A DNA stretch of 64,000 bases from Gilliamella sp. Pra-s52 (GTDB lineage: Bacteria; Pseudomonadota; Gammaproteobacteria; Enterobacterales; Orbaceae), in NCBI RefSeq assembly GCF_009795805.1, contig NZ_WTEY01000002.1, positions 124,001-188,000 on the forward strand, given 5' to 3'. Positions 1 through 64,000 of this stretch are shown in pieces. Under the pieces are notes generated by a model, which searched no databases, was not told the origin of the DNA, and worked only from the letters and a program-made list of their open reading frames with translations. A program made the position numbers and the translations under genes. Within the stretch, counting starts at the first letter, position 1, and each line of letters starts with the position of its first letter.

Positions 1-2040
1 AAAGAAGATAATACCGTAAACAACCAATAAGAATAAGATACTTAAACCCGCATTGGTATAATTATTAATAACAATATGGTGCATATTATCAATTTGTTGT
101 GCGGTTAAATCACTACCCTTAGCAATGCGACGATTGTATTCATTCGCTAAATAGAAGAAACCTTCTAATTGCGGGTTATTGCTAAATAATTTCAATGATA
201 ATGCCCATGTTGTACAAATCAATAACCAGATAGCCGGAATGATAGTTACCCAAATATATTGCGCTCGTTTCATTTTGATTAATACAACTGTTGCTAAGAC
301 TAATGCAACCGCGGCTAACATTTGGTTAGAAATACCAAATAATGGCCATAAGCTCTTAACGCCACCTAATGGATCAACTACACCTTGATAGAGTAAATAG
401 CCCCACAAACCAACGCAACCAATTGTGCCAATAAAACCAGCAATAAGTGAGTCTGTTTTTTTCAAAAATGGAACAAAATTACCTAATAAATCTTGTAGCA
501 TAAAGCGGCCAGATCGGGTACCTGCATCAAGTGCTGTTAAAATAAATAGCGCTTCAAACAAAATACCAAAATGGTACCAAAAGCCCATATCTGCACCAGG
601 TAGAATTTGATGGAACACATGCGCAATTCCTACTGCTAATGTTGGCGCACCGCCGGCACGATTTAGTACTGATGGTTCACCAATGTCTTTTGCGGTTTGG
701 ATAATTTGATCTGGAGAAATAACAAACCCCCAAGAGCTCACTGTTGCCGCAGCATGTGCTGTTACGTCTTGCAATTGAGCCATGATCATCGGCGCATCTT
801 CAGTACCAAGTTTATGAAGATCAGGCATAGTAATACCTAATGCTGCAGGTGGTGTATTCATTGCAAAATAAAGACCAGGTTCAATAATTGACGCCGCAAC
901 CAAAGCCATCATAGCAACAAACGATTCCATCAACATTGCACCATAACCAATAAAACGGGCATCGTTTTCATTAGCAAGTAATTTAGGTGTAGTACCTGAC
1001 GAAATTAATGCGTGGAAACCAGAAACTGCACCACAGGCAATAGTGATAAATAAGAATGGAAATAACGACCCTTTCCAAACAGGTCCTGTACCATCAACGT
1101 ATTGTGTAACAGCTGGCATTTTTAAATCAGGATTTAAAATAACAATACCAATCGCTAAACCAACAATAACACCAATTTTTAGGAAAGTCGCCAAATAATC
1201 TCGTGGCGCTAAAATTAACCATACAGGTAACATTGCAGAAACCAATGCATAACCAACTAATACATAAGTAATCGTTGTTGCTTTGAAGGTTAAAGCTGGG
1301 CCCCAATATGCATCATGAGCAATAACACCACCAAACCAGATAGATAAAACAAGTAGTACAATACCAATAACAGATACTTCAGCTACTCTACCTGGTCGAA
1401 TAAATCGCATGTAGATCCCCATAAACAGAGCAATCGGCACAGTTGAGCAAACTGTGAAAACACCCCATGGACTTTCCGCCAAGGCTTTAACCACAATTAG
1501 CGCCAATACAGCTAAAATGATCAACATAATTAAGAAGCAACCAAATAGCGCAATCGTGCCTGGTATTAGTCCCATTTCTTCTTTAATCATTTCACCTAAA
1601 GATGAGCCGTTACGACGAGAAGATAAAAATAGCACCATAAAATCTTGTACAGCACCAGCAAAAACAACACCAGCCAGTAACCAGAGCGTACCAGGTAGAT
1701 AACCTACTTGCGCAGCAAGTACTGGACCGACTAAAGGTCCTGCACCTGCAATAGCGGCAAAATGGTGCCCAAACAATACATATTTATTTGTTGGAACGTA
1801 ATTTAAACCGTCATTATTGAGGACTGCTGGAGTTGCACGAGTTGGATCTAATTGCATTACTTTTTTAGCAATATACAAGCTGTAGTATCGATATGCGACT
1901 AAGTAAATCGAAACCGCCGCCGCAACAATCCAAAGTGCACTAATATGTTCACCTCGCCGTAGTGCAACAACAGCTAAACAACATGCACCAACAAAAGCTA
2001 GGATGAACCATGGAATATGCTTAAAGATTTTATTATTCAT
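1..2040 (-). CDS. btsT: BtsT/CstA-family pyruvate/peptide transporter (3' end outside window)
   Basis: Multi-spanning inner-membrane protein of the carbon-starvation CstA family; E. coli BtsT takes up pyruvate with protons, and CstA takes up peptides or pyruvate. The 680 codons seen begin MNNKIFKHIPWFILAFVG and run through many hydrophobic segments. Family-typical stretches include YKLFGHHFAAIAGAGPLVGP-like sequence near residue 80 (here NKYVLFGHHFAAIAGAGPLV) and a late GTRSGRFMLQDLLG. Family length is about 700 to 716, so only the C-terminus is missing. The ATG at 2040 follows a purine-rich AAAGAGAA. BtsS-BtsR lies directly upstream on the same strand with a predicted BtsR site between, which favours BtsT over CstA. 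That choice is inference. Confidence 0.9.
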   Translation of the reverse strand, partial: MNNKIFKHIPWFILAFVGACCLAVVALRRGEHISALWIVAAAVSIYLVAYRYYSLYIAKKVMQLDPTRATPAVLNNDGLNYVPTNKYVLFGHHFAAIAGAGPLVGPVLAAQVGYLPGTLWLLAGVVFAGAVQDFMVLFLSSRRNGSSLGEMIKEEMGLIPGTIALFGCFLIMLIILAVLALIVVKALAESPWGVFTVCSTVPIALFMGIYMRFIRPGRVAEVSVIGIVLLVLSIWFGGVIAHDAYWGPALTFKATTITYVLVGYALVSAMLPVWLILAPRDYLATFLKIGVIVGLAIGIVILNPDLKMPAVTQYVDGTGPVWKGSLFPFLFITIACGAVSGFHALISSGTTPKLLANENDARFIGYGAMLMESFVAMMALVAASIIEPGLYFAMNTPPAALGITMPDLHKLGTEDAPMIMAQLQDVTAHAAATVSSWGFVISPDQIIQTAKDIGEPSVLNRAGGAPTLAVGIAHVFHQILPGADMGFWYHFGILFEALFILTALDAGTRSGRFMLQDLLGNFVPFLKKTDSLIAGFIGTIGCVGLWGYLLYQGVVDPLGGVKSLWPLFGISNQMLAAVALVLATVVLIKMKRAQYIWVTIIPAIWLLICTTWALSLKLFSNNPQLEGFFYLANEYNRRIAKGSDLTAQQIDNMHHIVINNYTNAGLSILFLLVVYGIIFF

Positions 2041-2343
2041 AATGATTCTCTTTGTGATTTATAAGATTAATTAGTTTGTTACTTAGTACCATAATGCGTA
2101 TTGTTAAAAGGCATTGTGACAAGATAAAACGGAAATTTTACCGATATCGAAACCTATTTTTCATACAAACTAAAGAAATAAGCAACAACTAAAGACCTTT
2201 TTGTGTTCAAGCGTATAGTAATTTTTTGTTTTTAAGAATGATAACAATATTTAGGTTATAGGTTAGATAAAGAGTATGAGTGGTTAAAATTGGCAACTTA
2301 GCGGTAAAAGAAATAGTAATAGGGCAAAAAGATATCAAGGTTA
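2041..2343. other. Intergenic region between btsR and btsT
   Basis: AT-rich gap of 303 bp upstream of btsT on the minus strand. It holds the predicted BtsR direct-repeat operator at 2277-2305. A lone TGTGA half-site at 2115-2119 is too weak to call a CRP site. No convincing small ORF or terminator was seen after btsR. Confidence 0.6.
2277..2305 (-). promoter_or_regulatory. Predicted BtsR (YehT) operator upstream of btsT
   Basis: Read on the minus strand, ACCGCTAA (2305-2298) and ACCACTCA (2284-2277) form a direct repeat with a 13-bp spacer. The published E. coli YehT/BtsR site at yjiY (btsT) is a direct repeat of ACC[G/A]CT[C/T]A with a 13-bp spacer. One half matches 8/8 and the other 7/8. 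The site lies about 240-265 bp before the btsT start codon and just after the btsR stop, as expected for activation of the transporter by the adjacent system. Confidence 0.75.
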
Positions 2344-3063
2344 TTATAATCCCAATAGCTCTTTAAGTGATTTTAAATAACGACGGCTAACTGGCACAGA
2401 AACATCGTTGATAAGAATAACATCAACCCCTCCAGTTTGATTAAAACGAATTTCTTTAAGTTTTTTCAGATTAATCAAATATTGCCGATGGCAACGGATC
2501 AGGTCCGTTTTATTCTCAAGAGTTTTTAATGTTAATTCGGTTAGATACTCATTATTTTCTTGATTAAATACATAAATACCACTTATTTTGGAGGAGACAT
2601 AAAATACATCATCAAAATTCAATAAATAAATTCGGTTATGGCCAACACATGGGACATATTTTAGATTTTGATTAATGCCATTTAATTGATTGATATTTCC
2701 TGAAGAACAATGATTATGCAAACGATATAAAGTTTTGTTTAATCGTTCTTGTTCAACAGGCTTAAGCAAATAATCAAATGCTTGTTCTTCAAATGCTTTA
2801 ACCGCAAATTCACCATAAGCTGTTAAAAACACAATTCTTGGCATAGTTTCAGGATCAAGCATTGATAACATTTCCATACCATCTATTTTAGGCATTTGGA
2901 TATCTAAAAACACGACATCGGGTTGAAGTCGATGAATTGCACGAATCGCTTCAATTGCATTGTTACATTCAGCCACGATACTAATTTCAGGATCAGTTTC
3001 AAGCAAACAGCGTAAATTTTCACGGGCAAGTAATTCATCATCAACAATAATAACGTTTAACAT
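2344..3063 (-). CDS. btsR: LytTR-type response regulator BtsR
   Basis: A 239-residue response regulator, the same length as E. coli BtsR (YehT). The receiver domain covers residues 1-120, with the acidic pocket IIVDDE at residues 5-10 and phosphoacceptor Asp54 in VVFLDIQMPKIDG. A LytTR DNA-binding domain occupies roughly 135-239 (LIRCHRQYLINLKKL, ending VPVSRRYLKSLKELL). Its start codon overlaps the last base of the btsS stop (TAATG arrangement), so the two are translationally coupled. In E. coli, BtsR activates the pyruvate transporter gene btsT when BtsS senses pyruvate. The next gene downstream here is that transporter. Confidence 0.95.
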   Translation of the reverse strand: MLNVIIVDDELLARENLRCLLETDPEISIVAECNNAIEAIRAIHRLQPDVVFLDIQMPKIDGMEMLSMLDPETMPRIVFLTAYGEFAVKAFEEQAFDYLLKPVEQERLNKTLYRLHNHCSSGNINQLNGINQNLKYVPCVGHNRIYLLNFDDVFYVSSKISGIYVFNQENNEYLTELTLKTLENKTDLIRCHRQYLINLKKLKEIRFNQTGGVDVILINDVSVPVSRRYLKSLKELLGL

Positions 3064-4757
3064 TACGCACTGATATCCTCTTGTAAAGGTAGTATTAGCA
3101 TAACTTTAGTATATTCATCAGGTTTACATACTATTTTTATACCATACTTTTCACCATAACGAATCTTAATTCGTTTATCAACTAAATTAAGCCCCAAACC
3201 TTTGGTATCTTTTTTATGTTCACGATAATGACCTGCATTATCGATCACTTCTAAAACCAATGATTGATCTGACTTATAAGCACAAATAGTTACATTACCA
3301 TCACCAAGTAATTGAGATGTACCATGTTTAATAGCATTTTCAACAATCGGTTGCAATGAAAAAGCAGGCAATTGTGCATATTCTAGTTGAGGGGAAATAT
3401 CAATTTTGATAGTTAACTGATCCATAAAACGCATTTTTTCAATTTGTAAATAAGCATTAACGTGTTCTATTTCATCTTTTAATGTAACAATTTCTTCTGT
3501 TCGTTTTAAATTTTTCCGGAAAAAGGTTGATAAGTTTTGTACTAATTGTGATGCCTGTGTTTTATCACGCCGAATAACCGCCAATAGTGTATTTAAGGCA
3601 TTAAATAAGAAGTGAGGATTAACTTGCGCATGCAACAATTTAATTTCAGTTCTAGATAACAGTTGCTTATAGTGCTCATTTTGACCAGCCAAAATTTGTG
3701 CAGACAATAAACTTGCAATTCCTTCGCCAAGGGTTCGATTGATCGAACTAAATAACGTATTTTTTGCTTCATAAAGTTTAATTGTCCCCACAACAGTATT
3801 ATTTTCTCCTCTCAAAGGAATCACGAGAGTCGATCCTAAACGACAGCTTTTATTGATTGAGCATTGATAAGGCTGATGAATGCCATCAAGATATTGCACT
3901 TCATTTTTCTCGATCGCTTCTAAAGTACTATTAGATGTTATCAATGTTCCAGGCAAATGATGGTCATCACCAATACCAATAAATGCGAGTATTTTTTCCC
4001 GATCGGTAATTGAAACAGCACCGATATCAAGTTCTTGATAAATAATATTGGCAACTTTAGTACTATTTTGCTGATTAAAACCATCACGCAACAAACCTTC
4101 GGTACTCACAGCGATTTTTAATGCCTTAGCTGAAAAAGCTGAAGTATAACGCTCAAACATCGCGCGTCTATCAAGTAAAATCCTCATAAACATCGCAGCA
4201 CCAATACTATTGGCTACAATCATGGGAGCTGCAATGCTGCTAACAGCATGTAACACTACATCAAAAGGTCGAGAGATAAGTAAGACTAAGATCATTTCAA
4301 GCGATTCAACTAATAAACCTAACATACCAACTAAAAGTGGATTATAAATCAGATCAACACGCCCCTTTTTCATCAATACATAATGCAATAACCCACTAAT
4401 TAACCCAATTAAAATAGTAGATAGCATACAACTCTCAGCTGTAATTCCCCCTAAAGTATAACGATGAATACCACTTGTGATCCCAACCAACAGACCAACG
4501 ACAGGGCCACCAAGTAAACCGCCTAAAATAGCACCAATGGCTCGTGTATTGGCAATAGTGTCTTCAATATGCAGGCCAAAATAGGTACCCATAATACAAA
4601 ATAATGAAAAAATGCAGTAACAAACTAATTTATGAGGCAAATGCACTGTCACTTGCATAAGCGGAATAACGATAGGTGTTTTACTTAGCAAATAAGCTAT
4701 CACTAAATAAACACACATTTGTTGAAGAAGCTGTAAAATAAGATCAAATTCAAACAT
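3063..4757 (-). CDS. btsS: Pyruvate-responsive LytS-family sensor histidine kinase BtsS
   Basis: A 564-residue sensor kinase of the LytS/YehU class; E. coli BtsS has 561. The N-terminal half is a 5TM-5TMR_LYT membrane domain (LLQQMCVYLVIAYLLSKTPI, then SIFGLHIEDTIANTRAIG-like sequence). A GAF-like region follows, then a His_kinase domain with the phosphoacceptor in LHAQVNPHFLFNALN, and a C-terminal HATPase (QPIVENAIKHG, GLGLNLVDKR). I start at the ATG at 4757 (MFEFDLILQLLQQM), which aligns with E. coli MYDFNLVLLLLQQM, not at the upstream 4769 codon. Divergence from the related YpdA is clear enough from the BtsS-like N-terminus. Confidence 0.95.
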   Translation of the reverse strand: MFEFDLILQLLQQMCVYLVIAYLLSKTPIVIPLMQVTVHLPHKLVCYCIFSLFCIMGTYFGLHIEDTIANTRAIGAILGGLLGGPVVGLLVGITSGIHRYTLGGITAESCMLSTILIGLISGLLHYVLMKKGRVDLIYNPLLVGMLGLLVESLEMILVLLISRPFDVVLHAVSSIAAPMIVANSIGAAMFMRILLDRRAMFERYTSAFSAKALKIAVSTEGLLRDGFNQQNSTKVANIIYQELDIGAVSITDREKILAFIGIGDDHHLPGTLITSNSTLEAIEKNEVQYLDGIHQPYQCSINKSCRLGSTLVIPLRGENNTVVGTIKLYEAKNTLFSSINRTLGEGIASLLSAQILAGQNEHYKQLLSRTEIKLLHAQVNPHFLFNALNTLLAVIRRDKTQASQLVQNLSTFFRKNLKRTEEIVTLKDEIEHVNAYLQIEKMRFMDQLTIKIDISPQLEYAQLPAFSLQPIVENAIKHGTSQLLGDGNVTICAYKSDQSLVLEVIDNAGHYREHKKDTKGLGLNLVDKRIKIRYGEKYGIKIVCKPDEYTKVMLILPLQEDISA

Positions 4758-4809
4758 AATACTGACCACAGCAACAAAACCGTCGACAACTGTCGACGGA
4801 AATTAAAAT

Positions 4810-7095
4810 TTATTTATCAAGCAAAGAGAAGGTTTTCTTATCTTGCGTTCTTGAATCACTACCAATAAACACATTAAATTTTCCTGGTTCTGCAACATAT
4901 TCCATTTTATCATTCCAAAATTTTAACATGTCATATTTAATAACAAACTCAACTTCGCCTTTTTCATGAGGCTTTAAATTAATATTTTCAAAACCAATCA
5001 ACTCTTTAACAGGGCGACTTACTGATGCTGTCACATCTTGCAAATAAAGTTGCACCGTTTGCATCCCTTCTTTATTACCGATATTTTCAACATTCACTTT
5101 AACAATAATTTCGCCATCTTTGTTCATTTCAGAACTCGATAATGAAAAGTCCATTGCAAAGTTGGTATAACTTAAACCAAAACCGAATGGAAATAACGGA
5201 TCATTTGGACTATCAAAATACGACGTCGTATATTTGCCCATATTTTCAGTACCTCTTGGACGTCCTGTATTTAGATGACTATAATAAACAGGGATTTGTC
5301 CAACATTATCAGGAAAAGACATCGGCAACTTTCCTGAAGGGTTATAATCACCAAATAACACATCAGCAATAGCGTTACCACCTTCCGTTCCTAAAAACCA
5401 CGTTTCAAGCATAGCATCAGCTTGTGCATATTCTTCAGATAACGTTAATGGACGACCATTCATTAAGACAATAACCAACGGTTTACCCGTTTTTTTCAAT
5501 GCGTTAAGTAACTGTTTTTGGGTTGCGGGCAAAGAAAGATTTGTTCGACTTGATGATTCATGAGCCATACCTTCAGCTTCGCCAACAAAAGCAACTACAA
5601 CATCCGATTTTTTAGCGATACCAATGGCTTCGGTAATCATTTGTTTCGCTGATCTATGATCAAATTTGGTGGTTTCTCCGTATAAATTTAAAAATCGATA
5701 CAAATTTGCATCATCTGAAAGATTAGCACCAAATGCATAACTTACTGATTTTGAATTATTAACTGCACGTTTAATGCCTTCTAATGGCGTTACCGCCAAA
5801 TTAGCACGCCCTGCTCCTGACCAACTACCTAAAATATCACGTTGTGAATCAGCTAATGGACCTATAACTGCAATTTTTTTATTCTTAGTTAATGGTAGAA
5901 TTTCATTGTTATTTTTTAATAGAACAATGCTACGTCGAGCCACATCACGCGCTTCCTCACGATGCAAACGATCGTTAGCAAACATCGTTTCAATATTTAA
6001 TTTCGGATCTAAATTGCGATAAGGATCACTAAATAACCCCATATCGTATTTTAACTCTAAAACATGACGGCAAGCTTGATTAATTTCATCTTCGGTAATC
6101 GCCCCTTCTTTAACTAATTCAGGTAAAAATTGTAAGAAGTATTCATCGTTCATACTAATATCAATACCCGCTTTAATCGCAACTCGCACGGCATCTTTCG
6201 GATCACTGGCCACACCATGATTAATCAGTTCACGTATCGCCCCGTGATCACTTACCACAACGCCATCAAAATGCCACTGATTACGTAATACTTCGGTTAA
6301 TAACCAATGATTTGCCGTCGCAGGAATACCATTAACACTCACAAGCGAAACCATCACAGCACGGCTACCAGCATCAATTGCGGCTTTATAAGGCACAAGA
6401 TACTCTTGGAACATTTTACGTTCACTCATATCCGTACTATTATATTCACGTCCGCCTTCAACTGCACCATAGAGTGCAAAGTGTTTTACTGTAGTAACTA
6501 GAGATTTTTTATCTGCAAGCGACTGCTTTTGCATTTTTTCAACAAAAATTCGTCCCGCCTCTGATGTCAAATAAGGATCTTCACCAAATCCTTCTGACAC
6601 ACGGCCCCACCTTGGATCGCGTGTAATATCAACCATCGGTGCCCAAGTAACGTTTAATCCATCCGATGTTGCTTCATCGGCTGATACTTCAGCAGCTTTA
6701 GCTATCGCACTACGATCCCACGTTGATGCAATACCTAAATTAATTGGAAACACGGTTCGATGACCGTGAATGATATCAAATCCAAAATAGAGAGGAATTT
6801 TATTAGGGGATTTTAAAGCACGTTCCTGCATTTGAGAAAGATCTGGCTCAACAATAGTATTAAAAATACCACCAATTTCACCTGCTTCGATTTGATCAAG
6901 TACTTTATTTAATGTTAGACCACCACCAACACTGACTAAACGCAGTTGCCCCACTTTTTCTTGGATCGTCATTTTTGATAATAGATTATCAATAAAGACT
7001 TTCTTTTCTGCGTTTGTTTTGCCATTTAGTTCTTGCGCAAATAAAGGACCAGAAAAGACAAGAAAAAATAAAAATAGAGCTAATTTTTTTATCAT
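4810..7095 (-). CDS. bglX: Periplasmic beta-glucosidase (GH3) BglX
   Basis: Glycoside hydrolase family 3 enzyme of 761 residues (E. coli BglX 765) that cleaves terminal beta-glucosides in the periplasm. It starts with a signal peptide, MIKKLALFLFFLVFSGPLFA, cut after LFA. The GH3 N-domain holds the nucleophile Asp in GVVVSDHGAIREL and substrate-site motifs such as GFDIIHGHRTVFP and VKHFALYGAVEGGREYN. The GH3 C-domain and a C-terminal FnIII-like domain follow. The chosen ATG at 7095 starts exactly at the signal peptide; an upstream TTG at 7128 adds only 11 unlikely residues. It could feed plant glucosides from the diet, which is inference. No clear partner genes adjoin it. Confidence 0.95.
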   Translation of the reverse strand: MIKKLALFLFFLVFSGPLFAQELNGKTNAEKKVFIDNLLSKMTIQEKVGQLRLVSVGGGLTLNKVLDQIEAGEIGGIFNTIVEPDLSQMQERALKSPNKIPLYFGFDIIHGHRTVFPINLGIASTWDRSAIAKAAEVSADEATSDGLNVTWAPMVDITRDPRWGRVSEGFGEDPYLTSEAGRIFVEKMQKQSLADKKSLVTTVKHFALYGAVEGGREYNSTDMSERKMFQEYLVPYKAAIDAGSRAVMVSLVSVNGIPATANHWLLTEVLRNQWHFDGVVVSDHGAIRELINHGVASDPKDAVRVAIKAGIDISMNDEYFLQFLPELVKEGAITEDEINQACRHVLELKYDMGLFSDPYRNLDPKLNIETMFANDRLHREEARDVARRSIVLLKNNNEILPLTKNKKIAVIGPLADSQRDILGSWSGAGRANLAVTPLEGIKRAVNNSKSVSYAFGANLSDDANLYRFLNLYGETTKFDHRSAKQMITEAIGIAKKSDVVVAFVGEAEGMAHESSSRTNLSLPATQKQLLNALKKTGKPLVIVLMNGRPLTLSEEYAQADAMLETWFLGTEGGNAIADVLFGDYNPSGKLPMSFPDNVGQIPVYYSHLNTGRPRGTENMGKYTTSYFDSPNDPLFPFGFGLSYTNFAMDFSLSSSEMNKDGEIIVKVNVENIGNKEGMQTVQLYLQDVTASVSRPVKELIGFENINLKPHEKGEVEFVIKYDMLKFWNDKMEYVAEPGKFNVFIGSDSRTQDKKTFSLLDK

Positions 7096-7354
7096 AATAA
7101 ATATTGTTATAATTAAGAGGATAGACAAGTAAATAGCATAACGTATTCATCAAAAAAAATCTTGCTCTTTAAGCTACTTATGTATAAGTTTTAAAGCACT
7201 ATCGTTTTATTTTATAAACAATCATGCTTAAAATGAGGCCTTTTCTTAATCTTTCTTTATTTTATTTAAAATTCTTTACAAAAATGAAGGTAAACAATTA
7301 GTTGGAAAAGATAATATTACCGATAAATATCGGCAATATTACTCACAAAAAGCA
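7096..7354. other. Intergenic region upstream of bglX
   Basis: AT-rich gap of 259 bp between yajQ and bglX. I see no ORF and no strong hairpin in it. It must carry the bglX promoter, but no convincing -35/-10 pair stands out. Confidence 0.4.
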
Positions 7355-7846
7355 TCAATCTCTAAAATTAGTAAATTGGAATGGTTGACCAAATTCGCCG
7401 TTTTTAACTAACGCCATCGTCGCTTGTAGGTCATCGCGTGATTTACCTGTCACACGAACTTGTTCGCCTTGCACTTGGGCTTGTACTTTAATTTTGCTGT
7501 CTTTAATTGCTTTTACAATTTTCTTAGCTAACTCTTTATCAATCCCCTGCTTAAGTTTAACCGTAATACTATAAAGCTTACCGCTGTGCTCCATTTCTTC
7601 AGGGATTTCAAGTGCACCACCATCAATACCACGTTTAGCAAGTTTATCTCGTAAGATATCAAGTAATTGTTGTACTTGGAAATCAGATTGGCTCGTTGCT
7701 TTAATCGTTTCATTTTTTTCATTTAACTCAAACGATGCTTCAACATTTTTAAAATCCCAACGGGTGGTTAGCTCTCGAGTAGCATTTTCAACGCCATTTT
7801 TAACTTCAGGCATTTGGATTTCAGAAACGATATCAAAAGAAGGCAT
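7355..7846 (-). CDS. yajQ: YajQ family nucleotide-binding protein
   Basis: A 163-residue cytosolic protein of the YajQ family. It begins [20 protein letters not shown] and ends [14 protein letters not shown], both family-diagnostic. It has two ferredoxin-like halves, and some members bind cyclic di-GMP. The length equals the E. coli protein (163). The gene is likely monocistronic. Just upstream of its ribosome-binding region, a 13-bp direct repeat taatggttataaa occurs at 7861-7873 and 7876-7888, of unknown meaning. Confidence 0.95.
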
Positions 7847-7897
7847 AAATTCTCCTCTTCTAATGGTTATAAACTTAATGGTTATAAAATAATATTA

Positions 7898-7923
7898 AAA
7901 CCGCCTAACAAGTTAAGCGGTTT
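7898..7923 (-). terminator. Terminator downstream of dapD
   Basis: Stem AAACCGC (7898-7904) with GCGGTTT (7917-7923), continued inside by TAAC/GTTA across a single mismatch. It sits 18 bp beyond the dapD stop. In the dapD direction the stem is followed by TTTTAATATTATTTT. Confidence 0.7.
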
Positions 7924-7941
7924 AAAAAAACAAATGTAAAA

Positions 7942-8766
7942 TTAATCAATAGTACGAAGTAATTCATTGATGCCAACTTTACCTAAAGTCTTAGCATCCA
8001 CTTTTTTCACAATAACCGCACAATAGAGGCTATATTTACCATCTTTGGTTGGTAAATTACCAGAAACAACCACAGAACCTGCTGGCACACGTCCACAATG
8101 AACTTCACCCGTTGCACGATCGTAAATTTTAGTACTTTGACCAATAAACACGCCCATTGAAATTACGCTGCCTTCTTCAACAATTACACCTTCAACAATT
8201 TCACTGCGTGCACCAATAAAACAGTTATCTTCAATAATTGTTGGGTTAGCTTGTAACGGCTCTAAAACACCACCAATTCCCACACCACCTGACAGGTGAA
8301 CATTTTTACCAATTTGTGCACAAGAACCAACAGTTACCCATGTATCAACCATAGTACCTTCATCAACATAAGCACCAATATTGACATAAGATGGCATTAA
8401 TACAGTATTACGAGCAACATAAGCCCCTTTACGAGCAATAGCAGATGGAACAACACGGAAACCTTCTTGTTGGAATCTTGATTCGTCGTATTCAGCAAAT
8501 TTTAATGGCACTTTGTCATAATAGTTAGTCGCCCCACCATTGATTAATTGGTTTTCGTTAATACGGAAAGAGAGCAAAACAGCCTTTTTTAACCATTGGT
8601 GAGTCACCCAATCGCCATTGATTTTTTCGGCGACACGCATCTTACCGCTGTCTAATAAAGCGATACATTGATTGATTGCATCACGAGTTACGGTATCCAC
8701 ATTTGATGGTGTAATTTCAGCACGTCGTTCAAATGCTGCTTCAATAATAGTTTGTAATTGTTGCAT
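7942..8766 (-). CDS. dapD: Tetrahydrodipicolinate N-succinyltransferase DapD
   Basis: Converts tetrahydrodipicolinate and succinyl-CoA to N-succinyl-2-amino-6-ketopimelate in the succinylase branch of lysine and diaminopimelate synthesis. Length is 274, the same as E. coli DapD. The N-terminal alpha domain starts [19 protein letters not shown] left-handed beta-helix of hexapeptide repeats follows ([37 protein letters not shown]). Catalytic residues of the family lie within this helix region. It has its own terminator, so it is probably a single-gene unit. Confidence 0.97.
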
Positions 8767-9148
8767 CTCAAGTTTCCTTTAACTTATAAATCCGTTGGCA
8801 AATAATAAATGAACAAACAGTATAATATAATCTTTCCTGCTTTTTAAGTGGTTTAATCAGATCGTCAAGATCAATATAAGAGCAATCCAAAACAATCGAA
8901 ATGCTAGCAGATGCAATACAAATAATGGGAAAACACCTAAAATAAAAAATTCAATAAAATCAATAACTTTCCTGAACTGTTTTTAGTGCAATTCTTAACT
9001 AATTAATTTTATTAAAAGAAAAAATAAAACATTGTCGAAAAAAACATATTTTATTTGGATGATGCATCACAAATTTAGCATGTCAAATAAACAGTTATTT
9101 TATTCAAATATACACTACTTGCATCGTGATATTTACAAAGACAATCTT
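8767..9148. other. Intergenic region between dapD and the prepilin operon
   Basis: Divergent AT-rich gap of 382 bp that must contain promoters for both sides. It holds one copy of the dispersed repeat (8945-8984). An open frame from a TTG at 9032 leads into the first prepilin gene, but I treat it as an unlikely N-terminal extension. Confidence 0.5.
8945..8984 (+). repeat. Dispersed intergenic repeat, copy 1
   Basis: Core 8952-8976 matches the cores at 38714-38738 and 39571-39595 at 23 of 25 positions (AATAAAATCAATA[A/C]CTTTCC followed by TGA). Like the other copies it is preceded by an A-run and followed by a T-rich stretch. All three copies are intergenic. Confidence 0.75.
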
Positions 9149-9625
9149 ATGCAAGATTTGGGATTTTCATTACTGGAGTTGTTAATAACTGTCTGCATTA
9201 GTGCTATTTTAGCCGCTATTGGTATTGAGTATTGGAAAGAACAGCAACTTCAAAACGAGTTAGCATCTACAACGAAGCAACTTGCTTATTTTATATATGA
9301 AGTTCAAGTAAAAGCTTCAACTAAAAATGAAAATTATATTATTCACCAATTTACATCACCATGGTGCATCGCAATTACTCAAGATGAAAAACCCACCTCG
9401 TGTAATGAAGGTGTGCTTTATTTTATAAAACCAGATAATTCTGTTGAAATTAGTGAACTATCAAACAATAAAGACGCTTTAATTTTAGGACGCCGTAACT
9501 TAGCACAAACGATGTCTTTTCAATTAAAAAATAAAATAGGTACCAGCAGAGTTTTTGTTTCCTTTCTTGGGCGCATTCGTTTTTGCGCAGAAAACAGTCA
9601 TATACCTGGCCTACCACCATGTTAA
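9149..9625 (+). CDS. ppdA: Prepilin-type N-methylation protein (PpdA-like minor pilin)
   Basis: Minor prepilin or pseudopilin. The short leader MQDLG is followed by FSLLELLITVCISAILAAIG, the class III signal with Gly at -1, Phe at +1 and Glu at +5 for prepilin peptidase and the N-methylase. A hydrophobic pilin helix and a small variable C-domain with Cys pairs follow. I chose the ATG at 9149 because related minor pilins have short leaders. The frame is open back to a TTG at 9032, with an ATG at 9080, so a longer leader cannot be excluded. It is the first of four overlapping prepilin genes, like E. coli ppdA-ppdB-ygdB-ppdC. Confidence 0.85.
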   Translation: MQDLGFSLLELLITVCISAILAAIGIEYWKEQQLQNELASTTKQLAYFIYEVQVKASTKNENYIIHQFTSPWCIAITQDEKPTSCNEGVLYFIKPDNSVEISELSNNKDALILGRRNLAQTMSFQLKNKIGTSRVFVSFLGRIRFCAENSHIPGLPPC

Positions 9626-10182
9626 AAATAGCTGGATTTTCCTTATTTGAAATGCTTATTAGCATCATATTATCTAGCCTTATTATTATGGGAATGACGT
9701 CATTTTATATTCAATTACAAACCAATATTATGCAATATTACCAAAAAACACGTTTACAGCAGGCAATCGATCTTGGATTAGCTGGCATGAAAAAAGATAT
9801 CAAGCGAGCAGGTTTCATTGCAAATGATCCTCAAAAAATGACAACCAAAGCGATTGAAATTAATGAACGGATGAAATGTATTATCCTTCGATATGACAGT
9901 GAAATCCGCAATTCTTGGGTTTGGAACATTGAAAACCCCATGAAATCAGATGTTTTTACCTATCGCTATAAAGAAAACAACATAGCCTATAGAACAGGAT
10001 CATTAAATTGTTTTGGGAGAAAATGGGAAAACTTATTTGATTCAAACGAAATCAAAGTAATCGATTTTGCAATAAAACAGCTCCCCGATGCAATTAGTTT
10101 ATCAATTACAGCAGAATTAATAAAAAATAAGCAAATTAAATATCACACCACTGAAATTATCAAAAATGAAAATCGATTTTAA
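9619..10182 (+). CDS. ppdB: Prepilin-type protein (PpdB-like minor pilin)
   Basis: Second gene of the prepilin cluster, 187 residues from the ATG at 9619, which lies inside the end of the preceding gene (7-bp overlap). The N-terminus MLKIAG/FSLFEMLISIILSSLI has the prepilin peptidase site (Gly before Phe, Glu at +5). The C-terminal part resembles the PilW/PpdB class in length and in patches such as DIKRAGFIAN. These minor pilins prime type IV pilus assembly. Assignment to ppdB rests on position and N-terminus more than on overall sequence. Confidence 0.85.
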   Translation: MLKIAGFSLFEMLISIILSSLIIMGMTSFYIQLQTNIMQYYQKTRLQQAIDLGLAGMKKDIKRAGFIANDPQKMTTKAIEINERMKCIILRYDSEIRNSWVWNIENPMKSDVFTYRYKENNIAYRTGSLNCFGRKWENLFDSNEIKVIDFAIKQLPDAISLSITAELIKNKQIKYHTTEIIKNENRF

Positions 10183-10606
10183 CTCAAACTCCGCCTCGTC
10201 TGGATTTAGCACCATTATGATGATGATCATTTTGATGGTTGTTGGGTTGGTGTTATTAATTGGTTTCAATTTACTTATTTGCTCGTGGCAAAAAGCCATC
10301 TTAATAGAAAATCAATATTATCGGCAATTTAATCAAGCTAATTCATCTTTAACTTGGGCAATAACTCAAAATTGGCAAGCCCCTAAGGCTAATTGGCATT
10401 GTATGACCGAACCAACGTATCATTTAAAGGCCTGTATAAAGCGATCTTTATTAAAAGTTGATAATTATGTATTAGTCCGAGGCGAAGCCGAAGATGAAGA
10501 TTTTTTTCTATATACGCTTGCACATTTTGATAATAATCGATTGATTGTTGAAAAAGGCCATTGGCTCGACTATTGCCCTGAAAAAAAGGCTATTTATTGT
10601 GAATAA
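10166..10606 (+). CDS. ygdB: YgdB/PilX-like minor pilin assembly protein
   Basis: 146 residues beginning MKIDFNSNSASSGFSTIMMMIILMVVGLVL. A Gly-Phe-Ser-Thr junction precedes one hydrophobic helix and lacks the usual Glu at +5. That fits the PilX/YgdB (DUF2509-like) group found third in the ppdAB-ygdB-ppdC operon. The start overlaps the end of the previous gene by 17 bp. The C-domain has paired Cys residues (WHCMTE, LKACIK, LDYCPEKKAIYCE). Function as a pilus-tip or priming component is inferred from context. Confidence 0.75.
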   Translation: MKIDFNSNSASSGFSTIMMMIILMVVGLVLLIGFNLLICSWQKAILIENQYYRQFNQANSSLTWAITQNWQAPKANWHCMTEPTYHLKACIKRSLLKVDNYVLVRGEAEDEDFFLYTLAHFDNNRLIVEKGHWLDYCPEKKAIYCE

Positions 10607-10928
10607 TAAAAATTTTGCTGGCTTTAGTCTGATTGAAGTCATGATAGCTACACTACTATTTTCAATTATTATGTTGGGTTTTATTAATTACCAACAAACA
10701 TTACTCAATAAACATCGCTACTTTGCCAACAATCTACGTGCCAATAAAATTGCGTTTCAGCTACTTGATAGTTATCCCTATACTAGCCACAAAATTATCC
10801 CTTCTGGTTGGCAATATAAGATCACAAACAAAATCTATAATGCCCAGTGTAAAATGGTGATGATAACAGTTAGCACACCGAATAAACAAGTCGCCAAGCA
10901 ACAGCGCTTTTTTTGTGATTTACATTAA
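10599..10928 (+). CDS. ppdC: Prepilin-type protein (PpdC-like), GTG start
   Basis: Last gene of the minor-pilin operon, 109 residues from a GTG at 10599 that overlaps the preceding stop by 8 bp. The leader VNNKNFAG is followed by FSLIEVMIATLLFSIIMLGF, with Glu at +5. A longer frame back to 10545 would bury the processing site behind 18 extra residues, so the GTG is preferred. In E. coli recC follows ppdC. Here the next gene is ybfF on the other strand and no recC is visible. Confidence 0.85.
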   Translation: MNNKNFAGFSLIEVMIATLLFSIIMLGFINYQQTLLNKHRYFANNLRANKIAFQLLDSYPYTSHKIIPSGWQYKITNKIYNAQCKMVMITVSTPNKQVAKQQRFFCDLH

Positions 10929-10949
10929 TATTTATCAATTAAACATCAT

Positions 10950-11699
10950 TTAGTCACCTAACCAGTTATGCAAAAGTTGTAAAACTTGTTGCGTTTTTTC
11001 GGCGTGGACATTGTGCCCTACTCCTTCAACCACTTCGATTTTCGCGTTAGGAAATTGATCAAAAATAGCTTGATAAGCATCATCCGTAATATAAGTTGAA
11101 TTGCCACCTCGTATAAATAACGTTGGTTTTAACCAAGGCGAAATTATTTGCCAATCACAAATATGTTCATACTGATCATTAATAGCTTGAACATTAAATA
11201 ACCAACGTTCATTTTTAAACGACTTTAATAAAAAAAGAATGATTGCATCATTAATGCCGGCTTGTTTCATCAAATCCATGATCTGTTTTTTATCGGTAAT
11301 ATGGTTTGTAAGACAATAAGTTAATACTCTTAGAATAATCGCATTGGCTGAGCGGTAATATTTTATCGGCGCAATATCAATTGCGGCTATTTTTTGAATA
11401 TCATTAGAGAGCAGTTGTGACAATCGCAAAGCAACCTTTCCGCCCATAGAATGACCAATTAATATCATCTCTTTTAACTTTAAATCATGACAAAGTTCGG
11501 CCACATCTTCGGCCATCACTTGATAGTCCATTTTATCAGACCAAGGCGAATACCCATGATTACGCAAATCAACTTGCACGGTTTGATAATGCTTTGCAAA
11601 CTCTTTTGCTAGCATATTTAAATTATCTAAACTACCAAAAACCCCATGCAAAAATACAATCGGTTGTCCATTACCCTGTAATCTATAGTTTAATTTCAT
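10950..11699 (-). CDS. ybfF: Alpha/beta-hydrolase esterase YbfF
   Basis: A 249-residue cytosolic esterase of the alpha/beta-hydrolase fold (E. coli YbfF 254). The oxyanion region is VFLHGVFGSLDNL near residue 15. The nucleophile elbow is LIGHSMGGKVALRL. The late catalytic His is in VEGVGHNVHAEKT. E. coli YbfF hydrolyses short acyl esters and acyl-CoA in vitro; the physiological substrate is not settled. It ends tail-to-tail with the prepilin operon and starts divergently from rnb across about 135 bp. Confidence 0.9.
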   Translation of the reverse strand: MKLNYRLQGNGQPIVFLHGVFGSLDNLNMLAKEFAKHYQTVQVDLRNHGYSPWSDKMDYQVMAEDVAELCHDLKLKEMILIGHSMGGKVALRLSQLLSNDIQKIAAIDIAPIKYYRSANAIILRVLTYCLTNHITDKKQIMDLMKQAGINDAIILFLLKSFKNERWLFNVQAINDQYEHICDWQIISPWLKPTLFIRGGNSTYITDDAYQAIFDQFPNAKIEVVEGVGHNVHAEKTQQVLQLLHNWLGD

Positions 11700-11834
11700 A
11701 TTTTAATTCAACTCATTATTTAAGTGGCATTATTATACGTCTATTTTCAATACCATCACCGATTAATTCAATAACCATAATTTGTATAAATATGATAGAA
11801 TTTAACACCAACTTTTTAACTAGTGTTAAGCCAT

Positions 11835-13781
11835 ATGTTTCAAAATAATCCTCTACTTGCACAATTAAAACAAGAACTCCACGAACAGACCCCTCGCATT
11901 GAAGGTATTGTTCGAGCTCATGAAAAAGGATTTGGTTTTTTAGATACCGATAGTAAAAAAAGTTATTTTATCCCAGTTGCTAAAATGAAAACGGTTTGTA
12001 ATGGCGATAAAGTTTCAGGATCAATTATCAGTAATAACGATAAAGAATTTTTTGAACCCGAATTATTGATCGAAAGTAGCTTACAAAAATTTATTGGCAA
12101 AATAGGCTTTCAAGATCGTGCAATGGTTGTTTACCCTGAAAACATGCCTACTCATTTTGCTATTCGTTGCAAAATAAACGAGCAGGTTAGTGAAAAACTA
12201 AAAGAAGGCGATTGGGTTGTTGCAACGTTACTTTCTCATCCTTTACAAAAAGAAACTAAACATTTTTTTGCCGAGGTTACTCGTTTTGTTGCCGACGGTA
12301 ATTCACCTTATCAACTTTGGTTAAAAACTCTAGCACGCTATGATTTAGAAACACATTCCCCTCAAGCCAATGAATTAACTATTAGTGATATAGAACTTGA
12401 TAACCGTCAAGATTTAACCGATATTCACTTTTTTACCATCGATAGTGAAAACACCGAAGATATGGATGATGCTATTGCGGTTTCTAAAGATGAACAGGGT
12501 TTTTATCAACTAATGGTTGCTATCGCTGATCCTACAGCTTATATCTTACAAGATAGCAAACTTGATAACGTGGCCAAAACTAGGAATTTTACCACTTATT
12601 TACCTGATTTTAATATCCCTATGCTTCCCAAAGAGCTCGCCAATGAACTCTGCTCATTAAAGGCCAATCAAAAACGCCCTGCAATGATCTGTAAAATGCG
12701 CATTGACAATATTGGCAATATTATTAACGATGATACAACCTTTATGCCGGCTTGGATCGAATCAAAGGCTAAGCTAGTTTATAATAATGTTTCTGATTTT
12801 TTAGAAAATAATGGCGAATTGGCAACCAGTGACCCTACTATTAAACAGCAACTTCATTGGTTAGCTGACTTAGCTAAAATTCGTATCACATGGCGACAAA
12901 ACCATGCATTGGTTTTTAAAGATAACGGTGATTATTGTTTTGAACTAGATGAAAACCGCCAAGTAAAATCAATAATTAAAGAAACTCGTCGAATTGCTAA
13001 TCATATCGTTGAAGAGGCCATGGTTCTTGCCAATCAGGCTTTAACGTTACAATTACAAACTAACATTGGTTTTGGGATTTTTAATATTCATTCTGGTTTT
13101 GATAATAAATATATCGAGCAAGTCGTAAAATTTTTAAACGACAACGGAATTTCTGAATTTGATAAAGAATCGCTATTATCCTTTGACGGTTATATTAAAT
13201 TACGACGTATTATAGATAATGAACCATTTTTAGCAACCAAGCTTCGTAAGTTCCAAAGTCCTGCTGATTTTTCAATTGAACCACAACCCCATTTTGGCTT
13301 GGGCTTTGATGCCTATGCAACATGGACATCACCAATACGTAAATATGGCGATATGGTTAACCATCGATTAATAAAAGCATATATCCGCTCACAAGAATTA
13401 ACTACGCCAGATAAAGAGCACCTAAAAAGTATGAATGAAAGGCGTAAAATGTTACGGCTTGCTGAACGTGATATGACCGAAAACCTTTATGCTCAATATT
13501 TAGCAAATAAAATCGATCAAAGTTACTCGGCTGAAATTGTCGATATCAATCGTGGCGGGGCACGTGTACGTTTATGCGATATCGGTGCCTTTGCTTTTGT
13601 GCCAATTTCAATGATTCACCCAATCAAGGAAGAGATTACACCATATCCAGATGAAGGCACTATCAAAATAAAAGATGAGGTGTGTTATAAACTTGCTGAT
13701 ATCGTTACTGTTATTATTCGCCAAGTTAAAAACCAAAATCAATCAATCATCGCCAAGTTTGCTGATGAAGGTAAAAAGTAA
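11835..13781 (+). CDS. rnb: Exoribonuclease II
   Basis: Processive 3'-to-5' hydrolase of single-stranded RNA, 648 residues from the ATG at 11835 (E. coli 644). It begins MFQNNPLLAQLKQELHEQTP, nearly identical to the E. coli N-terminus, so the upstream GTG at 11823 is rejected. Cold-shock domains lead (VRAHEKGFGFL). The RNB catalytic core has FFTIDSENTEDMDDAIAV, carrying the Mg-binding Asp cluster. A C-terminal S1 domain starts around AEIVDINRGGARVRL. The second RNB-family enzyme, RNase R, is at 35667-38114. Confidence 0.96.
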   Translation: MFQNNPLLAQLKQELHEQTPRIEGIVRAHEKGFGFLDTDSKKSYFIPVAKMKTVCNGDKVSGSIISNNDKEFFEPELLIESSLQKFIGKIGFQDRAMVVYPENMPTHFAIRCKINEQVSEKLKEGDWVVATLLSHPLQKETKHFFAEVTRFVADGNSPYQLWLKTLARYDLETHSPQANELTISDIELDNRQDLTDIHFFTIDSENTEDMDDAIAVSKDEQGFYQLMVAIADPTAYILQDSKLDNVAKTRNFTTYLPDFNIPMLPKELANELCSLKANQKRPAMICKMRIDNIGNIINDDTTFMPAWIESKAKLVYNNVSDFLENNGELATSDPTIKQQLHWLADLAKIRITWRQNHALVFKDNGDYCFELDENRQVKSIIKETRRIANHIVEEAMVLANQALTLQLQTNIGFGIFNIHSGFDNKYIEQVVKFLNDNGISEFDKESLLSFDGYIKLRRIIDNEPFLATKLRKFQSPADFSIEPQPHFGLGFDAYATWTSPIRKYGDMVNHRLIKAYIRSQELTTPDKEHLKSMNERRKMLRLAERDMTENLYAQYLANKIDQSYSAEIVDINRGGARVRLCDIGAFAFVPISMIHPIKEEITPYPDEGTIKIKDEVCYKLADIVTVIIRQVKNQNQSIIAKFADEGKK

Positions 13782-13820
13782 GTTTATTTTTATCTGAACT
13801 TACAGACTTTACCACCACTG

Positions 13821-13846
13821 CTTGCCCCGATATAAATCAGGGCAAG
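13821..13846 (+). terminator. Hairpin downstream of rnb
   Basis: Stem CTTGCCC (13821-13827) / GGGCAAG (13840-13846) 40 bp beyond the rnb stop. No T-run follows directly, so it may be a weak terminator or an mRNA-stabilising hairpin. A C-run and a T-run lie further on at about 13880-13895. Confidence 0.5.
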
Positions 13847-13973
13847 TCAAACCCAAATTAACAATATTTTTTAATCTTTCCCCCCCTTTTTTTTATTAAA
13901 AATATCTGCTATCTTTCACGGCTCAAAATGATAAATTTTAAAATCTGAATCAACAACAACTTGGGGGGCGATA

Positions 13974-14213
13974 ATGTCAATTCATGGACATGAAGTATTG
14001 CGTATGATGGACGGAAATAGTTACACGGAAGCTTCCTTACTTAATGCTATCAACGACAAGTTTGGAGCAGATGCAAGGTTTCATACTTGTTCTCAATCTG
14101 ACATGAATGCAGAGCAACTTACCACCTTTTTAAAAGCAAAAGGTAAATTTAAACCTTCTGTTGCTCATGAATCTGAATTTACAGTAGATAATAAAAAAAT
14201 ATGTAAACATTAA
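13974..14213 (+). CDS. yecH: YecH-family small metal-binding protein
   Basis: A 79-residue protein of the YecH (DUF2492) family. It starts MSIHGHEVLRMM, contains FGADARFHTCSQSDMNAEQL and FLKAKGKFKP, and ends with a KKICKH tail. These match E. coli YecH. His and Cys residues near both ends are probable metal ligands. The biological role is unknown. A strong GGGGGG-containing ribosome-binding stretch lies 6-12 bp before the ATG. It stands alone between rnb and the opg operon. Confidence 0.88.
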   Translation: MSIHGHEVLRMMDGNSYTEASLLNAINDKFGADARFHTCSQSDMNAEQLTTFLKAKGKFKPSVAHESEFTVDNKKICKH

Positions 14214-14413
14214 AAAAACAACTGTACCTAATATATAATACGCTTTTTATAAATTTAGTTTAATCTACTAGTGTTTTTGAAAAAATAAGAGTATATAATT
14301 TTTTGCAATAATAACCGTTAGTCGTATTATTATGGCTAATAATGCGATGATATTAAAAGTAGAGTTATTTACTTTAAAATTATATTCAAGAATATATTCA
14401 TGGAATTTGATAA

Positions 14414-15076
14414 ATGAAAATAAGTAATATCTTTATATGCACCATTGTTTCTATTCTTGTCGTAAGTTGTGCAAAAAAAAGTTTGCCAACAAAAACTAAG
14501 GAAGCGATTTCGCAAGCGGATCAAATATCTTTATTGAAACAAAAAACTGAAATTAACAACCCTTACGTTATTGATGCTAGAAATCAATTGATTCAATTTG
14601 TTGGCAGCAAAAACTTTGATAACTATATTATCAAACATGGCATTTTAAATTGTCAAAGTAATAACAATCAGTCATCTTGTGTCTTGAACTTTTACCTGAA
14701 TGAATATTATAAGTTAAAGTACGATATGCAACTCAAAAAAGTAGTTGAGGAAAATCAAGCTGAACATAATATTGAACTAAAAAAGATAAGAGTAACTGAA
14801 AACAATATTAAAAACTATTGTCAATACTCCGCTGATTTTGTTACTGCAATTTATACGAAAGATACAAATAAAATAACCCAGTATTTTCAACCGAAATTTA
14901 AAATGTCTGCTCAAGACATATTATCTTTACAAACAAAGATAGCCAAGGATAACTATTCTCTATTTCTGATCGAAGAAAACCCTAGCATCCTTCAAGAAAT
15001 GAAAGCTGATTATGTTGAAGAATGCTTGAATAACCCAAAAGATAATATTATCAACTACTTTAATATTTTTAGATAA
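14414..15076 (+). CDS. Unrecognised lipoprotein in the opgGH operon
   Basis: A 220-residue protein I cannot assign to a family. The signal sequence MKISNIFICTIVSILVVSC ends in a lipobox (VVSC, Cys19), followed by Ala at +2, which predicts an outer-membrane lipoprotein. The mature part is hydrophilic, Lys/Asn-rich and mostly helical by composition, with Cys pairs (ILNCQSNNNQSSCVLN, NYCQYS, EECLNN). Its stop is followed by the opgG ATG only 2 bp later, so the two are almost certainly cotranscribed. A role in glucan export or retention with OpgG is inferred from context only. Confidence 0.7.
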   Translation: MKISNIFICTIVSILVVSCAKKSLPTKTKEAISQADQISLLKQKTEINNPYVIDARNQLIQFVGSKNFDNYIIKHGILNCQSNNNQSSCVLNFYLNEYYKLKYDMQLKKVVEENQAEHNIELKKIRVTENNIKNYCQYSADFVTAIYTKDTNKITQYFQPKFKMSAQDILSLQTKIAKDNYSLFLIEENPSILQEMKADYVEECLNNPKDNIINYFNIFR

Positions 15077-15078
15077 TA

Positions 15079-16653
15079 ATGCGAGTCTTTATGTACAATT
15101 TATTACCCAATAATTCGTTTAATAAAAAACTAATTTACAAGGCGCTTTGTGTGGCTTGCGTTTCTTGCATTAGCTTTTCTTCGTGGGCTTTTTCATTTGA
15201 TGATGTGATTGCAAAAGCTGAAAAATTATCAAAAAAAAATTACGTTCAACCGTCTAAAAATATTCCCAATGAATTGGCATCTTTGCAATTTGTGGATTAT
15301 CAAAAAATTTTATTTAATCATCAAAAGGCTTACTGGGGAGATCGAAAGAGCCGTTTTAAACTTGAATTTTATCACGAAGGAATGTACTTTGATGTTCCAA
15401 TAAAAATTAATGAAATTGTTGATAATCAAGTTAATCCAATCCAATATGACCCTAGCTATTTTGATCTAAGCCAAATCAATCTTGATAAACTTGAAACTAA
15501 AAACCTTGGCTTTGCAGGCTTTAAAATTCATTATCCAATCAATAACCCAACAAAAACTGACGATGAAATATTTTCAGCTCTCGGAGGTAGTTATTTTCGT
15601 GCCGTAGGTAAAGATCAACACTATGGTCTTTCAGCTAGAGGGCTTGCCATTGATACGGGGGAAATGTCGGGTGAAGAGTTCCCTCGTTTTAAAGAGTATT
15701 GGATTGAAAGACCGCAAGCCAATCAAAAACACTTAGTTATTTATGCTTTGCTCGACTCACCAAGTGTCACCGGTGCTTATAAAATTACACTGATTCCAAG
15801 TGTGGATACGACTATCACAATGCAAGCAAAAATCTTTTTCCGTAATTCGGTAAAAAAATTGGGTATTGCCCCATTAACTAGTATGTTTTTATTTGGACCT
15901 AATCAACCCTCTCCATTACTAAACTATCGTCCAGCTATGCATGATTCTAATGGTCTGTCAATTTTAGCTAATAATAACGAGTGGATCTGGCGTCCATTAA
16001 ATAATCCTAAGCGTTTATCGTTTTCATCCTATAGCTTAGAGAACCCCAAAGCGTTCGGTTTAATTCAGCGAGATAAAGGCTTTGATGATTATCAAGATCT
16101 TGATGATCACTATGAAAAACGACCAAGCGTCTGGACTGAAATTTTGGGAAATTGGGGAAAAGGTCGAGTTGAATTAGTTGAAATTCCAACCGCTGACGAA
16201 ACTAACGATAATATCGTTGCATTTTGGGTGCCTGAAAAGCAATACAAAGAGGGCGATATGCTTGACATAAAATATCGCTTACATTATTCATTAAATGAAA
16301 ATAAGCGTTATCCTAACGATGTTGCAAGAGCGGTTAGCACACGTTTATCGCTTGGTGATATAAAACAAGCCAATCTGATTCGTAAACTTGACGGTTCTAA
16401 TGCTTATGTAATCGACTTTGCAGGCCCTGAGTTATCAGAAAAATTGCCAGTTAAAGTAATTTCAAGTATGAACAATGGTTCTATAGTCAGTTCTGAGGCA
16501 CAATATAATCCGGAAATTAAAGGCTGGCGGGTCATTGTTCGCTTCAATGTTGAAGACAGTAAAAAAGCAACTGATATTCGCGTGCAACTCGCTTCGCAAG
16601 AAACCAATAAAGTGATTTCTGAAACGTGGAGTGGGCAATATCCCGCACAATAA
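15079..16653 (+). CDS. opgG: Periplasmic glucan biosynthesis protein OpgG
   Basis: Periplasmic protein needed to make or branch osmoregulated periplasmic glucans (OPGs). Length is 524 (E. coli OpgG 511). It has a Sec-type signal peptide with hydrophobic core ALCVACVSCISFSSWA and a predicted cut before FSFDDV. No twin-Arg motif is present, which separates it from OpgD. Family patches include LGGSYFRAVGKDQHYGLSAR, GEEFPRFKEYWIERP and FWVPEKQYKEGD. An alternative ATG at 15091 gives a shorter signal n-region. It lies directly upstream of opgH, the standard pair. Confidence 0.95.
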   Translation: MRVFMYNLLPNNSFNKKLIYKALCVACVSCISFSSWAFSFDDVIAKAEKLSKKNYVQPSKNIPNELASLQFVDYQKILFNHQKAYWGDRKSRFKLEFYHEGMYFDVPIKINEIVDNQVNPIQYDPSYFDLSQINLDKLETKNLGFAGFKIHYPINNPTKTDDEIFSALGGSYFRAVGKDQHYGLSARGLAIDTGEMSGEEFPRFKEYWIERPQANQKHLVIYALLDSPSVTGAYKITLIPSVDTTITMQAKIFFRNSVKKLGIAPLTSMFLFGPNQPSPLLNYRPAMHDSNGLSILANNNEWIWRPLNNPKRLSFSSYSLENPKAFGLIQRDKGFDDYQDLDDHYEKRPSVWTEILGNWGKGRVELVEIPTADETNDNIVAFWVPEKQYKEGDMLDIKYRLHYSLNENKRYPNDVARAVSTRLSLGDIKQANLIRKLDGSNAYVIDFAGPELSEKLPVKVISSMNNGSIVSSEAQYNPEIKGWRVIVRFNVEDSKKATDIRVQLASQETNKVISETWSGQYPAQ

Positions 16654-16674
16654 TTATTATAATATGATAAAAAT

Positions 16675-19035
16675 ATGAAAAAAGATTACTTTGCCAATCT
16701 TTCTGACGCTGAGCTTTGGCGTCAGAAATCAGAAAACAATGCAATATCGCCTGACGATGTCAATTTTTTAAAATATCGTTTAAATCAAGTCGGTGACACT
16801 ACTTCTTTTATTGATGAGCGAAGGCAACAGCCAAGTTACCCTGAAGTTGACCGTGTTTCAATTCAACCTCAAATCTGGAACCAACGCTATACCGCCAAGT
16901 CAAAACATGGCATCAATATTCTTGCCATCATTCGTCGTCTTATTATGTTTGCACTTATTGCCGTACAAACATATTACGGAACCACTTACCTTGCTTCTTT
17001 ACTACCTTATCAAAGTTGGCAAAAAATCAATTTTATGGCCAATTGGGATATCAATCCTGAATTAGCCATTTACAGCATAATACCTTATATTATACAAGGT
17101 GCAATTATAGTCCTATTTGCTATTTTATTTTTCTGGATTTCAATTGGTTTTTGGACCAGCATTATGGGGCTAATATTAGCGGTAATGGGTAAAGACCGTT
17201 ATACTATTGCTATTCCTAATGATCCAGCATCACATATTGATACTAAACATCGAACTGCACTTGTTATGCCAATTTGCAATGAAGATGTCGCTCGAGTATT
17301 TGCGGGATTGCAAGCCACTTATCAATCCTTGGTTGAAACAGGTCATGCGGCTTGTTGTGATTTTTATATTTTAAGTGATACAAATGATCCCGATCTTTAT
17401 GTAAACGAACTTAAAGCATGGGCTGAATTTAATGCGACAAAACAACAAAATGGCTGCAATATTTTTTATCGTCATCGCAAACGCCGAGTTAAACGTAAAA
17501 GTGGTAATATTGATGATTTTTGCCGTCGTTGGGGGCATCAATACGAATACATGATGATCCTTGATGCCGACAGCATTATGACAGGTGATTGTATATTAAA
17601 AATGATCGCCATGATGGAAATGAACCCTAAAGCCGGCATTTTGCAATCACCGCCAAAATCGGTCAGAATGACGACACTTTACGGAAGGATTCAGCAATTT
17701 GCCAACCAGATTTATAGTGATATATTTTGCTCTGGCACACACTTTTGGCAGCTAAGCGAAGCACAATATTGGGGACACAATGCAATGATTCGCTTAAAAC
17801 CTTTTATTGAGCATTGCATACTATCGCCACTGCAAAAACGAAAAGGTCCAATACACATCTTATCGCACGATCTGGTTGAAGCAACACTAATGCGCCGTGC
17901 TGGTTATGGCGTTTGGATTGCTTATAATATGAATGGTAGTTACGAAGAACTACCTGGTAATATGATTGAAGATCTTAAACGTGATAACCGCTGGTGTATG
18001 GGTAATTTAATCAATCTAAGACTAATCTTTAAAAGTGGCATAAAATTAACACACCGAGTCATGTTTGCAACCAGTGGTATGGCGTATATTTCATCATTAT
18101 TGTGGTTAGTGTTTTTAATATTTTCAACACTATTGTTATTGGTATTTAATATTTCTGAGCCTCAATATTTTTTCCAACCAAACCAATTTTATCCAACTTG
18201 GCCTAGATGGGATGAACAATTGGCGATTCAGCTACTGTCCACCACCATGGTTTTGCTATTTGCACCAAAATTCTTTAGCTATGGCATTATTATAGCCCGA
18301 ACTGGGGCAAAAGATGTTGGTGGCATATTTAAATTAACTTTATCAATATTTATTGAAATGATTTGGTCAATGATCTTAGCACCAATACGTATGATCTTTC
18401 ATAGTAAATTTGTACTTAAAGCATGGATGGGAAGTAAAATTCAATGGAAATCACCATCTCGAAGTGACGATGCATTAACATGGGGCGAGTCATGTTATTT
18501 TTGTTGGCCACTATCATTATTAGGTATTGTGTGGTTATGGGTGATTATCTGGTTAAATCCACAATTTACTTATTGGTATATTGCCATATTAATACCTTTA
18601 ACTATTTCCCCTTTAGTGATTAGAGTATCAGGACTTTCAAGTATTGGTATGAAAGCCCAAAAATTAGGATTATTTTTAACACCGGAAGAAACCCACCCTG
18701 CAAAAGCAGTCACACTGACGGGTGAATATCTAGTTAAAACCGAAGCGGCTTTTATGCAACACGGTTTTGTGATGGCGTTAGTCGATCCTATCTATAATGC
18801 GCTTGCTTGTGCATTATCAACATCACGGCATCGAGTTAATAATAAAAACCAACAAAAACGCAATGAGCTTATTGCTCAGTATCAACAAATAGATTTAGAA
18901 AAAATAAGTAAAGAACAACAGTTAGCGATTTTAGAAGATCCTATTATTCTTTCAACTTTACATCGTCATATTTGGCAACAGCAAGAAAAATACGACAATC
19001 TATTCACTTTATGGCAAAATGAACGCCAACAATAA
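16675..19035 (+). CDS. opgH: OPG glucosyltransferase OpgH
   Basis: Inner-membrane GT2 glucosyltransferase that polymerises beta-1,2-glucan from UDP-glucose and passes it to the periplasm. Length is 786, shorter than E. coli OpgH (847), mainly at the N-terminus. Two TM helices lie near residues 85-105 and 135-170. The GT2 domain has VMPICNEDVARVFAGL, the Asp motif MILDADSIMTGDC, SHDLVEATLMRRAGYG and the RW motif RDNRWCMGNL. C-terminal TM helices follow. In E. coli the N-terminal region binds FtsZ as a nutrient-dependent size control; the shorter N-terminus here may affect that. A terminator follows. Confidence 0.95.
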   Translation: MKKDYFANLSDAELWRQKSENNAISPDDVNFLKYRLNQVGDTTSFIDERRQQPSYPEVDRVSIQPQIWNQRYTAKSKHGINILAIIRRLIMFALIAVQTYYGTTYLASLLPYQSWQKINFMANWDINPELAIYSIIPYIIQGAIIVLFAILFFWISIGFWTSIMGLILAVMGKDRYTIAIPNDPASHIDTKHRTALVMPICNEDVARVFAGLQATYQSLVETGHAACCDFYILSDTNDPDLYVNELKAWAEFNATKQQNGCNIFYRHRKRRVKRKSGNIDDFCRRWGHQYEYMMILDADSIMTGDCILKMIAMMEMNPKAGILQSPPKSVRMTTLYGRIQQFANQIYSDIFCSGTHFWQLSEAQYWGHNAMIRLKPFIEHCILSPLQKRKGPIHILSHDLVEATLMRRAGYGVWIAYNMNGSYEELPGNMIEDLKRDNRWCMGNLINLRLIFKSGIKLTHRVMFATSGMAYISSLLWLVFLIFSTLLLLVFNISEPQYFFQPNQFYPTWPRWDEQLAIQLLSTTMVLLFAPKFFSYGIIIARTGAKDVGGIFKLTLSIFIEMIWSMILAPIRMIFHSKFVLKAWMGSKIQWKSPSRSDDALTWGESCYFCWPLSLLGIVWLWVIIWLNPQFTYWYIAILIPLTISPLVIRVSGLSSIGMKAQKLGLFLTPEETHPAKAVTLTGEYLVKTEAAFMQHGFVMALVDPIYNALACALSTSRHRVNNKNQQKRNELIAQYQQIDLEKISKEQQLAILEDPIILSTLHRHIWQQQEKYDNLFTLWQNERQQ

Positions 19036-19036
19036 A

Positions 19037-19058
19037 AAATAGGGCTATTGCCCTATTT
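19037..19058 (+). terminator. Terminator after opgH
   Basis: Stem AAATAGGGC / GCCCTATTT with a TATT loop, two bases after the opgH stop, followed by TCTTTTTT. Confidence 0.85.
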
Positions 19059-19096
19059 TCTTTTTTAGTAATAATCAAATTCCATGGATATTTTTT

Positions 19097-20071
19097 ATGA
19101 CTTGGCAACCTTCTGCATCTATTAACAATTTACTTAAGCGCGCAAAAATTACTTCTCAAGTACGGCAATTTTTTGCTGATCGCTGTATATTAGAAGTCGA
19201 AACGCCGACCTTAAGCCAATATGCTGTAACAGACGTATATTTAAGTTCTTTCCACACTACATATTTAAAACCAGGGGAACTCGACGAACAACAAGGGCAA
19301 AAAATGTCATTAATTACTAGCCCTGAATACCATATGAAGCGTTTACTTGCCGCTGGTAGTGGTCCTATTTATCAAATATGCAAATGTTTCCGCAATCATG
19401 AAGTAACCAGTCGTTATCATAATCCTGAATTTACCATGCTTGAATGGTATCGTATCCAATTTGATATGATGCAAATGATCAATGAAGTCGATGACTTACT
19501 ACAAACCATTCTAGATTGTGAACCTGCTGAACGAATTTCTTATCAAAAGGCATTTCAGCGTCATCTTAATATCGACCCTTTAGAAGCGGATCATACAACG
19601 TTAATCAATGCTGCCAAACAACTTGATATTGGGATTAATACAGATAGTTATGATAAAGATGGATTACTCCAATGCTTATTTACTTTTGGCGTTGAACCCC
19701 ATATAGGTAAAGATAAACCTGTTGCAGTATTTAACTTTCCGGCATCACAAGCCGCATTAGCCGCTATCAGCACAGAAGATCATCGTGTTGCTAGCCGTTT
19801 TGAGTTTTATTATAAAGGTGTTGAACTTGCCAATGGTTTTAAAGAACTCACTAACCCACAAGAACAACGCATGCGTTTTGAACAAAATAATTTAGATCGC
19901 GCTAACCAAAATCTACCGCCACAAAATATTGATATTGAGCTACTAGCCGCAATGGAAGCAGGACTACCAGACTGTGCAGGCGTTGCCGTAGGGTTAGATC
20001 GTTTAATTATGCTCGCCTTAGAAAGCAACAACTTAGATGACGTCATTTCATTTACTTTTGAAAGGGCTTAA
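19097..20071 (+). CDS. epmA: EF-P (R)-beta-lysine ligase EpmA
   Basis: Class II lysyl-tRNA-synthetase paralogue that attaches (R)-beta-lysine to a conserved Lys of elongation factor P (PoxA/GenX/YjeA). Length is 324 (E. coli 325). It lacks the anticodon-binding domain and starts directly at the catalytic core. Motif 2 is seen as [24 protein letters not shown] and motif 3 as [16 protein letters not shown]. The EF-P gene and epmB are not in the window. It is followed 2 bp later by rmuC. Confidence 0.96.
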
Positions 20072-20073
20072 TC

Positions 20074-21429
20074 ATGTTCAGCACTTTAGGACTAAGTGGA
20101 TGGTTTACCATTATTATTGGCATTTTCGCCTTAATTTTATTGGTGTTAATTATAAAGTCTCAACTAACGATTAATAATTTACATCAACTGTTTGATCTGC
20201 AATTGTTACAAAAAAAGGAAGAAAACCAAACTTTAACAACTCAAGTAAAACAATTAGAGCATGAGTTAGAACTGTATCGACAACAGAATTTGGCACAAAA
20301 CGTCAAAATTAGCGAACTCAAAACTCGTTTAGAAGAAACATTAAGTGCAACACAAGAACGTCAAACTATACTAGAACAAAGCGAACAACGGCTTACGACT
20401 CAATTTGAAAACCTGGCCAATCGTATTTTTGAACACAGTGGTAAAAAGATTGAACAACAAAATAAACAGAGCCTTGATTTTTTACTTTCACCACTTAAAG
20501 AGCAGTTAGAAGGTTTCAAAAAACAAGTTCAAGATAGTTTTGGGCAAGAAGCTAAAGAACGCCACACATTAACCCATGAAATTCGTAACTTGCAACAGCT
20601 TAATGAACAAATGAGCAAAGAAGCAACCAACCTAACCAATGCATTAAAAGGCAATAACAAAACCCAAGGAAACTGGGGAGAATTCATCTTAAGCCAGATT
20701 TTAGATAATTCAGGATTGCGCTCAGGTTATGAATATGAAACTCAAGTCAACTTAACCAACGAAAGCAACCAACGATTACAGCCTGATGTCATTGTTCATT
20801 TACCGCAAGGCGGTGACGTGGTTATTGACTCCAAAGTCACCTTAGTCGCCTATGAACGACATTTTAATAGTGATGACGAAACCGTCAAAGCAAAAGCGAT
20901 GACTGAACATTTAGCTGCGGTCCGTAATCATTTAAAACAGCTTAGTCAAAAAGACTACCATAAACTTATTGGTATTAATTCATTAGACTATATTTTGATG
21001 TTTATTCCTGTCGAACCTGCATTTTTAAGTGCAATCGATAATGATCCCGCATTAATCAATGATGCCTTAAAAAGTAACATTATGATAGTCAGCCCAACCA
21101 CCTTGTTAGTTGCATTACGAACTATCCACAATTTATGGCGCTTTGAGTATCAAAACCGTAACGCCGAACTGATTGCTGATAGAGCAAGCAAACTCTACGA
21201 CAAAATGCGGGGCTTTGTTGAAGATATGGAAAACCTAGGCAGTTGTTTAGACAAAGCACAACAAACTTATCAAAACTCCATGAATAAATTATCAAAAGGT
21301 CGTGGCAACGTTATAGGACAAATTGAACGATTCCGTGAAATGGGTATTGAAGTTAAAAAACCGATTAATCCGGACATCGCCTCACTTTCAATGGAAGAGT
21401 CAAATAATAAAAATGATGAGAGTGAATAA
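20074..21429 (+). CDS. rmuC: RmuC family DNA recombination protein
   Basis: A 451-residue protein (E. coli RmuC 475) with an N-terminal TM helix (GWFTIIIGIFALILLVLIIK). A long coiled coil over about residues 30-180 comes next. The RmuC nuclease-like domain follows (GNWGEFILSQILDNSGL, VVIDSKVTLVAYERH with the Asp-x-Lys of PD-(D/E)XK folds). E. coli RmuC limits inversion between short inverted repeats. It begins 2 bp after epmA stops, so translation is probably coupled. Confidence 0.93.
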   Translation: MFSTLGLSGWFTIIIGIFALILLVLIIKSQLTINNLHQLFDLQLLQKKEENQTLTTQVKQLEHELELYRQQNLAQNVKISELKTRLEETLSATQERQTILEQSEQRLTTQFENLANRIFEHSGKKIEQQNKQSLDFLLSPLKEQLEGFKKQVQDSFGQEAKERHTLTHEIRNLQQLNEQMSKEATNLTNALKGNNKTQGNWGEFILSQILDNSGLRSGYEYETQVNLTNESNQRLQPDVIVHLPQGGDVVIDSKVTLVAYERHFNSDDETVKAKAMTEHLAAVRNHLKQLSQKDYHKLIGINSLDYILMFIPVEPAFLSAIDNDPALINDALKSNIMIVSPTTLLVALRTIHNLWRFEYQNRNAELIADRASKLYDKMRGFVEDMENLGSCLDKAQQTYQNSMNKLSKGRGNVIGQIERFREMGIEVKKPINPDIASLSMEESNNKNDESE

Positions 21430-21585
21430 ATCAATTAGTACATTGCTAATGAGTTAACACGCATTGTACCATTTAACTAGTTGTAAATTATATTTTAGCA
21501 TTACATTATGATAAATAAGTAAAAGCCTTGATTCACGATTATTTGAAATAAGTGTATACTCATCGAATGTAAAGAGGAATTGAAT

Positions 21586-21831
21586 ATGACCAAAAAACAA
21601 GACAAGGAACCAAGTTTCGAAGAGACACTTAAGCAACTTGAAACTATCGTAACTCAACTAGAAAATGGTGATCTTCCATTAGATGAAGCACTAAGTGAGT
21701 TTGAAAAAGGAATTAAATTAGCAAAAACAGGACAAAAACAGTTACAACAAGCCGAGCAACGCATTCAGATTTTATTATCTGAAAATAGTGACGCCGAACT
21801 GTCAGAATTCTTAATTGATGATAATGAATAG
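21586..21831 (+). CDS. xseB: Exodeoxyribonuclease VII small subunit XseB
   Basis: An 81-residue all-helical subunit that packs around XseA (large subunit, not in this window). The core is [20 protein letters not shown] followed by [17 protein letters not shown], typical of the family. The ATG at 21586 is preferred over the TTG at 21580 because AAAGAGGA sits 7 bp upstream of it. It is the first gene of the xseB-ispA-dxs operon. Confidence 0.95.
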
Positions 21832-22693
21832 TTTAAAACCATTACAACAACGAATTGATTCGTTTTTAACTGCTTGCATGTCGCAAATCGAAGTATCCAC
21901 ACTTCAACAAGCAATGGAGTACAGCTTGCTAGCAGGAGGAAAACGAATACGACCTATTTTGGTCTATTTGACAGGTCAAATGTTCAATTGCTCACTTTCT
22001 AAATTAGACGAAGCCGCAGCAGCTATCGAATCTATTCATACTTACTCATTGATTCATGATGACTTACCTGCCATGGATAATGACGATTTACGCCGTGGAA
22101 AACCAACTTGCCACATCCAATTTGGTGAAGCTGAAGCAATCCTTGCTGGCGATGCTTTGCAAAGTTTAGCCTTTTCGTTGTTGGCAAAAAGTAAGCTCAT
22201 TGATGCAGAAGCTAAAATTAATATGATAACCGAGCTTGCTCATGCTAGTGGTGTTGCTGGTATGTGCCTTGGACAATCACTAGATTTACAAGCGACACAT
22301 CAACAAATCGATATTGAACATTTGCAAAAAATACATTGTTATAAAACTGGAGCATTAATCAAAGCATCCATCCGTCTAGGCGCTTTCGCATGCGGTGAAA
22401 TTGCAAAACCTTATTACCTAATGCTTGATCAGTACGCCGAAGCAATTGGACTGGCATTTCAAATTCAAGATGATATTTTAGATATCATTGGTGAACAATC
22501 AATTATGGGCAAACCGAAAGGATCAGACCTTGCTCATGAAAAGAGCACATATCCTGCATTAGTTGGACTTGATAACGCAATAAAACTCACCGAACAACTT
22601 TATCGGCAAGCTATCGATAGTCTAAAACAAATACCTTATAATAGTCAGCCACTACAAGAACTGGCTGGTTTTATTATTAATCGAAATAGCTAA
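21824..22693 (+). CDS. ispA: Farnesyl diphosphate synthase IspA
   Basis: Condenses isopentenyl with dimethylallyl and geranyl diphosphate to give farnesyl diphosphate for quinones and undecaprenyl phosphate. About 289 residues. First Asp-rich motif [10 protein letters not shown] after SLIHD; second Asp-rich motif [12 protein letters not shown]; the GGKRIRP substrate motif is near residue 40. The start could be the ATG at 21818 or 21824, and either overlaps the end of xseB by a few bases. In the xseB-ispA-dxs operon it works directly downstream of Dxs-derived C5 units. Confidence 0.95.
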
Positions 22694-22720
22694 CAGCTAA
22701 TTAAAAAATAACATTACATA

Positions 22721-24577
22721 ATGAATTTAGATAATTATCCTTTGTTAAAACAAATAAACTCGCCCAAGGATTTAAGGCAGTTTCCTCAGTCACAGTTATC
22801 GGCTATTTGTCGAGAGCTTAGACAATATTTACTAACGTGCGTTAGTCAATCAAGTGGGCATTTAGCATCGGGATTAGGTGTGGTTGAATTAACCACTGCA
22901 CTGCATTATGTTTATCACACGCCGTTTGATAAAATCATCTGGGATGTAGGTCACCAAGCTTATCCACACAAAATCTTAACGGGTCGCCGAGATCAGATGC
23001 TCACTATCCGCCAAAAAGGTGGTTTACACCCGTTTCCTCACCGTAGTGAGAGCGAATATGACGTGCTTACCACGGGTCATTCTTCAACTTCGATCAGTGC
23101 TGCATTAGGGATTGCAATTAGTGAGCAAAAAAAACAATCAGGGCAAAAAGTAGTAGCCATTATTGGTGACGGCGCATTAACAGCAGGAATGGCATTTGAA
23201 GCAATGAATCATGCTGGGCATATCAAATCCGACATGTTAGTGATTGTAAATGACAATGATATGTCAATTTCAGCAAATACTGGTGCGCTTAAACAACATC
23301 TAGCTCAAATATTAGCAAGTAAAGCTTATACCTCTTTTCGTGAAAGTAGCAAACGTATGCTAGCAAATATTCCACCATTAAAAGAGCTCATAAAAAAAAC
23401 AGAAGAACACTTAAAAGGTTTAGTCACCCCCGCAATATTATTTGAAGAACTTGGTTTTAATTATATTGGCCCTGTTGATGGGCACGATATTGACGCTTTA
23501 GTTGCAACCCTACAAAGGGTTCGACAATTAAAAGGCCCACAACTACTTCATGTTATTACCCAAAAAGGTAAAGGCTATGCGCCTGCTGAAAAAGACCCAA
23601 CATTATGGCATGGCGTCCCCAAATTCAATCCTAACGATGGAATATTACCTACTACCCAAAAAGTAGCGCCAACTTATTCACAGATTTTTGGCGATTGGCT
23701 ATGCGAAATAGCGCAAAATGACAAACGTCTAATGGCAATAACGCCAGCAATGAGTGAAGGTTCAGGCATGGTAGAGTTTGCCAATCGTTATCCTGACCAG
23801 TTTTTTGATGTTGCGATAGCTGAACAACATGCAGTAACACTTGCCACAGGGTTTGCTATTAGTGATCTAAAACCGGTTGTTGCCATCTATTCAACTTTTT
23901 TACAACGTGCTTACGACCAAGTAATACATGATATTGCTATTCAAAACCTACCTGTATTATTTGCCATCGATCGCGCTGGTATTGTAGGTGCCGACGGCGA
24001 AACACACCAAGGTGCATTTGACTTAAGTTATTTACGCTGTGTACCCAATATGGTTATCATGACCCCAAGCGATGAAAACGAATGCCGACAAATGCTCTAC
24101 ACAGGCTATTTACATAATGGGCCTGCTGCAGTGCGTTATCCTCGTGGTGAAGGCACTGGTGCACAACTTATGCCATTAACAGCCATTCCATTAGGACAAT
24201 CTAGATTATGTCGACAAGGGAAAAACATTGCTTTACTAAATTTTGGCACTTTACTTTCAGAAGCTTTACAAGCTGCTGAGCAAATTAATGCTACAGTCAT
24301 CGATATGCGCTTTGTTAAGCCACTGGATGAAAAAGTCCTTTTGCACATAAGCCAAACTCATAATATACTTGTCACCATTGAAGAAAACAGTATTAAAGGT
24401 GGTGCCGGTAGCGGCGTCAATGAATATCTATTATCGAAAAAAATAAAATGTGATATTTTAAATATTGGACTCCCTGATAGGTTTATTCCTCAAGGATCTC
24501 AAAGTGAGATAAGACAAGAAATAGGGTTAGATCAAAAACACATTATCGATAAAATTAATAATTTTATGAATCAATAG
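22721..24577 (+). CDS. dxs: 1-deoxy-D-xylulose-5-phosphate synthase Dxs
   Basis: Thiamine-diphosphate enzyme joining pyruvate and glyceraldehyde 3-phosphate, the first step of the MEP isoprenoid route. Length is 618 (E. coli 620). N-terminal ThDP motif [18 protein letters not shown], early [19 protein letters not shown], pyrimidine-domain [17 protein letters not shown] with the catalytic Glu, and a C-terminal transketolase domain with [12 protein letters not shown]. It pairs with IspD and IspF encoded at 54419-55622. Confidence 0.97.
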
Positions 24578-24584
24578 GTTAAAT

Positions 24585-24869
24585 ATGGAAACTCAAGCTG
24601 TCACTATTCAAATTTTTGGACGAACATTAAAGTTCAATTGTCCTGTTGATGAAGTCGACGCACTTAATAGTGCCGCAAAAGATTTAGATGCGCGCTTAAC
24701 AAATTTACGAGAAAAATCGCCTCAGATTAGCAGTGATCAACTTATTATTACTGCAGCACTGAATATTTCTTACGAACTGACAAAAGAAAAACAAAAAAGC
24801 AACGAATTTGGCGATCGACTAAAAATGTTACAACAGTTACTTGATTCTGCACTAAATACCAACAATTAA
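24585..24869 (+). CDS. zapA: Cell division protein ZapA
   Basis: A 94-residue FtsZ-ring-associated protein that bundles FtsZ filaments. It begins METQAVTIQIFGRTLKFNCP, and the alpha-helical dimer/tetramer region runs to the C-terminus (LTKEKQKSNEFGDRLKML). It is slightly shorter than E. coli ZapA (109). It lies 7 bp after dxs, and the 6S RNA gene and fau follow in the enterobacterial order zapA-ssrS-fau. Confidence 0.93.
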   Translation: METQAVTIQIFGRTLKFNCPVDEVDALNSAAKDLDARLTNLREKSPQISSDQLIITAALNISYELTKEKQKSNEFGDRLKMLQQLLDSALNTNN

Positions 24870-24901
24870 CCATTTAAATTGTAAATTTAATACAAATAGT
24901 A

Positions 24902-24929
24902 TTGTATGATCTGATAAATTTTGTATCAT
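24902..24929 (+). promoter_or_regulatory. Predicted sigma-70 promoter of ssrS
   Basis: TTGTAT (24902-24907) and TATCAT (24924-24929) with a 16-bp spacer. The -10 hexamer ends 6 bp before the predicted 6S 5' end, which suits a P1-like promoter. Confidence 0.55.
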
Positions 24930-24935
24930 GATAAA

Positions 24936-25116
24936 CATCTCTGAGATGATCGCGATATGGGTTAGTCCCCTGAGCCGATAATCTTATCTTAGGAACGGAG
25001 TGATTTTTAATTGGTGAGTATGCCTTACTTGTAAGGAAACCTAAAAATTAAAACACAATGTTCACCTTGAACCTCGGGTTCAAGGGTTACGACCCTAACG
25101 ACATCTTGGAGTTTCC
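24936..25116 (+). ncRNA. ssrS: 6S RNA (ssrS)
   Basis: Small RNA that binds sigma-70 RNA polymerase holoenzyme in stationary phase by mimicking an open promoter. About 181 nt (E. coli 183). Recognised by the conserved blocks ATCTCTGAGATG at the 5' end, AGTCCCCTGAGCCGATA, TTGGTGAGTATGC, TTCACCTTGAACC and GGGTTCAAGGGTTACG, and a 3' arm that re-pairs with the 5' end (CATCTTGGAG). Its place between zapA and fau matches enterobacteria, where fau is cotranscribed. The 3' end is set by pairing and may be off by a few bases. Confidence 0.95.
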
Positions 25117-25147
25117 TTTCAACCTTTTTCTAAAAGGTAAAAATGGC

Positions 25148-25693
25148 GTGAACATCAGGCAAATAATTCGTCAAAAAAGACGGCAATTATCCTCCACTGA
25201 ACGCAATATTGCTCAGCAAACGATATATCAACAAATTTTTCACCATCAAGCCATTAATACCGCAAAAAATATTGCCATATTTTTATCATTTGATGGTGAA
25301 GTCGAAACAACCCCCATCATTGAATATTTATGGCAACAAAATAAATCTGTCTATTTACCCATTATTCACCCTTTTGTCTCTACACATTTACTCTTTTTAA
25401 AATACACTAGTCAAACCCAACTGATTAAAAATAAATTTGGCATATTTGAACCAAAGTTAAACGTATTAGACGTATTACCTAACAACCAACTTGATATCGT
25501 TTTTACACCACTAGTTGCTTTTGATCAACGTGGCTATCGAATGGGGATGGGGGGTGGATTTTATGACCGATTACTAGCAAATTACCAAACAAAAAAAATC
25601 TTACCTATTGGGCTTGCTTTTGCTTGTCAAAAGGTACAACATATTGACAACAAACCTTGGGATATCAAACTACCCGAAATTATTTACGCTTAA
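25148..25693 (+). CDS. fau: 5-formyltetrahydrofolate cyclo-ligase Fau (YgfA), GTG start
   Basis: ATP-dependent conversion of 5-formyl-THF to 5,10-methenyl-THF. From the GTG at 25148 the protein is 181 residues, matching E. coli YgfA (182). It begins VNIRQIIRQKRRQLSSTERN. The ATP/substrate loop RMGMGGGFYDRLLANY is near the C-terminus. The frame stays open upstream to 25058, but that part is 6S RNA and not protein-like, so the extension is rejected. It lies 31 bp after the 6S 3' end and is probably expressed by readthrough. Confidence 0.93.
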   Translation: MNIRQIIRQKRRQLSSTERNIAQQTIYQQIFHHQAINTAKNIAIFLSFDGEVETTPIIEYLWQQNKSVYLPIIHPFVSTHLLFLKYTSQTQLIKNKFGIFEPKLNVLDVLPNNQLDIVFTPLVAFDQRGYRMGMGGGFYDRLLANYQTKKILPIGLAFACQKVQHIDNKPWDIKLPEIIYA

Positions 25694-25847
25694 ATTTAAT
25701 AATAACAAATTAAAATAGCTAAAATTTATAACAAGTAGCAATGTGCAAATAATCTAGATTAATATTTTAGTAATAAAACTGATTTTATTCTTAAGGCTAA
25801 ATGCATTTTTCGAATATAGAAATAATCGAATATAACTTTATTACTAT

Positions 25848-25895
25848 GCACTACTGTTACCATGTACTACTGTTACGACGTACTACCGTTCTAAT
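25848..25895 (+). repeat. Three 16-bp tandem repeats upstream of katA
   Basis: ACTACTGTTAC at 25850-25860 and 25866-25876, then ACTACCGTTC at 25882-25891, at an exact 16-bp step with partly conserved spacers ending in GT. They end about 80 bp before the catalase start. This could be a regulator array or a slippage product. The 280-bp gap otherwise shows only AT-rich sequence, including a direct repeat CGAATATA at 25811 and 25827. Confidence 0.6.
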
Positions 25896-25973
25896 TCTAA
25901 TACATAATATTCAAAAGTAATTGAGTCTTTCATATTTAAAAGCTTTTTTAATATAAAATAAAGGAGTGTTGCA

Positions 25974-27434
25974 ATGTCAGACAAAAAAGTACTAACCACT
26001 AATAACGGTGCACCAATAGCCGATAACCAAAACTCCCGAACTGCGGGGCCTCGTGGTCCAGTGTTGTTAGATGATTTTCAACTTATCGAAAAACTCGCCC
26101 ATTTTAACCGTGAAAATATCCCAGAAAGACGAGTTCACGCCAAAGGATCTGGTGCTCATGGCACCTTTACAGTCACCAATGATATCACCAACTATTCTTA
26201 TGCCAGCTTATTTGCTAATGTTGGCAAAAAAACACCTGTTTTTGCAAGATTTTCAACTGTTGGCGGAGAGCGTGGTTCATCTGACACAGCGCGAGATCCC
26301 CGTGGATTTTCAGTAAAATTTTACACAGATCAAGGCAACTGGGATATCGTCGGCAATAATACCCCTGTTTTTTTTATTCGTGATGCAATCAAATTTCCTG
26401 ATTTTATTCACACTCAAAAGCGTGATCCTAAAACTAATTTAAAAGATCCACAAATGATGTGGGATTTTTGGTCTTTATCGCCAGAATCGCTTCACCAAGT
26501 CACTATTCTATTTTCTGACCGTGGTATTCCTGATGGTTACCGGCATATGCATGGTTATGGTAGCCATACTTATAGCTTAATCAATAAAGATGGCATTCGT
26601 ACTTGGGTAAAATGGCATTTTAGAACCGAACAAGGTATCCAAAATATTCATCCTAAAAAAGCCGCAGAAATGGATGGCACTAATCCAGATTCAGCACAAG
26701 AAGATCTATTTAAAGCCATTGAACGTGGTGACTATCCAAAATGGCGACTTTATATGCAAGTCATGACCGAAGAACAAGCCAATAACCACCCTGAAAACCC
26801 GTTTGATGTCACTAAAGTTTGGTCACAAAAACAATATCCATTAATTGAAGTGGGCGTAATGGAATTAAACCGAAACCCTGAAAACTATTTTGCCGAAGTT
26901 GAACAAGCAGCTTTTGAACCAAGTAATGTGGTTCTAGGTACGGGCTTATCACCAGATAAAATGCTTCAAGGACGTGTTTTTGCTTATGCTGATGCGCACC
27001 GCTATCGTATTGGAACTAATTATCAACAACTACCAATCAATGCGCCAAAATGCCCTGTGCATAATTATCAACGTGATGGCGCAATGCGTTTTTATACTCC
27101 TGATAATGCACCTAACTATGAGCCTAATAGCATCGACAGCGCACCAAAACAACAACCACAATATGCCGAACCACCAATGCATGTACCGGCTGGCACAATG
27201 GACAAGCATGATCATCGTGTTGATGACGATTATTACTCACAACCACGCGCATTATTTAATTTAATGCAACCAGATCAAAAACAACTGCTTATTGATAATA
27301 TCGTTGGCTCGATGAAAAACGTAAATCGAGACATTCAAATCAGACAGCTCAAACACTTCTACAAAGTGCATCCCGATTATGGTTCAGGAATTGCCAAAGG
27401 ATTAGGCATTGATATTGACCTAATAAAAAGTTAG
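25974..27434 (+). CDS. katA: Heme catalase KatA (small-subunit type)
   Basis: Dismutates hydrogen peroxide to water and oxygen in the cytosol. Length is 486, typical of clade 3 small-subunit monofunctional catalases. Catalytic His54 in [14 protein letters not shown], the distal-side Asn in [19 protein letters not shown], and the proximal heme Tyr in [15 protein letters not shown]. Clade 3 enzymes use NADPH, but the binding residues were not checked here. The ribosome-binding site AAAGGAG lies 7 bp before the ATG. A terminator follows, so it is a single-gene unit. Useful for a gut bacterium meeting host peroxide (inference). Confidence 0.97.
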
Positions 27435-27806
27435 TACACAAAATAGCAATGCCGGCTAACCTAGTCGGCATTTTAGATTGTTAGCTGTAACGACTTATTA
27501 TAACTATCTATTGTACTTACCGACTAAAAATACACATCAATAATGACAAAAATTCACAGGAAAGCTTTCACCCACTAGGCTACACAGTATTGCCATAGCT
27601 TATCATTAAATTAGTCAACCGTTATCAAAATGGTTATATTAAGCAATATAACTGCATACAATAAACAAAAATATTAAATTTATTCTTATTAAAGAATCTA
27701 TTACAACTAAAAATAATAATGAACAATTCCTTTTGATCGTTTATATTGTACATATACAGTTTTAGATAAGTCAGTTAAAAAGATTGAAGATAAAAAGGAC
27801 TAACCA
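27435..27806. other. Intergenic region after katA
   Basis: 372 bp with the katA terminator near its start. The rest is AT-rich with no credible ORF or strong structure. A ribosome-binding AAAAAGGA occurs just before the next gene. Confidence 0.5.
27448..27475 (+). terminator. Terminator after katA
   Basis: AATGCCGGCTA pairs with TAGTCGGCATT (one G-T pair) around a short loop and is followed by TTTT. It begins 13 bp after the katA stop. Confidence 0.85.
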
Positions 27807-28244
27807 ATGAAAGCCATTAAACTAGCTGTTATATTATTGTTTAATTGTGCCGGAGGATTGCTAAGTTATCAATGGTGTTATCGCTTTATCAAAAAACAAT
27901 ACCATACACCTGAATATTATTATTTAATATATTACGGATTGTGTTATTTCTGTTTTATTCTTATTTCAATCTTCATTTTAAACAAAATAAAAAAACCATC
28001 AAAACTAGTCATTTGCGGTTTACTTATTGGCATTTTAATTAGCCTTATTTTTATGATTATCCCTCAGTTAATTCGATATCCTTATCTATATCATCGTTAT
28101 TTAATCAATTCGATTGGTATTGATTTTCTGATCTCATCATGGATCACGCTTAATTTTATCATATACCCAGCTATTTTATTGTGCTGTCATTACACGATTT
28201 TTGGGATTGAAAAAATATATAAGAAATATGTTTTCAAGCAATAA
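27807..28244 (+). CDS. Small membrane protein of unknown function
   Basis: 145 residues, not recognised. Four hydrophobic segments are visible: about 5-25 (AIKLAVILLFNCAGGLLSYQ), 37-58 (YYLIYYGLCYFCFILISIFI), 68-88 (LVICGLLIGILISLIFMIIP) and 105-130 (SIGIDFLISSWITLNFIIYP). Loops are Lys/Tyr-rich. A good ribosome-binding site and a downstream bidirectional terminator support it as a real gene. No neighbour suggests a function. Confidence 0.65.
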   Translation: MKAIKLAVILLFNCAGGLLSYQWCYRFIKKQYHTPEYYYLIYYGLCYFCFILISIFILNKIKKPSKLVICGLLIGILISLIFMIIPQLIRYPYLYHRYLINSIGIDFLISSWITLNFIIYPAILLCCHYTIFGIEKIYKKYVFKQ

Positions 28245-28343
28245 TAAATGTTTCCTGCAAATAAAATATTAGGCAGTATTCACGAAAATGAATTACTTAT
28301 TTAGCCAATACATTGTGGCGTGAGCGAACGATTAACCACCTGC

Positions 28344-28373
28344 ATAATGCTGACTAAACTTAGCCAGCATTAT
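28344..28373. terminator. Bidirectional terminator between convergent genes
   Basis: ATAATGCTG / CAGCATTAT stem continued by CTAA/TTAG with one mismatch inside, followed by CATTTTT on the plus side. It separates the small membrane protein gene from the end of the PTS-aldolase operon. Confidence 0.8.
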
Positions 28374-28393
28374 CATTTTTATAATAGTGCTAT

Positions 28394-29005
28394 TTATAAT
28401 TTAATTATTTGCTTCAACTCATTCAGTAATCCTGAATAATCAACTTTAGTAAAATCGGTTACATCAACTTCGATCAATTTACCTAAAACAAATTGATCAT
28501 ACTGTCGTGTTTGGCAAACTTGATAAAATTGTTCCTTAGTAATTAAATCATCAGCAAGATTTCGATTTTCTAACGTATCGCCATAATGATAATGTTGCAT
28601 AATATGGCATAAATGGCGCTCAGGTGAACGATCACGCAAGTAACGACGTTGCCATATCACATCAAAATCAGCAACTAAGCGAATGGTTATCACTTGATAA
28701 TGATATTGTTCAGCAAATTCACTCAGTTGCTTTTTTTGTTTATCACTAAATGGGTATTCAGAAATAATCACTCTTTTACCTGCATCCATATACAGTTGTA
28801 AAACACCATAATAAAACGGCCAAACTTTGTGTTCTAACGCTTCTTTTTCGGTTTTACAATTAAAGCCAATAGACTCAGCATATAAAATTTTAGCTTCATC
28901 GGGGGTTATAACAAAGCTATCTTTAAATTGCTGTTGCAATTGATTAACTAAATAGGTTTTTCCTGTACATGGACAACCTGCCAGTAAAATTAAATATTTC
29001 TGCAT
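28394..29005 (-). CDS. P-loop kinase/AAA-like protein of the PTS operon
   Basis: 203 residues with a Walker A near the N-terminus (LLAGCPCTGKTYLVNQL, residues 7-23). A basic lid-like segment follows (WQRRYLRDRSPERHLCHI, about residues 120-137). The overall size is that of a small nucleoside- or sugar-kinase-like P-loop protein. An LID-type Arg pair and the pattern resemble gluconate-kinase/zeta-like folds, but I cannot name a substrate. It starts 11 bp after the aldolase gene ends, so it is probably the last gene of the PTS operon. A kinase role for the incoming sugar is inferred only. Confidence 0.7.
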   Translation of the reverse strand: MQKYLILLAGCPCTGKTYLVNQLQQQFKDSFVITPDEAKILYAESIGFNCKTEKEALEHKVWPFYYGVLQLYMDAGKRVIISEYPFSDKQKKQLSEFAEQYHYQVITIRLVADFDVIWQRRYLRDRSPERHLCHIMQHYHYGDTLENRNLADDLITKEQFYQVCQTRQYDQFVLGKLIEVDVTDFTKVDYSGLLNELKQIIKL

Positions 29006-29016
29006 ACTTACGTACC

Positions 29017-29874
29017 TTAATTAATTCGGCTACTAACATTAAGAAACAAACTCATCTTATGTTTGACAATTTCTTTAACAGCCTGATTGGCTGGAATAAT
29101 ATTATGTCTTAACGATTTATTCACTTCGGTATCAGCAAATCTTTCTTTAGCAACTTTCGTCCAATTGACTAATAGTTCAGTACCTACATTAAATTTACGA
29201 ATACCGTTATTAATCAGCTCAGGATAATCTTCTTCTTTAACGCCTGTACCGCCATGAATCACCAGTGGAATATCTACCATAGCGTGAATCTCTTTCAATA
29301 AAGGAATATTTACCTCTGTTTTTGATTTAAACTGCCCATGATTAGTACCAATGGCAACAGCTAATGCATCAATACCCGTTGCTTTAACAAACTCTAAAGC
29401 ATCATTTGGTTTGGTATAGATTCGATCGTTAGGATCAACATGAATACCCTCTTCAGTTCCACCAATTGTACCCAACTCACCTTCAACCGATACGCCACGC
29501 GCATGTGCATACTCAACTACCGCACGGGTTTTTAAAATATTTTCTTTAAATGGTAAAGAAGAACCATCAAACATCACCGAGGTAAAACCACTATCGATCG
29601 CTTCTTTAATATCATCAAAACTTTTTGCATGATCTAAGTGCAATACAGCATCAACAATCTCTTCATCGGCAATAGCTTTTACCGCATTAACCAGTACTTT
29701 AAAACCAATATAACGTGCAGTATCAACGCTAGTTTGTATAATAATTGGCGCACCAACTTCTTTCGCTGCACGTAGCATATCGGGCAACATCTCTAAATTA
29801 TGCGTGTTGAACGCACCCACGGTAAAATTGAGTTTTTGAGCTAATAATGTGACATCTTTTAGTGTGGTATACAT
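29017..29874 (-). CDS. Class II ketose-bisphosphate aldolase (KbaY/GatY/FbaA family)
   Basis: Zn-dependent class II aldolase of 285 residues that would cleave a ketose 1,6-bisphosphate to DHAP and an aldehyde. Zn ligands and catalytic residues lie in VLHLDHAKSFDDIKEAIDSG (catalytic Asp, first His), VAIGTNHGQF (His) and LVIHGGTGVKEED (His). Length fits the KbaY/GatY tagatose-bisphosphate type as well as short FbaA. Its place in a PTS operon implies it acts on the phosphorylated product of the imported sugar. The exact sugar cannot be read from the sequence. Confidence 0.85.
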   Translation of the reverse strand: MYTTLKDVTLLAQKLNFTVGAFNTHNLEMLPDMLRAAKEVGAPIIIQTSVDTARYIGFKVLVNAVKAIADEEIVDAVLHLDHAKSFDDIKEAIDSGFTSVMFDGSSLPFKENILKTRAVVEYAHARGVSVEGELGTIGGTEEGIHVDPNDRIYTKPNDALEFVKATGIDALAVAIGTNHGQFKSKTEVNIPLLKEIHAMVDIPLVIHGGTGVKEEDYPELINNGIRKFNVGTELLVNWTKVAKERFADTEVNKSLRHNIIPANQAVKEIVKHKMSLFLNVSSRIN

Positions 29875-29885
29875 AATAATTTCCT

Positions 29886-30293
29886 TTAATCTCGTTGAAC
29901 TGTAACTTGTTTGGCAATGTTGCGCATTGAATCCATCTTATTCATCCAAAAATCAATATCGTCTATTGAACCATGTTGTGCTGCATCGGCACGTTTATGG
30001 TTGTACAAATTCATTAATGCTTTATACCCCTCCCCAATTGATTTTTTATGTTGTAAACTCTTTTCTAAATATTCAATCGCAACGTCAACATGATCTAATT
30101 GGCAATAAAGTAATCCTGTTTTTTCATATAATGTGGCTAAAGTTACCGCATCCTTTGTATAATCAATCTGTTGCAACAATTGACTAATTGATTGCTCAAT
30201 TTGGTCTATTTGTGATGATGTCAGACTGACTTTTATTTCTGGTTTATTTTTTGATTCTATTTTAGGGTGAATTTTTTTAAAAAAACTAAACAT
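29886..30293 (-). CDS. Small TPR-like protein of the PTS operon
   Basis: 135 residues beginning MFSFFKKIHPKIE. A helical repeat pattern from about 45 to 110 (LATLYEKTGLLYCQLDHVDV, AIEYLEKSLQHKKSIGEGYK) resembles tetratricopeptide repeats. No signal peptide or TM helix is obvious, so it is probably cytosolic. It sits between the EIIC and aldolase genes with short gaps and is probably cotranscribed. I do not recognise a function. A scaffold or regulatory role at the PTS is possible. Confidence 0.7.
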   Translation of the reverse strand: MFSFFKKIHPKIESKNKPEIKVSLTSSQIDQIEQSISQLLQQIDYTKDAVTLATLYEKTGLLYCQLDHVDVAIEYLEKSLQHKKSIGEGYKALMNLYNHKRADAAQHGSIDDIDFWMNKMDSMRNIAKQVTVQRD

Positions 30294-30307
30294 ATCAATC
30301 TCCTAAA

Positions 30308-31597
30308 CTAAAAATTCTTTAATAACGGACTTAAAATCCACGCATAGAGCAATGCCGCCGTAACCGTATCAACATCGGTGGCTGTTGCATTAATAAAGCC
30401 CATTTGATTAAAGATAGTCACGAGTAATGCTGGTAACAAAGTAATAAAGAATCCGTGTGCGATCCCACCAATGAGAGCCCCACGACGCCCGCCTACCGCA
30501 TTACCAAATATGCCAGCGGTACCGCCTGCAAAAAAATTAGTTAACATGCCTGGTAAAATCATGGCTAATCCAAAAACTGGCAAGGTCAACATCGCAATCA
30601 CCGTACCAATTGACGTGGTAATAAAACCTAAAATTACCGCATTAGGGCTATAAGGGAAAAATACAGGGCAATCAAGCGCTGGTATGGCATTAGGTACAAC
30701 TTTCATTGCAATACCTCTAAATGCAGGCACAATTTCGCCGAGCAATAACCTAACACCAGCTAATAACACATAGATCCCTACAACAAAAATAATCGCTTGT
30801 GTAAAGGCATAAATCACATAATTTTGGCTACCAGACAATGTCGAGGCATACTCCTCGCCGGCAAAAAGAACAGTAATGATATAAAGCGGTATCATAACTA
30901 CCATGACTGATAAATAAGTATCTTGCAAAAATTCAAATGATTTAGGTAATTTCATCTCTTCAATCGAACGTTTGTTTTCACCTCGTTCGCCGACCACATA
31001 GGCAACACCTGCCTCAAATAAGTAACCGATTGTACAAAAATGGCCAAGAGCTATATCATTAGATCCCGTCACTCTACGGATAATCGGCTGTGCAATAGCG
31101 GGCATAAATACCGCAAAAAGTGCACCAACCAAACCGCCGACTACAATTAACACGACTCCAGAAAGTCCAGCAAAACTACCAAATACCGTGGTCATGGTTG
31201 CCATCCAAAGAATTGCCTGACCAGTTAAAAAGATATATTTCCAGCGTGTAAAACGAGCAATAAGAATATTAAAAATAAAGATCATCAAAAAAGTAAGAGC
31301 AATATCACGGCCTAAGCCTAACTGATTCATTGCTTGCCCGTTAATCGCTTCAATAGAAGGAATAATCCCTTGCATATTAAAACCAGCAGTAAAAATATGA
31401 CCAAAATAGGTCAAACTGCCCACAATAATACTTGACCCTGCATTAAGCACTTGAAAGCCCAATAATGTTTTAAGCGATCCTGAAATAATTTGTCCGACTG
31501 ATTTACGTTGTAAAATCAACCCAAACATAGCAATTAAGCTAATGGTTATTGAGGCTTGAGTTAAAATATTATCAATAATAAAGTTAATTACGCTCAT
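30308..31597 (-). CDS. PTS EIIC permease, ascorbate (SgaT/UlaA) family
   Basis: 429-residue membrane permease of the SgaT/UlaA PTS class. It begins MSVINFIIDNILTQASITIS. Many TM segments are visible, with family-like GFQVLNAGSSIIVGSLTYFG, FTRWKYIFLTGQAILWMATM and GRRGALIGGIAHGFFITLLP. Such permeases move a sugar coupled to phosphorylation by EIIA and EIIB. The EIIB is the gene before it and an EIIA domain is fused to the regulator. UlaA itself takes ascorbate, but the aldolase beside it argues for a different sugar or sugar acid here. It lacks the usual ula genes (ulaDEFG) in view. Confidence 0.9.
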   Translation of the reverse strand: MSVINFIIDNILTQASITISLIAMFGLILQRKSVGQIISGSLKTLLGFQVLNAGSSIIVGSLTYFGHIFTAGFNMQGIIPSIEAINGQAMNQLGLGRDIALTFLMIFIFNILIARFTRWKYIFLTGQAILWMATMTTVFGSFAGLSGVVLIVVGGLVGALFAVFMPAIAQPIIRRVTGSNDIALGHFCTIGYLFEAGVAYVVGERGENKRSIEEMKLPKSFEFLQDTYLSVMVVMIPLYIITVLFAGEEYASTLSGSQNYVIYAFTQAIIFVVGIYVLLAGVRLLLGEIVPAFRGIAMKVVPNAIPALDCPVFFPYSPNAVILGFITTSIGTVIAMLTLPVFGLAMILPGMLTNFFAGGTAGIFGNAVGGRRGALIGGIAHGFFITLLPALLVTIFNQMGFINATATDVDTVTAALLYAWILSPLLKNF

Positions 31598-31618
31598 AAT
31601 ATTCTCCTATTTTGCAAT

Positions 31619-31927
31619 TTAAAGTAGTCCCTTTTGTTGCAACACTGGGGTTAACTTTTCATCAATTTCGGCTTTTGAAACAATATTTTTAAGGTAGACA
31701 ATTGAGGTCTGTTCACTAATATTGAATTTAGCAAATTGAGGGCGAAAATTTTCAGCCGTGATGATAATATCGGCGTTCATTGCCGCGGCAGATGAAATAT
31801 CAGTATGATCTAATTTAGCCTCAATACCTTTAGTTTTTAGTACATCTTCGGTTGCCATTTGTGCAGCAAAACTACTGCCTAGCCCCGCACCACAAACAAA
31901 TAAAATTTTTAAATTACTCATTTTCAA
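31619..31927 (-). CDS. PTS EIIB, lactose/ascorbate-galactitol type (SgaB-like)
   Basis: 102-residue cytosolic EIIB protein. The phosphorylated Cys is in LKILFVCGAGLGSSFAAQMA (Cys12 counted from MKMSNL). Fold and length fit the PTS_IIB SgaB/GatB group. It accepts phosphate from an EIIA and passes it to the sugar bound by the EIIC encoded 20 bp downstream. It lies 20 bp after the regulator gene, inside one operon. Confidence 0.9.
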   Translation of the reverse strand: MKMSNLKILFVCGAGLGSSFAAQMATEDVLKTKGIEAKLDHTDISSAAAMNADIIITAENFRPQFAKFNISEQTSIVYLKNIVSKAEIDEKLTPVLQQKGLL

Positions 31928-31947
31928 TCCTCCTACAATTTAATGGT

Positions 31948-34050
31948 TTAATCTAAATTCGGTTCATTAAATAAAATGGTTTTAAATTGCTGTACAGAAT
32001 CACACATCGTTAAGCATTCAAGTTTTTGTTCATCATTAATTAATTCAATCAAACTACGCATAATATTGAGATGAGAAAACGAATCGATAGCGGCTAAACA
32101 AAATATGATTTTCACAGGTCCCATTTCATAATTACCAAAATCAACGGGGTGTCGCATGGTGAGCACACTCACTCCTAATTGATTTACGCCATCTTCAGGG
32201 CGAGCGTGTGCCAAAGCTAAATATTTGCCTATGACTATGTAAGGGCCATATTGTTCGACCGAGGTAATCATGGCTTCAATATAGGATGGTAAAATAAATT
32301 GTTTTTTTAATAATGGTTCAGCAGCAATTTTGATCGCTTGTTGCCAATCAGAACAATCTTGCTGCAAGATAATGTCATTATCGGTAAGAATATCTTTCAA
32401 CATAGGCTGGATTTTCCTTTTATTAATTTTAAGATTATTGATTGCTAAACACTTTTCAAGTTGGTTATAGATAGGAGCAGACACAATACCGCCACTTTGT
32501 TGAATCAAATCAACCAGTGAATAGAAAAGATCGGTCGCATCAACCAAATGATTTACAACGCGTTGATTAGCACTGTGCTTAGCTAAAAAATCAGTGATAA
32601 TAGGATGATTTTTCTCTTTTAAAATGGGTTCTAACACCAATACAGGGTGAGCTAAGTGCTGCAATGGAAAGGTGGAAAAAATTAAGTCAAAATCGAGTTG
32701 AGCTAATAAATTCTGATCATTACGTCCCAAAATGGCTAGCACATCAATATTAAAAAACTCTTTAAGTGTTTCTGCTAATAAGTTAGAGGTTGCTATACCA
32801 TGGTCACAAAAGACCACCGCTTTAAAATAGTAACTTCGCTCTTGATTAATTGCGCTCGCAAAGGTAGAAAAATGAATAGTTAAAAAAGCAATTTCATCAT
32901 CAGATACTTTATGACTTAAGGTATTTTCAAGTTGTTGCATAAACATCGCAATAACTGAATAAATTTCACCATAGTTTTGTTTGATATTATCAAGTAAAGG
33001 ATTAACAATATGAATATTATTACTCACTCGGGCAATAAGCCCTGCTAAATGTTTACATAAATTTTCGTACAATTGCTCTTGTTTGGTTGAAAAAGGAATT
33101 TGCGTTTTTTCTTCTACATAATTAACTAGCTTAATGGCTAATAACTGCGCATTTACCCATTCTACATAGTTATTAATATCCTTGGTATTAAACGCTTCTA
33201 ACATATAAATAATATATTGTTGCTCTTGCCTGCTGACCTGCAAAGCAATCTGTTGACAAGTTAAATGAATAAACCTCGCTATTTCTCCCAAATCATTATT
33301 ATTAAAATCAGTTCTTATCATGGTAAGGTGATGTTGCTGTTGATTTCGAATTACCCAAATAGCAGTAAAAACAACCAATTGCTGAACATAAATTTCATCA
33401 TGAATCTGACTAAGTGTTTGATGAGCAAGTCGTAATAGACTATCTATTAATTCTTGAGGAATATAATTGAACAGTAACTGCTGTATCAAACTCATCTCAT
33501 TTAGTGGTTTATCTAATTCAAGATTTCCCAAAAACTGATTAATGGCTTCATACATCATTAAACGAATAGAACGCTCCAACCCCACGAACTGCATACCTTG
33601 TTTTGGCTGGCTAATTAATTCAATATCATATTTTTTAAGTCGTGCTTTAAGTTTTCTAACATCTTCATCTAAAACACTTTTTGATACAAAATATACATCT
33701 TCTTTATGGCTTAAAATGGTAGGAGAAGCAGAAAAAGCGATAGACAATAACAAATCAAACTGGCGTTCATCTTTACTTAAAATCGATGAGATTGGTATCC
33801 CCAATAATGCATTATAAATTAACTGTTTTTCATCTTGTGACGCATTTATTATAAAACCTTTACTACGTATTGTTGAAATTAAAGGAAACTGTCTTTGCGA
33901 TAAAAACGCATTAATTTCTTGGATTTCATTGCGAATGGTTCGTACACTAATTTGAAATTCATCCGATAGCATTTCAGAGGTGATTGGATAGTCGATTGAA
34001 ATAAATTTTTTAAATAACTCAATGGTTCTTGTTCGCATAAACTTATTCAC
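31948..34050 (-). CDS. PRD-containing BglG/LicR-type activator with fused EIIB-like and EIIA domains
   Basis: 700-residue regulator of PTS operons. N-terminal HTH domains (TSEMLSDEFQISVRTIRNEI) are followed by two PRD domains (PRD2 has SDDEIAFLTIHFSTFAS with its conserved His). An EIIB-Gat-like domain comes next (AVVFCDHGIATSNLLAETL, with a Cys). A C-terminal EIIA mannitol-type domain has the phosphorylated His in YLALAHARPEDGVNQLG. The arrangement fits LicR/ManR/MtlR-type transcriptional activators that sense PTS phosphorylation state. It heads the operon and probably activates it. Its EIIA domain may also serve the EIIB and EIIC, since no separate EIIA gene is seen. Confidence 0.9.
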   Translation of the reverse strand: MNKFMRTRTIELFKKFISIDYPITSEMLSDEFQISVRTIRNEIQEINAFLSQRQFPLISTIRSKGFIINASQDEKQLIYNALLGIPISSILSKDERQFDLLLSIAFSASPTILSHKEDVYFVSKSVLDEDVRKLKARLKKYDIELISQPKQGMQFVGLERSIRLMMYEAINQFLGNLELDKPLNEMSLIQQLLFNYIPQELIDSLLRLAHQTLSQIHDEIYVQQLVVFTAIWVIRNQQQHHLTMIRTDFNNNDLGEIARFIHLTCQQIALQVSRQEQQYIIYMLEAFNTKDINNYVEWVNAQLLAIKLVNYVEEKTQIPFSTKQEQLYENLCKHLAGLIARVSNNIHIVNPLLDNIKQNYGEIYSVIAMFMQQLENTLSHKVSDDEIAFLTIHFSTFASAINQERSYYFKAVVFCDHGIATSNLLAETLKEFFNIDVLAILGRNDQNLLAQLDFDLIFSTFPLQHLAHPVLVLEPILKEKNHPIITDFLAKHSANQRVVNHLVDATDLFYSLVDLIQQSGGIVSAPIYNQLEKCLAINNLKINKRKIQPMLKDILTDNDIILQQDCSDWQQAIKIAAEPLLKKQFILPSYIEAMITSVEQYGPYIVIGKYLALAHARPEDGVNQLGVSVLTMRHPVDFGNYEMGPVKIIFCLAAIDSFSHLNIMRSLIELINDEQKLECLTMCDSVQQFKTILFNEPNLD

Positions 34051-34362
34051 CTATTTACTTCATAAATTAAGTATAAGTGAGATAAATTTGCTTACCTAGT
34101 TGGTATTTTTGCCAATAAAACTTGCAAAAATTACTAACAAAAAAGGAAAGGGAGATTGAAAGTAGATAACATTACGTCCAAAATAAAATATAACCTATTG
34201 ATTATAATTAATTTTAAAAAATCAACTAAATTTAACCTACCTACTTTACAAATTAGCGAACTCTATAAAAACCACTTTGCAAACCCTTTTTTATTGTGTA
34301 TCTTTCCCATCTAAAAGTGATCAACAGACCTAATAAGATTTATAGCATAAGGAAAAGAAATT
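34051..34362. other. Divergent intergenic region between the PTS regulator and the SnoaL-like gene
   Basis: 312 bp of AT-rich DNA. It must carry the promoter of the PTS operon (minus) and of the small SnoaL-like gene (plus). No clear palindrome, operator or ORF was seen. Confidence 0.5.
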
Positions 34363-34776
34363 ATGTCAATCAAAGAAAATAAAATGGCTATACAAAAATT
34401 TTTAGAATTTATTAATACAGGGAATGTTGAGTTATCTAAAGAAATAATATCAGAAGATGCCATATTTTATGCACCAACAAGCCCAGAACCATTGAAAGGA
34501 CCTTCAGGCTATATGTGTGTACTAAATATGATGCGAAGCGCTTTCCCTGATATTCAATGGAAACTAGATGAAGTTGTTGCAGAACAAAATATTGTTGCAA
34601 CTCGCTTTACACTAAACGGCACGCATAAAGGTCATTTTTTTGGAATTGAACCATCAGGAAAGAAAATTGAAGTAACTGCCATGAATTTTTATTATTTTTC
34701 ACATGGCAAAATTATCAAAGAATATGGACAACCTGATATATTTGGATTACTAAAACAAATAGGTGCAATAAATTAG
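34363..34776 (+). CDS. SnoaL-like / ester cyclase family protein
   Basis: 137 residues with the cone-shaped SnoaL/NTF2-like pattern. An N-terminal helix (IQKFLEFINTGNVELSKEII) is followed by YAPTSPEPLKGPSGY, AFPDIQWKLDEVVAEQNIVA and TRFTLNGTHKGHFFGIEPSG. A C-terminal strand has NFYYFSHGKIIKEYGQPDIF. Members include polyketide cyclases and many small stress-associated proteins; the substrate here is unknown. An AAGGAAAAG ribosome-binding site precedes the ATG. It is a single gene ending at a bidirectional terminator. Confidence 0.85.
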   Translation: MSIKENKMAIQKFLEFINTGNVELSKEIISEDAIFYAPTSPEPLKGPSGYMCVLNMMRSAFPDIQWKLDEVVAEQNIVATRFTLNGTHKGHFFGIEPSGKKIEVTAMNFYYFSHGKIIKEYGQPDIFGLLKQIGAIN

Positions 34777-34808
34777 TAGTTCACCACTATTTAAATAAAA
34801 CCATTCTG

Positions 34809-34834
34809 CTGGTGACAATTCATTTTGTCACCAG
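34809..34834. terminator. Bidirectional terminator between SnoaL-like gene and rlmB
   Basis: Perfect 10-bp stem CTGGTGACAA (34809-34818) / TTGTCACCAG (34825-34834) with a 6-nt loop, between converging genes. Confidence 0.8.
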
Positions 34835-34877
34835 TTAATATCAAATTTTCGTACTTGAATACCCTGAATGATTGAAA

Positions 34878-35639
34878 TTACATCCTGATAGCTACTTTTT
34901 GCCGAACAATCTCAAACAAACACACACCTGTTGCCACCGACACATTAAGCGATGACACAATGCCCGCCATTGGGATGCTAACCAACTCATCGCAGTGTTC
35001 TTTAGTTAAACGGCGCATACCTTCACCTTCAGCTCCCATTACCAAAGCAAGTGACGTTGCAGTTGATGTTTTATAAAAATCGGTTTGATAAAGCGTACGC
35101 TCAGCTTCACCAGCGGTGCCCACAATCCAAACTTGATACTCGTCTTGCAACATACGCATAGTACGCGCCAAATTGGTCACTCTAACTACAGGTACGCTTT
35201 CAGCTGCACCACAGGCAACTTTTTGTGCGGTCGAATTCAGCGGTGCGGAGCGATCTTTTGGCACAATAATAAAATCAACCCCAGCGGCATCAGCAGTACG
35301 AATACAAGCACCTAAATTGTGCGGATCGGTCACGCCATCTAAAATTAAAATAACGGGGCTTGGTTGCTGTTCCATTAATAGCGGAATATCGTTTTCTTGA
35401 TAACCTCGGTTTGGTTTTACCATGGCTAAAATACCTTGGTGTACGCCGTTTTTTGACTTTTCATCTAACCATTGACGATTAGCTATTTTTACAGGCAAGC
35501 CAAGCTGCTCTAATTGGCGCACAACAGCAAGAAGGCGTTTATCTTCACGCCCTTTAATAATAAATACTTCAATGATTCTTTCTGGCGAACGTGTTAATAA
35601 TGCTTCAATGGCATGCAGGCCATAAACTGTTTCACTCAT
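34878..35639 (-). CDS. rlmB: 23S rRNA Gm2251 methyltransferase RlmB
   Basis: SpoU-class SPOUT methyltransferase that 2'-O-methylates G2251 in the ribosomal P loop. Length is 253 (E. coli 243). An N-terminal substrate-binding domain begins MSETVYGLHAIEALLTRSPE. The SPOUT core has ILDGVTDPHNLGACIRTADA (motif 1), ALVMGAEGEGMRRL (motif 2) and SIPMAGIVSSLNVSVATGVC (motif 3, knot). It follows rnr on the same strand, as in E. coli, with a 27-bp gap. Confidence 0.97.
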   Translation of the reverse strand: MSETVYGLHAIEALLTRSPERIIEVFIIKGREDKRLLAVVRQLEQLGLPVKIANRQWLDEKSKNGVHQGILAMVKPNRGYQENDIPLLMEQQPSPVILILDGVTDPHNLGACIRTADAAGVDFIIVPKDRSAPLNSTAQKVACGAAESVPVVRVTNLARTMRMLQDEYQVWIVGTAGEAERTLYQTDFYKTSTATSLALVMGAEGEGMRRLTKEHCDELVSIPMAGIVSSLNVSVATGVCLFEIVRQKVAIRM

Positions 35640-35666
35640 TTATTTGTTACTCTTTTATCTTATTAA

Positions 35667-38114
35667 CTATTTGGTTTTATTGGTTGATTTTGATTTACTA
35701 CGTTTTTTACTTTTAGCTTTCACTTCAACTTTAGCCGTTGATTTCATGCTTGATTTAGCGCTCGATTTTGCCTTTTTTGGGGTACTTGATTTAGTACTTG
35801 GCTTAGTATTTGGTTTCGTACTACTTTTTTTACTGGTTGATTTTTTGTCTTTTCGCTTAACGGGTAAGTCAGCTTGTTGAGCGTTTTGGGCTTGTTTAGA
35901 CTTATCTTTTACCGTTTTACCTTGACGTTTTGGCTTATTATTACTACCCACTAACGAAAAATCAATTTTACGCTCTTCTGGATTGACGTTATCGACTTTA
36001 ACTTGCACTTTATCGCCCAAACGATAAGTAAAGCGAGTATTTTCACCAATTAAACGATTGCGTGAACCATCAAACGTATAATAATCATTTTCTAGCGATG
36101 ACACATGCACTAAGCCATCAATAAATAGATCATCTAACCGCACAAAGAAACCAAAATTCACCACGCTCGAAATCGTACCGTTAAAAACCTCGCCGACATG
36201 ATCTTGCATATAATCACATTTAAGCCAATCAACTACATCACGCACCGCTTCGTCCGCACGTCGTTCGGTCATGGAACAGTGCTCACCAAAATAGAGCATT
36301 TCGCTGGTAGTATAACGGTAGCCACCTGTTTTACTGGTCTTTTGTTGTTCATCCGCTAAAATCCATTTAATCGCACGATGCAAAAGCAAATCAGGATAAC
36401 GACGAATTGGCGAAGTAAAATGTCCATATTCCTCAAGTGCTAAACCAAAATGTCCGCGGTTTTCAGGATCATAAATAGCCTGCTTCATGGAACGCAAAAT
36501 AACCGTTTGCAGCATATCATGATCAGGACGCGTTTCAACCACCGTCATTAATTCGGCGATATCTTTAGGTTTAGGATTAGCGCCTCCACCAAGCGACAAC
36601 CCAAGTTCACTTAAAATACTACGCAAATTATTAATGCGATCTTCATCAGGCCTGTCATGCACACGGAATAATGAAGGAATATCCGCTTTAATCACTAATT
36701 TTGCCGCAGCCACATTGGCTAAAATCATGCACTCCTCAATGATTTTATGCGCCACATTACGTTGTGCTAGTTCGACACTTTCAATACGCTTATCAGCATT
36801 AAAGATAAATTTAGGCTCTTCTGACTCAAACCCTATCGCCCCACGAGCAACCCGTGCTTTATCAAGCACATTATAAAGCCCGTAAAGGTTCTCAAGATGA
36901 GGAACCAAGTCACGGTAATGTTCGCGAAGTTCTTCATCTCCCTCCAAAATCTTCGCCACTTTGGTATACGTTAACCGAGCATGCGAATTCATCACCGCTT
37001 CGTAAAACTCATACCCCGTCAACCGCCCACGATTAGACACCGTCATTTCACAAACCAAACACAAGCGATCCACTTGCGGATTTAACGAACACAGTCCATT
37101 AGATAAAACTTCAGGAAGCATAGGCACCACACGCGATGGAAAGTAAACCGACGTACCACGCAAACAAGCCTCTTTATCTAACGCTTTGCCGGGCCTAACA
37201 TAATAACTCACATCCGCAATCGCCACCCACAACCGATAGCCACCGCCACGGTTTTTTTGACAATAAACCGCATCATCAAAATCACGAGCATCTTCGCCAT
37301 CAATAGTCACTAATGGCAAATTTCGTAAATCTTTACGACCGTTTTTGGCGCTTTCGGGAACTTGATCAGTAAATTTGCTGGCCTCGGCTTCAACCTCGTT
37401 AGGTAGTTCATAAGGGATTTCGTGATTACGCAAAGCAATATCAATGGCTAAATTTGTGCCCATCATTTCGCCAAGCACTTCCTTAATCACACCCACCGCT
37501 TTTTGGCGACGCTCTGGTCGTTGTTGTAACTCAACCACCACAACAGCCCCCATGCGTACGGTGCGATCGGGTTTACCCGTTATTAAAATATCAAAGTTCA
37601 AACGGCTATCATCAGGCACCACAAAACCAACGCCTTGCTCGATAAAATAACGACCAACAATTTGATTACTACGAGGCTCTAAAATTCGCACTACCCTAGC
37701 TTCGGTTTTACCACGGTATTGCGTACCGATAGGTTGGGCTAAAATCACATCTCCCTGTAAGACTTTCTTCATCTGTTCTGGTGCTAAAAAATAGTCCTCA
37801 GGATTACCCTCTACCCGCAAAAAACCAAAACCATCACGGTGGGCAATAACCTTACCTTTAACCATGTCGAACTTTTCTGGCAGGGCATAACACTTACGAC
37901 GCGTAAACACCACTTGACCGTCACGCTCCATCGCACGCAAACGACGGTGCAATGCCACTTTTTGCTCATCATTTTTAATGTCGACAGCTTGAGCAATTTT
38001 TTCTAAACTGGCAGGCTTTGCTTCTTGTTTAAGGTAATCTAAAATAAGCTCTCGACTGGCAATTGGGGAATCATACTTCTCGGCTTCGCGGTCAAAAAAT
38101 GGGTCTTTTATCAT
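35667..38114 (-). CDS. rnr: Exoribonuclease R
   Basis: Processive 3'-to-5' exoribonuclease able to digest structured RNA. Length is 815 from the ATG at 38114 (E. coli 813). It begins [20 protein letters not shown], matching E. coli MSQDPFQEREAEKYANP, so the upstream codon at 38150 is rejected. N-terminal HTH and cold-shock domains ([13 protein letters not shown]), RNB core with [17 protein letters not shown] (Asp cluster), and S1 domain near [18 protein letters not shown]-like sequence. The tail is Lys/Ser-rich and low-complexity (many SKS, TKPS and KSS units). AGGA lies a few bases before the ATG. Confidence 0.97.
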
Positions 38115-38299
38115 AAAGGAATATCCTGTGACTAATATTAGTGCTAGCATAACATAGAGTGGTATAAGTTAACATCAACATTCTATTTAATAAACAAGAA
38201 TCAATTGATTATTAGCTTAGTTTTAAAAGAATAGTTCAGTATCTGAGTTATAGTAAAAATAATTAAAATAATAACAGTTAAAAATAAGGAAATAAAAAA

Positions 38300-38677
38300 A
38301 TGGAAAAAACCCTACCATCAGTATTAAAAATAGTGCATTGGAGTTTAATTATACTACCGGGGTTGTTAGGAGCAAGTTTGTTCGATTACTCAGCAAACAG
38401 TTGCTTTGAATTAATACATAAAAATATTATTTTAATTTCTCTTTTGTTAATTATTTCTGTATTAATGATATTTTTCTCATTAAATCTATATCATGAAGAC
38501 GTATGTAATTTTCTTACTTCATCAATAATGATCACCGTAGCAACATCCTATATTGCAATTTTATCACCGCCTGTTGCTTATTTTGTTAGGGGGTATGGTT
38601 TTTATAATTTAATGGCTTTTGGACTTTTTATAATTATAAATATGCTACCAGCTATTTTAACATCGATGTCAATGTAG
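38300..38677 (+). CDS. Small membrane protein of unknown function
   Basis: 125 residues, unrecognised. Hydrophobic stretches lie near 12-30 (IVHWSLIILPGLLGASLFDY), 43-62 (IILISLLLIISVLMIFFSLN), 75-93 (SIMITVATSYIAILSPPVAY) and 103-122 (NLMAFGLFIIINMLPAILTS), giving about four TM helices. The ribosome-binding AAGGA lies 9-13 bp before the ATG. It is next to the repeat-rich region that follows. No function can be inferred. Confidence 0.6.
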   Translation: MEKTLPSVLKIVHWSLIILPGLLGASLFDYSANSCFELIHKNIILISLLLIISVLMIFFSLNLYHEDVCNFLTSSIMITVATSYIAILSPPVAYFVRGYGFYNLMAFGLFIIINMLPAILTSMSM

Positions 38678-38703
38678 TTTGTTTTTTGGAAAAAAACCGC
38701 GCA

Positions 38704-38748
38704 AAAAAACTTCAATAAAATCAATACCTTTCCTGACCGATTTTTTTA
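38704..38748 (+). repeat. Dispersed intergenic repeat, copy 2
   Basis: Near-identical to 39561-39605, with a shared exact core of 25 bp at 38714-38738 (AATAAAATCAATACCTTTCC then TGACC). Preceded by an A-run and followed by a T-run as in the other copies. Together with copy 3 it brackets the CRISPR-containing region as direct repeats 857 bp apart. Confidence 0.85.
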
Positions 38749-38851
38749 TCAAAATGATGATTTTTTTGTTGGTGCATAGAATAAATTAAGTGCTGTGGTT
38801 TCGGACGTTTTGACTTTTTGTGAATAAAATAGCTGTTGTGAACACGTCCGA

Positions 38852-38879
38852 GTCAGGGAATTAAAGCGAATTCCCTGAC
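38852..38879. terminator. Strong hairpin of unknown role
   Basis: Perfect 11-bp stem GTCAGGGAATT / AATTCCCTGAC with a 6-nt loop. No T-run follows on either side, so it may be a structural or recombination element and not a terminator. Confidence 0.4.
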
Positions 38880-38891
38880 AACCCACGCTTT

Positions 38892-39192
38892 GGCGTCAGA
38901 ATGTGGCCTTCGGCACTACTCGTATCATCCTGATACTCGCCTCTACGAGGCCACCTTCGCTGTGCTCAGATGTTCAAATTTGTTCCAGACAAATTTGTCC
39001 GACGTCGCTCGGTCTTAACGCACCGTTTGTGCGATTACTCGTATCATCCTGATACTCGCCTCTGCGAGGCCACCTTCGCTGTGCTCAGGTGTTCAAATTT
39101 GTTCCAGACAAATTTGTCAAGCGCGCCACAAACTCGCCAAACGTCCTGTTTGGCGTGCTAACCTCACTCTGTTGTCGGCGCATTCTGACGCC
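38892..39192. repeat. Palindrome-dense block bounded by 12-bp inverted repeats (MITE-like)
   Basis: GGCGTCAGAATG at 38892-38903 and its complement CATTCTGACGCC at 39181-39192 frame about 300 bp. Inside are two 83-bp direct repeats (38917-38999 and 39036-39118, two mismatches, 119-bp step). Each 83-bp unit contains three hairpins: GTATCA/TGATAC, GCCTC/GAGGC and CAAATTTGT/ACAAATTTG. A further hairpin GCCAAAC/GTTTGGC is at 39136-39154. The block is visibly richer in G and C than the flanks. A small non-autonomous mobile element or a structured RNA or DNA element is possible; the family is not recognised. Confidence 0.65.
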
Positions 39193-39250
39193 GGAATAAG
39201 GCAGATAGCATAGCCGATTGTTTTTATAATTATATGATTAATTTTGTTTT

Positions 39251-39398
39251 TTTAATTACCGCCTATACGGCGTTAAGGTTTATTATAAAAAGTTGGTTGA
39301 TTTAGTAAATTTTCTAAACCGCCTATACGGCGTTAAGGCAGAAAAAGTTGCGCTTGCATGTTTACATTGTTTTCTAAACCGCCTATACGGCGTTAAGG
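39251..39398 (-). CRISPR. Orphan minimal CRISPR array, type I-F geometry
   Basis: Three 28-nt repeats at 39251-39278, 39311-39338 and 39371-39398, exactly 60 bp apart, separated by two unrelated 32-nt spacers (39279-39310 and 39339-39370). 28 + 32 is the standard type I-F unit. On the minus strand the repeat reads CCTTAACGCCGTATAGGC followed by GGTTTAGAAA. It shares the TTAGAAA 3' end and a CGCC-GTATA-GGCG stem with I-F repeats (usually TGCC/GGCA, so a compensated change). The 39251 repeat is degenerate at four positions, as the leader-distal repeat often is, which places the leader to the right. No cas gene lies in the window. Confidence 0.85.
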
Positions 39399-39457
39399 GA
39401 GAACTCAAGATTTGATAAATCTTGTTATATAAAGATAAACAACAATTTTGACTTTGA

Positions 39458-39530
39458 AAACCCTTTTTTTAAGCTGTTTTATAATGTTTTGATTTTATTG
39501 AATTTTAAATTATTGTAAAAAAAAGGGTTT
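39458..39530. repeat. 13-bp inverted repeat beside the CRISPR array (possible leader)
   Basis: AAACCCTTTTTTT (39458-39470) and AAAAAAAGGGTTT (39518-39530) are perfect complements about 47 bp apart, on the side where the leader would be. The AT-rich stretch between contains, on the minus strand, an 18-bp match at 39489-39506 to the start of the dispersed repeat seen at 8945. Leader function is inference. Confidence 0.55.
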
Positions 39531-39560
39531 GTAGAGGTTTATATTCAAAAAAACGGACAG

Positions 39561-39605
39561 AAAAAACTTTAATAAAATCAATACCTTTCCTGACCAATTT
39601 TTTGA
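39561..39605 (+). repeat. Dispersed intergenic repeat, copy 3
   Basis: Core 39571-39595 is identical over 25 bp to copy 2 and 23/25 to copy 1. Same A-run before and T-run after. It closes the repeat-rich region 170 bp upstream of rsfS. Confidence 0.85.
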
Positions 39606-39774
39606 TAAGAAGTAATTGATTAGCTATTGTTAGTCTGTTTTTATTCTAAAGGCCGAAGGTTAGTATTGATTCAGTCATTTATGCCGTTAAATGTTGTTTC
39701 TATTTTTGCATAGCCGTTATTTTATAATTTCGTGGTATACTAGCGCTTTATTTTTTAACCATAGAGAGTTTATT

Positions 39775-40089
39775 TTGCAGCAGTCGTTACAAGATTTTAT
39801 TATTGATAAGATTGATGATCTAAAAGGCAAAGATATTGTTACCCTTGATGTTCGTGGTAAGTCGAGCATTACTGATTATATGATTATTTGTACGGGCACT
39901 TCAAACCGTCATGTTTCGTCTATTGCCAATCATTTACTTGATGAAGCTAAAAAACAAGGGCATTTAGTATTAGGTAGTGAAGGGAAAACTGATGCTGATT
40001 GGGTTGTGGTTGATATGGATTCGGTGATTGTGCATATTATGCAAGAAGAGAGCCGTCAGCTTTACGAACTGGAAAAACTTTGGAGTTAA
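39775..40089 (+). CDS. rsfS: Ribosome silencing factor RsfS, TTG start
   Basis: 104 residues from the TTG at 39775 (E. coli RsfS/YbeB 105). It binds protein L14 and blocks subunit joining under starvation. Body [20 protein letters not shown] with [20 protein letters not shown] and [20 protein letters not shown], nearly the E. coli sequence. The frame stays open back to 39691, but upstream residues have no family match. AGAGAG lies 7 bp before the TTG. rlmH follows after 4 bp, as in other gammaproteobacteria. Confidence 0.93.
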
Positions 40090-40093
40090 TGGC

Positions 40094-40564
40094 GTGAAAA
40101 TTCAGCTTATTGCTGTTGGCACTAAAATGCCAAGTTGGGTTACAACAGCTTTTGATGATTATTGTGCTCGCTTTCCTAAAGATATGCCGTTAGAGCTTGT
40201 TGAGATCCCTGCCGGTAAGCGTACTAAAAATGCCGATATTGTACGCATTTTAGATAAAGAAGGTGAATTGATGTTAAGTGCCTGCGGTAAAAGTAATCGT
40301 ATTGTGACACTCGATATTCCCGGTAAACCTTATACAACCCATAATTTAGCTGAACAATTAGAACGTTGGAAAGCCGACGGGCGAGATGTGAGTTTGTTGA
40401 TTGGTGGCCCTGAGGGGTTATCGCCTGCTTGTAAAGCAGCAGCTGAGCAGAGTTGGTCGCTGTCCCCGCTTACGCTTCCTCACCCTTTAGTGCGCGTGAT
40501 TGTGGCCGAGAGCCTTTATCGTGCATGGAGTTTAACGACTAATCACCCTTATCATCGTGAATAA
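40094..40564 (+). CDS. rlmH: 23S rRNA pseudouridine-1915 N3-methyltransferase RlmH, GTG start
   Basis: 156 residues from the GTG at 40094 (E. coli 155). SPOUT methyltransferase acting on pseudouridine 1915 of helix 69 in assembled ribosomes. Begins [15 protein letters not shown]. The SAM-binding knot is in [14 protein letters not shown] and [20 protein letters not shown]; the C-terminus is TTNHPYHRE, identical to E. coli. The longer frame from 40028 overlaps rsfS and has no family support. Confidence 0.95.
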
Positions 40565-40590
40565 TAATAACCTAAGGTAATCAAAATAGA

Positions 40591-41058
40591 ATGAGCGCAA
40601 TAATTTTAGATTTGCAAATTGCTACCGAAGATAACCAAAATCTGCCAACCGAAGCGCAAATTTTACAATGGTTAGGGGTTATTTTGCCGCAATTTGTGGA
40701 TAATGCTGAACTCACTATTCGTATTGTTGATGAGCAAGAAAGTCAGCAATTAAATAATACTTATCGTCATAAAGATAAGCCAACCAATGTATTATCTTTT
40801 CCATTTGAGTCCCCCATTGAAATTGATGTTCCTTTGCTTGGCGATTTGGTGATTTGTCAGCAAGTGGTTGAAGCTGAAGCTACTCAGCAACATAAATCAT
40901 TAACTTCGCACTGGGCACATATGATTGTGCATGGTTGTTTGCATCTATTAGGCTATGATCATATCCTTGACGACGAGGCTGAAGAAATGGAAAATATCGA
41001 AATTGATATTATGCAACAGTTGGGGTTTGAAGATCCTTATCAACCCATTGACGAGTAA
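40591..41058 (+). CDS. ybeY: Endoribonuclease YbeY
   Basis: 155-residue single-strand endoribonuclease for 16S rRNA 3' maturation and ribosome quality control. Zn-binding motif [11 protein letters not shown] near residues 113-123, preceded by the conserved [10 protein letters not shown] and [10 protein letters not shown]. coli has ybeZ just before ybeY; here the upstream gene is rlmH and no ybeZ is seen in this window. Confidence 0.95.
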
Positions 41059-41178
41059 AATGCATGATAAACTGTTTGGTTTTATGTTATTTTGTAAGCG
41101 CTTTTAGTAAGTAGATTAAGTAAACTAAGCATAAAATAGATATTACATTAATAATAAAGTAAGAAAGGAAAAGAACAA

Positions 41179-42051
41179 ATGAGTGATGATAATCACCGGA
41201 GACCTAAAAAAGGGTTTGCATTATGGTTAAGTCAGTTATTTCATTCAGAACCAAAAGATAAAGAAGAACTGATCGAAGTGATCCGCGAAGCCGAAGAAAA
41301 CGAGCTTATCGATCCCGATACGCTTGATATGATCGAAGGCGTTATGGATATTGCCGAGCAACGTATTCGCGATATTATGATCCCCCGCTCTCAAATTGTT
41401 ACCATTAAAGACAATTATTCGCTTGATCAATGTTTAGATATTATTTCTGAACATGGGCATTCCCGTTATCCGGTTATTAGTGAAGATCGCGATCATATTG
41501 AAGGGATTTTATTGGCAAAGGATCTGTTGATTTTTATTCGCCAAGGTGTCGATAACTTTGATTTGAAAAAAATCCTTAGACCAACCGTTGTTGTGCCTGA
41601 AAGTAAACGTGTTGATCATATGCTAAAAGAGTTTCGTATGCAGCGTTATCATATGGCAATGGCTATTGATGAGTTTGGTGGTGTGTCGGGTCTTGTGACT
41701 ATCGAAGACATTTTAGAACTGATCGTTGGCGATATTGAAGATGAATATGATGAAGTTGAAGATCGTGATATCCGTCGCTTGTCCCCTTCGGTTTATACTG
41801 TTCGAGCACTTACACCCGTTGAAGATTTTAATGAAATCTTTGCCACTGATTTTAGCGATGACGAAATGGACACCATTGGCGGGCTAGTGATGCAACATTT
41901 TGGTCGTTTACCTTTACGCGGTGAGAGTATTACAATTGATGGTTATCAATTTAAAGTAACCATTGCCGATAGAAGGCGTATTATTCAACTGCATGTAACA
42001 ATCCCTGATGGTGCAAAAGTACCTAATTTAGAGTTACCAGAAAATGCTTAA
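41179..42051 (+). CDS. corC: CorC/YbeX family CBS-domain protein
   Basis: 290 residues (E. coli CorC/YbeX 292). Two CBS domains ([40 protein letters not shown], then [20 protein letters not shown]) are followed by a C-terminal CorC_HlyC domain ([20 protein letters not shown]). It lacks the DUF21 membrane part. E. coli YbeX has been linked to Mg/Co efflux and to ribosome metabolism. Its end overlaps lnt by 8 bp, as in enterobacteria. Confidence 0.94.
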
Positions 42052-43585
42052 ACCAATTTTATTAAGCTTGTTTTTAGGTAGTATAGCGGTTTTTAGCTAT
42101 GCCCCTTTTCATCTTTGGCCTTTGGCCTTTGTGTCGTTTGCAGGGCTGTTATGGCTTATAGCTGATAAATCTAAAAAACAAGCCGTGATGCTTGGATTAA
42201 GTTGGGGAATTGGCTACTTTTTGGCTGGCGTTCACTGGGTTTATATTAGTATTAAACAGTATGGGGAATTACCGCCTTTTGTTGCCATAATTATTTTGGG
42301 ACTTTTAGTTTTGTATTTGTCGCTCTATCCAATGCTATTTGCTTTTTTGTTAAGAGTGACAAATCGATTTGCTACACCATTTTCGTTTAAACAGCTTGTG
42401 CTTGTCGCACCGATTGTTTGGCAAGTTACCGAGTTTTTACGTGGCTATATTTTGACAGGTTTTGCTTGGTTGCAATTAGGTTATAGTCAGCTTGATAGTC
42501 CTTTGCGTGCTTACTTTTCTGTCGTTGGGATTGATGGTGTTAATTTGATTTTAACGGTGTTATGTGGCTTGTTAGTTTATGGTATAAAGACCGCCACCAC
42601 AAAAACACCTAAAAGGTTCGTTTTCGGTGCGTTTATTGCACTAATCATGATCTTTTTTGCACCAATTTCATTCAAAAATGTCGATTGGACAACCGTCAAT
42701 AACAGCCGTTCGGCTAATTTTGCTTTAATTCAAGGAAATATTTCACAGTCAATTCGTTGGACAAGAGAACAGCTGAATAATACCTTACAGACCTATGCCA
42801 AACTAACTCTAGATAATCTTGAAGACAATAAGATTATTATATGGTCAGAAGCTAGCATTACCGATTACGAAATTAATCAGCAGTCTTTTTTACAACATTT
42901 GGATAATGAAGCCAGAGCCCATAATGCTGAAATCGCTGTTGGTATTATTGATTATCGATTTGGTGAGGATGGTTATCAATCCAATGGTGATATCTATAAT
43001 ACGCTATTAGTATTGGGCGAAAAGGAACCCTATCAATACCCAACAATAAATCGTTATCAAAAACACCATTTAGTGCCTTTTGGTGAATTTACACCACTAG
43101 AGTCAGTACTTGAGCCGATTGCTGAATTACTTAATATTCCTATGTCATCAATGAGGTCTGGCCAAGCAAAACAACCACAATTAGTTATAAAAGGCTTTAA
43201 ATTTACACCCGCTATTTGTTATGAAATTATTTTGTCGGATTTAATGCGACAAAAATTTACCCCTGATAGTGATTTTTTATTGACGGTGTCCAATGATGCG
43301 TGGTTTGGTGATAGTATTGGTCCCAAACAGCATTTACAAATGGCACAAGCTAGAGCGCTTGAGTTTGGTCGGCCGTTAATTCGTAGTACTAATACAGGTA
43401 TTACGGCAATTATTGATCAGCATGGTAATATTGTTAAACAATTGCCTCAATTTAAAACAGATGTTTTATCAGCTTCTGTTTCGCCAACAACAGGATTAAC
43501 GCCTTATGCAAGATGGGGGAATGTTCCTTACTTTGTTATTATGGCATTTATGCTTATCTCACTTTTTATAAAAAGACGTTCATAA
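42044..43585 (+). CDS. lnt: Apolipoprotein N-acyltransferase Lnt
   Basis: 513 residues (E. coli 512). An inner-membrane enzyme that adds the third acyl chain to lipoprotein Cys. N-terminal TM bundle to about residue 210, then the periplasmic CN-hydrolase domain with the Glu ([12 protein letters not shown]), Lys ([13 protein letters not shown]) and Cys ([13 protein letters not shown]) triad. A C-terminal TM helix completes it. It would process the opg-linked lipoprotein at 14414-15076 among others. Confidence 0.96.
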
Positions 43586-43812
43586 TTTATGATACTGGCA
43601 TAATTTTTGCTTAAATATAATTAGGTTTAAGAAGTTTTGGTGTGATTAATCATTGGCAAAAACACGCTAATTATTGATTACATCTAGCTCCGTGATAGAT
43701 AAATAAAACAGTAAAAAGTACTTTTATGCAAAAAAATAAGTTATAATATACGGCCTTTGTAAAAATATTAAAATTATTTAATATGATACAAACTAAACAG
43801 TAGGAGATGAGT

Positions 43813-44721
43813 ATGAACAAAAAGACAAAATTAACCAAATTAGTGCTATCATTTGCAATGTTAGGCTTAATGACTGGTTCAGCTGTTGCAGAAGAGCTAA
43901 GCGGTACATTAGCCAAAATTAAAGATACAGGTGTTATTGTTGTTGGTCATCGAGAATCTTCGATTCCATTTTCCTATTATGGTGAAAAACAAGAAGTTAT
44001 TGGTTATTCACAAGATTATTCTAATTTGATTGTCGATGCAGTTAAAAAAGAACTAAATTTACCAAACCTTCAAGTAAAATATTTACCAGTCACCTCGAAG
44101 ACTCGTATTCAATTACTTAACAACTATACTTATGATTTTGAATGTGGTTCAACCACAAATAACCTTGAACGTCAAAAAACAGTTGATTTTTCAGACAGTA
44201 TTTTTATTGTCGGTACTCGATTCTTAGTCAAAGCAGATAGCAATATCAATAGCATTGAAGACTTAAAAGGAAAAAATGTGGTAACAACCGCTGGCACAAC
44301 GTCAGAAATCCGTTTAAATCAAATCAATAATAAAGATAACTTAGGTATTCGTATTATTACGCCAAAAGATCATGGCGATGCATTCAATGCGCTTGAAACA
44401 GGCCGTGCCGTGGCATTTTTAATGGATGATGCACTACTTGCTGGTGAGCGTTCCCGAGCAATTAATCCTGCGGAATGGAAAATTATTGGTGAACCACTTT
44501 CTTATGAATCTTATGGCTGTATGTTAAGAAAAGGCGATACTCAATTTAAACAATTGATGGATAAAACTATTGCTGATGCACAAAAATCAGGGAAGGCATT
44601 AGAATCATATAACAAATGGTTTACTCAACCTGTTCCACCAAAAGGTGCAAATATGGGTCTTGAAATTTCACCAAAAATGGTTGAGCTATTTGCTAACCCT
44701 AATGATAAAGCATTAGATTAA
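43813..44721 (+). CDS. gltI: Glutamate/aspartate ABC transporter binding protein GltI
   Basis: 302 residues from the ATG at 43813 (E. coli GltI 302), with TAGGAG 7 bp before it; the ATG at 43807 gives two extra residues. Signal peptide with hydrophobic core LVLSFAMLGLMTGSAVA, cut before EELSG. SBP family 3 fold: VGHRESSIPFSYYGE, DFECGSTTNNLERQKTVDFS, FLMDDALLAGE. Binds Glu/Asp in the periplasm for GltJKL. Synteny lnt-gltIJKL is as in E. coli. Confidence 0.95.
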   Translation: MNKKTKLTKLVLSFAMLGLMTGSAVAEELSGTLAKIKDTGVIVVGHRESSIPFSYYGEKQEVIGYSQDYSNLIVDAVKKELNLPNLQVKYLPVTSKTRIQLLNNYTYDFECGSTTNNLERQKTVDFSDSIFIVGTRFLVKADSNINSIEDLKGKNVVTTAGTTSEIRLNQINNKDNLGIRIITPKDHGDAFNALETGRAVAFLMDDALLAGERSRAINPAEWKIIGEPLSYESYGCMLRKGDTQFKQLMDKTIADAQKSGKALESYNKWFTQPVPPKGANMGLEISPKMVELFANPNDKALD

Positions 44722-44745
44722 TACTTTTCTTATCTTTCTAATCCA

Positions 44746-44781
44746 ATGTACTAAGTGCTTTGTTTTTAGCATTTAGTACAT
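44746..44781 (+). promoter_or_regulatory. Intra-operon hairpin between gltI and gltJ
   Basis: ATGTACTAA plus TGCT pair with AGCA plus TTAGTACAT, with one mismatch, around a T-rich loop. It lies 25 bp after the gltI stop and 27 bp before gltJ. Such hairpins often protect the binding-protein mRNA or cause partial termination, which would give excess GltI. Function is inferred. Confidence 0.6.
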
Positions 44782-44808
44782 AATCTAATTCAGTGAATTA
44801 AATATATT

Positions 44809-45543
44809 ATGAGTTTTAATTGGACACTATTTTTTCAACCCACTCCTTATGGTAGTGGAATTTATTTAAACTGGCTTTTAGACGGTGTTATCGTCACAGC
44901 TTCATTAGCTTTTACTGCGTGGATCATTGCTTTTGTACTAGGATCGCTTGTTGGGATATGTAGAACATTAGACAATAAATTTTTAAACAACTTTGCAGCA
45001 AGCTATATTCAGCTATTTCGTAACATTCCATTACTTGTGCAAATGTTTTTGTGGTATATGATTCTACCTGTAATGTTAAGTGGTCGTGTAAAAGTTTGGT
45101 TTATATCTGATTTATCGCCCAATGTAAGCGCATTTATTACTGCTGCAATAGCACTAGGCTTGTTTACTTCAGCACGTATCGCTGAACAAGTAAGAACCGG
45201 TATTCAAACGTTACCAAAAGGTCAACGCTATGCTGCTATTGCTCTTGGTTTAACGAATCGACAAGCTTATATGTATGTTTTATTACCAAATGCTTATCGA
45301 CGTATTATTCCACCATTAACTTCAGAGATGACTAATATTATTAAAAACTCATCGGTTGCTTCAACAATTGGGTTAATTGATTTGATTGGTCAAATCGATC
45401 GTATCAATGAGTCAACTAATAGCATTGTTGAAATATTGTTGGGTGTGACTATTGCCTTTATGCTGATTAACTATGTGGTAATTACTGTGATGCGAATTGT
45501 TGAAAAATATACTCGCTTACCTAACATGAGTCATGGAGGATAA
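44809..45543 (+). CDS. gltJ: Glu/Asp ABC permease GltJ
   Basis: 244-residue inner-membrane permease of the His/Glu/Gln (HisM) family. N-terminal FNWTLFFQPTPYGSGIYLNW, TM helices, and the EAA-loop region QRYAAIALGLTNRQAYMYVL that contacts the ATPase GltL. Pairs with GltK, whose start codon lies 2 bp beyond the gltJ stop. Confidence 0.95.
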   Translation: MSFNWTLFFQPTPYGSGIYLNWLLDGVIVTASLAFTAWIIAFVLGSLVGICRTLDNKFLNNFAASYIQLFRNIPLLVQMFLWYMILPVMLSGRVKVWFISDLSPNVSAFITAAIALGLFTSARIAEQVRTGIQTLPKGQRYAAIALGLTNRQAYMYVLLPNAYRRIIPPLTSEMTNIIKNSSVASTIGLIDLIGQIDRINESTNSIVEILLGVTIAFMLINYVVITVMRIVEKYTRLPNMSHGG

Positions 45544-45544
45544 T

Positions 45545-46246
45545 ATGCAGTTAATTAATTGGATTGCCAATATACCTTCATTAGTATTAAATAATTATGA
45601 ATTATTATTAAGTGGATTATGGCTAACAACTAAAATCACGTTTATTGCAGTTGTTTTTGGTATTGTTTGGGGAACCGTGCTGGCGTTAATGCGCTTATCT
45701 AACATTAAAATATTAAATATTTTTGCGAAAAGTTATGTTACTTTGTTTCGCTCAATACCTCTTTTATTAGTGTTGCTATGGTTCTATTTAGCACTACCTC
45801 AAGCCATTAAGTACCTATTTAACTTGCCACCCTATGCCGATGTGCGTATTGCATCAGCGATGATTGCTTTTGCGCTATTTGAAGCTGCGTATTATTCTGA
45901 AATCATTCGTGCGGGTATCAATGCTGTTGCAAAAGGACAATACCACGCTGCTTATGCACTAGGAATGACTAAAAGCCAAGCAATGCGTTTAATTATTTTA
46001 CCGCAAGCGTTTAGATCAATGGTGCCATTATTATTAACCCAAGGTATTATCTTATTCCAAGATACATCTTTAGTTTATGTTATGGGGTTAATAGATTTAT
46101 TTGGCGCAAGTGTGACTCAAATTGGGAGCACCCAAGGTGGTACAGATAAATATTCAATGGTTATTTTTGCAGCAGCAAGTTATTTTGTAATTTGTTTTAC
46201 TGCTTCATGTTTAGTTAATTATTTTAAAAAAGGGATAAATCGATGA
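45545..46246 (+). CDS. gltK: Glu/Asp ABC permease GltK
   Basis: 233 residues from the ATG at 45545, chosen because GGAGG at 45535-45539 is correctly spaced. A second in-frame ATG at 45533 lies within gltJ. HisM-type permease with EAA-loop region [20 protein letters not shown]. Its last 4 bases overlap the gltL start (ATGA). Confidence 0.95.
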
Positions 46247-46968
46247 TCTCCTTAGAAAATATATCAAAATGGTATGGACAATTTCAGGTATTAAAAAACT
46301 GCACCACGCGAGTAGGTAAAGGCGAAGTTGTTGTTGTGTGTGGCCCTTCAGGTTCAGGGAAATCAACACTGATAAAAACCGTAAATGCTTTAGAGCCTAT
46401 TCAACAAGGTAAAATTGTTATTAATGGTACAGAAATTACTAACAAGTCAACGAATTTAGCAAAATTACGTTCTAAAGTGGGTATGGTGTTTCAACACTTT
46501 GAGTTATTTCCTCATTTAACAATTTTGAAAAATCTAACACTCGCTCAAATTAAAGTGTTAGGCCGTTCAGATAAAGAAGCGGGTGAAAAGGCCCTTAACC
46601 TTTTAGAGCGTGTTGGTTTACTTGCCCATGCAAATAAATACCCTGCTCAGCTTTCTGGTGGTCAACAACAACGTGTAGCAATCGCTCGCGCACTGTGTAT
46701 GGATCCGATTGTTATGTTGTTTGACGAACCAACTTCAGCACTCGACCCTGAAATGGTTAACGAAGTATTAGATGTGATGGTTGAGCTCGCTTATGAAGGC
46801 ATGACAATGATGGTGGTTACTCATGAGATGGGCTTTGCTCGTAAAGTTGCTCATCGAGTGATCTTTATGGATGCGGGTGAAATCATTGAAGATACGTCAA
46901 AAGAACAATTCTTTACTAATCCACAATCCGATCGTGCTAAAGACTTTTTAGCTAAGATCATCCACTAA
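46243..46968 (+). CDS. gltL: Glu/Asp ABC transporter ATPase GltL
   Basis: 241 residues (E. coli 241). Walker [12 protein letters not shown]-loop [13 protein letters not shown], signature [15 protein letters not shown], Walker [16 protein letters not shown], switch His VVTHEMGFA. Energises GltJ/GltK. A strong terminator follows, closing the operon. Confidence 0.97.
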
Positions 46969-46975
46969 TAAAATA

Positions 46976-47003
46976 ACAGGGCTTAACTGCCCTGTTTTTA
47001 TTT
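46976..47003 (+). terminator. Terminator after gltL
   Basis: ACAGGGC / GCCCTGT stem (46976-46982, 46989-46995) followed by TTTTTATTT. Confidence 0.9.
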
Positions 47004-47017
47004 GCTAAGCTTTAGTA

Positions 47018-48871
47018 TTAATTATTATTCTGTAATAAATTCACCAAACCACTATGCCTTTGAGTTTGACTTTTGACTGCTTGTAATAAAATCGGTTCAG
47101 TCGCATAAATAGAAACCGTTTTTTTGGCACGAGTAATGGCGGTATAAAGCAATGAACGATTTAGCAATGGCGAATAATCAGTTGGCAGAATAATATTGAC
47201 ATGATCAAACTCTGAACCTTGCGATTTATGGATAGTCATGGCATACGCTGTTTCGTGTTCAGGTAATCGAAATGGTGAAAATCCTTTAATTGAACCGTCA
47301 GCAAAAGGAAAATATACTCGCAATTTTGAACTGTCGTGCTCAGCCATTAATGTAATGCCAATATCGCCATTATAAAGCCCTAATGAAGTGCTATTGCGTA
47401 AAATCATAATCGGTCGCCCTACATACCATGTTTCTTTGTTTTTTAATTGAATCAACTTATTTTTGGCTAATAGTAATTCAATTTGTTTATTTAAACCTTC
47501 TACGCCAAAATGGCCTTCTCTTACTGCGCAAAGTAATCGGTATTCAGCAAATTTGGCTAAAACTAATGCGATATCGTTAGTTCCATTTTGTTTAATAACA
47601 GTTAAATAATGTTTATAGTGATGAATGCTATCATGTAAAACGTCTTCATAAACCTGCTGAGATGATAGCGGATGATAGCGGATATCCTCTAGCGACTCAT
47701 TATCTGTTAATAGTTTTTTAACGGTACTTAAGCAACCTTCTTTCACAGCATTAGCTAACAAACCAATGCCTGATGATTCGTTAAAACGGTAACTCTTTTG
47801 TAATAAGCAAATACTGTCAGTAATTGTTGCTGTTTGTTCGCAAGAAGGCACATTATAACCAGTTAATTGGCTTAGCTCTTTTGCACGAGGTTGACTATAA
47901 CCTTGAGTAATAAAAGTACAAAGGTCACCAAATACAGCTCCAGCTTCAACGGATGAAAGCTGATCTTTATCACCAAGCAGAATTAAACGTGCTGAAACGG
48001 GTAACGCTTCTATTACTCTTGCCATCATATTTAAATCAACCATTGAGGCTTCATCAATAACTAACACATCAATATGTAATAGATTATTTTTGTTGTGTGT
48101 AAATGAGCTATTATCGGCTTTTGCCCCCAATAAACGGTGTAAAGTGATCGCCTCGGCCTTTAGGTTTAATGATGTAAAATTGAGTTGTTCTATTGTTCGA
48201 CTCAGTGATTCTGTTAACCTTGATGCCGCTTTGCCGGTTGGTGCTGCCGTTACAATTCGAGCATTAGGAGTGGTTAATAAAATTCCTGCTAAAATCTTAG
48301 CAACAGTGGTTGTTTTACCTGTTCCCGGTCCGCCCGAAATAATTGCCACTTTGCGTGTTAATGCCGCTGCAACAGCTACTTTTTGCCAATCAATTTGAGA
48401 TTGCTGCTGAGTAAAAAGCTGATTCAGTATAGTGTTTAAATCAGAATAATCAGTGGGTTGTTCATTAAAAGTCGTATGATTGAAATATTGTGCGACATTC
48501 TTTTCGTCCAACCACATTCGTTGAAAGTAGAGTTTATTTTCAATAAATACAAGAGGCGACAAGTTTGTGCCATCGCTCACAACCTGACTATGGCGTGCTT
48601 GTTCAAGCGTGAAGATCCAATCTTGTTCGTTTGGTGACGCTAAAGCTAACCAAAGTGATGCATCTATAGTTGGAGTGGTTAGGCGTGTCAGATCAAGACA
48701 AACGTGTCCTGCTCTAACCTCTTTACTTAGCGATAAAACCAAAAAACTAAAACGTTTCGCAGTAATATCATCACTTAACATCGCTTTATTCGTCAAAAAC
48801 GTTGCCAAATGAATATCTAGCAAACTAATTTGGCTATCTTGTTTAAATTGGTTTAACCACTCGTTTAACAT
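47018..48871 (-). CDS. recD: RecBCD alpha subunit, helicase RecD
   Basis: 617 residues (E. coli RecD 608). SF1B 5'-to-3' helicase of RecBCD. Walker A SGGPGTGKTTT at residues 179-189, Walker B VLVIDEASMVDL, and motif VI region TIHKSQGSEFDHV ... LLYTAITRAKKTVSIY. The N-terminal domain for RecB contact begins MLNEWLNQF. recB and recC are not adjacent here, unlike the E. coli recC-ptrA-recB-recD cluster. It converges on gltL. Confidence 0.95.
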   Translation of the reverse strand: MLNEWLNQFKQDSQISLLDIHLATFLTNKAMLSDDITAKRFSFLVLSLSKEVRAGHVCLDLTRLTTPTIDASLWLALASPNEQDWIFTLEQARHSQVVSDGTNLSPLVFIENKLYFQRMWLDEKNVAQYFNHTTFNEQPTDYSDLNTILNQLFTQQQSQIDWQKVAVAAALTRKVAIISGGPGTGKTTTVAKILAGILLTTPNARIVTAAPTGKAASRLTESLSRTIEQLNFTSLNLKAEAITLHRLLGAKADNSSFTHNKNNLLHIDVLVIDEASMVDLNMMARVIEALPVSARLILLGDKDQLSSVEAGAVFGDLCTFITQGYSQPRAKELSQLTGYNVPSCEQTATITDSICLLQKSYRFNESSGIGLLANAVKEGCLSTVKKLLTDNESLEDIRYHPLSSQQVYEDVLHDSIHHYKHYLTVIKQNGTNDIALVLAKFAEYRLLCAVREGHFGVEGLNKQIELLLAKNKLIQLKNKETWYVGRPIMILRNSTSLGLYNGDIGITLMAEHDSSKLRVYFPFADGSIKGFSPFRLPEHETAYAMTIHKSQGSEFDHVNIILPTDYSPLLNRSLLYTAITRAKKTVSIYATEPILLQAVKSQTQRHSGLVNLLQNNN

Positions 48872-48895
48872 ATTCTATTTCTGTTATTCACTTAC

Positions 48896-50467
48896 TTATA
48901 AGCCAATTATATCGTTAACTTTGTCTTTTGGATAAGTCAGTTTAAAACTTAAATTAAGATTTTTATTTTCGTTTGGATTTAACTTAAATTTCCATAGTAA
49001 TTCACCCGTTTCTTTATTATAGGTTGCACCGTCATATTTAGCGTCATCAAGTGAAACAGATTTATTGACTATAATTGGTAATTGATCATAAACAATAATA
49101 TCAATAGGTAATGTTTTGGCATTTTTTACATCAATGGTGTAAGCATATCTTTGTGAAATATCATTACCAAATAACGAAGGTTTTGATGTTTCATTAACAT
49201 TACGATTACGAGCAATAAAGATATTTTTATCTTTTCCTAAAGAGATATCTAACGTCTCTTTTAGATTTTTAGTGGTAATAAAACTTTCACCAACATAATT
49301 ACCATTAAAAAAGACCGTCGACTTTCCTGGTAAAAGGTTAAGTCTATCCCAATCAGTAATTTGTGCCTGTAAGTATACACTGCTATCTAATTTAGGCGTA
49401 GCTGTATAATGGTATTGTGCTTCCACTTCTTTATTTTGTAGTGTAAGAATATTACTTTGAGTATTTGATTTTATTGTATAAGGTAATTTAACCTCAAAAC
49501 GCGTATTAATTCCTAATGTATTGGTTCGCGTATTATCATTAGGAGTTACAGACTTTGATTTTTTGGCACTCATATCATCATATGAGGAAAAGAAGAAGCC
49601 CCCTTTTTCAGAATAGACATCAATACGCCAAGGGTATAAATTAGGTGCCGTTATACCATCACTAGGGTTTGAAGTTGATAAACTAAAATCAACATTTTGC
49701 CAATCTAAACCACTATTTTGATAAATATCCGCTTTATAAGTTAACTGTAATGGTGAATTGATATCAGCAACACGCACATCATAAATCGGTGTCCAACCAG
49801 CCTTATTAGTCACATAGGACAAGTTAACTGGCAGTGTAATATCTTTATCAGAATAAACTTTTACAATAATTGCATTTTTTGTGTTTTCTGCCGATGCTTT
49901 TTGTTTATCAATCTTATTTTTACATTGTACTATCTGCTGATCTATCTGATCGATTTGTTTTTGTAGTTTGTTTTGTTCATTCAGTACTGTAACTAAATTA
50001 GTTTTAATAAAATTTAGTGCATTTTGCATTCCATTTAAATCATCATTGGCACCTTTAACTAACAAATCTAAACGATTTCCTTGCAAAAGAGTAACTTGTT
50101 CTGATACTGCTTTTAATTGAATTTCGACTGTATCGTGTTTTTCTTGTAACTTTTGTAATTCGTCAAGTAAAGATTGAATTTCTTGGCTTTCTTTACTGTC
50201 ATCAATATAGTTATTATTGAATGTTGTTGATAATACTTTCACATTAGCATTATTATCAAATCCGACATTGATTGAATTAGCTTTAACGTCATTGGCAATT
50301 CCAGTCAATAAAATTTCATTTTCACCTTTAGTCAACGATACTGTTGATTGTCCTTGCAATTCTGCACCTTGTAAAAATAGCGTTACTTTATTAAGTATTA
50401 CATTACTATTTGCAAAAACACTGCTAGAAGCAAATGCAATTAAAAAAGCTAATTTTTGAATTTTCAT
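48896..50467 (-). CDS. DUF4139 / mucoidy-inhibitor MuiA-like secreted protein
   Basis: 523 residues from the ATG at 50467, which is preceded by AAAGGA. Signal peptide MKIQKLAFLIAFASSSVFA. An N-terminal DUF4140 region (NKVTLFLQGAELQGQSTVSL) is followed by a coiled coil at about residues 90-190 (many Gln/Lys). A C-terminal DUF4139 domain contains LSYVTNKAGWTPIYDVRVAD. Members are of unclear function; one is called mucoidy inhibitor A. Predicted periplasmic. It stands between recD and nadR. Confidence 0.85.
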   Translation of the reverse strand: MKIQKLAFLIAFASSSVFANSNVILNKVTLFLQGAELQGQSTVSLTKGENEILLTGIANDVKANSINVGFDNNANVKVLSTTFNNNYIDDSKESQEIQSLLDELQKLQEKHDTVEIQLKAVSEQVTLLQGNRLDLLVKGANDDLNGMQNALNFIKTNLVTVLNEQNKLQKQIDQIDQQIVQCKNKIDKQKASAENTKNAIIVKVYSDKDITLPVNLSYVTNKAGWTPIYDVRVADINSPLQLTYKADIYQNSGLDWQNVDFSLSTSNPSDGITAPNLYPWRIDVYSEKGGFFFSSYDDMSAKKSKSVTPNDNTRTNTLGINTRFEVKLPYTIKSNTQSNILTLQNKEVEAQYHYTATPKLDSSVYLQAQITDWDRLNLLPGKSTVFFNGNYVGESFITTKNLKETLDISLGKDKNIFIARNRNVNETSKPSLFGNDISQRYAYTIDVKNAKTLPIDIIVYDQLPIIVNKSVSLDDAKYDGATYNKETGELLWKFKLNPNENKNLNLSFKLTYPKDKVNDIIGL

Positions 50468-50629
50468 ACCATTCCTTTTAAATAAATTATTCAAATTAAA
50501 AATTTGAATATAAATAACTTATATCTCAGTTAAAAAATAATGTTATTTCATATTATTAATAATAAATAAGTATTCACTATTTTAAGATTAATTTCTATAA
50601 AATTTAATAAATTGATATAAAAACAAATT

Positions 50630-50657
50630 ATTTTTGTTTAGGATATTGAACAAAAAT
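50630..50657 (+). promoter_or_regulatory. Predicted NadR operator overlapping the nadR promoter
   Basis: TGTTTA (50635-50640), 6 bp, TGAACA (50647-50652) matches the NadR box TGTTTA-N6-TAAACA at 11 of 12 positions. The palindrome extends outward through ATTTT/AAAAT. TTGAAC (50646-50651) with TATATT (50669-50674) and a 17-bp spacer gives a good sigma-70 promoter, so the box covers the -35. Autorepression of nadR-pnuC is inferred. Confidence 0.75.
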
Positions 50658-50687
50658 AAGGCTTGATGTATATTACGTTAAAAATAA

Positions 50688-51947
<1,260 letters not shown>

Positions 51948-51949
51948 TT

Positions 51950-52639
51950 ATGAATAAATTAAGCGACATTATTATTTTAATCGGACGCAATAAATTCTAT
52001 CCATTATTTTGTATATTATGTGTAACATTGGTATTTTTATACACTGATCCATTTACTCAATTTGATATACGCTATACGGTTTCTTACATAGGCTCTTTTT
52101 GTGGTCTAGTCTGTGTTATTTTATTAGCAAAGCGTAAAAACATGGGTAATGTATTAGGCATGTTTGCTGGCGTTGCAGAATGTTCTGCTAATATTCTTGG
52201 TGGCAATATTGGTGCAGGATTACCATCAATTTACTATTTTTGTTCACATATCTATGGTTTACTTACATGGAAAAAGAACATGGATAATGATAAAAACGTT
52301 AAAGTCCGTTCACTAAGTGAAACTAGCTTTTTATATACTCTCATCTTTCTGATTGTTGCAGCTTTTATTAATATTTATCTAACTGATAAAATTGGCGCAC
52401 CGAATACAACTTACCAACTTGTTATTAATTGTTTCATCTTTGGATTAGGTATGGTTGCTCAGTTATTACTGATGATGAGATACTCTTTTAACTGGTATTT
52501 ATGGGTAATCTTAAATTTATTGGTCATTGTTTTAAATATCTATACCAACAATATTATTATCACAACACAATACTTAATTTACCTATTTAATGCTATTTAT
52601 GGAATTTGTGAATGGAAGCGTTCTGCACAAAAAGAATAA
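51950..52639 (+). CDS. pnuC: Nicotinamide riboside transporter PnuC
   Basis: 229 residues (E. coli 239). Multi-TM facilitator of the PnuC family. Conserved patches include VRYTVSYIGSFCGLVCV-like sequence (here IRYTVSYIGSFCGLVCVILL), NVLGMFAGVAECSANILGGN and GAGLPSIYYFCSHIYGLLTW. Uptake is driven by phosphorylation of NR by NadR. The 2-bp spacing after nadR makes one salvage operon, as opposed to nadA-pnuC in E. coli. A terminator follows. Confidence 0.93.
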   Translation: MNKLSDIIILIGRNKFYPLFCILCVTLVFLYTDPFTQFDIRYTVSYIGSFCGLVCVILLAKRKNMGNVLGMFAGVAECSANILGGNIGAGLPSIYYFCSHIYGLLTWKKNMDNDKNVKVRSLSETSFLYTLIFLIVAAFINIYLTDKIGAPNTTYQLVINCFIFGLGMVAQLLLMMRYSFNWYLWVILNLLVIVLNIYTNNIIITTQYLIYLFNAIYGICEWKRSAQKE

Positions 52640-52687
52640 CTATCTAAAATTTTGTAGAAATTTTTAAAAAAATTACGTTTAAATATA

Positions 52688-52724
52688 AAAAAATAGAAAA
52701 TAAAGCACTTATTTTCTATTTTTT
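52688..52724. terminator. Bidirectional terminator between pnuC and pcm
   Basis: AAAAATAGAAAATAA pairs with TTATTTTCTATTTTT around AGCAC, with an A-run on one side and T-run on the other. It serves both convergent units. Confidence 0.85.
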
Positions 52725-52742
52725 ATTTATGATGAAAAGTCA

Positions 52743-53369
52743 TTATTCTATATCGCCTTTAACCAAAGGCACAAATATTACCTCGCCCATATTTTTAGCT
52801 ACAAAACTATCGCCATTACGCTCAATTAATTGCAGGACCTGTTTATGTTCGCCGACAGGAATCACTAATCGACCTTTATCGGCTAACTGTTCTAGCAAGC
52901 GTTGTGGCACCTCAGATGCAGCAGCGGTAACAATAATGCCATCAAATGGTCCACGCTCAGGCCAACCTAACCAACCATCGCCATGACGCGTTGCAATGTT
53001 ATGAATATCAAGTTGTTTTAAACGGCGCTTAGTATTCCATTGTAGGCTTTTTATTCGTTCTACCGAACAGACATTTTCAACTAATTTAGCTAAAACGGCA
53101 GTTTGATATCCAGATCCTGTGCCGATTTCAAGCACTTTGGAGTGAGGTTCTAATCTTAATAGCTCTGTCATCTTTGCCACAATATAAGGTTGGGAAATAG
53201 TCTGACCACTGCCAATTGGTAGCGGACGATTATCGTAGGCTTGATGCGAAAGTGCTTCGTCAACAAAATGTTCTCGAGGAACAGAGGCAATAGCATTTAA
53301 AACACGCTCATCTTTTATGCCTTGTTGACGCAAAGATTTAATTAGGGATTGCATTTTTAAACTTTGCAT
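52743..53369 (-). CDS. pcm: Protein-L-isoaspartate O-methyltransferase Pcm
   Basis: 208 residues (E. coli 208). Repairs isoaspartyl residues with SAM. SAM-binding motif [17 protein letters not shown]; pre-motif [34 protein letters not shown]. The gene follows truD by 5 bp. In enterobacteria surE lies between truD and pcm and nlpD-rpoS follow; neither is seen here. Confidence 0.97.
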
Positions 53370-53374
53370 TTGGG

Positions 53375-54397
53375 CTACTCATTTTCTATTATTAATTCAC
53401 GAATCACACTTGTTGCATAGCAACCGGATGACAAATAAAATTCAAGCTCAATAGTACAACAATCTAGCCATTGCCAATTAAGCTGATGTGCTCGTAACAA
53501 TATTGACCGCCTTGCTGTTTCTATTCGCTCTTTTTTAAACAGATCATTAAATTCAGACCAATTTTCTAGACATTTTTGCTCAAACTCTAACGCTTTACAT
53601 AATGTACCAAGTGGTGAATCACCTATCATAGGGGCTGTAATATTAAGTTCACCGCTATCTAAGCGCTGTTGTAACAGTATTAATTCATCATTCTGTGCAA
53701 CAAACCAACTACTGCGCTGTGCTAATTGTAATATATCGCCATCAAGCACGGATTGCTGTAAATTTTGAGCAATTCGTTGGCTGACAATATCATTAAAAAT
53801 TGCACTCCGTGCTGCCGAAAGATAAAAACTGCGTTTTTTGCGATCTTTTACCGAAATTTCGCCTTTAGCCCAACTTATGGCTTGAGTAATATTATTTCCA
53901 TCACGACCAAAACGCTGTTCGCCAAAATAATTAGGCACACCGTGTTGTTTGATTAATGCTAATTTAGAATCGATTTCGGATTGTTCACTTAAATCTCTTA
54001 AAATAATTTTAAAATAATTACCCTTTAAAGCACCAATTTTTAATTTTTTATTATGTCGAGTAACGTCTAATATTTCACAACCGGCTAAATCAAATGCCGA
54101 AAAGTCAGGTGTTTGCTGACCTGGCATATGTAAACTAAACCACTGCTGAGTTACGGCATGACGATCTTTCAACCCAGCATAACTCACTAACTTTGGTGAA
54201 ATACCAACATATTTGGCCAACTGTTCTGCCACAAATAGGGTATTACAATCACGTTTTTGCAAAAAAACTAAAACATGCTCACCGTCGCCAGTTAATTCAA
54301 AACCTAAATCCTCTGTAACAATAAAATCTTCGTATTGCTGTTTATATTGTCCTGTAGTGGTTGGTTCTCCATATAAATAATTAAGTTGTGCTAACAC
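53375..54397 (-). CDS. truD: tRNA pseudouridine synthase TruD
   Basis: 340 residues (E. coli 349). Forms pseudouridine-13 in tRNA-Glu. Catalytic Asp in [19 protein letters not shown]. Other family motifs: [17 protein letters not shown] and an inserted TRUD domain. It lies between ispF and pcm in the ftsB-ispD-ispF-truD cluster. Confidence 0.96.
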
Positions 54398-54418
54398 CTG
54401 TATTACCTATTTTAAAAT

Positions 54419-54904
54419 TTAATCTATTTTGAGCTTCTTGGTTAATAATACGACGGCTTGGCAAGCAATGCCTTCTTTACGCCCTGTAAAGCCTAATTGT
54501 TCTGTCGTTGTTGCTTTAACGCTAATTTGATCAAAATGGACATTTAGATCTTCAGCAATATTTACTCTCATTTGATCAACATGGGGGCGCATTTTGGGTT
54601 CTTGTGCAATAATTGTGGTATCTAAATTTACTAACTCATAGCCTTTCGCCTGAACAAGGGCATACACCTCTTTCAATAATATTCGACTATCGATACCTTT
54701 ATATTTTGGATCTGTATCAGGAAATAGCTTACCAATATCACCTAACGCTAACGCGCCAATCAACGCATCGGTTATGGCATGTAATACAACATCACCATCA
54801 GAATGAGCAATAAGACCATAGTGATAAGGGATCTTGACACCAGCAAGGGTTATTGGTCCCTCACCACCAAATTTATGCACATCAAAACCTTGTCCTATTC
54901 TCAT
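54419..54904 (-). CDS. ispF: 2-C-methyl-D-erythritol 2,4-cyclodiphosphate synthase IspF
   Basis: 161 residues (E. coli 159). MEP-pathway cyclase. Zn ligands in [12 protein letters not shown] (Asp, His), and [19 protein letters not shown] (His). [15 protein letters not shown] and the C-terminal [18 protein letters not shown] are typical. It starts 4 bp after ispD and works two steps later in the pathway. Dxs is encoded at 22721-24577. Confidence 0.97.
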
Positions 54905-54908
54905 ACTT

Positions 54909-55622
54909 TTACCTATTTGGAGTTTGCTTAGTTAAATAAAAAGTTGCTAAAGCTAAATCTTCAGGGCGAGTTATTTTTATATTATCTCGACGACACTCAA
55001 CCAATAAAGGATGTCCACCACAATATTCAACGGCTGAAGCTTCGTCAGTAATGGCAATACGGTCATTTAAAGCGTGTTGCAAACATGTTTTTAGTTCGCC
55101 AGCATTAAATAATTGAGGGGTTGCTGCGCCCCATAAATAAGTTCGGTCTTCAGAATAATCAATAACCGTATCATTATCTTGATAAGCACGCTTAACCGTA
55201 TCACTAATACGCGTAGCTAATATGCCACCTTGTTTTTTATTTGTTACCGTTTCAATCAAGCGCGTAATATCATCATGATCAACACAAGGTCTTGCTGCAT
55301 CATGAACTAACGCCCACTGTTTATCATTTAATAGTTGTAATCCTGCTAATACAGAATCAGCTCGAGTTTTACCGCCTAATGTAATTTTAATTTTATCATG
55401 CAAAGCGATCGAAAAAGTGCTAAATAGATGATCTTCAGGGCTAATTACAACAATAACTTGTGTAATTTGAGGATGTGTTAATAATTTATATAACGTATGT
55501 TCTAAAATCGTCTTTGCACCGATTTTTAGATATTGTTTGGGAATTTGGCTATTCATACGGCTACCAATTCCCGCTGCAGGCACGATAGCGATGATATCAT
55601 TAAGATTATTTACGTTATGCAT
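54909..55622 (-). CDS. ispD: MEP cytidylyltransferase IspD
   Basis: 237 residues (E. coli 236). Joins CTP to methylerythritol phosphate. N-terminal CTP loop [31 protein letters not shown]; and [20 protein letters not shown] near the C-terminus. The ATG at 55622 overlaps the ftsB stop by 1 base. Confidence 0.97.
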
Positions 55623-55918
55623 TATCGTTTTTTTGTATCCGAATCAATAATAATTCGATAAAAATATTCATTAGGTTTAACCATTCCTAAGTGACTGCGC
55701 GCACGCTCTTCTATTGCTTCATAACCGCGTTGTAAATCGTTAATTTCAGCAAACATTTGCTCATTACGAGCTTTTAATTTTTCATTATCAGCACGCAAAT
55801 CGATTAACATATCAACATTATCTTGATAATCGTACACGTTATTTTTGCCATACCACAAAGAATATTGCAAATAACCAAGCACAGCCAATAGCAATAAAGG
55901 GAGCTTCCATCTTATCAT
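55622..55918 (-). CDS. ftsB: Divisome protein FtsB
   Basis: 98 residues (E. coli 103). One N-terminal TM helix (LPLLLLAVLGYLQYSLWYGK), then a periplasmic coiled coil (ADNEKLKARNEQMFAEINDL), with GYEAIEERARSHLGMVKPNE at the end, the typical FtsB/DivIC tail. It forms a complex with FtsL and FtsQ and activates septal peptidoglycan synthesis. First gene of the ftsB-ispD-ispF-truD-pcm unit. Confidence 0.95.
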   Translation of the reverse strand: MIRWKLPLLLLAVLGYLQYSLWYGKNNVYDYQDNVDMLIDLRADNEKLKARNEQMFAEINDLQRGYEAIEERARSHLGMVKPNEYFYRIIIDSDTKKR

Positions 55919-55939
55919 GAGCTTAATATTATCCTTTAT

Positions 55940-56257
55940 CTATATACATTTAACGGGTTTTGGTAAACCGGCAAGTTTAGTTGCTTGTTTAGCAGGACCG
56001 TCTGGAAATAACTTATACAAATAACGGCTATTACCCTTTTCTACACCAAACTTTTTTTCCATCGCTTTAACTAATGCGCGTATAGCTGGCGAGGTTTTAT
56101 ATTCTAAGTAAAAATCGCGAACAAATAAAATTACCTCCCAATGTGCATCCGTTAAATTAATTCCCTCTTTTACGGCCAATTCAGGAACCAATTCAACAGT
56201 CCAATCCTGCCAATTTTTTAAATAACCTTTATCATCGGTTTCTATCTGTTCTAACAT
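55940..56257 (-). CDS. tusE: Sulfurtransferase TusE (DsrC family)
   Basis: 105 residues (E. coli 109). Carries persulfide from TusBCD to MnmA for 2-thiouridine in tRNA wobble positions. Family patterns [60 protein letters not shown], and a C-terminal Cys (LPKPVKCI) that carries the sulfur. It lies upstream of ftsB on the same strand. Confidence 0.93.
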
Positions 56258-56450
56258 TTTTTAAAATACGTTACTTAATTTGCATTGTATTATACTCAAT
56301 TAATCAAAAACCAACACTAATTTTGATGAGGAATGCAGCTTCGATTGCCTGATTTCCATAAAATTTGATGAAATTTAAAGCAAACGATAAAAAATATTAA
56401 AATAGCTATTTACAAATAAGCAAGTCTCCTTTAATATTCACAGCCATTGC

Positions 56451-56538
56451 GGAAGTGTGGCTGAGCGGTTGAAAGCACCGGTCTTGAAAACCGGCGAGGG
56501 GCGACCCTCCCAGAGTTCGAATCTCTGCGCTTCCGCCA
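56451..56538 (+). tRNA. serT: tRNA-Ser (anticodon TGA)
   Basis: 88-nt class II tRNA. Acceptor stem GGAAGTG pairs with CGCTTCC, followed by GCCA encoded at the 3' end. D arm GGCTGAGCGGTTGAAAGCA. Anticodon stem CCGGT/ACCGG with loop CTTGAAA, anticodon TGA at 56485-56487. The long variable arm GAGGGGCGACCCTC and T arm AGAGTTCGAATCTCT are typical of serine tRNAs. Downstream DNA is AT-rich with IS remnants, so it may have been a site of past insertions. Symbol by analogy with E. coli serT. Confidence 0.97.
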
Positions 56539-57157
56539 TCTTTCCTAAGTACATGTTAAAAAGCAATAACATAAAATAAAAATATTATTCAGTGTACCAT
56601 TTAGTTTTAGATAGTATTACACAACACTATAATATGTCGTTTATCAATTATCCTCAACATGTTAACATTTACTAAGTATTAATTACTAGCTAATCCATCC
56701 TGCTAATTTAGCAAAATTAGCAATAGTTATTTAATTTAAAGTTAATATCCTATTACTAACAAAAAAACAATGTGACAAAATTCTTGCTCAAAGCAAGAGT
56801 CATAATATGAAAAGTATGACAACAGTAACACCTTTCTTATGAGATGATTATGATTAAGCGAGACCGAATTTCAAATGCGAGCTTATTAATAGTAATTATG
56901 ATATAAAAAAATCAATAAGTTAAGTTATTTATCAAATCGTATATTATTGGCATTAAAATTCTTTGATATCAAACGAGAGTATCTGTACAGAAGGAAAGTT
57001 GCGCCCAAAACAGGGGGAATGGCGATAAATAGTCACTTATCTAGAGGTATTTAGGTCTAAATATAACCCTAAATTCCGCAAAAAAAGCGCAGTTAAAAAT
57101 TTAGTTTGAGCTACTACAGTTGAATGAAGCTTTACCGCACAAAGGTCTCAATAAAAA
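56539..57157. other. Gene-poor region after tRNA-Ser
   Basis: 619 bp without a recognisable gene. Very AT-rich. An open stretch near 56970-57054 (a GC-richer patch around TTGCGCCCAAAACAGGGGG) reads through about 28 codons but matches nothing I know. It may be decayed foreign DNA like that after the GNAT gene. Confidence 0.5.
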
Positions 57158-57658
57158 TCAAAGTGGTTTATACATATGGTAATTTATAAGTATCTGGTTT
57201 TTTCTGGATATTTTATTAGCCCGCTTTATTTTAAAACCCCATTTTTTGAAAATTGGCATGGCCACTTTTGAAGCATCTACACTTAATTGTGAAAGCTTTT
57301 TCTGGTGGGCCAAGTCAAACACATGGTCATAGAGTTTTCTAGCTATGCCACACTTTTGAAAGTCAGGATGCACATACAGACAGTCTATGTAACCATCATC
57401 TCTAAGTTCAATAAACCCCGCAAGGCTTGAGCCAAAGATAGCCATCCAAGGCTGAGTGTTATCTAAACGTTCTAACCACTTCTGATAATCTGGTGGTGTT
57501 GAGCACCATGCTTCTTGCTGTGCTTTGCTATAAATATCGGTATCAATAGCATGAATGGACGAATGAAACAAATCGCATATTTCAGTGGCATAGAGTGAAG
57601 AGTATGGTTTTACTTCGATTTTAGATGCAACATTACCCAATTTGTTTCCTACTTTCAT
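57158..57658 (-). CDS. GNAT family N-acetyltransferase
   Basis: 166 residues. GNAT fold with acetyl-CoA motif DCLYVHPDFQKCGIARKLYD at about residues 92-111 and LSVDASKVAMPIFKKWGFK near the end. Likely acetylates an amine on a small molecule, toxin or protein; the substrate is unknown. It lies between AT-rich remnant DNA and an IS5-family transposase relic, which suggests horizontal arrival. It is still a full-length, intact frame. Confidence 0.8.
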   Translation of the reverse strand: MKVGNKLGNVASKIEVKPYSSLYATEICDLFHSSIHAIDTDIYSKAQQEAWCSTPPDYQKWLERLDNTQPWMAIFGSSLAGFIELRDDGYIDCLYVHPDFQKCGIARKLYDHVFDLAHQKKLSQLSVDASKVAMPIFKKWGFKIKRANKISRKNQILINYHMYKPL

Positions 57659-57677
57659 TATGATTTACCCTAGTAAG

Positions 57678-57850
57678 ACTTTACACTTCAATATCGCCAA
57701 CATTGACATGGCTGGCTTCCGTTTAATAGCTTCGTGAATATCCACATCAATAGCTAAGTATGGTTTGCGCCATGTTCTGCTTTTTTACTTTACATTTACC
57801 AAAACTTTAAGATCTGTCGAGTCAATAACGAAATATCGAATAGTCCTCTC
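57678..57850 (-). pseudogene. IS5-family (IS903-like) transposase remnant
   Basis: In one minus-strand frame: RYFVIDSTDLKVLVNVK, a stop, then KSRTWRKPYLAIDVDIHEAI. This is the DDE core of IS903-type transposases (VIDSTGLKVYGEGEW...KRRTWRKLHLAVD...HEI). The GEGEW to KHG stretch is deleted and an in-frame stop is present. Both ends of the gene are missing. Confidence 0.8.
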
Positions 57851-58133
57851 GTCTTATTGCTATATTTGGTGTAATTAGAAAGTTGTAACTATCCCCTAAT
57901 ATTTACCAAATATCGCTTTTATTCTCACAACCTAATTTTCATTAAATGCTACTAAATACTAAGTAGCTATTTTAGAAAAGGTTATTTTATAAAAAATTTT
58001 ATTACATAAAAAATAGTACAAACAATGATACTGTCAAGTTAAATTATCATTCGTATAATTGTAACTACCTCCTAAATCAGTACACCCCAAAAACAAAAAA
58101 TTCTCCATTATAAAAGTAACAAAAAATTTGATC

Positions 58134-58278
58134 ATGAAAAAGGTGATTAAACACCAAATTGTGTCAATATTAAAAAGAAGCAGTAGCCGGAATTTCTAGT
58201 AAAGCTAGTATCAAAACAGGTTACATTGAACAATTTAATTGTACTTATCGAACCGATAATGTTAGATTTTTAGCCTAG
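58134..58278 (+). pseudogene. IS3-family transposase remnant (orfA start and orfB fragment)
   Basis: At 58134, MKKVIKHQIVSILKRSSSR resembles the orfA N-terminus of IS3-family elements (KKSRFTEEQIVSILKEAEAG). At 58219-58278, GYIEQFNCTYRTDNVRFLA then stop resembles the orfB motif NGYIERFNRTYR. The catalytic centre in between is gone. These are fragments from one decayed copy. Confidence 0.7.
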
Positions 58279-58606
58279 GGGAAGCAAGATAAATAACAAA
58301 ATAACAGCTAACCATTTACAATACCGAAACATCAAATAAACATTTAAACAATATGGTATTTATTGAATAGAAACACCAAAACAGACAATATAATTTTCTA
58401 TTTATTTCTTATTTTTATATAGTTATTCTTCAGATTAAATTATCTATTTTCATACTTAATTAATGATAATGACTTTTATATTTTACATATTATTTCTCAC
58501 TTTTGAACAATCGATTAAAGCTATTATATTAAACAACAGCACCTGTTAGATTTTTTAACTTATTTAAGTAAACTAAACTCAATTTCAATAACAAAAGGAA
58601 ATTATC

Positions 58607-58849
58607 ATGGGTATCATAAGTTGGATAGTTCTAGGATTAATTGCCGGCTGGATTGCAAAATTTTTTATGCCACTTGGACGTATAGGTGTAATTAAAACTA
58701 TTTTATTAGGTATTGCAGGTGCCTTAGTAGGTGGCTATATTAGCACCTTCTTTGACTGGGGTAGTGTGACAGGATTTAATTTCCCAAGCTTATTTATTTC
58801 TGTTTTGGGTGCTATTTTACTGATATATCTTTATCGTCTTTTAAAATAA
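58607..58849 (+). CDS. GlsB/YeaQ/YmgE family membrane protein
   Basis: 80 residues of the transglycosylase-associated (YeaQ/YmgE/GlsB) family. Three hydrophobic segments with Gly motifs: IISWIVLGLIAGWIAKFFMP, ILLGIAGALVGGYISTFFDW and SLFISVLGAILLIYLYRLLK. Usually linked to envelope or acid stress; molecular function unknown. AAAGGAA precedes the ATG. Confidence 0.9.
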   Translation: MGIISWIVLGLIAGWIAKFFMPLGRIGVIKTILLGIAGALVGGYISTFFDWGSVTGFNFPSLFISVLGAILLIYLYRLLK

Positions 58850-58896
58850 AATCATGTCTCAATCAAACTTGGTTGAATTCTTCCGCCAAGTTTGAT

Positions 58897-59229
58897 TTAT
58901 ATAAATAAAGAAATTATTTTCGCCATCAATTTAAATAATTTTTTTAATATCCAAAAACAAACATAACCTATACATAAAGAAAAAAATGTCATTGCCCATA
59001 AGAAGCCAAATGTAATTAATGCTAAAGTAAAACAGACAAAAAGTACTGGTATAAAGTAAATAATATCGATATGTGTTATAGTATTAAAAAGTATAAAAAA
59101 AACTATTGTTATAGCAATCAATACTAACCAATATAAAATTTTCATAACTTTATTTTTAGGTTTAGCATCAAGAGCAATACCTATAGCTTCCAAGCCTGCG
59201 TCTATGGCATCAAAAATAGCAAATGGCAT
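58897..59229 (-). CDS. Small membrane protein of unknown function
   Basis: 110 residues, not recognised. Begins MPFAIFDAIDAGLEAIGIAL, then TM helices near 30-50 (ILYWLVLIAITIVFFILFNT), 52-75 (IIYFIPVLFVCFTLALITFG) and 75-100 (LWAMTFFSLCIGYVCFWILK). It ends just downstream of and converging on the GlsB-like gene, divergent from cysS. No function inferred. Confidence 0.6.
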   Translation of the reverse strand: MPFAIFDAIDAGLEAIGIALDAKPKNKVMKILYWLVLIAITIVFFILFNTITHIDIIYFIPVLFVCFTLALITFGFLWAMTFFSLCIGYVCFWILKKLFKLMAKIISLFI

Positions 59230-59342
59230 AACCGATATTTCCTTTCATTTTTGTTGTAAAGATGTTAATAAGTAATTTCGTCGTATCTAGATTTTTGTTA
59301 TATTAATATTCAAAAATCACTTATTAATAAATAGTAATTATA

Positions 59343-60737
59343 ATGCTAAAAATATTCAATACATTAACCCGAGAAAAAGAAATATTCCAACCAATTACCC
59401 CCAATAAAATTGGGCTATATGTTTGCGGTGTGACTATTTACGATCTTTGTCATATTGGTCATGGACGTACCTTTGTTGCATTTGATGTTGTCACACGTTA
59501 TTTACGATTTTTAGGTTATGATTTAACTTACGTCCGTAATATCACTGATGTTGATGATAAAATAATTAAAAGAGCATTGGAAAATGGAGAAACGTGCGAA
59601 CAATTAACAGATCGCATGTTACAAGAGATGTATGCCGATTTTGATGCACTGAATATAAAACGCCCTGATGTTGAACCTAGAGCAACGCATCACATGCCAC
59701 AAATAATTCAATTAGTTGAAGACTTAATTAAAAAAAACCACGCTTATATTGCCGAAAATGGTGATGTAATGTTTGCAGTTGATAGTGCACCTAATTATGG
59801 TGTGTTATCTCGCCAAAATTTAGAGCAACTGCAAGCTGGTGCTCGTGTTGATGTGGTTGATGTTAAACGTAATCCAATGGATTTTGTGTTATGGAAAATG
59901 TCAAAACCTAACGAACCTAGTTGGGATTCTCCATGGGGTAAAGGTCGCCCAGGTTGGCATATTGAATGTTCAGCTATGAACAGTTATCAATTAGGTAATC
60001 ACTTTGATATTCACGGCGGTGGTTCAGATTTAATGTTTCCGCATCACGAAAACGAAATTGCCCAATCAACTTGTGCCCATGATGGGCAATATGTCAATTA
60101 TTGGATGCACTCGGGTATGGTGATGATCGACCAAGAAAAAATGTCTAAATCACTAAATAACTTTTTCACAATTCGCGATGTATTAAAGCATTATGATGCT
60201 GAAACAGTACGCTATTTTTTACTATCTGGTCACTATCGTAGCCAACTCAATTATAGTGAAGAAAACTTAAAACAAGCAAGGATGGCACTAGAAAGACTAT
60301 ATACCGCCCTGCGAGACACAGATCCAACTTACCCATATATAACTCCGAGTGACAGTAATTACTACCGTCAATTCTGTGATGCAATGGATGATGACTTCAA
60401 TACTCCCGAAGCGTATTCAATATTATTTGACCTAGCACGTGAAATTAATAAGGCCAAAGCTGATAATAATATGTTACTCGCTAATGAATTAGCAGCTCAA
60501 TTGCGTTACTTATCGGCAGTACTTGGATTATTAGAGCAAGATCCTGTTGATTTTTTACAAAGTAATCAAAAAAATGACGTTAATGTTACATTAATTGAAG
60601 CTTTAATAAAACAACGTAATGAAGCAAGAGCAAATAAAAATTGGACACTGGCCGACGAAGCCCGCGACAAATTAAATGCAATGAATATTGTGCTTGAAGA
60701 TGGAGCTAATGGTACAACATGGCGCAAAAAAAGCTAA
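59343..60737 (+). CDS. cysS: Cysteinyl-tRNA synthetase
   Basis: 464 residues (E. coli 461). Class I synthetase. Signature [16 protein letters not shown] (HIGH) near residue 34 and [11 protein letters not shown] (KMSKS). Zn ligands in [18 protein letters not shown] and [12 protein letters not shown]-terminal anticodon-binding DALR-type domain follows. The start ATG at 59343 gives [13 protein letters not shown], as in E. coli. Confidence 0.98.
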
Positions 60738-60800
60738 TATTTTAAAAAGCACAATTTTTTTGAATAAATAAAATAACGCATTAAATTAATCAACTAAAAT

Positions 60801-60823
60801 AGCCCCCACAATGTTGTGGTGGG
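60801..60823. terminator. Convergent terminator between cysS and trmJ
   Basis: CCCCCACA and TGTGGTGGG pair with one mismatch around a short ATGT loop, followed by TCTATTT on the plus side and CTATTTT on the minus side. Moderately strong. Confidence 0.55.
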
Positions 60824-60834
60824 TCTATTTATGA

Positions 60835-61605
60835 TCATCGTAATGATTTATCAATTGAGGTCAAAATACCTCGCAAAATATTTAGTTCCTGTTGTTCAAT
60901 GCGTGCGCGAGTAAATAACCGTCGCAAACGTCCCATAATCTGTCCAGGATGATTGTTATTAATAAAACCCGTCTGTAATAAAGTCTGTTCTAAATGTTGG
61001 TAGAAACGCTCTATATCGGCATCTATAGGAAACTTAGTTTCGGTCATATTCTTACCTTTTGATTCAAACAGTTTATTATCAAGGTTTAACATTGACATAC
61101 GAATTTCATAACACAAAACTTGCACTGACATGGCAAGATTTAAAGAACTATAATCAGGATTGGCAGGAATTCCAACATGATAATGACATTTTTGCAATTC
61201 ATCATTAGTTAAACCAACCCGTTCGCGCCCAAATACCAAAGCAGTTTGAGTATGGAGATTTGAAGCTTCTTGAACAATCTTATCACCACACTCTTTTGGC
61301 GTTAAATAGGGCCACTGTAAACTACGAGAGCGTGCACTAGTACCAATCACTAAAGTACAATCAGCAATAGCTTGTTCCATCGACGAGAAGATTTGTGCAT
61401 TTTTAATAATATCACTAGCACCTGCTGCTAACGAAATCGATTGAGAATCAGGTTTTATGACTGGGTTAACTAAACAAAGATTAGTTAATCCCATGGTTTT
61501 CATTGCTCTTGCAGCAGATCCCATATTACCAGTATGCGATGTTTCAACCAAAACAATCTTCACATTATCTAAATAACTCACATCGTCCTCATTATTAAAT
61601 AACAT
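60835..61605 (-). CDS. trmJ: tRNA Cm32/Um32 methyltransferase TrmJ
   Basis: 256 residues (E. coli 246). SPOUT 2'-O-methyltransferase acting on tRNA position 32. N-terminal [20 protein letters not shown], then [27 protein letters not shown], and the knot motif [22 protein letters not shown]-terminal helical extension follows. ATG at 61605; an alternative ATG lies a few codons downstream. Confidence 0.95.
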
Positions 61606-61843
61606 TCTATAACAATAGAATAAACTATATTCTTAAAAAATAAGTATATATTAAAATCATTGAAAAATCAGTTTTGGCTTCTTCTGTTATACAATATCTA
61701 ATTAATTGAATCTCTCCCTAATTTAAATTCATAAAAATGAGTTTAATAATAAATATCTTATTGACGAGACTGAAATAATTTGCCAATGTAGTAACAACAA
61801 CATTATAAATCTTAGCTTGTTGATAAAAGAAAGGAGATCAATT

Positions 61844-62176
61844 ATGACTTTAAGTATTACCAGTAAACAAATGGACATTACTCCCGCAATTCGTAGCTAT
61901 CTAGAAGATAAATTTTCAAAGTTAGATAAATGGAAAGCACAGCTGATCAACCCTCATTTTATTTTATCCAAAGAACCAGATGGATTTATTGTTGATGCAA
62001 CAATTACAACTAAAGGAACCCCATTAGTTGCATCTGCCAAACATATTGATATGTATGCAGCAATTAATGATCTTATTGATAAACTTGAAAAACAACTTAA
62101 TAAACTGCAACATAAAGGTGAGTCTCGTCGTGCTATAAGTAGCATAAAAGACAAAGTATTAGAAGAAGAAATTTAA
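61844..62176 (+). CDS. raiA: Ribosome-associated inhibitor RaiA
   Basis: 110 residues from the ATG at 61844, preceded by AAGGAG at 61831-61836 (E. coli RaiA 113). Binds the 30S subunit and stops translation in stationary phase. [40 protein letters not shown] and [20 protein letters not shown] match the E. coli protein closely. The short C-terminus separates it from long HPF. raiA-pheA order as in E. coli. Confidence 0.96.
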
Positions 62177-62201
62177 TTAATCTATTTCCTTAATTAAATA
62201 A

Positions 62202-62230
62202 AAAGGCACTTTAATGGTGCCTTTATTTTT
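62202..62230 (+). terminator. Terminator after raiA
   Basis: AAAGGCAC / GTGCCTTT stem followed by ATTTTT, 25 bp after the raiA stop. TATAAT at 62239-62244 just beyond it may be the pheA -10. No Phe-rich leader peptide (pheL) is seen in this 100-bp gap. Confidence 0.85.
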
Positions 62231-62275
62231 GTGCTTGTTATAATACATACTATCTTCTTTTAATATTTAATAAAA

Positions 62276-63427
62276 ATGACTACAAATCCTTTATTACCTT
62301 TACGAAATAAAATTAATGAACTCGATAAAACATTATTAGAACTTATTTCCCAGCGACGTAAGCTTTCAATGCAAGTGGTTCATACAAAAATTGAAGCTAA
62401 TATTCCTGTACGCGATATTGAGCGTGAGCGTTCACTTATTAGAAATTTAATCAATCAAGGGAAACATCATCATCTTGATGATATGCTTATAAAACGCTTA
62501 TACCAATTAATTATTGAAGATTCTGTACTATTACAACAAAAAATCTTACAAGAAAAACTTAATCACAACACAATTACTACTGCCAAAATCGCATTTTTAG
62601 GTCCTAAAGGATCTTATTCACATTCTGCAGCTCGTCGCTATGCTAGTACTCACTTAGATAAAATGGTTGAATTAAGCTGTTCAACTTTTAAAGAAGTTTT
62701 TGAACAAATCGAAAATAGTTCTGTAGATTATGGCATTTTACCAATAGAAAATTCTAGTTCTGGCTCAATAAATGAAGTTTATGATTTATTGCAAAAAACT
62801 AATTTGCATATTATTGGTGAACTATCTTTGCCTATTGATCATTGTATTCTTGCCATGCCAAATTCACAGCTCGAAAAAATTGATACCATTTATAGCCATC
62901 CACAACCGTTCCAACAATGTAGTAACTTCTTAGAGAACTATCCAAATTGGAAAATTGTATACTGCGATAGTACTTCATCAGCAATGAAAACAGTTGCTAA
63001 ATTGAATAAACCTAATGTTGCAGCAATGGGGAATAAAGATGGCGGTGAATTATATGGGTTACAAGTACTTGAACATAATTTTGCAAATCAAAAAGAAAAC
63101 ATTACTCGTTTTATTGTGTTAGCCCGCCAGCCTATCGAAGTATCTGATCAACTTCCAGCTAAAACTACAATTTTAATGAAGACTGGTCAGCAAGCAGGTG
63201 CTTTAGTTGATGCGCTATTAGTATTACGTAATCATAATATTATCATGACTAAACTTGAATCACGTCCAATTCATGGTACACCATGGGAAGAGATGTTTTA
63301 TATTGACTTGCAAGGCAACATCCATTCTTATGAAATGCAAACAGCGCTTAAAGAACTCACTTCAATGACGCTATACACCAAAGTGCTCGGATGTTATCCA
63401 ACTGATTCTGTTGTTGCTGTAATATAA
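62276..63427 (+). CDS. pheA: Chorismate mutase / prephenate dehydratase PheA
   Basis: 383 residues (E. coli 386). N-terminal AroQ chorismate mutase ([31 protein letters not shown]). Prephenate dehydratase from about residue 105 ([39 protein letters not shown]). C-terminal ACT domain ([40 protein letters not shown]) for feedback by Phe. Makes phenylpyruvate. No attenuator peptide is visible upstream, so control may be through the ACT domain or another regulator. Confidence 0.97.
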
Positions 63428-63431
63428 TAAT

Positions 63432-64000
63432 ATGACTATGCAATATTTTTCGCAATCTATACTTAACTGGTATGAACTGTGCGGTAGAAAATCGCTACCT
63501 TGGCAAATCAGCAAAAGTTCTTATCATGTTTGGTTATCAGAAGTCATGTTACAACAAACTCAGGTTGTAACTGTTATTCCTTACTTCAACCGTTTTATTG
63601 AGCGCTTCCCAAAGATAACAGATCTAGCACAGGCATCAATTGATGATGTATTGCATCTTTGGACTGGGCTTGGCTATTATGCAAGAGCTCGTAACTTACA
63701 TAAAACAGCACAAATAATAACCGAAAAATTTAATGGCGAATTCCCGACACAATTTGATAACGTCATCGCCCTACCTGGTATAGGACGTTCAACTGCAGGG
63801 GCAATTTTATCTCTTTCACAAAATCAGCATTACCCTATTTTAGATGGTAATGTAAAACGTGTATTAACTCGATATTTTGCTGTTCAAGGCTGGCCTGGTA
63901 TAAAAACTGTCGAAAATAAACTCTGGAATTTAAGTGAACAAGTTACTCCCAAAATTGATGTTGCAAAATTTAATCAAGCTATGATGGATATTGGTGCGAT
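63432..64000 (+). CDS. mutY: A/G-specific adenine glycosylase MutY (3' end outside window)
   Basis: 189 codons of the N-terminal half. Starts [20 protein letters not shown]. HhH-GPD domain with the catalytic region [17 protein letters not shown] (Glu), [19 protein letters not shown] and the HhH hairpin [16 protein letters not shown], then [19 protein letters not shown]. The Fe-S cluster loop and C-terminal MutT-like domain lie outside. It removes A opposite 8-oxoG. Close behind pheA (4 bp), so likely cotranscribed. Confidence 0.95.

Follow-up and report, generated by a model that had tools for sequence, protein, structure and literature searches.

A remote type I-F CRISPR array beside rnr in Gilliamella sp. 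Pra-s52 and its dispersed sister arrays

Anatomy of the array

The window analysed here is a stretch of 64,000 nucleotides (G000:C24:124001-188000) from the draft genome (2.49 Mb in 65 contigs) of the bee-gut bacterium Gilliamella sp. Pra-s52. Between rnr and rsfS it carries three CRISPR repeats of 28 nt each at steps of exactly 60 bp, with two 32-nt spacers between them; the array reads along the minus strand, and its leader forms the right-hand end. The features of the locus are, in window coordinates:

35667-38150, minus: rnr (ribonuclease R), whose homologue flanks an array of the same family in four other Gilliamella genomes
38714-38738, minus: core of the repeat M, trailer side, in the same orientation as the leader-side copy
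38739-39250, minus: trailer, an AT-rich stretch followed by a GC-richer segment of a repeat family
39251-39278, minus: terminal repeat, degenerate in its last 8 nt
39279-39310, minus: spacer 2, 32 nt, with an exact match next to a CC motif in a gene of an integrating conjugative element (ICE) of G023
39311-39338, minus: repeat 2, the same as repeat 1
39339-39370, minus: spacer 1, 32 nt, without a convincing match
39371-39398, minus: repeat 1 (leader-proximal), CCTTAACGCCGTATAGGCGGTTTAGAAA
39399-39570, minus: leader, assigned by alignments and trees to the leader family of the dispersed arrays
39458-39530, no strand: leader inverted repeat, AAACCCTTTTTTT ... AAAAAAAGGGTTT, with arms at 39458-39470 and 39518-39530
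39571-39595, minus: core of M, leader side, 197 nt ahead of repeat 1
39775-40089, plus: rsfS

Elsewhere in the window, a 6S RNA (Rfam RF00013, 114.9 bits) lies at 24935-25116.

The two right-hand repeats are identical, and the left, distal repeat carries four differences, all within its last 8 nt. A first-pass annotation of this DNA had described three repeats with this spacing over 39251-39398, a degenerate distal repeat and type I-F geometry, and the present analysis agrees on all of these points. The degenerate ending, GTAATTAAA, is shared by the sister array C13a and by the rnr-side arrays of G006, G007, G020 and G023. When up to 3 mismatches are allowed, the genome matches the repeat core at 43 places, 41 of them at array sites and the other two noise-like; a chance repeat is ruled out by the reversed control, which gives 3 matches.

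The cas-adjacent repeat of the same genome reads CTTCAATGCCGTGTAGGCAGTTTAGAAA, and the window repeat is similar to it. Each of the two repeats folds into a four-pair stem with a five-base loop, and the fourth pair is changed on both sides (stem TGCC/GGCA in the cas-adjacent repeat, CGCC/GGCG in the window). The canonical I-F repeat resembles the window repeat, with a TGCC/GGCA stem and a fold of five pairs. The compensated stem change proposed in the first-pass annotation thus stands relative to these two repeats but not among the three copies in the window, whose stem is the same.

The leader inverted repeat is conserved, with small changes, in all 34 aligned leaders. A promoter-like site in the leader scores no better than shuffled sequence. 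In I-F leaders, Cas2 contacts conserved inverted-repeat motifs, as described in PMC12259127, and the window leader is likened to these by the type of motif, not by its letters. In sum, the locus has the characters of a type I-F array: 28-nt hairpin repeats, 32-nt spacers, a 60-bp period, a conserved inverted-repeat leader adjoining the first repeat, I-F cas genes in the genome, and a spacer that matches a mobile element beside a 5'-CC.

Cas genes and spacer targets

A genome-wide search with the Csy4 profile gives one Csy4-family match, on contig C55. Adjoining this csy4 are cas1f, cas2-3f, csy1, csy2 and csy3, each above its NCBIfam cut-off, together with a six-repeat array. A complete I-F set (cas1, cas2-3 and csy1-4) is therefore present in the same assembly, on another contig than the window. 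The claim that no cas gene lies near the array stands in so far as the sole Csy4 match is elsewhere and five window ORFs have no PADLOC match, which is a partial test. The array may be called an orphan within the window but not genome-wide: cognate cas genes are present, and it is not the orphan array of a cas-less genome. The suggestion that it is a stranded array served by Cas proteins encoded elsewhere gains support from the complete set on C55. Across the genus, csy4 accompanies this repeat type in 14 of the 16 genomes that have it, versus 7 of the 19 genomes that lack the repeat type; the two csy4-less genomes with the repeat type hold one and two copies, and one of them is 67% complete.

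Spacer 2 matches G023:C85:59122-59153 at 32 of 32 bases, with ACC immediately before the match. The protospacer lies inside an ICE protein of family TIGR03755 (above cut-off), adjoining TIGR03756, on a contig that also carries the TraC PFL_4706 (TraC-type ATPase) and MobH relaxase families. This ICE contig, which has a PFGI-1-class relaxase, is matched by spacers of G000 (this genome), G007, G017, G018 and G025. A set of 345 spacers of this genome and its relatives, a few of which are 32-mers past the last repeat and not true spacers, gives nine hits on the contig at up to 5 mismatches; reversed spacers give 0 and three shuffled sets 0 each.

A protospacer search over the fetched loci, with distant genera left out, gave 24 rows, of which 14 were dropped (nine from a false spacer read from the antisense repeat, one sister spacer of the same array, one degenerate end and three duplicate placings). 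Eight of the 10 protospacers kept have a 5'-CC, against a background CC frequency of 0.027; the other two have CA, one of them reading CCCA, a shift of one. Arrays away from csy4 (the window, C24a, G007 C41, G018 C8 and G025) account for five of the 10, with CC in four of the five.

Spacer 1 was found only as itself in 35 genus genomes at up to 3 mismatches. It has no match in viral contigs (exact pattern, N at every sixth base), none in phages at E up to 1, and one weak match in plasmids (92% over 26 nt, E 0.7). Spacer 2 has no match in viral contigs; its phage matches (9 records, the best 92% over 26 nt, E 0.02) are AT-rich and were taken as chance. With the whole array as query against phages, the 20 records listed of 49 are mostly Klebsiella phages at 84-88% (E 0.04 to 0.5), covering spacer 2 and part of the last repeat; six of the 49 reach 90-95%. 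The three plasmid records matched by the whole array are probably other arrays, because the matches span repeats. Arrays C13a, C44b, C24a (its last spacer left out) and C55 have no phage matches.

Sister arrays, spacer turnover and flank exchange

The same leader and repeat type is found at eight sites away from the C55 cas locus, the window included:

Window array, C24:163k: 2 spacers
C24a, C24:41k: 7 spacers
C13a, C13:295k: 8 spacers
C13b, C13:424k: 3 spacers
C44:50k: 1 spacer, read by eye, with a single full repeat
C44b, C44:86k: 7 spacers
C61, C61:23.7k: 1 spacer, read by eye
C65, C65:53k: 5 spacers

The labels 'mini' and 'orphan' of the first-pass annotation overlook this membership. It had also named, as a sign against a CRISPR array, a repeat recurring at many sites without spacers; the repeat does recur widely, yet there it forms arrays that have spacers and leaders. 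About 0.3 kb from C24a, the opposite strand carries one isolated degenerate repeat (L016:6757-6784, G000:C24:41755), possibly an array remnant.

The leaders of the dispersed arrays form a family that is separate from the csy4-side leader of this genome and closer to the cas1-end arrays of relatives. In a tree of 34 leaders, with the csy4-side leaders of G025 and G026 left out and supports from 0.09 to 0.97, one family unites 11 of 13 csy4-side leaders, from this and other genomes, with one more; it takes in every csy4-side leader but those of G015 and G016. A second family joins the dispersed arrays to the cas1-side arrays found in G014, G016 and G032 and to two csy4-side leaders, those of G015 and G016. 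The G014 array stops some 0.15 kb ahead of cas1f; the G016 array is separated from cas1f by about 3 kb and two other genes, on the far side of cas1f; the G032 array stands directly before an ORF of cas1 length, a candidate cas1. In this genome, the 5.8 kb beyond cas1 hold no array. By name, G014 appears to be G. apicola ESL0177, G018 G. bombicola R-53248, G020 G. mensalis and G023 Gilliamella sp. Pas-s25.

In a second tree the leaders group by genome, with supports of 0.42 to 0.85 within the window cluster. The leaders of the window, C13b, C44b and C61 show 92-95.5% identity among themselves; the window leader has 94-95.5% identity to three sister leaders, 86-93% to the other four and 84-90% to the rnr-site leaders of four other genomes. 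Such clustering, though its supports are uneven, fits recent copying or homogenisation inside each genome. In G016, one identical 32-nt spacer occurs in the cas1-side and csy4-side arrays (L185: 14463, 1876), whose repeats differ, and this fits either one machinery feeding both arrays or exchange between arrays.

The array site was initially read as strain-specific, since relatives have nothing that corresponds to its rsfS side. That reading was overturned by arrays of the window's family between the purD-side genes and rnr in G006, G007, G020 and G023, with 8, 6, 6 and 13 spacers, compared with 2 in the window. Across the five sets, the nearest spacers of different sets differ by at least 15 mismatches. 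The rnr-side site is kept and its spacer content is not.

This turnover bears on two other readings of the array. The first, that it is a small RNA with CRISPR looks which regulates without Cas proteins, has in its favour the small hairpins into which the repeats fold and the fact that five genomes have such an array next to rnr. That the genomes carry unrelated spacers at a homologous site argues that the array is no fixed regulatory element; a fixed regulatory RNA was ruled out on this ground, and a cas-free RNA element on the presence of the cas genes and the CC-flanked protospacer in a mobile element. The cas-independent regulatory crRNA offered by the first-pass annotation is therefore unsupported, and we consider this reading highly improbable. 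The second reading, which the same annotation also raised, is a decaying relic: an array copied away from the cas locus that no longer gains spacers or yields crRNAs. Two spacers and a degenerate last repeat are what such a relic might show, and some sister arrays are near-dead, C44:50k with its one full repeat among them. Against this, repeats 1 and 2 are identical, the leader is conserved at the identities given above, spacer 2 has its exact CC protospacer, the spacers at the homologous site are unrelated, and degenerate terminal repeats also close sister arrays with up to 13 spacers. These points weaken the relic reading to the extent that it appears unlikely, even if two spacers and a degenerate end could mark a dwindling array.

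The neighbourhood of the array has itself been rearranged. Left of about 39700, the sequence next to rsfS has no counterpart in any of the 28 relatives compared; the stretch upstream of rsfS (window 39100-39700; L049-L073) is unlike all relatives compared and is likely a synteny breakpoint. In the four genomes with an rnr-side array, the leader-side block is the one that here ends at C13b (C13:408-424k), and in this genome rsfS lies on the leader side of the rnr array and ilvA on the trailer side of C13b. The swapped neighbours indicate that array loci of this lineage have traded flanks, and the rnr-site array itself may accordingly have been swapped, not only updated. The reciprocal joint, ilvA next to rsfS, is absent upstream of rsfS in 24 loci, one of which has 0.4 kb and two 7-8 kb of upstream sequence only; a simple two-array inversion is not proven, as this ancestral joint was not found. 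In the relatives at L050 and L055, the genes that flank C13a here sit about 3 kb upstream of rsfS. The genome is a draft; misassembly is unlikely because the window cassette and C13b share no exact match longer than 76 nt. Just before C13b (L010:155-5750, G000:C13:418-424k), purD is followed by repeated copies of its 3' end, which alternate with near-identical ORFs that we take to resemble PAAR-type proteins.

The M repeat and the dispersal of arrays

M has a 25-nt core, GGTCAGGAAAGGTATTGATTTTATT, and conservation extends over about 40 nt around it. This genome has 99 copies at up to 3 mismatches (reversed control 0), arranged singly, as inverted pairs of about 85 bp, or as direct pairs about 155 bp apart. 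Among 35 genus genomes, at up to 2 mismatches, there are 80 copies here, 103 in G018, 9 in G022, 1-6 in nine others and 0 in 23. Arrays of the window repeat type, in counts grouped by hand that are too low for genomes with other repeat variants, number 8 here, about 10 in G018 and no more than 3 elsewhere. Counted at up to 4 mismatches and in array orientation, M lies 195-197 nt ahead of repeat 1 in five of the eight dispersed arrays here and 76-512 nt past the last full repeat in seven, with copies on both sides in four, the window included. All seven G018 arrays with both flanks have M on both sides, always 279-280 nt away on the leader side; three further G018 sites, cut by contig ends, are left out of this count. 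No M flanks the cas-adjacent array.

One reading of these patterns is that M is a recombination or transposition site with the array unit as its cargo, in which case dispersal would be active and not a matter of passive duplication. The two-sided M copies at fixed leader distances (197 and 279-280 nt) are consistent with it, as is the co-occurrence of many M copies with many arrays in the same two genomes, the others having at most 9 and 3. Moreover, two array copies in G018, of which one lies at a contig end, have the oldest spacer and the trailer in common and lose homology just past M, and on the trailer side homology drops after M in both this genome and G018. On the leader side, M is where homology starts for the window, C13b and C44b, whereas in G018 homology extends beyond M; C61 and C44:50k share an additional 155-bp unit outside M, and three dispersed arrays here are without a leader-side M. 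The complete genome G025 (L208-L212), which is M-less, has 12 separate I-F arrays in 20.0 kb, the csy4-side one included, several of them in tandem 0.7-1 kb apart and with the leader motif visible for 11 of the 12. These tandem arrays imply that in this genus leader-array units multiply whether or not M is present, and active M-bounded movement is a tentative proposal that we hold as the less probable option. At L208 in G025, two neighbouring arrays have nearly the same 32 nt past the last repeat. The GC-richer trailer segment (window 38840-39180) is a dispersed repeat family of its own, which recurs in other array cassettes and also at C11:12.4k, C9:21.4k and C13:34.7k, where no array is listed, and many times in G018.

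The reading we prefer, with a probability of roughly 0.88, is that of a remote type I-F array that is transcribed and used with the C55 Cas machinery and has spread as a leader-array unit. It draws on the anatomy of the array, the cas genes, the kinship of the leaders, the CC protospacer, the unrelated spacers at a homologous site, the M copies near the boundaries and the exchange of flanks, all observed; transcription, processing, interference and acquisition in this strain, like the mode of copying, are what we infer from them. Transcription would run leftwards from the leader, the Csy4 encoded on C55 would cut each repeat hairpin, and the predicted 60-nt crRNAs, with the handle UUUAGAAA, would be loaded into the Csy complex, which would recruit Cas2-3 and have matching DNA destroyed. 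Spacer 2 would in this way keep out an integrating conjugative element that other Gilliamella carry, and Cas1 with Cas2-3 of the C55 locus would insert new spacers at the leader end. Against this reading stand the repeat stem, which differs from the cas-adjacent one by a TA pair replaced by CG, cleavage by the genome's own Csy4 being a prediction; the two spacers and degenerate end; spacer 1, with its want of a convincing match; the promoter-like site; and the draft state of the genome. The array may further be one copy of a leader-array-trailer unit, kin to the cas1-end array of the cas operon in relatives, that would have been copied to other chromosomal sites between M repeats in direct orientation.

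In itself the array is ordinary, and probably a working remote array; the interesting and unusual part is the repeat-bounded mode of array dispersal. It is conceivable, although we rate it as rather doubtful, that the arrays of bumblebee-gut Gilliamella are cargo of an M system, in which units are moved or copied between M sites, multiplied in single lineages and homogenised, and have their flanks exchanged, so that one cas locus would come with genome-wide, independently updated memory loci. In the literature searched, with incomplete coverage of subscription journals, no description of dispersed arrays in Gilliamella was noticed, and none was found of a fleet of arrays bounded by a dispersed repeat with flank exchange.

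Gilliamella lends itself to asking how a single cas locus has come to serve numerous distant arrays, since array number varies widely between its genomes and bursts are traceable by leader trees. M provides candidate end sequences that can be tested as recombination sites, and the array loci are places where gene order changes. According to PMC12814883, multiple arrays arise by duplication, transfer and splitting, and definitive evidence for a benefit is lacking.

Among known systems, small dispersed repeats of the MITE or REP kind are the nearest likeness of M, which is similarly about 40 bp long and has 99 copies, alone or in inverted or direct pairs; unlike them, M bounds CRISPR cassettes in direct orientation. 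With type I-F1 systems of the Yersinia and Pseudomonas type, in which several arrays accompany a cas locus, the window array and its genome share the 28-nt small-hairpin repeat, the 32-nt spacers, the CC motif, the leader inverted repeat and the cas1-cas2/3-csy1-4 set, but here eight dispersed arrays exist in addition to the cas-adjacent one. In PMC12814883, several arrays are often served by one cas locus (mean 1.48, with up to about 10 being rare), and arrays with equal repeats are updated alike at any distance from cas; as a member of its set, the window array fits this multi-array service. The cas-less I-F arrays of E. coli (CRISPR4) treated there are alike in lying away from cas genes, but I-F cas genes are absent from that system and most of its spacers target cas, whereas this genome has the cas genes and its spacer 2 is directed at an ICE.
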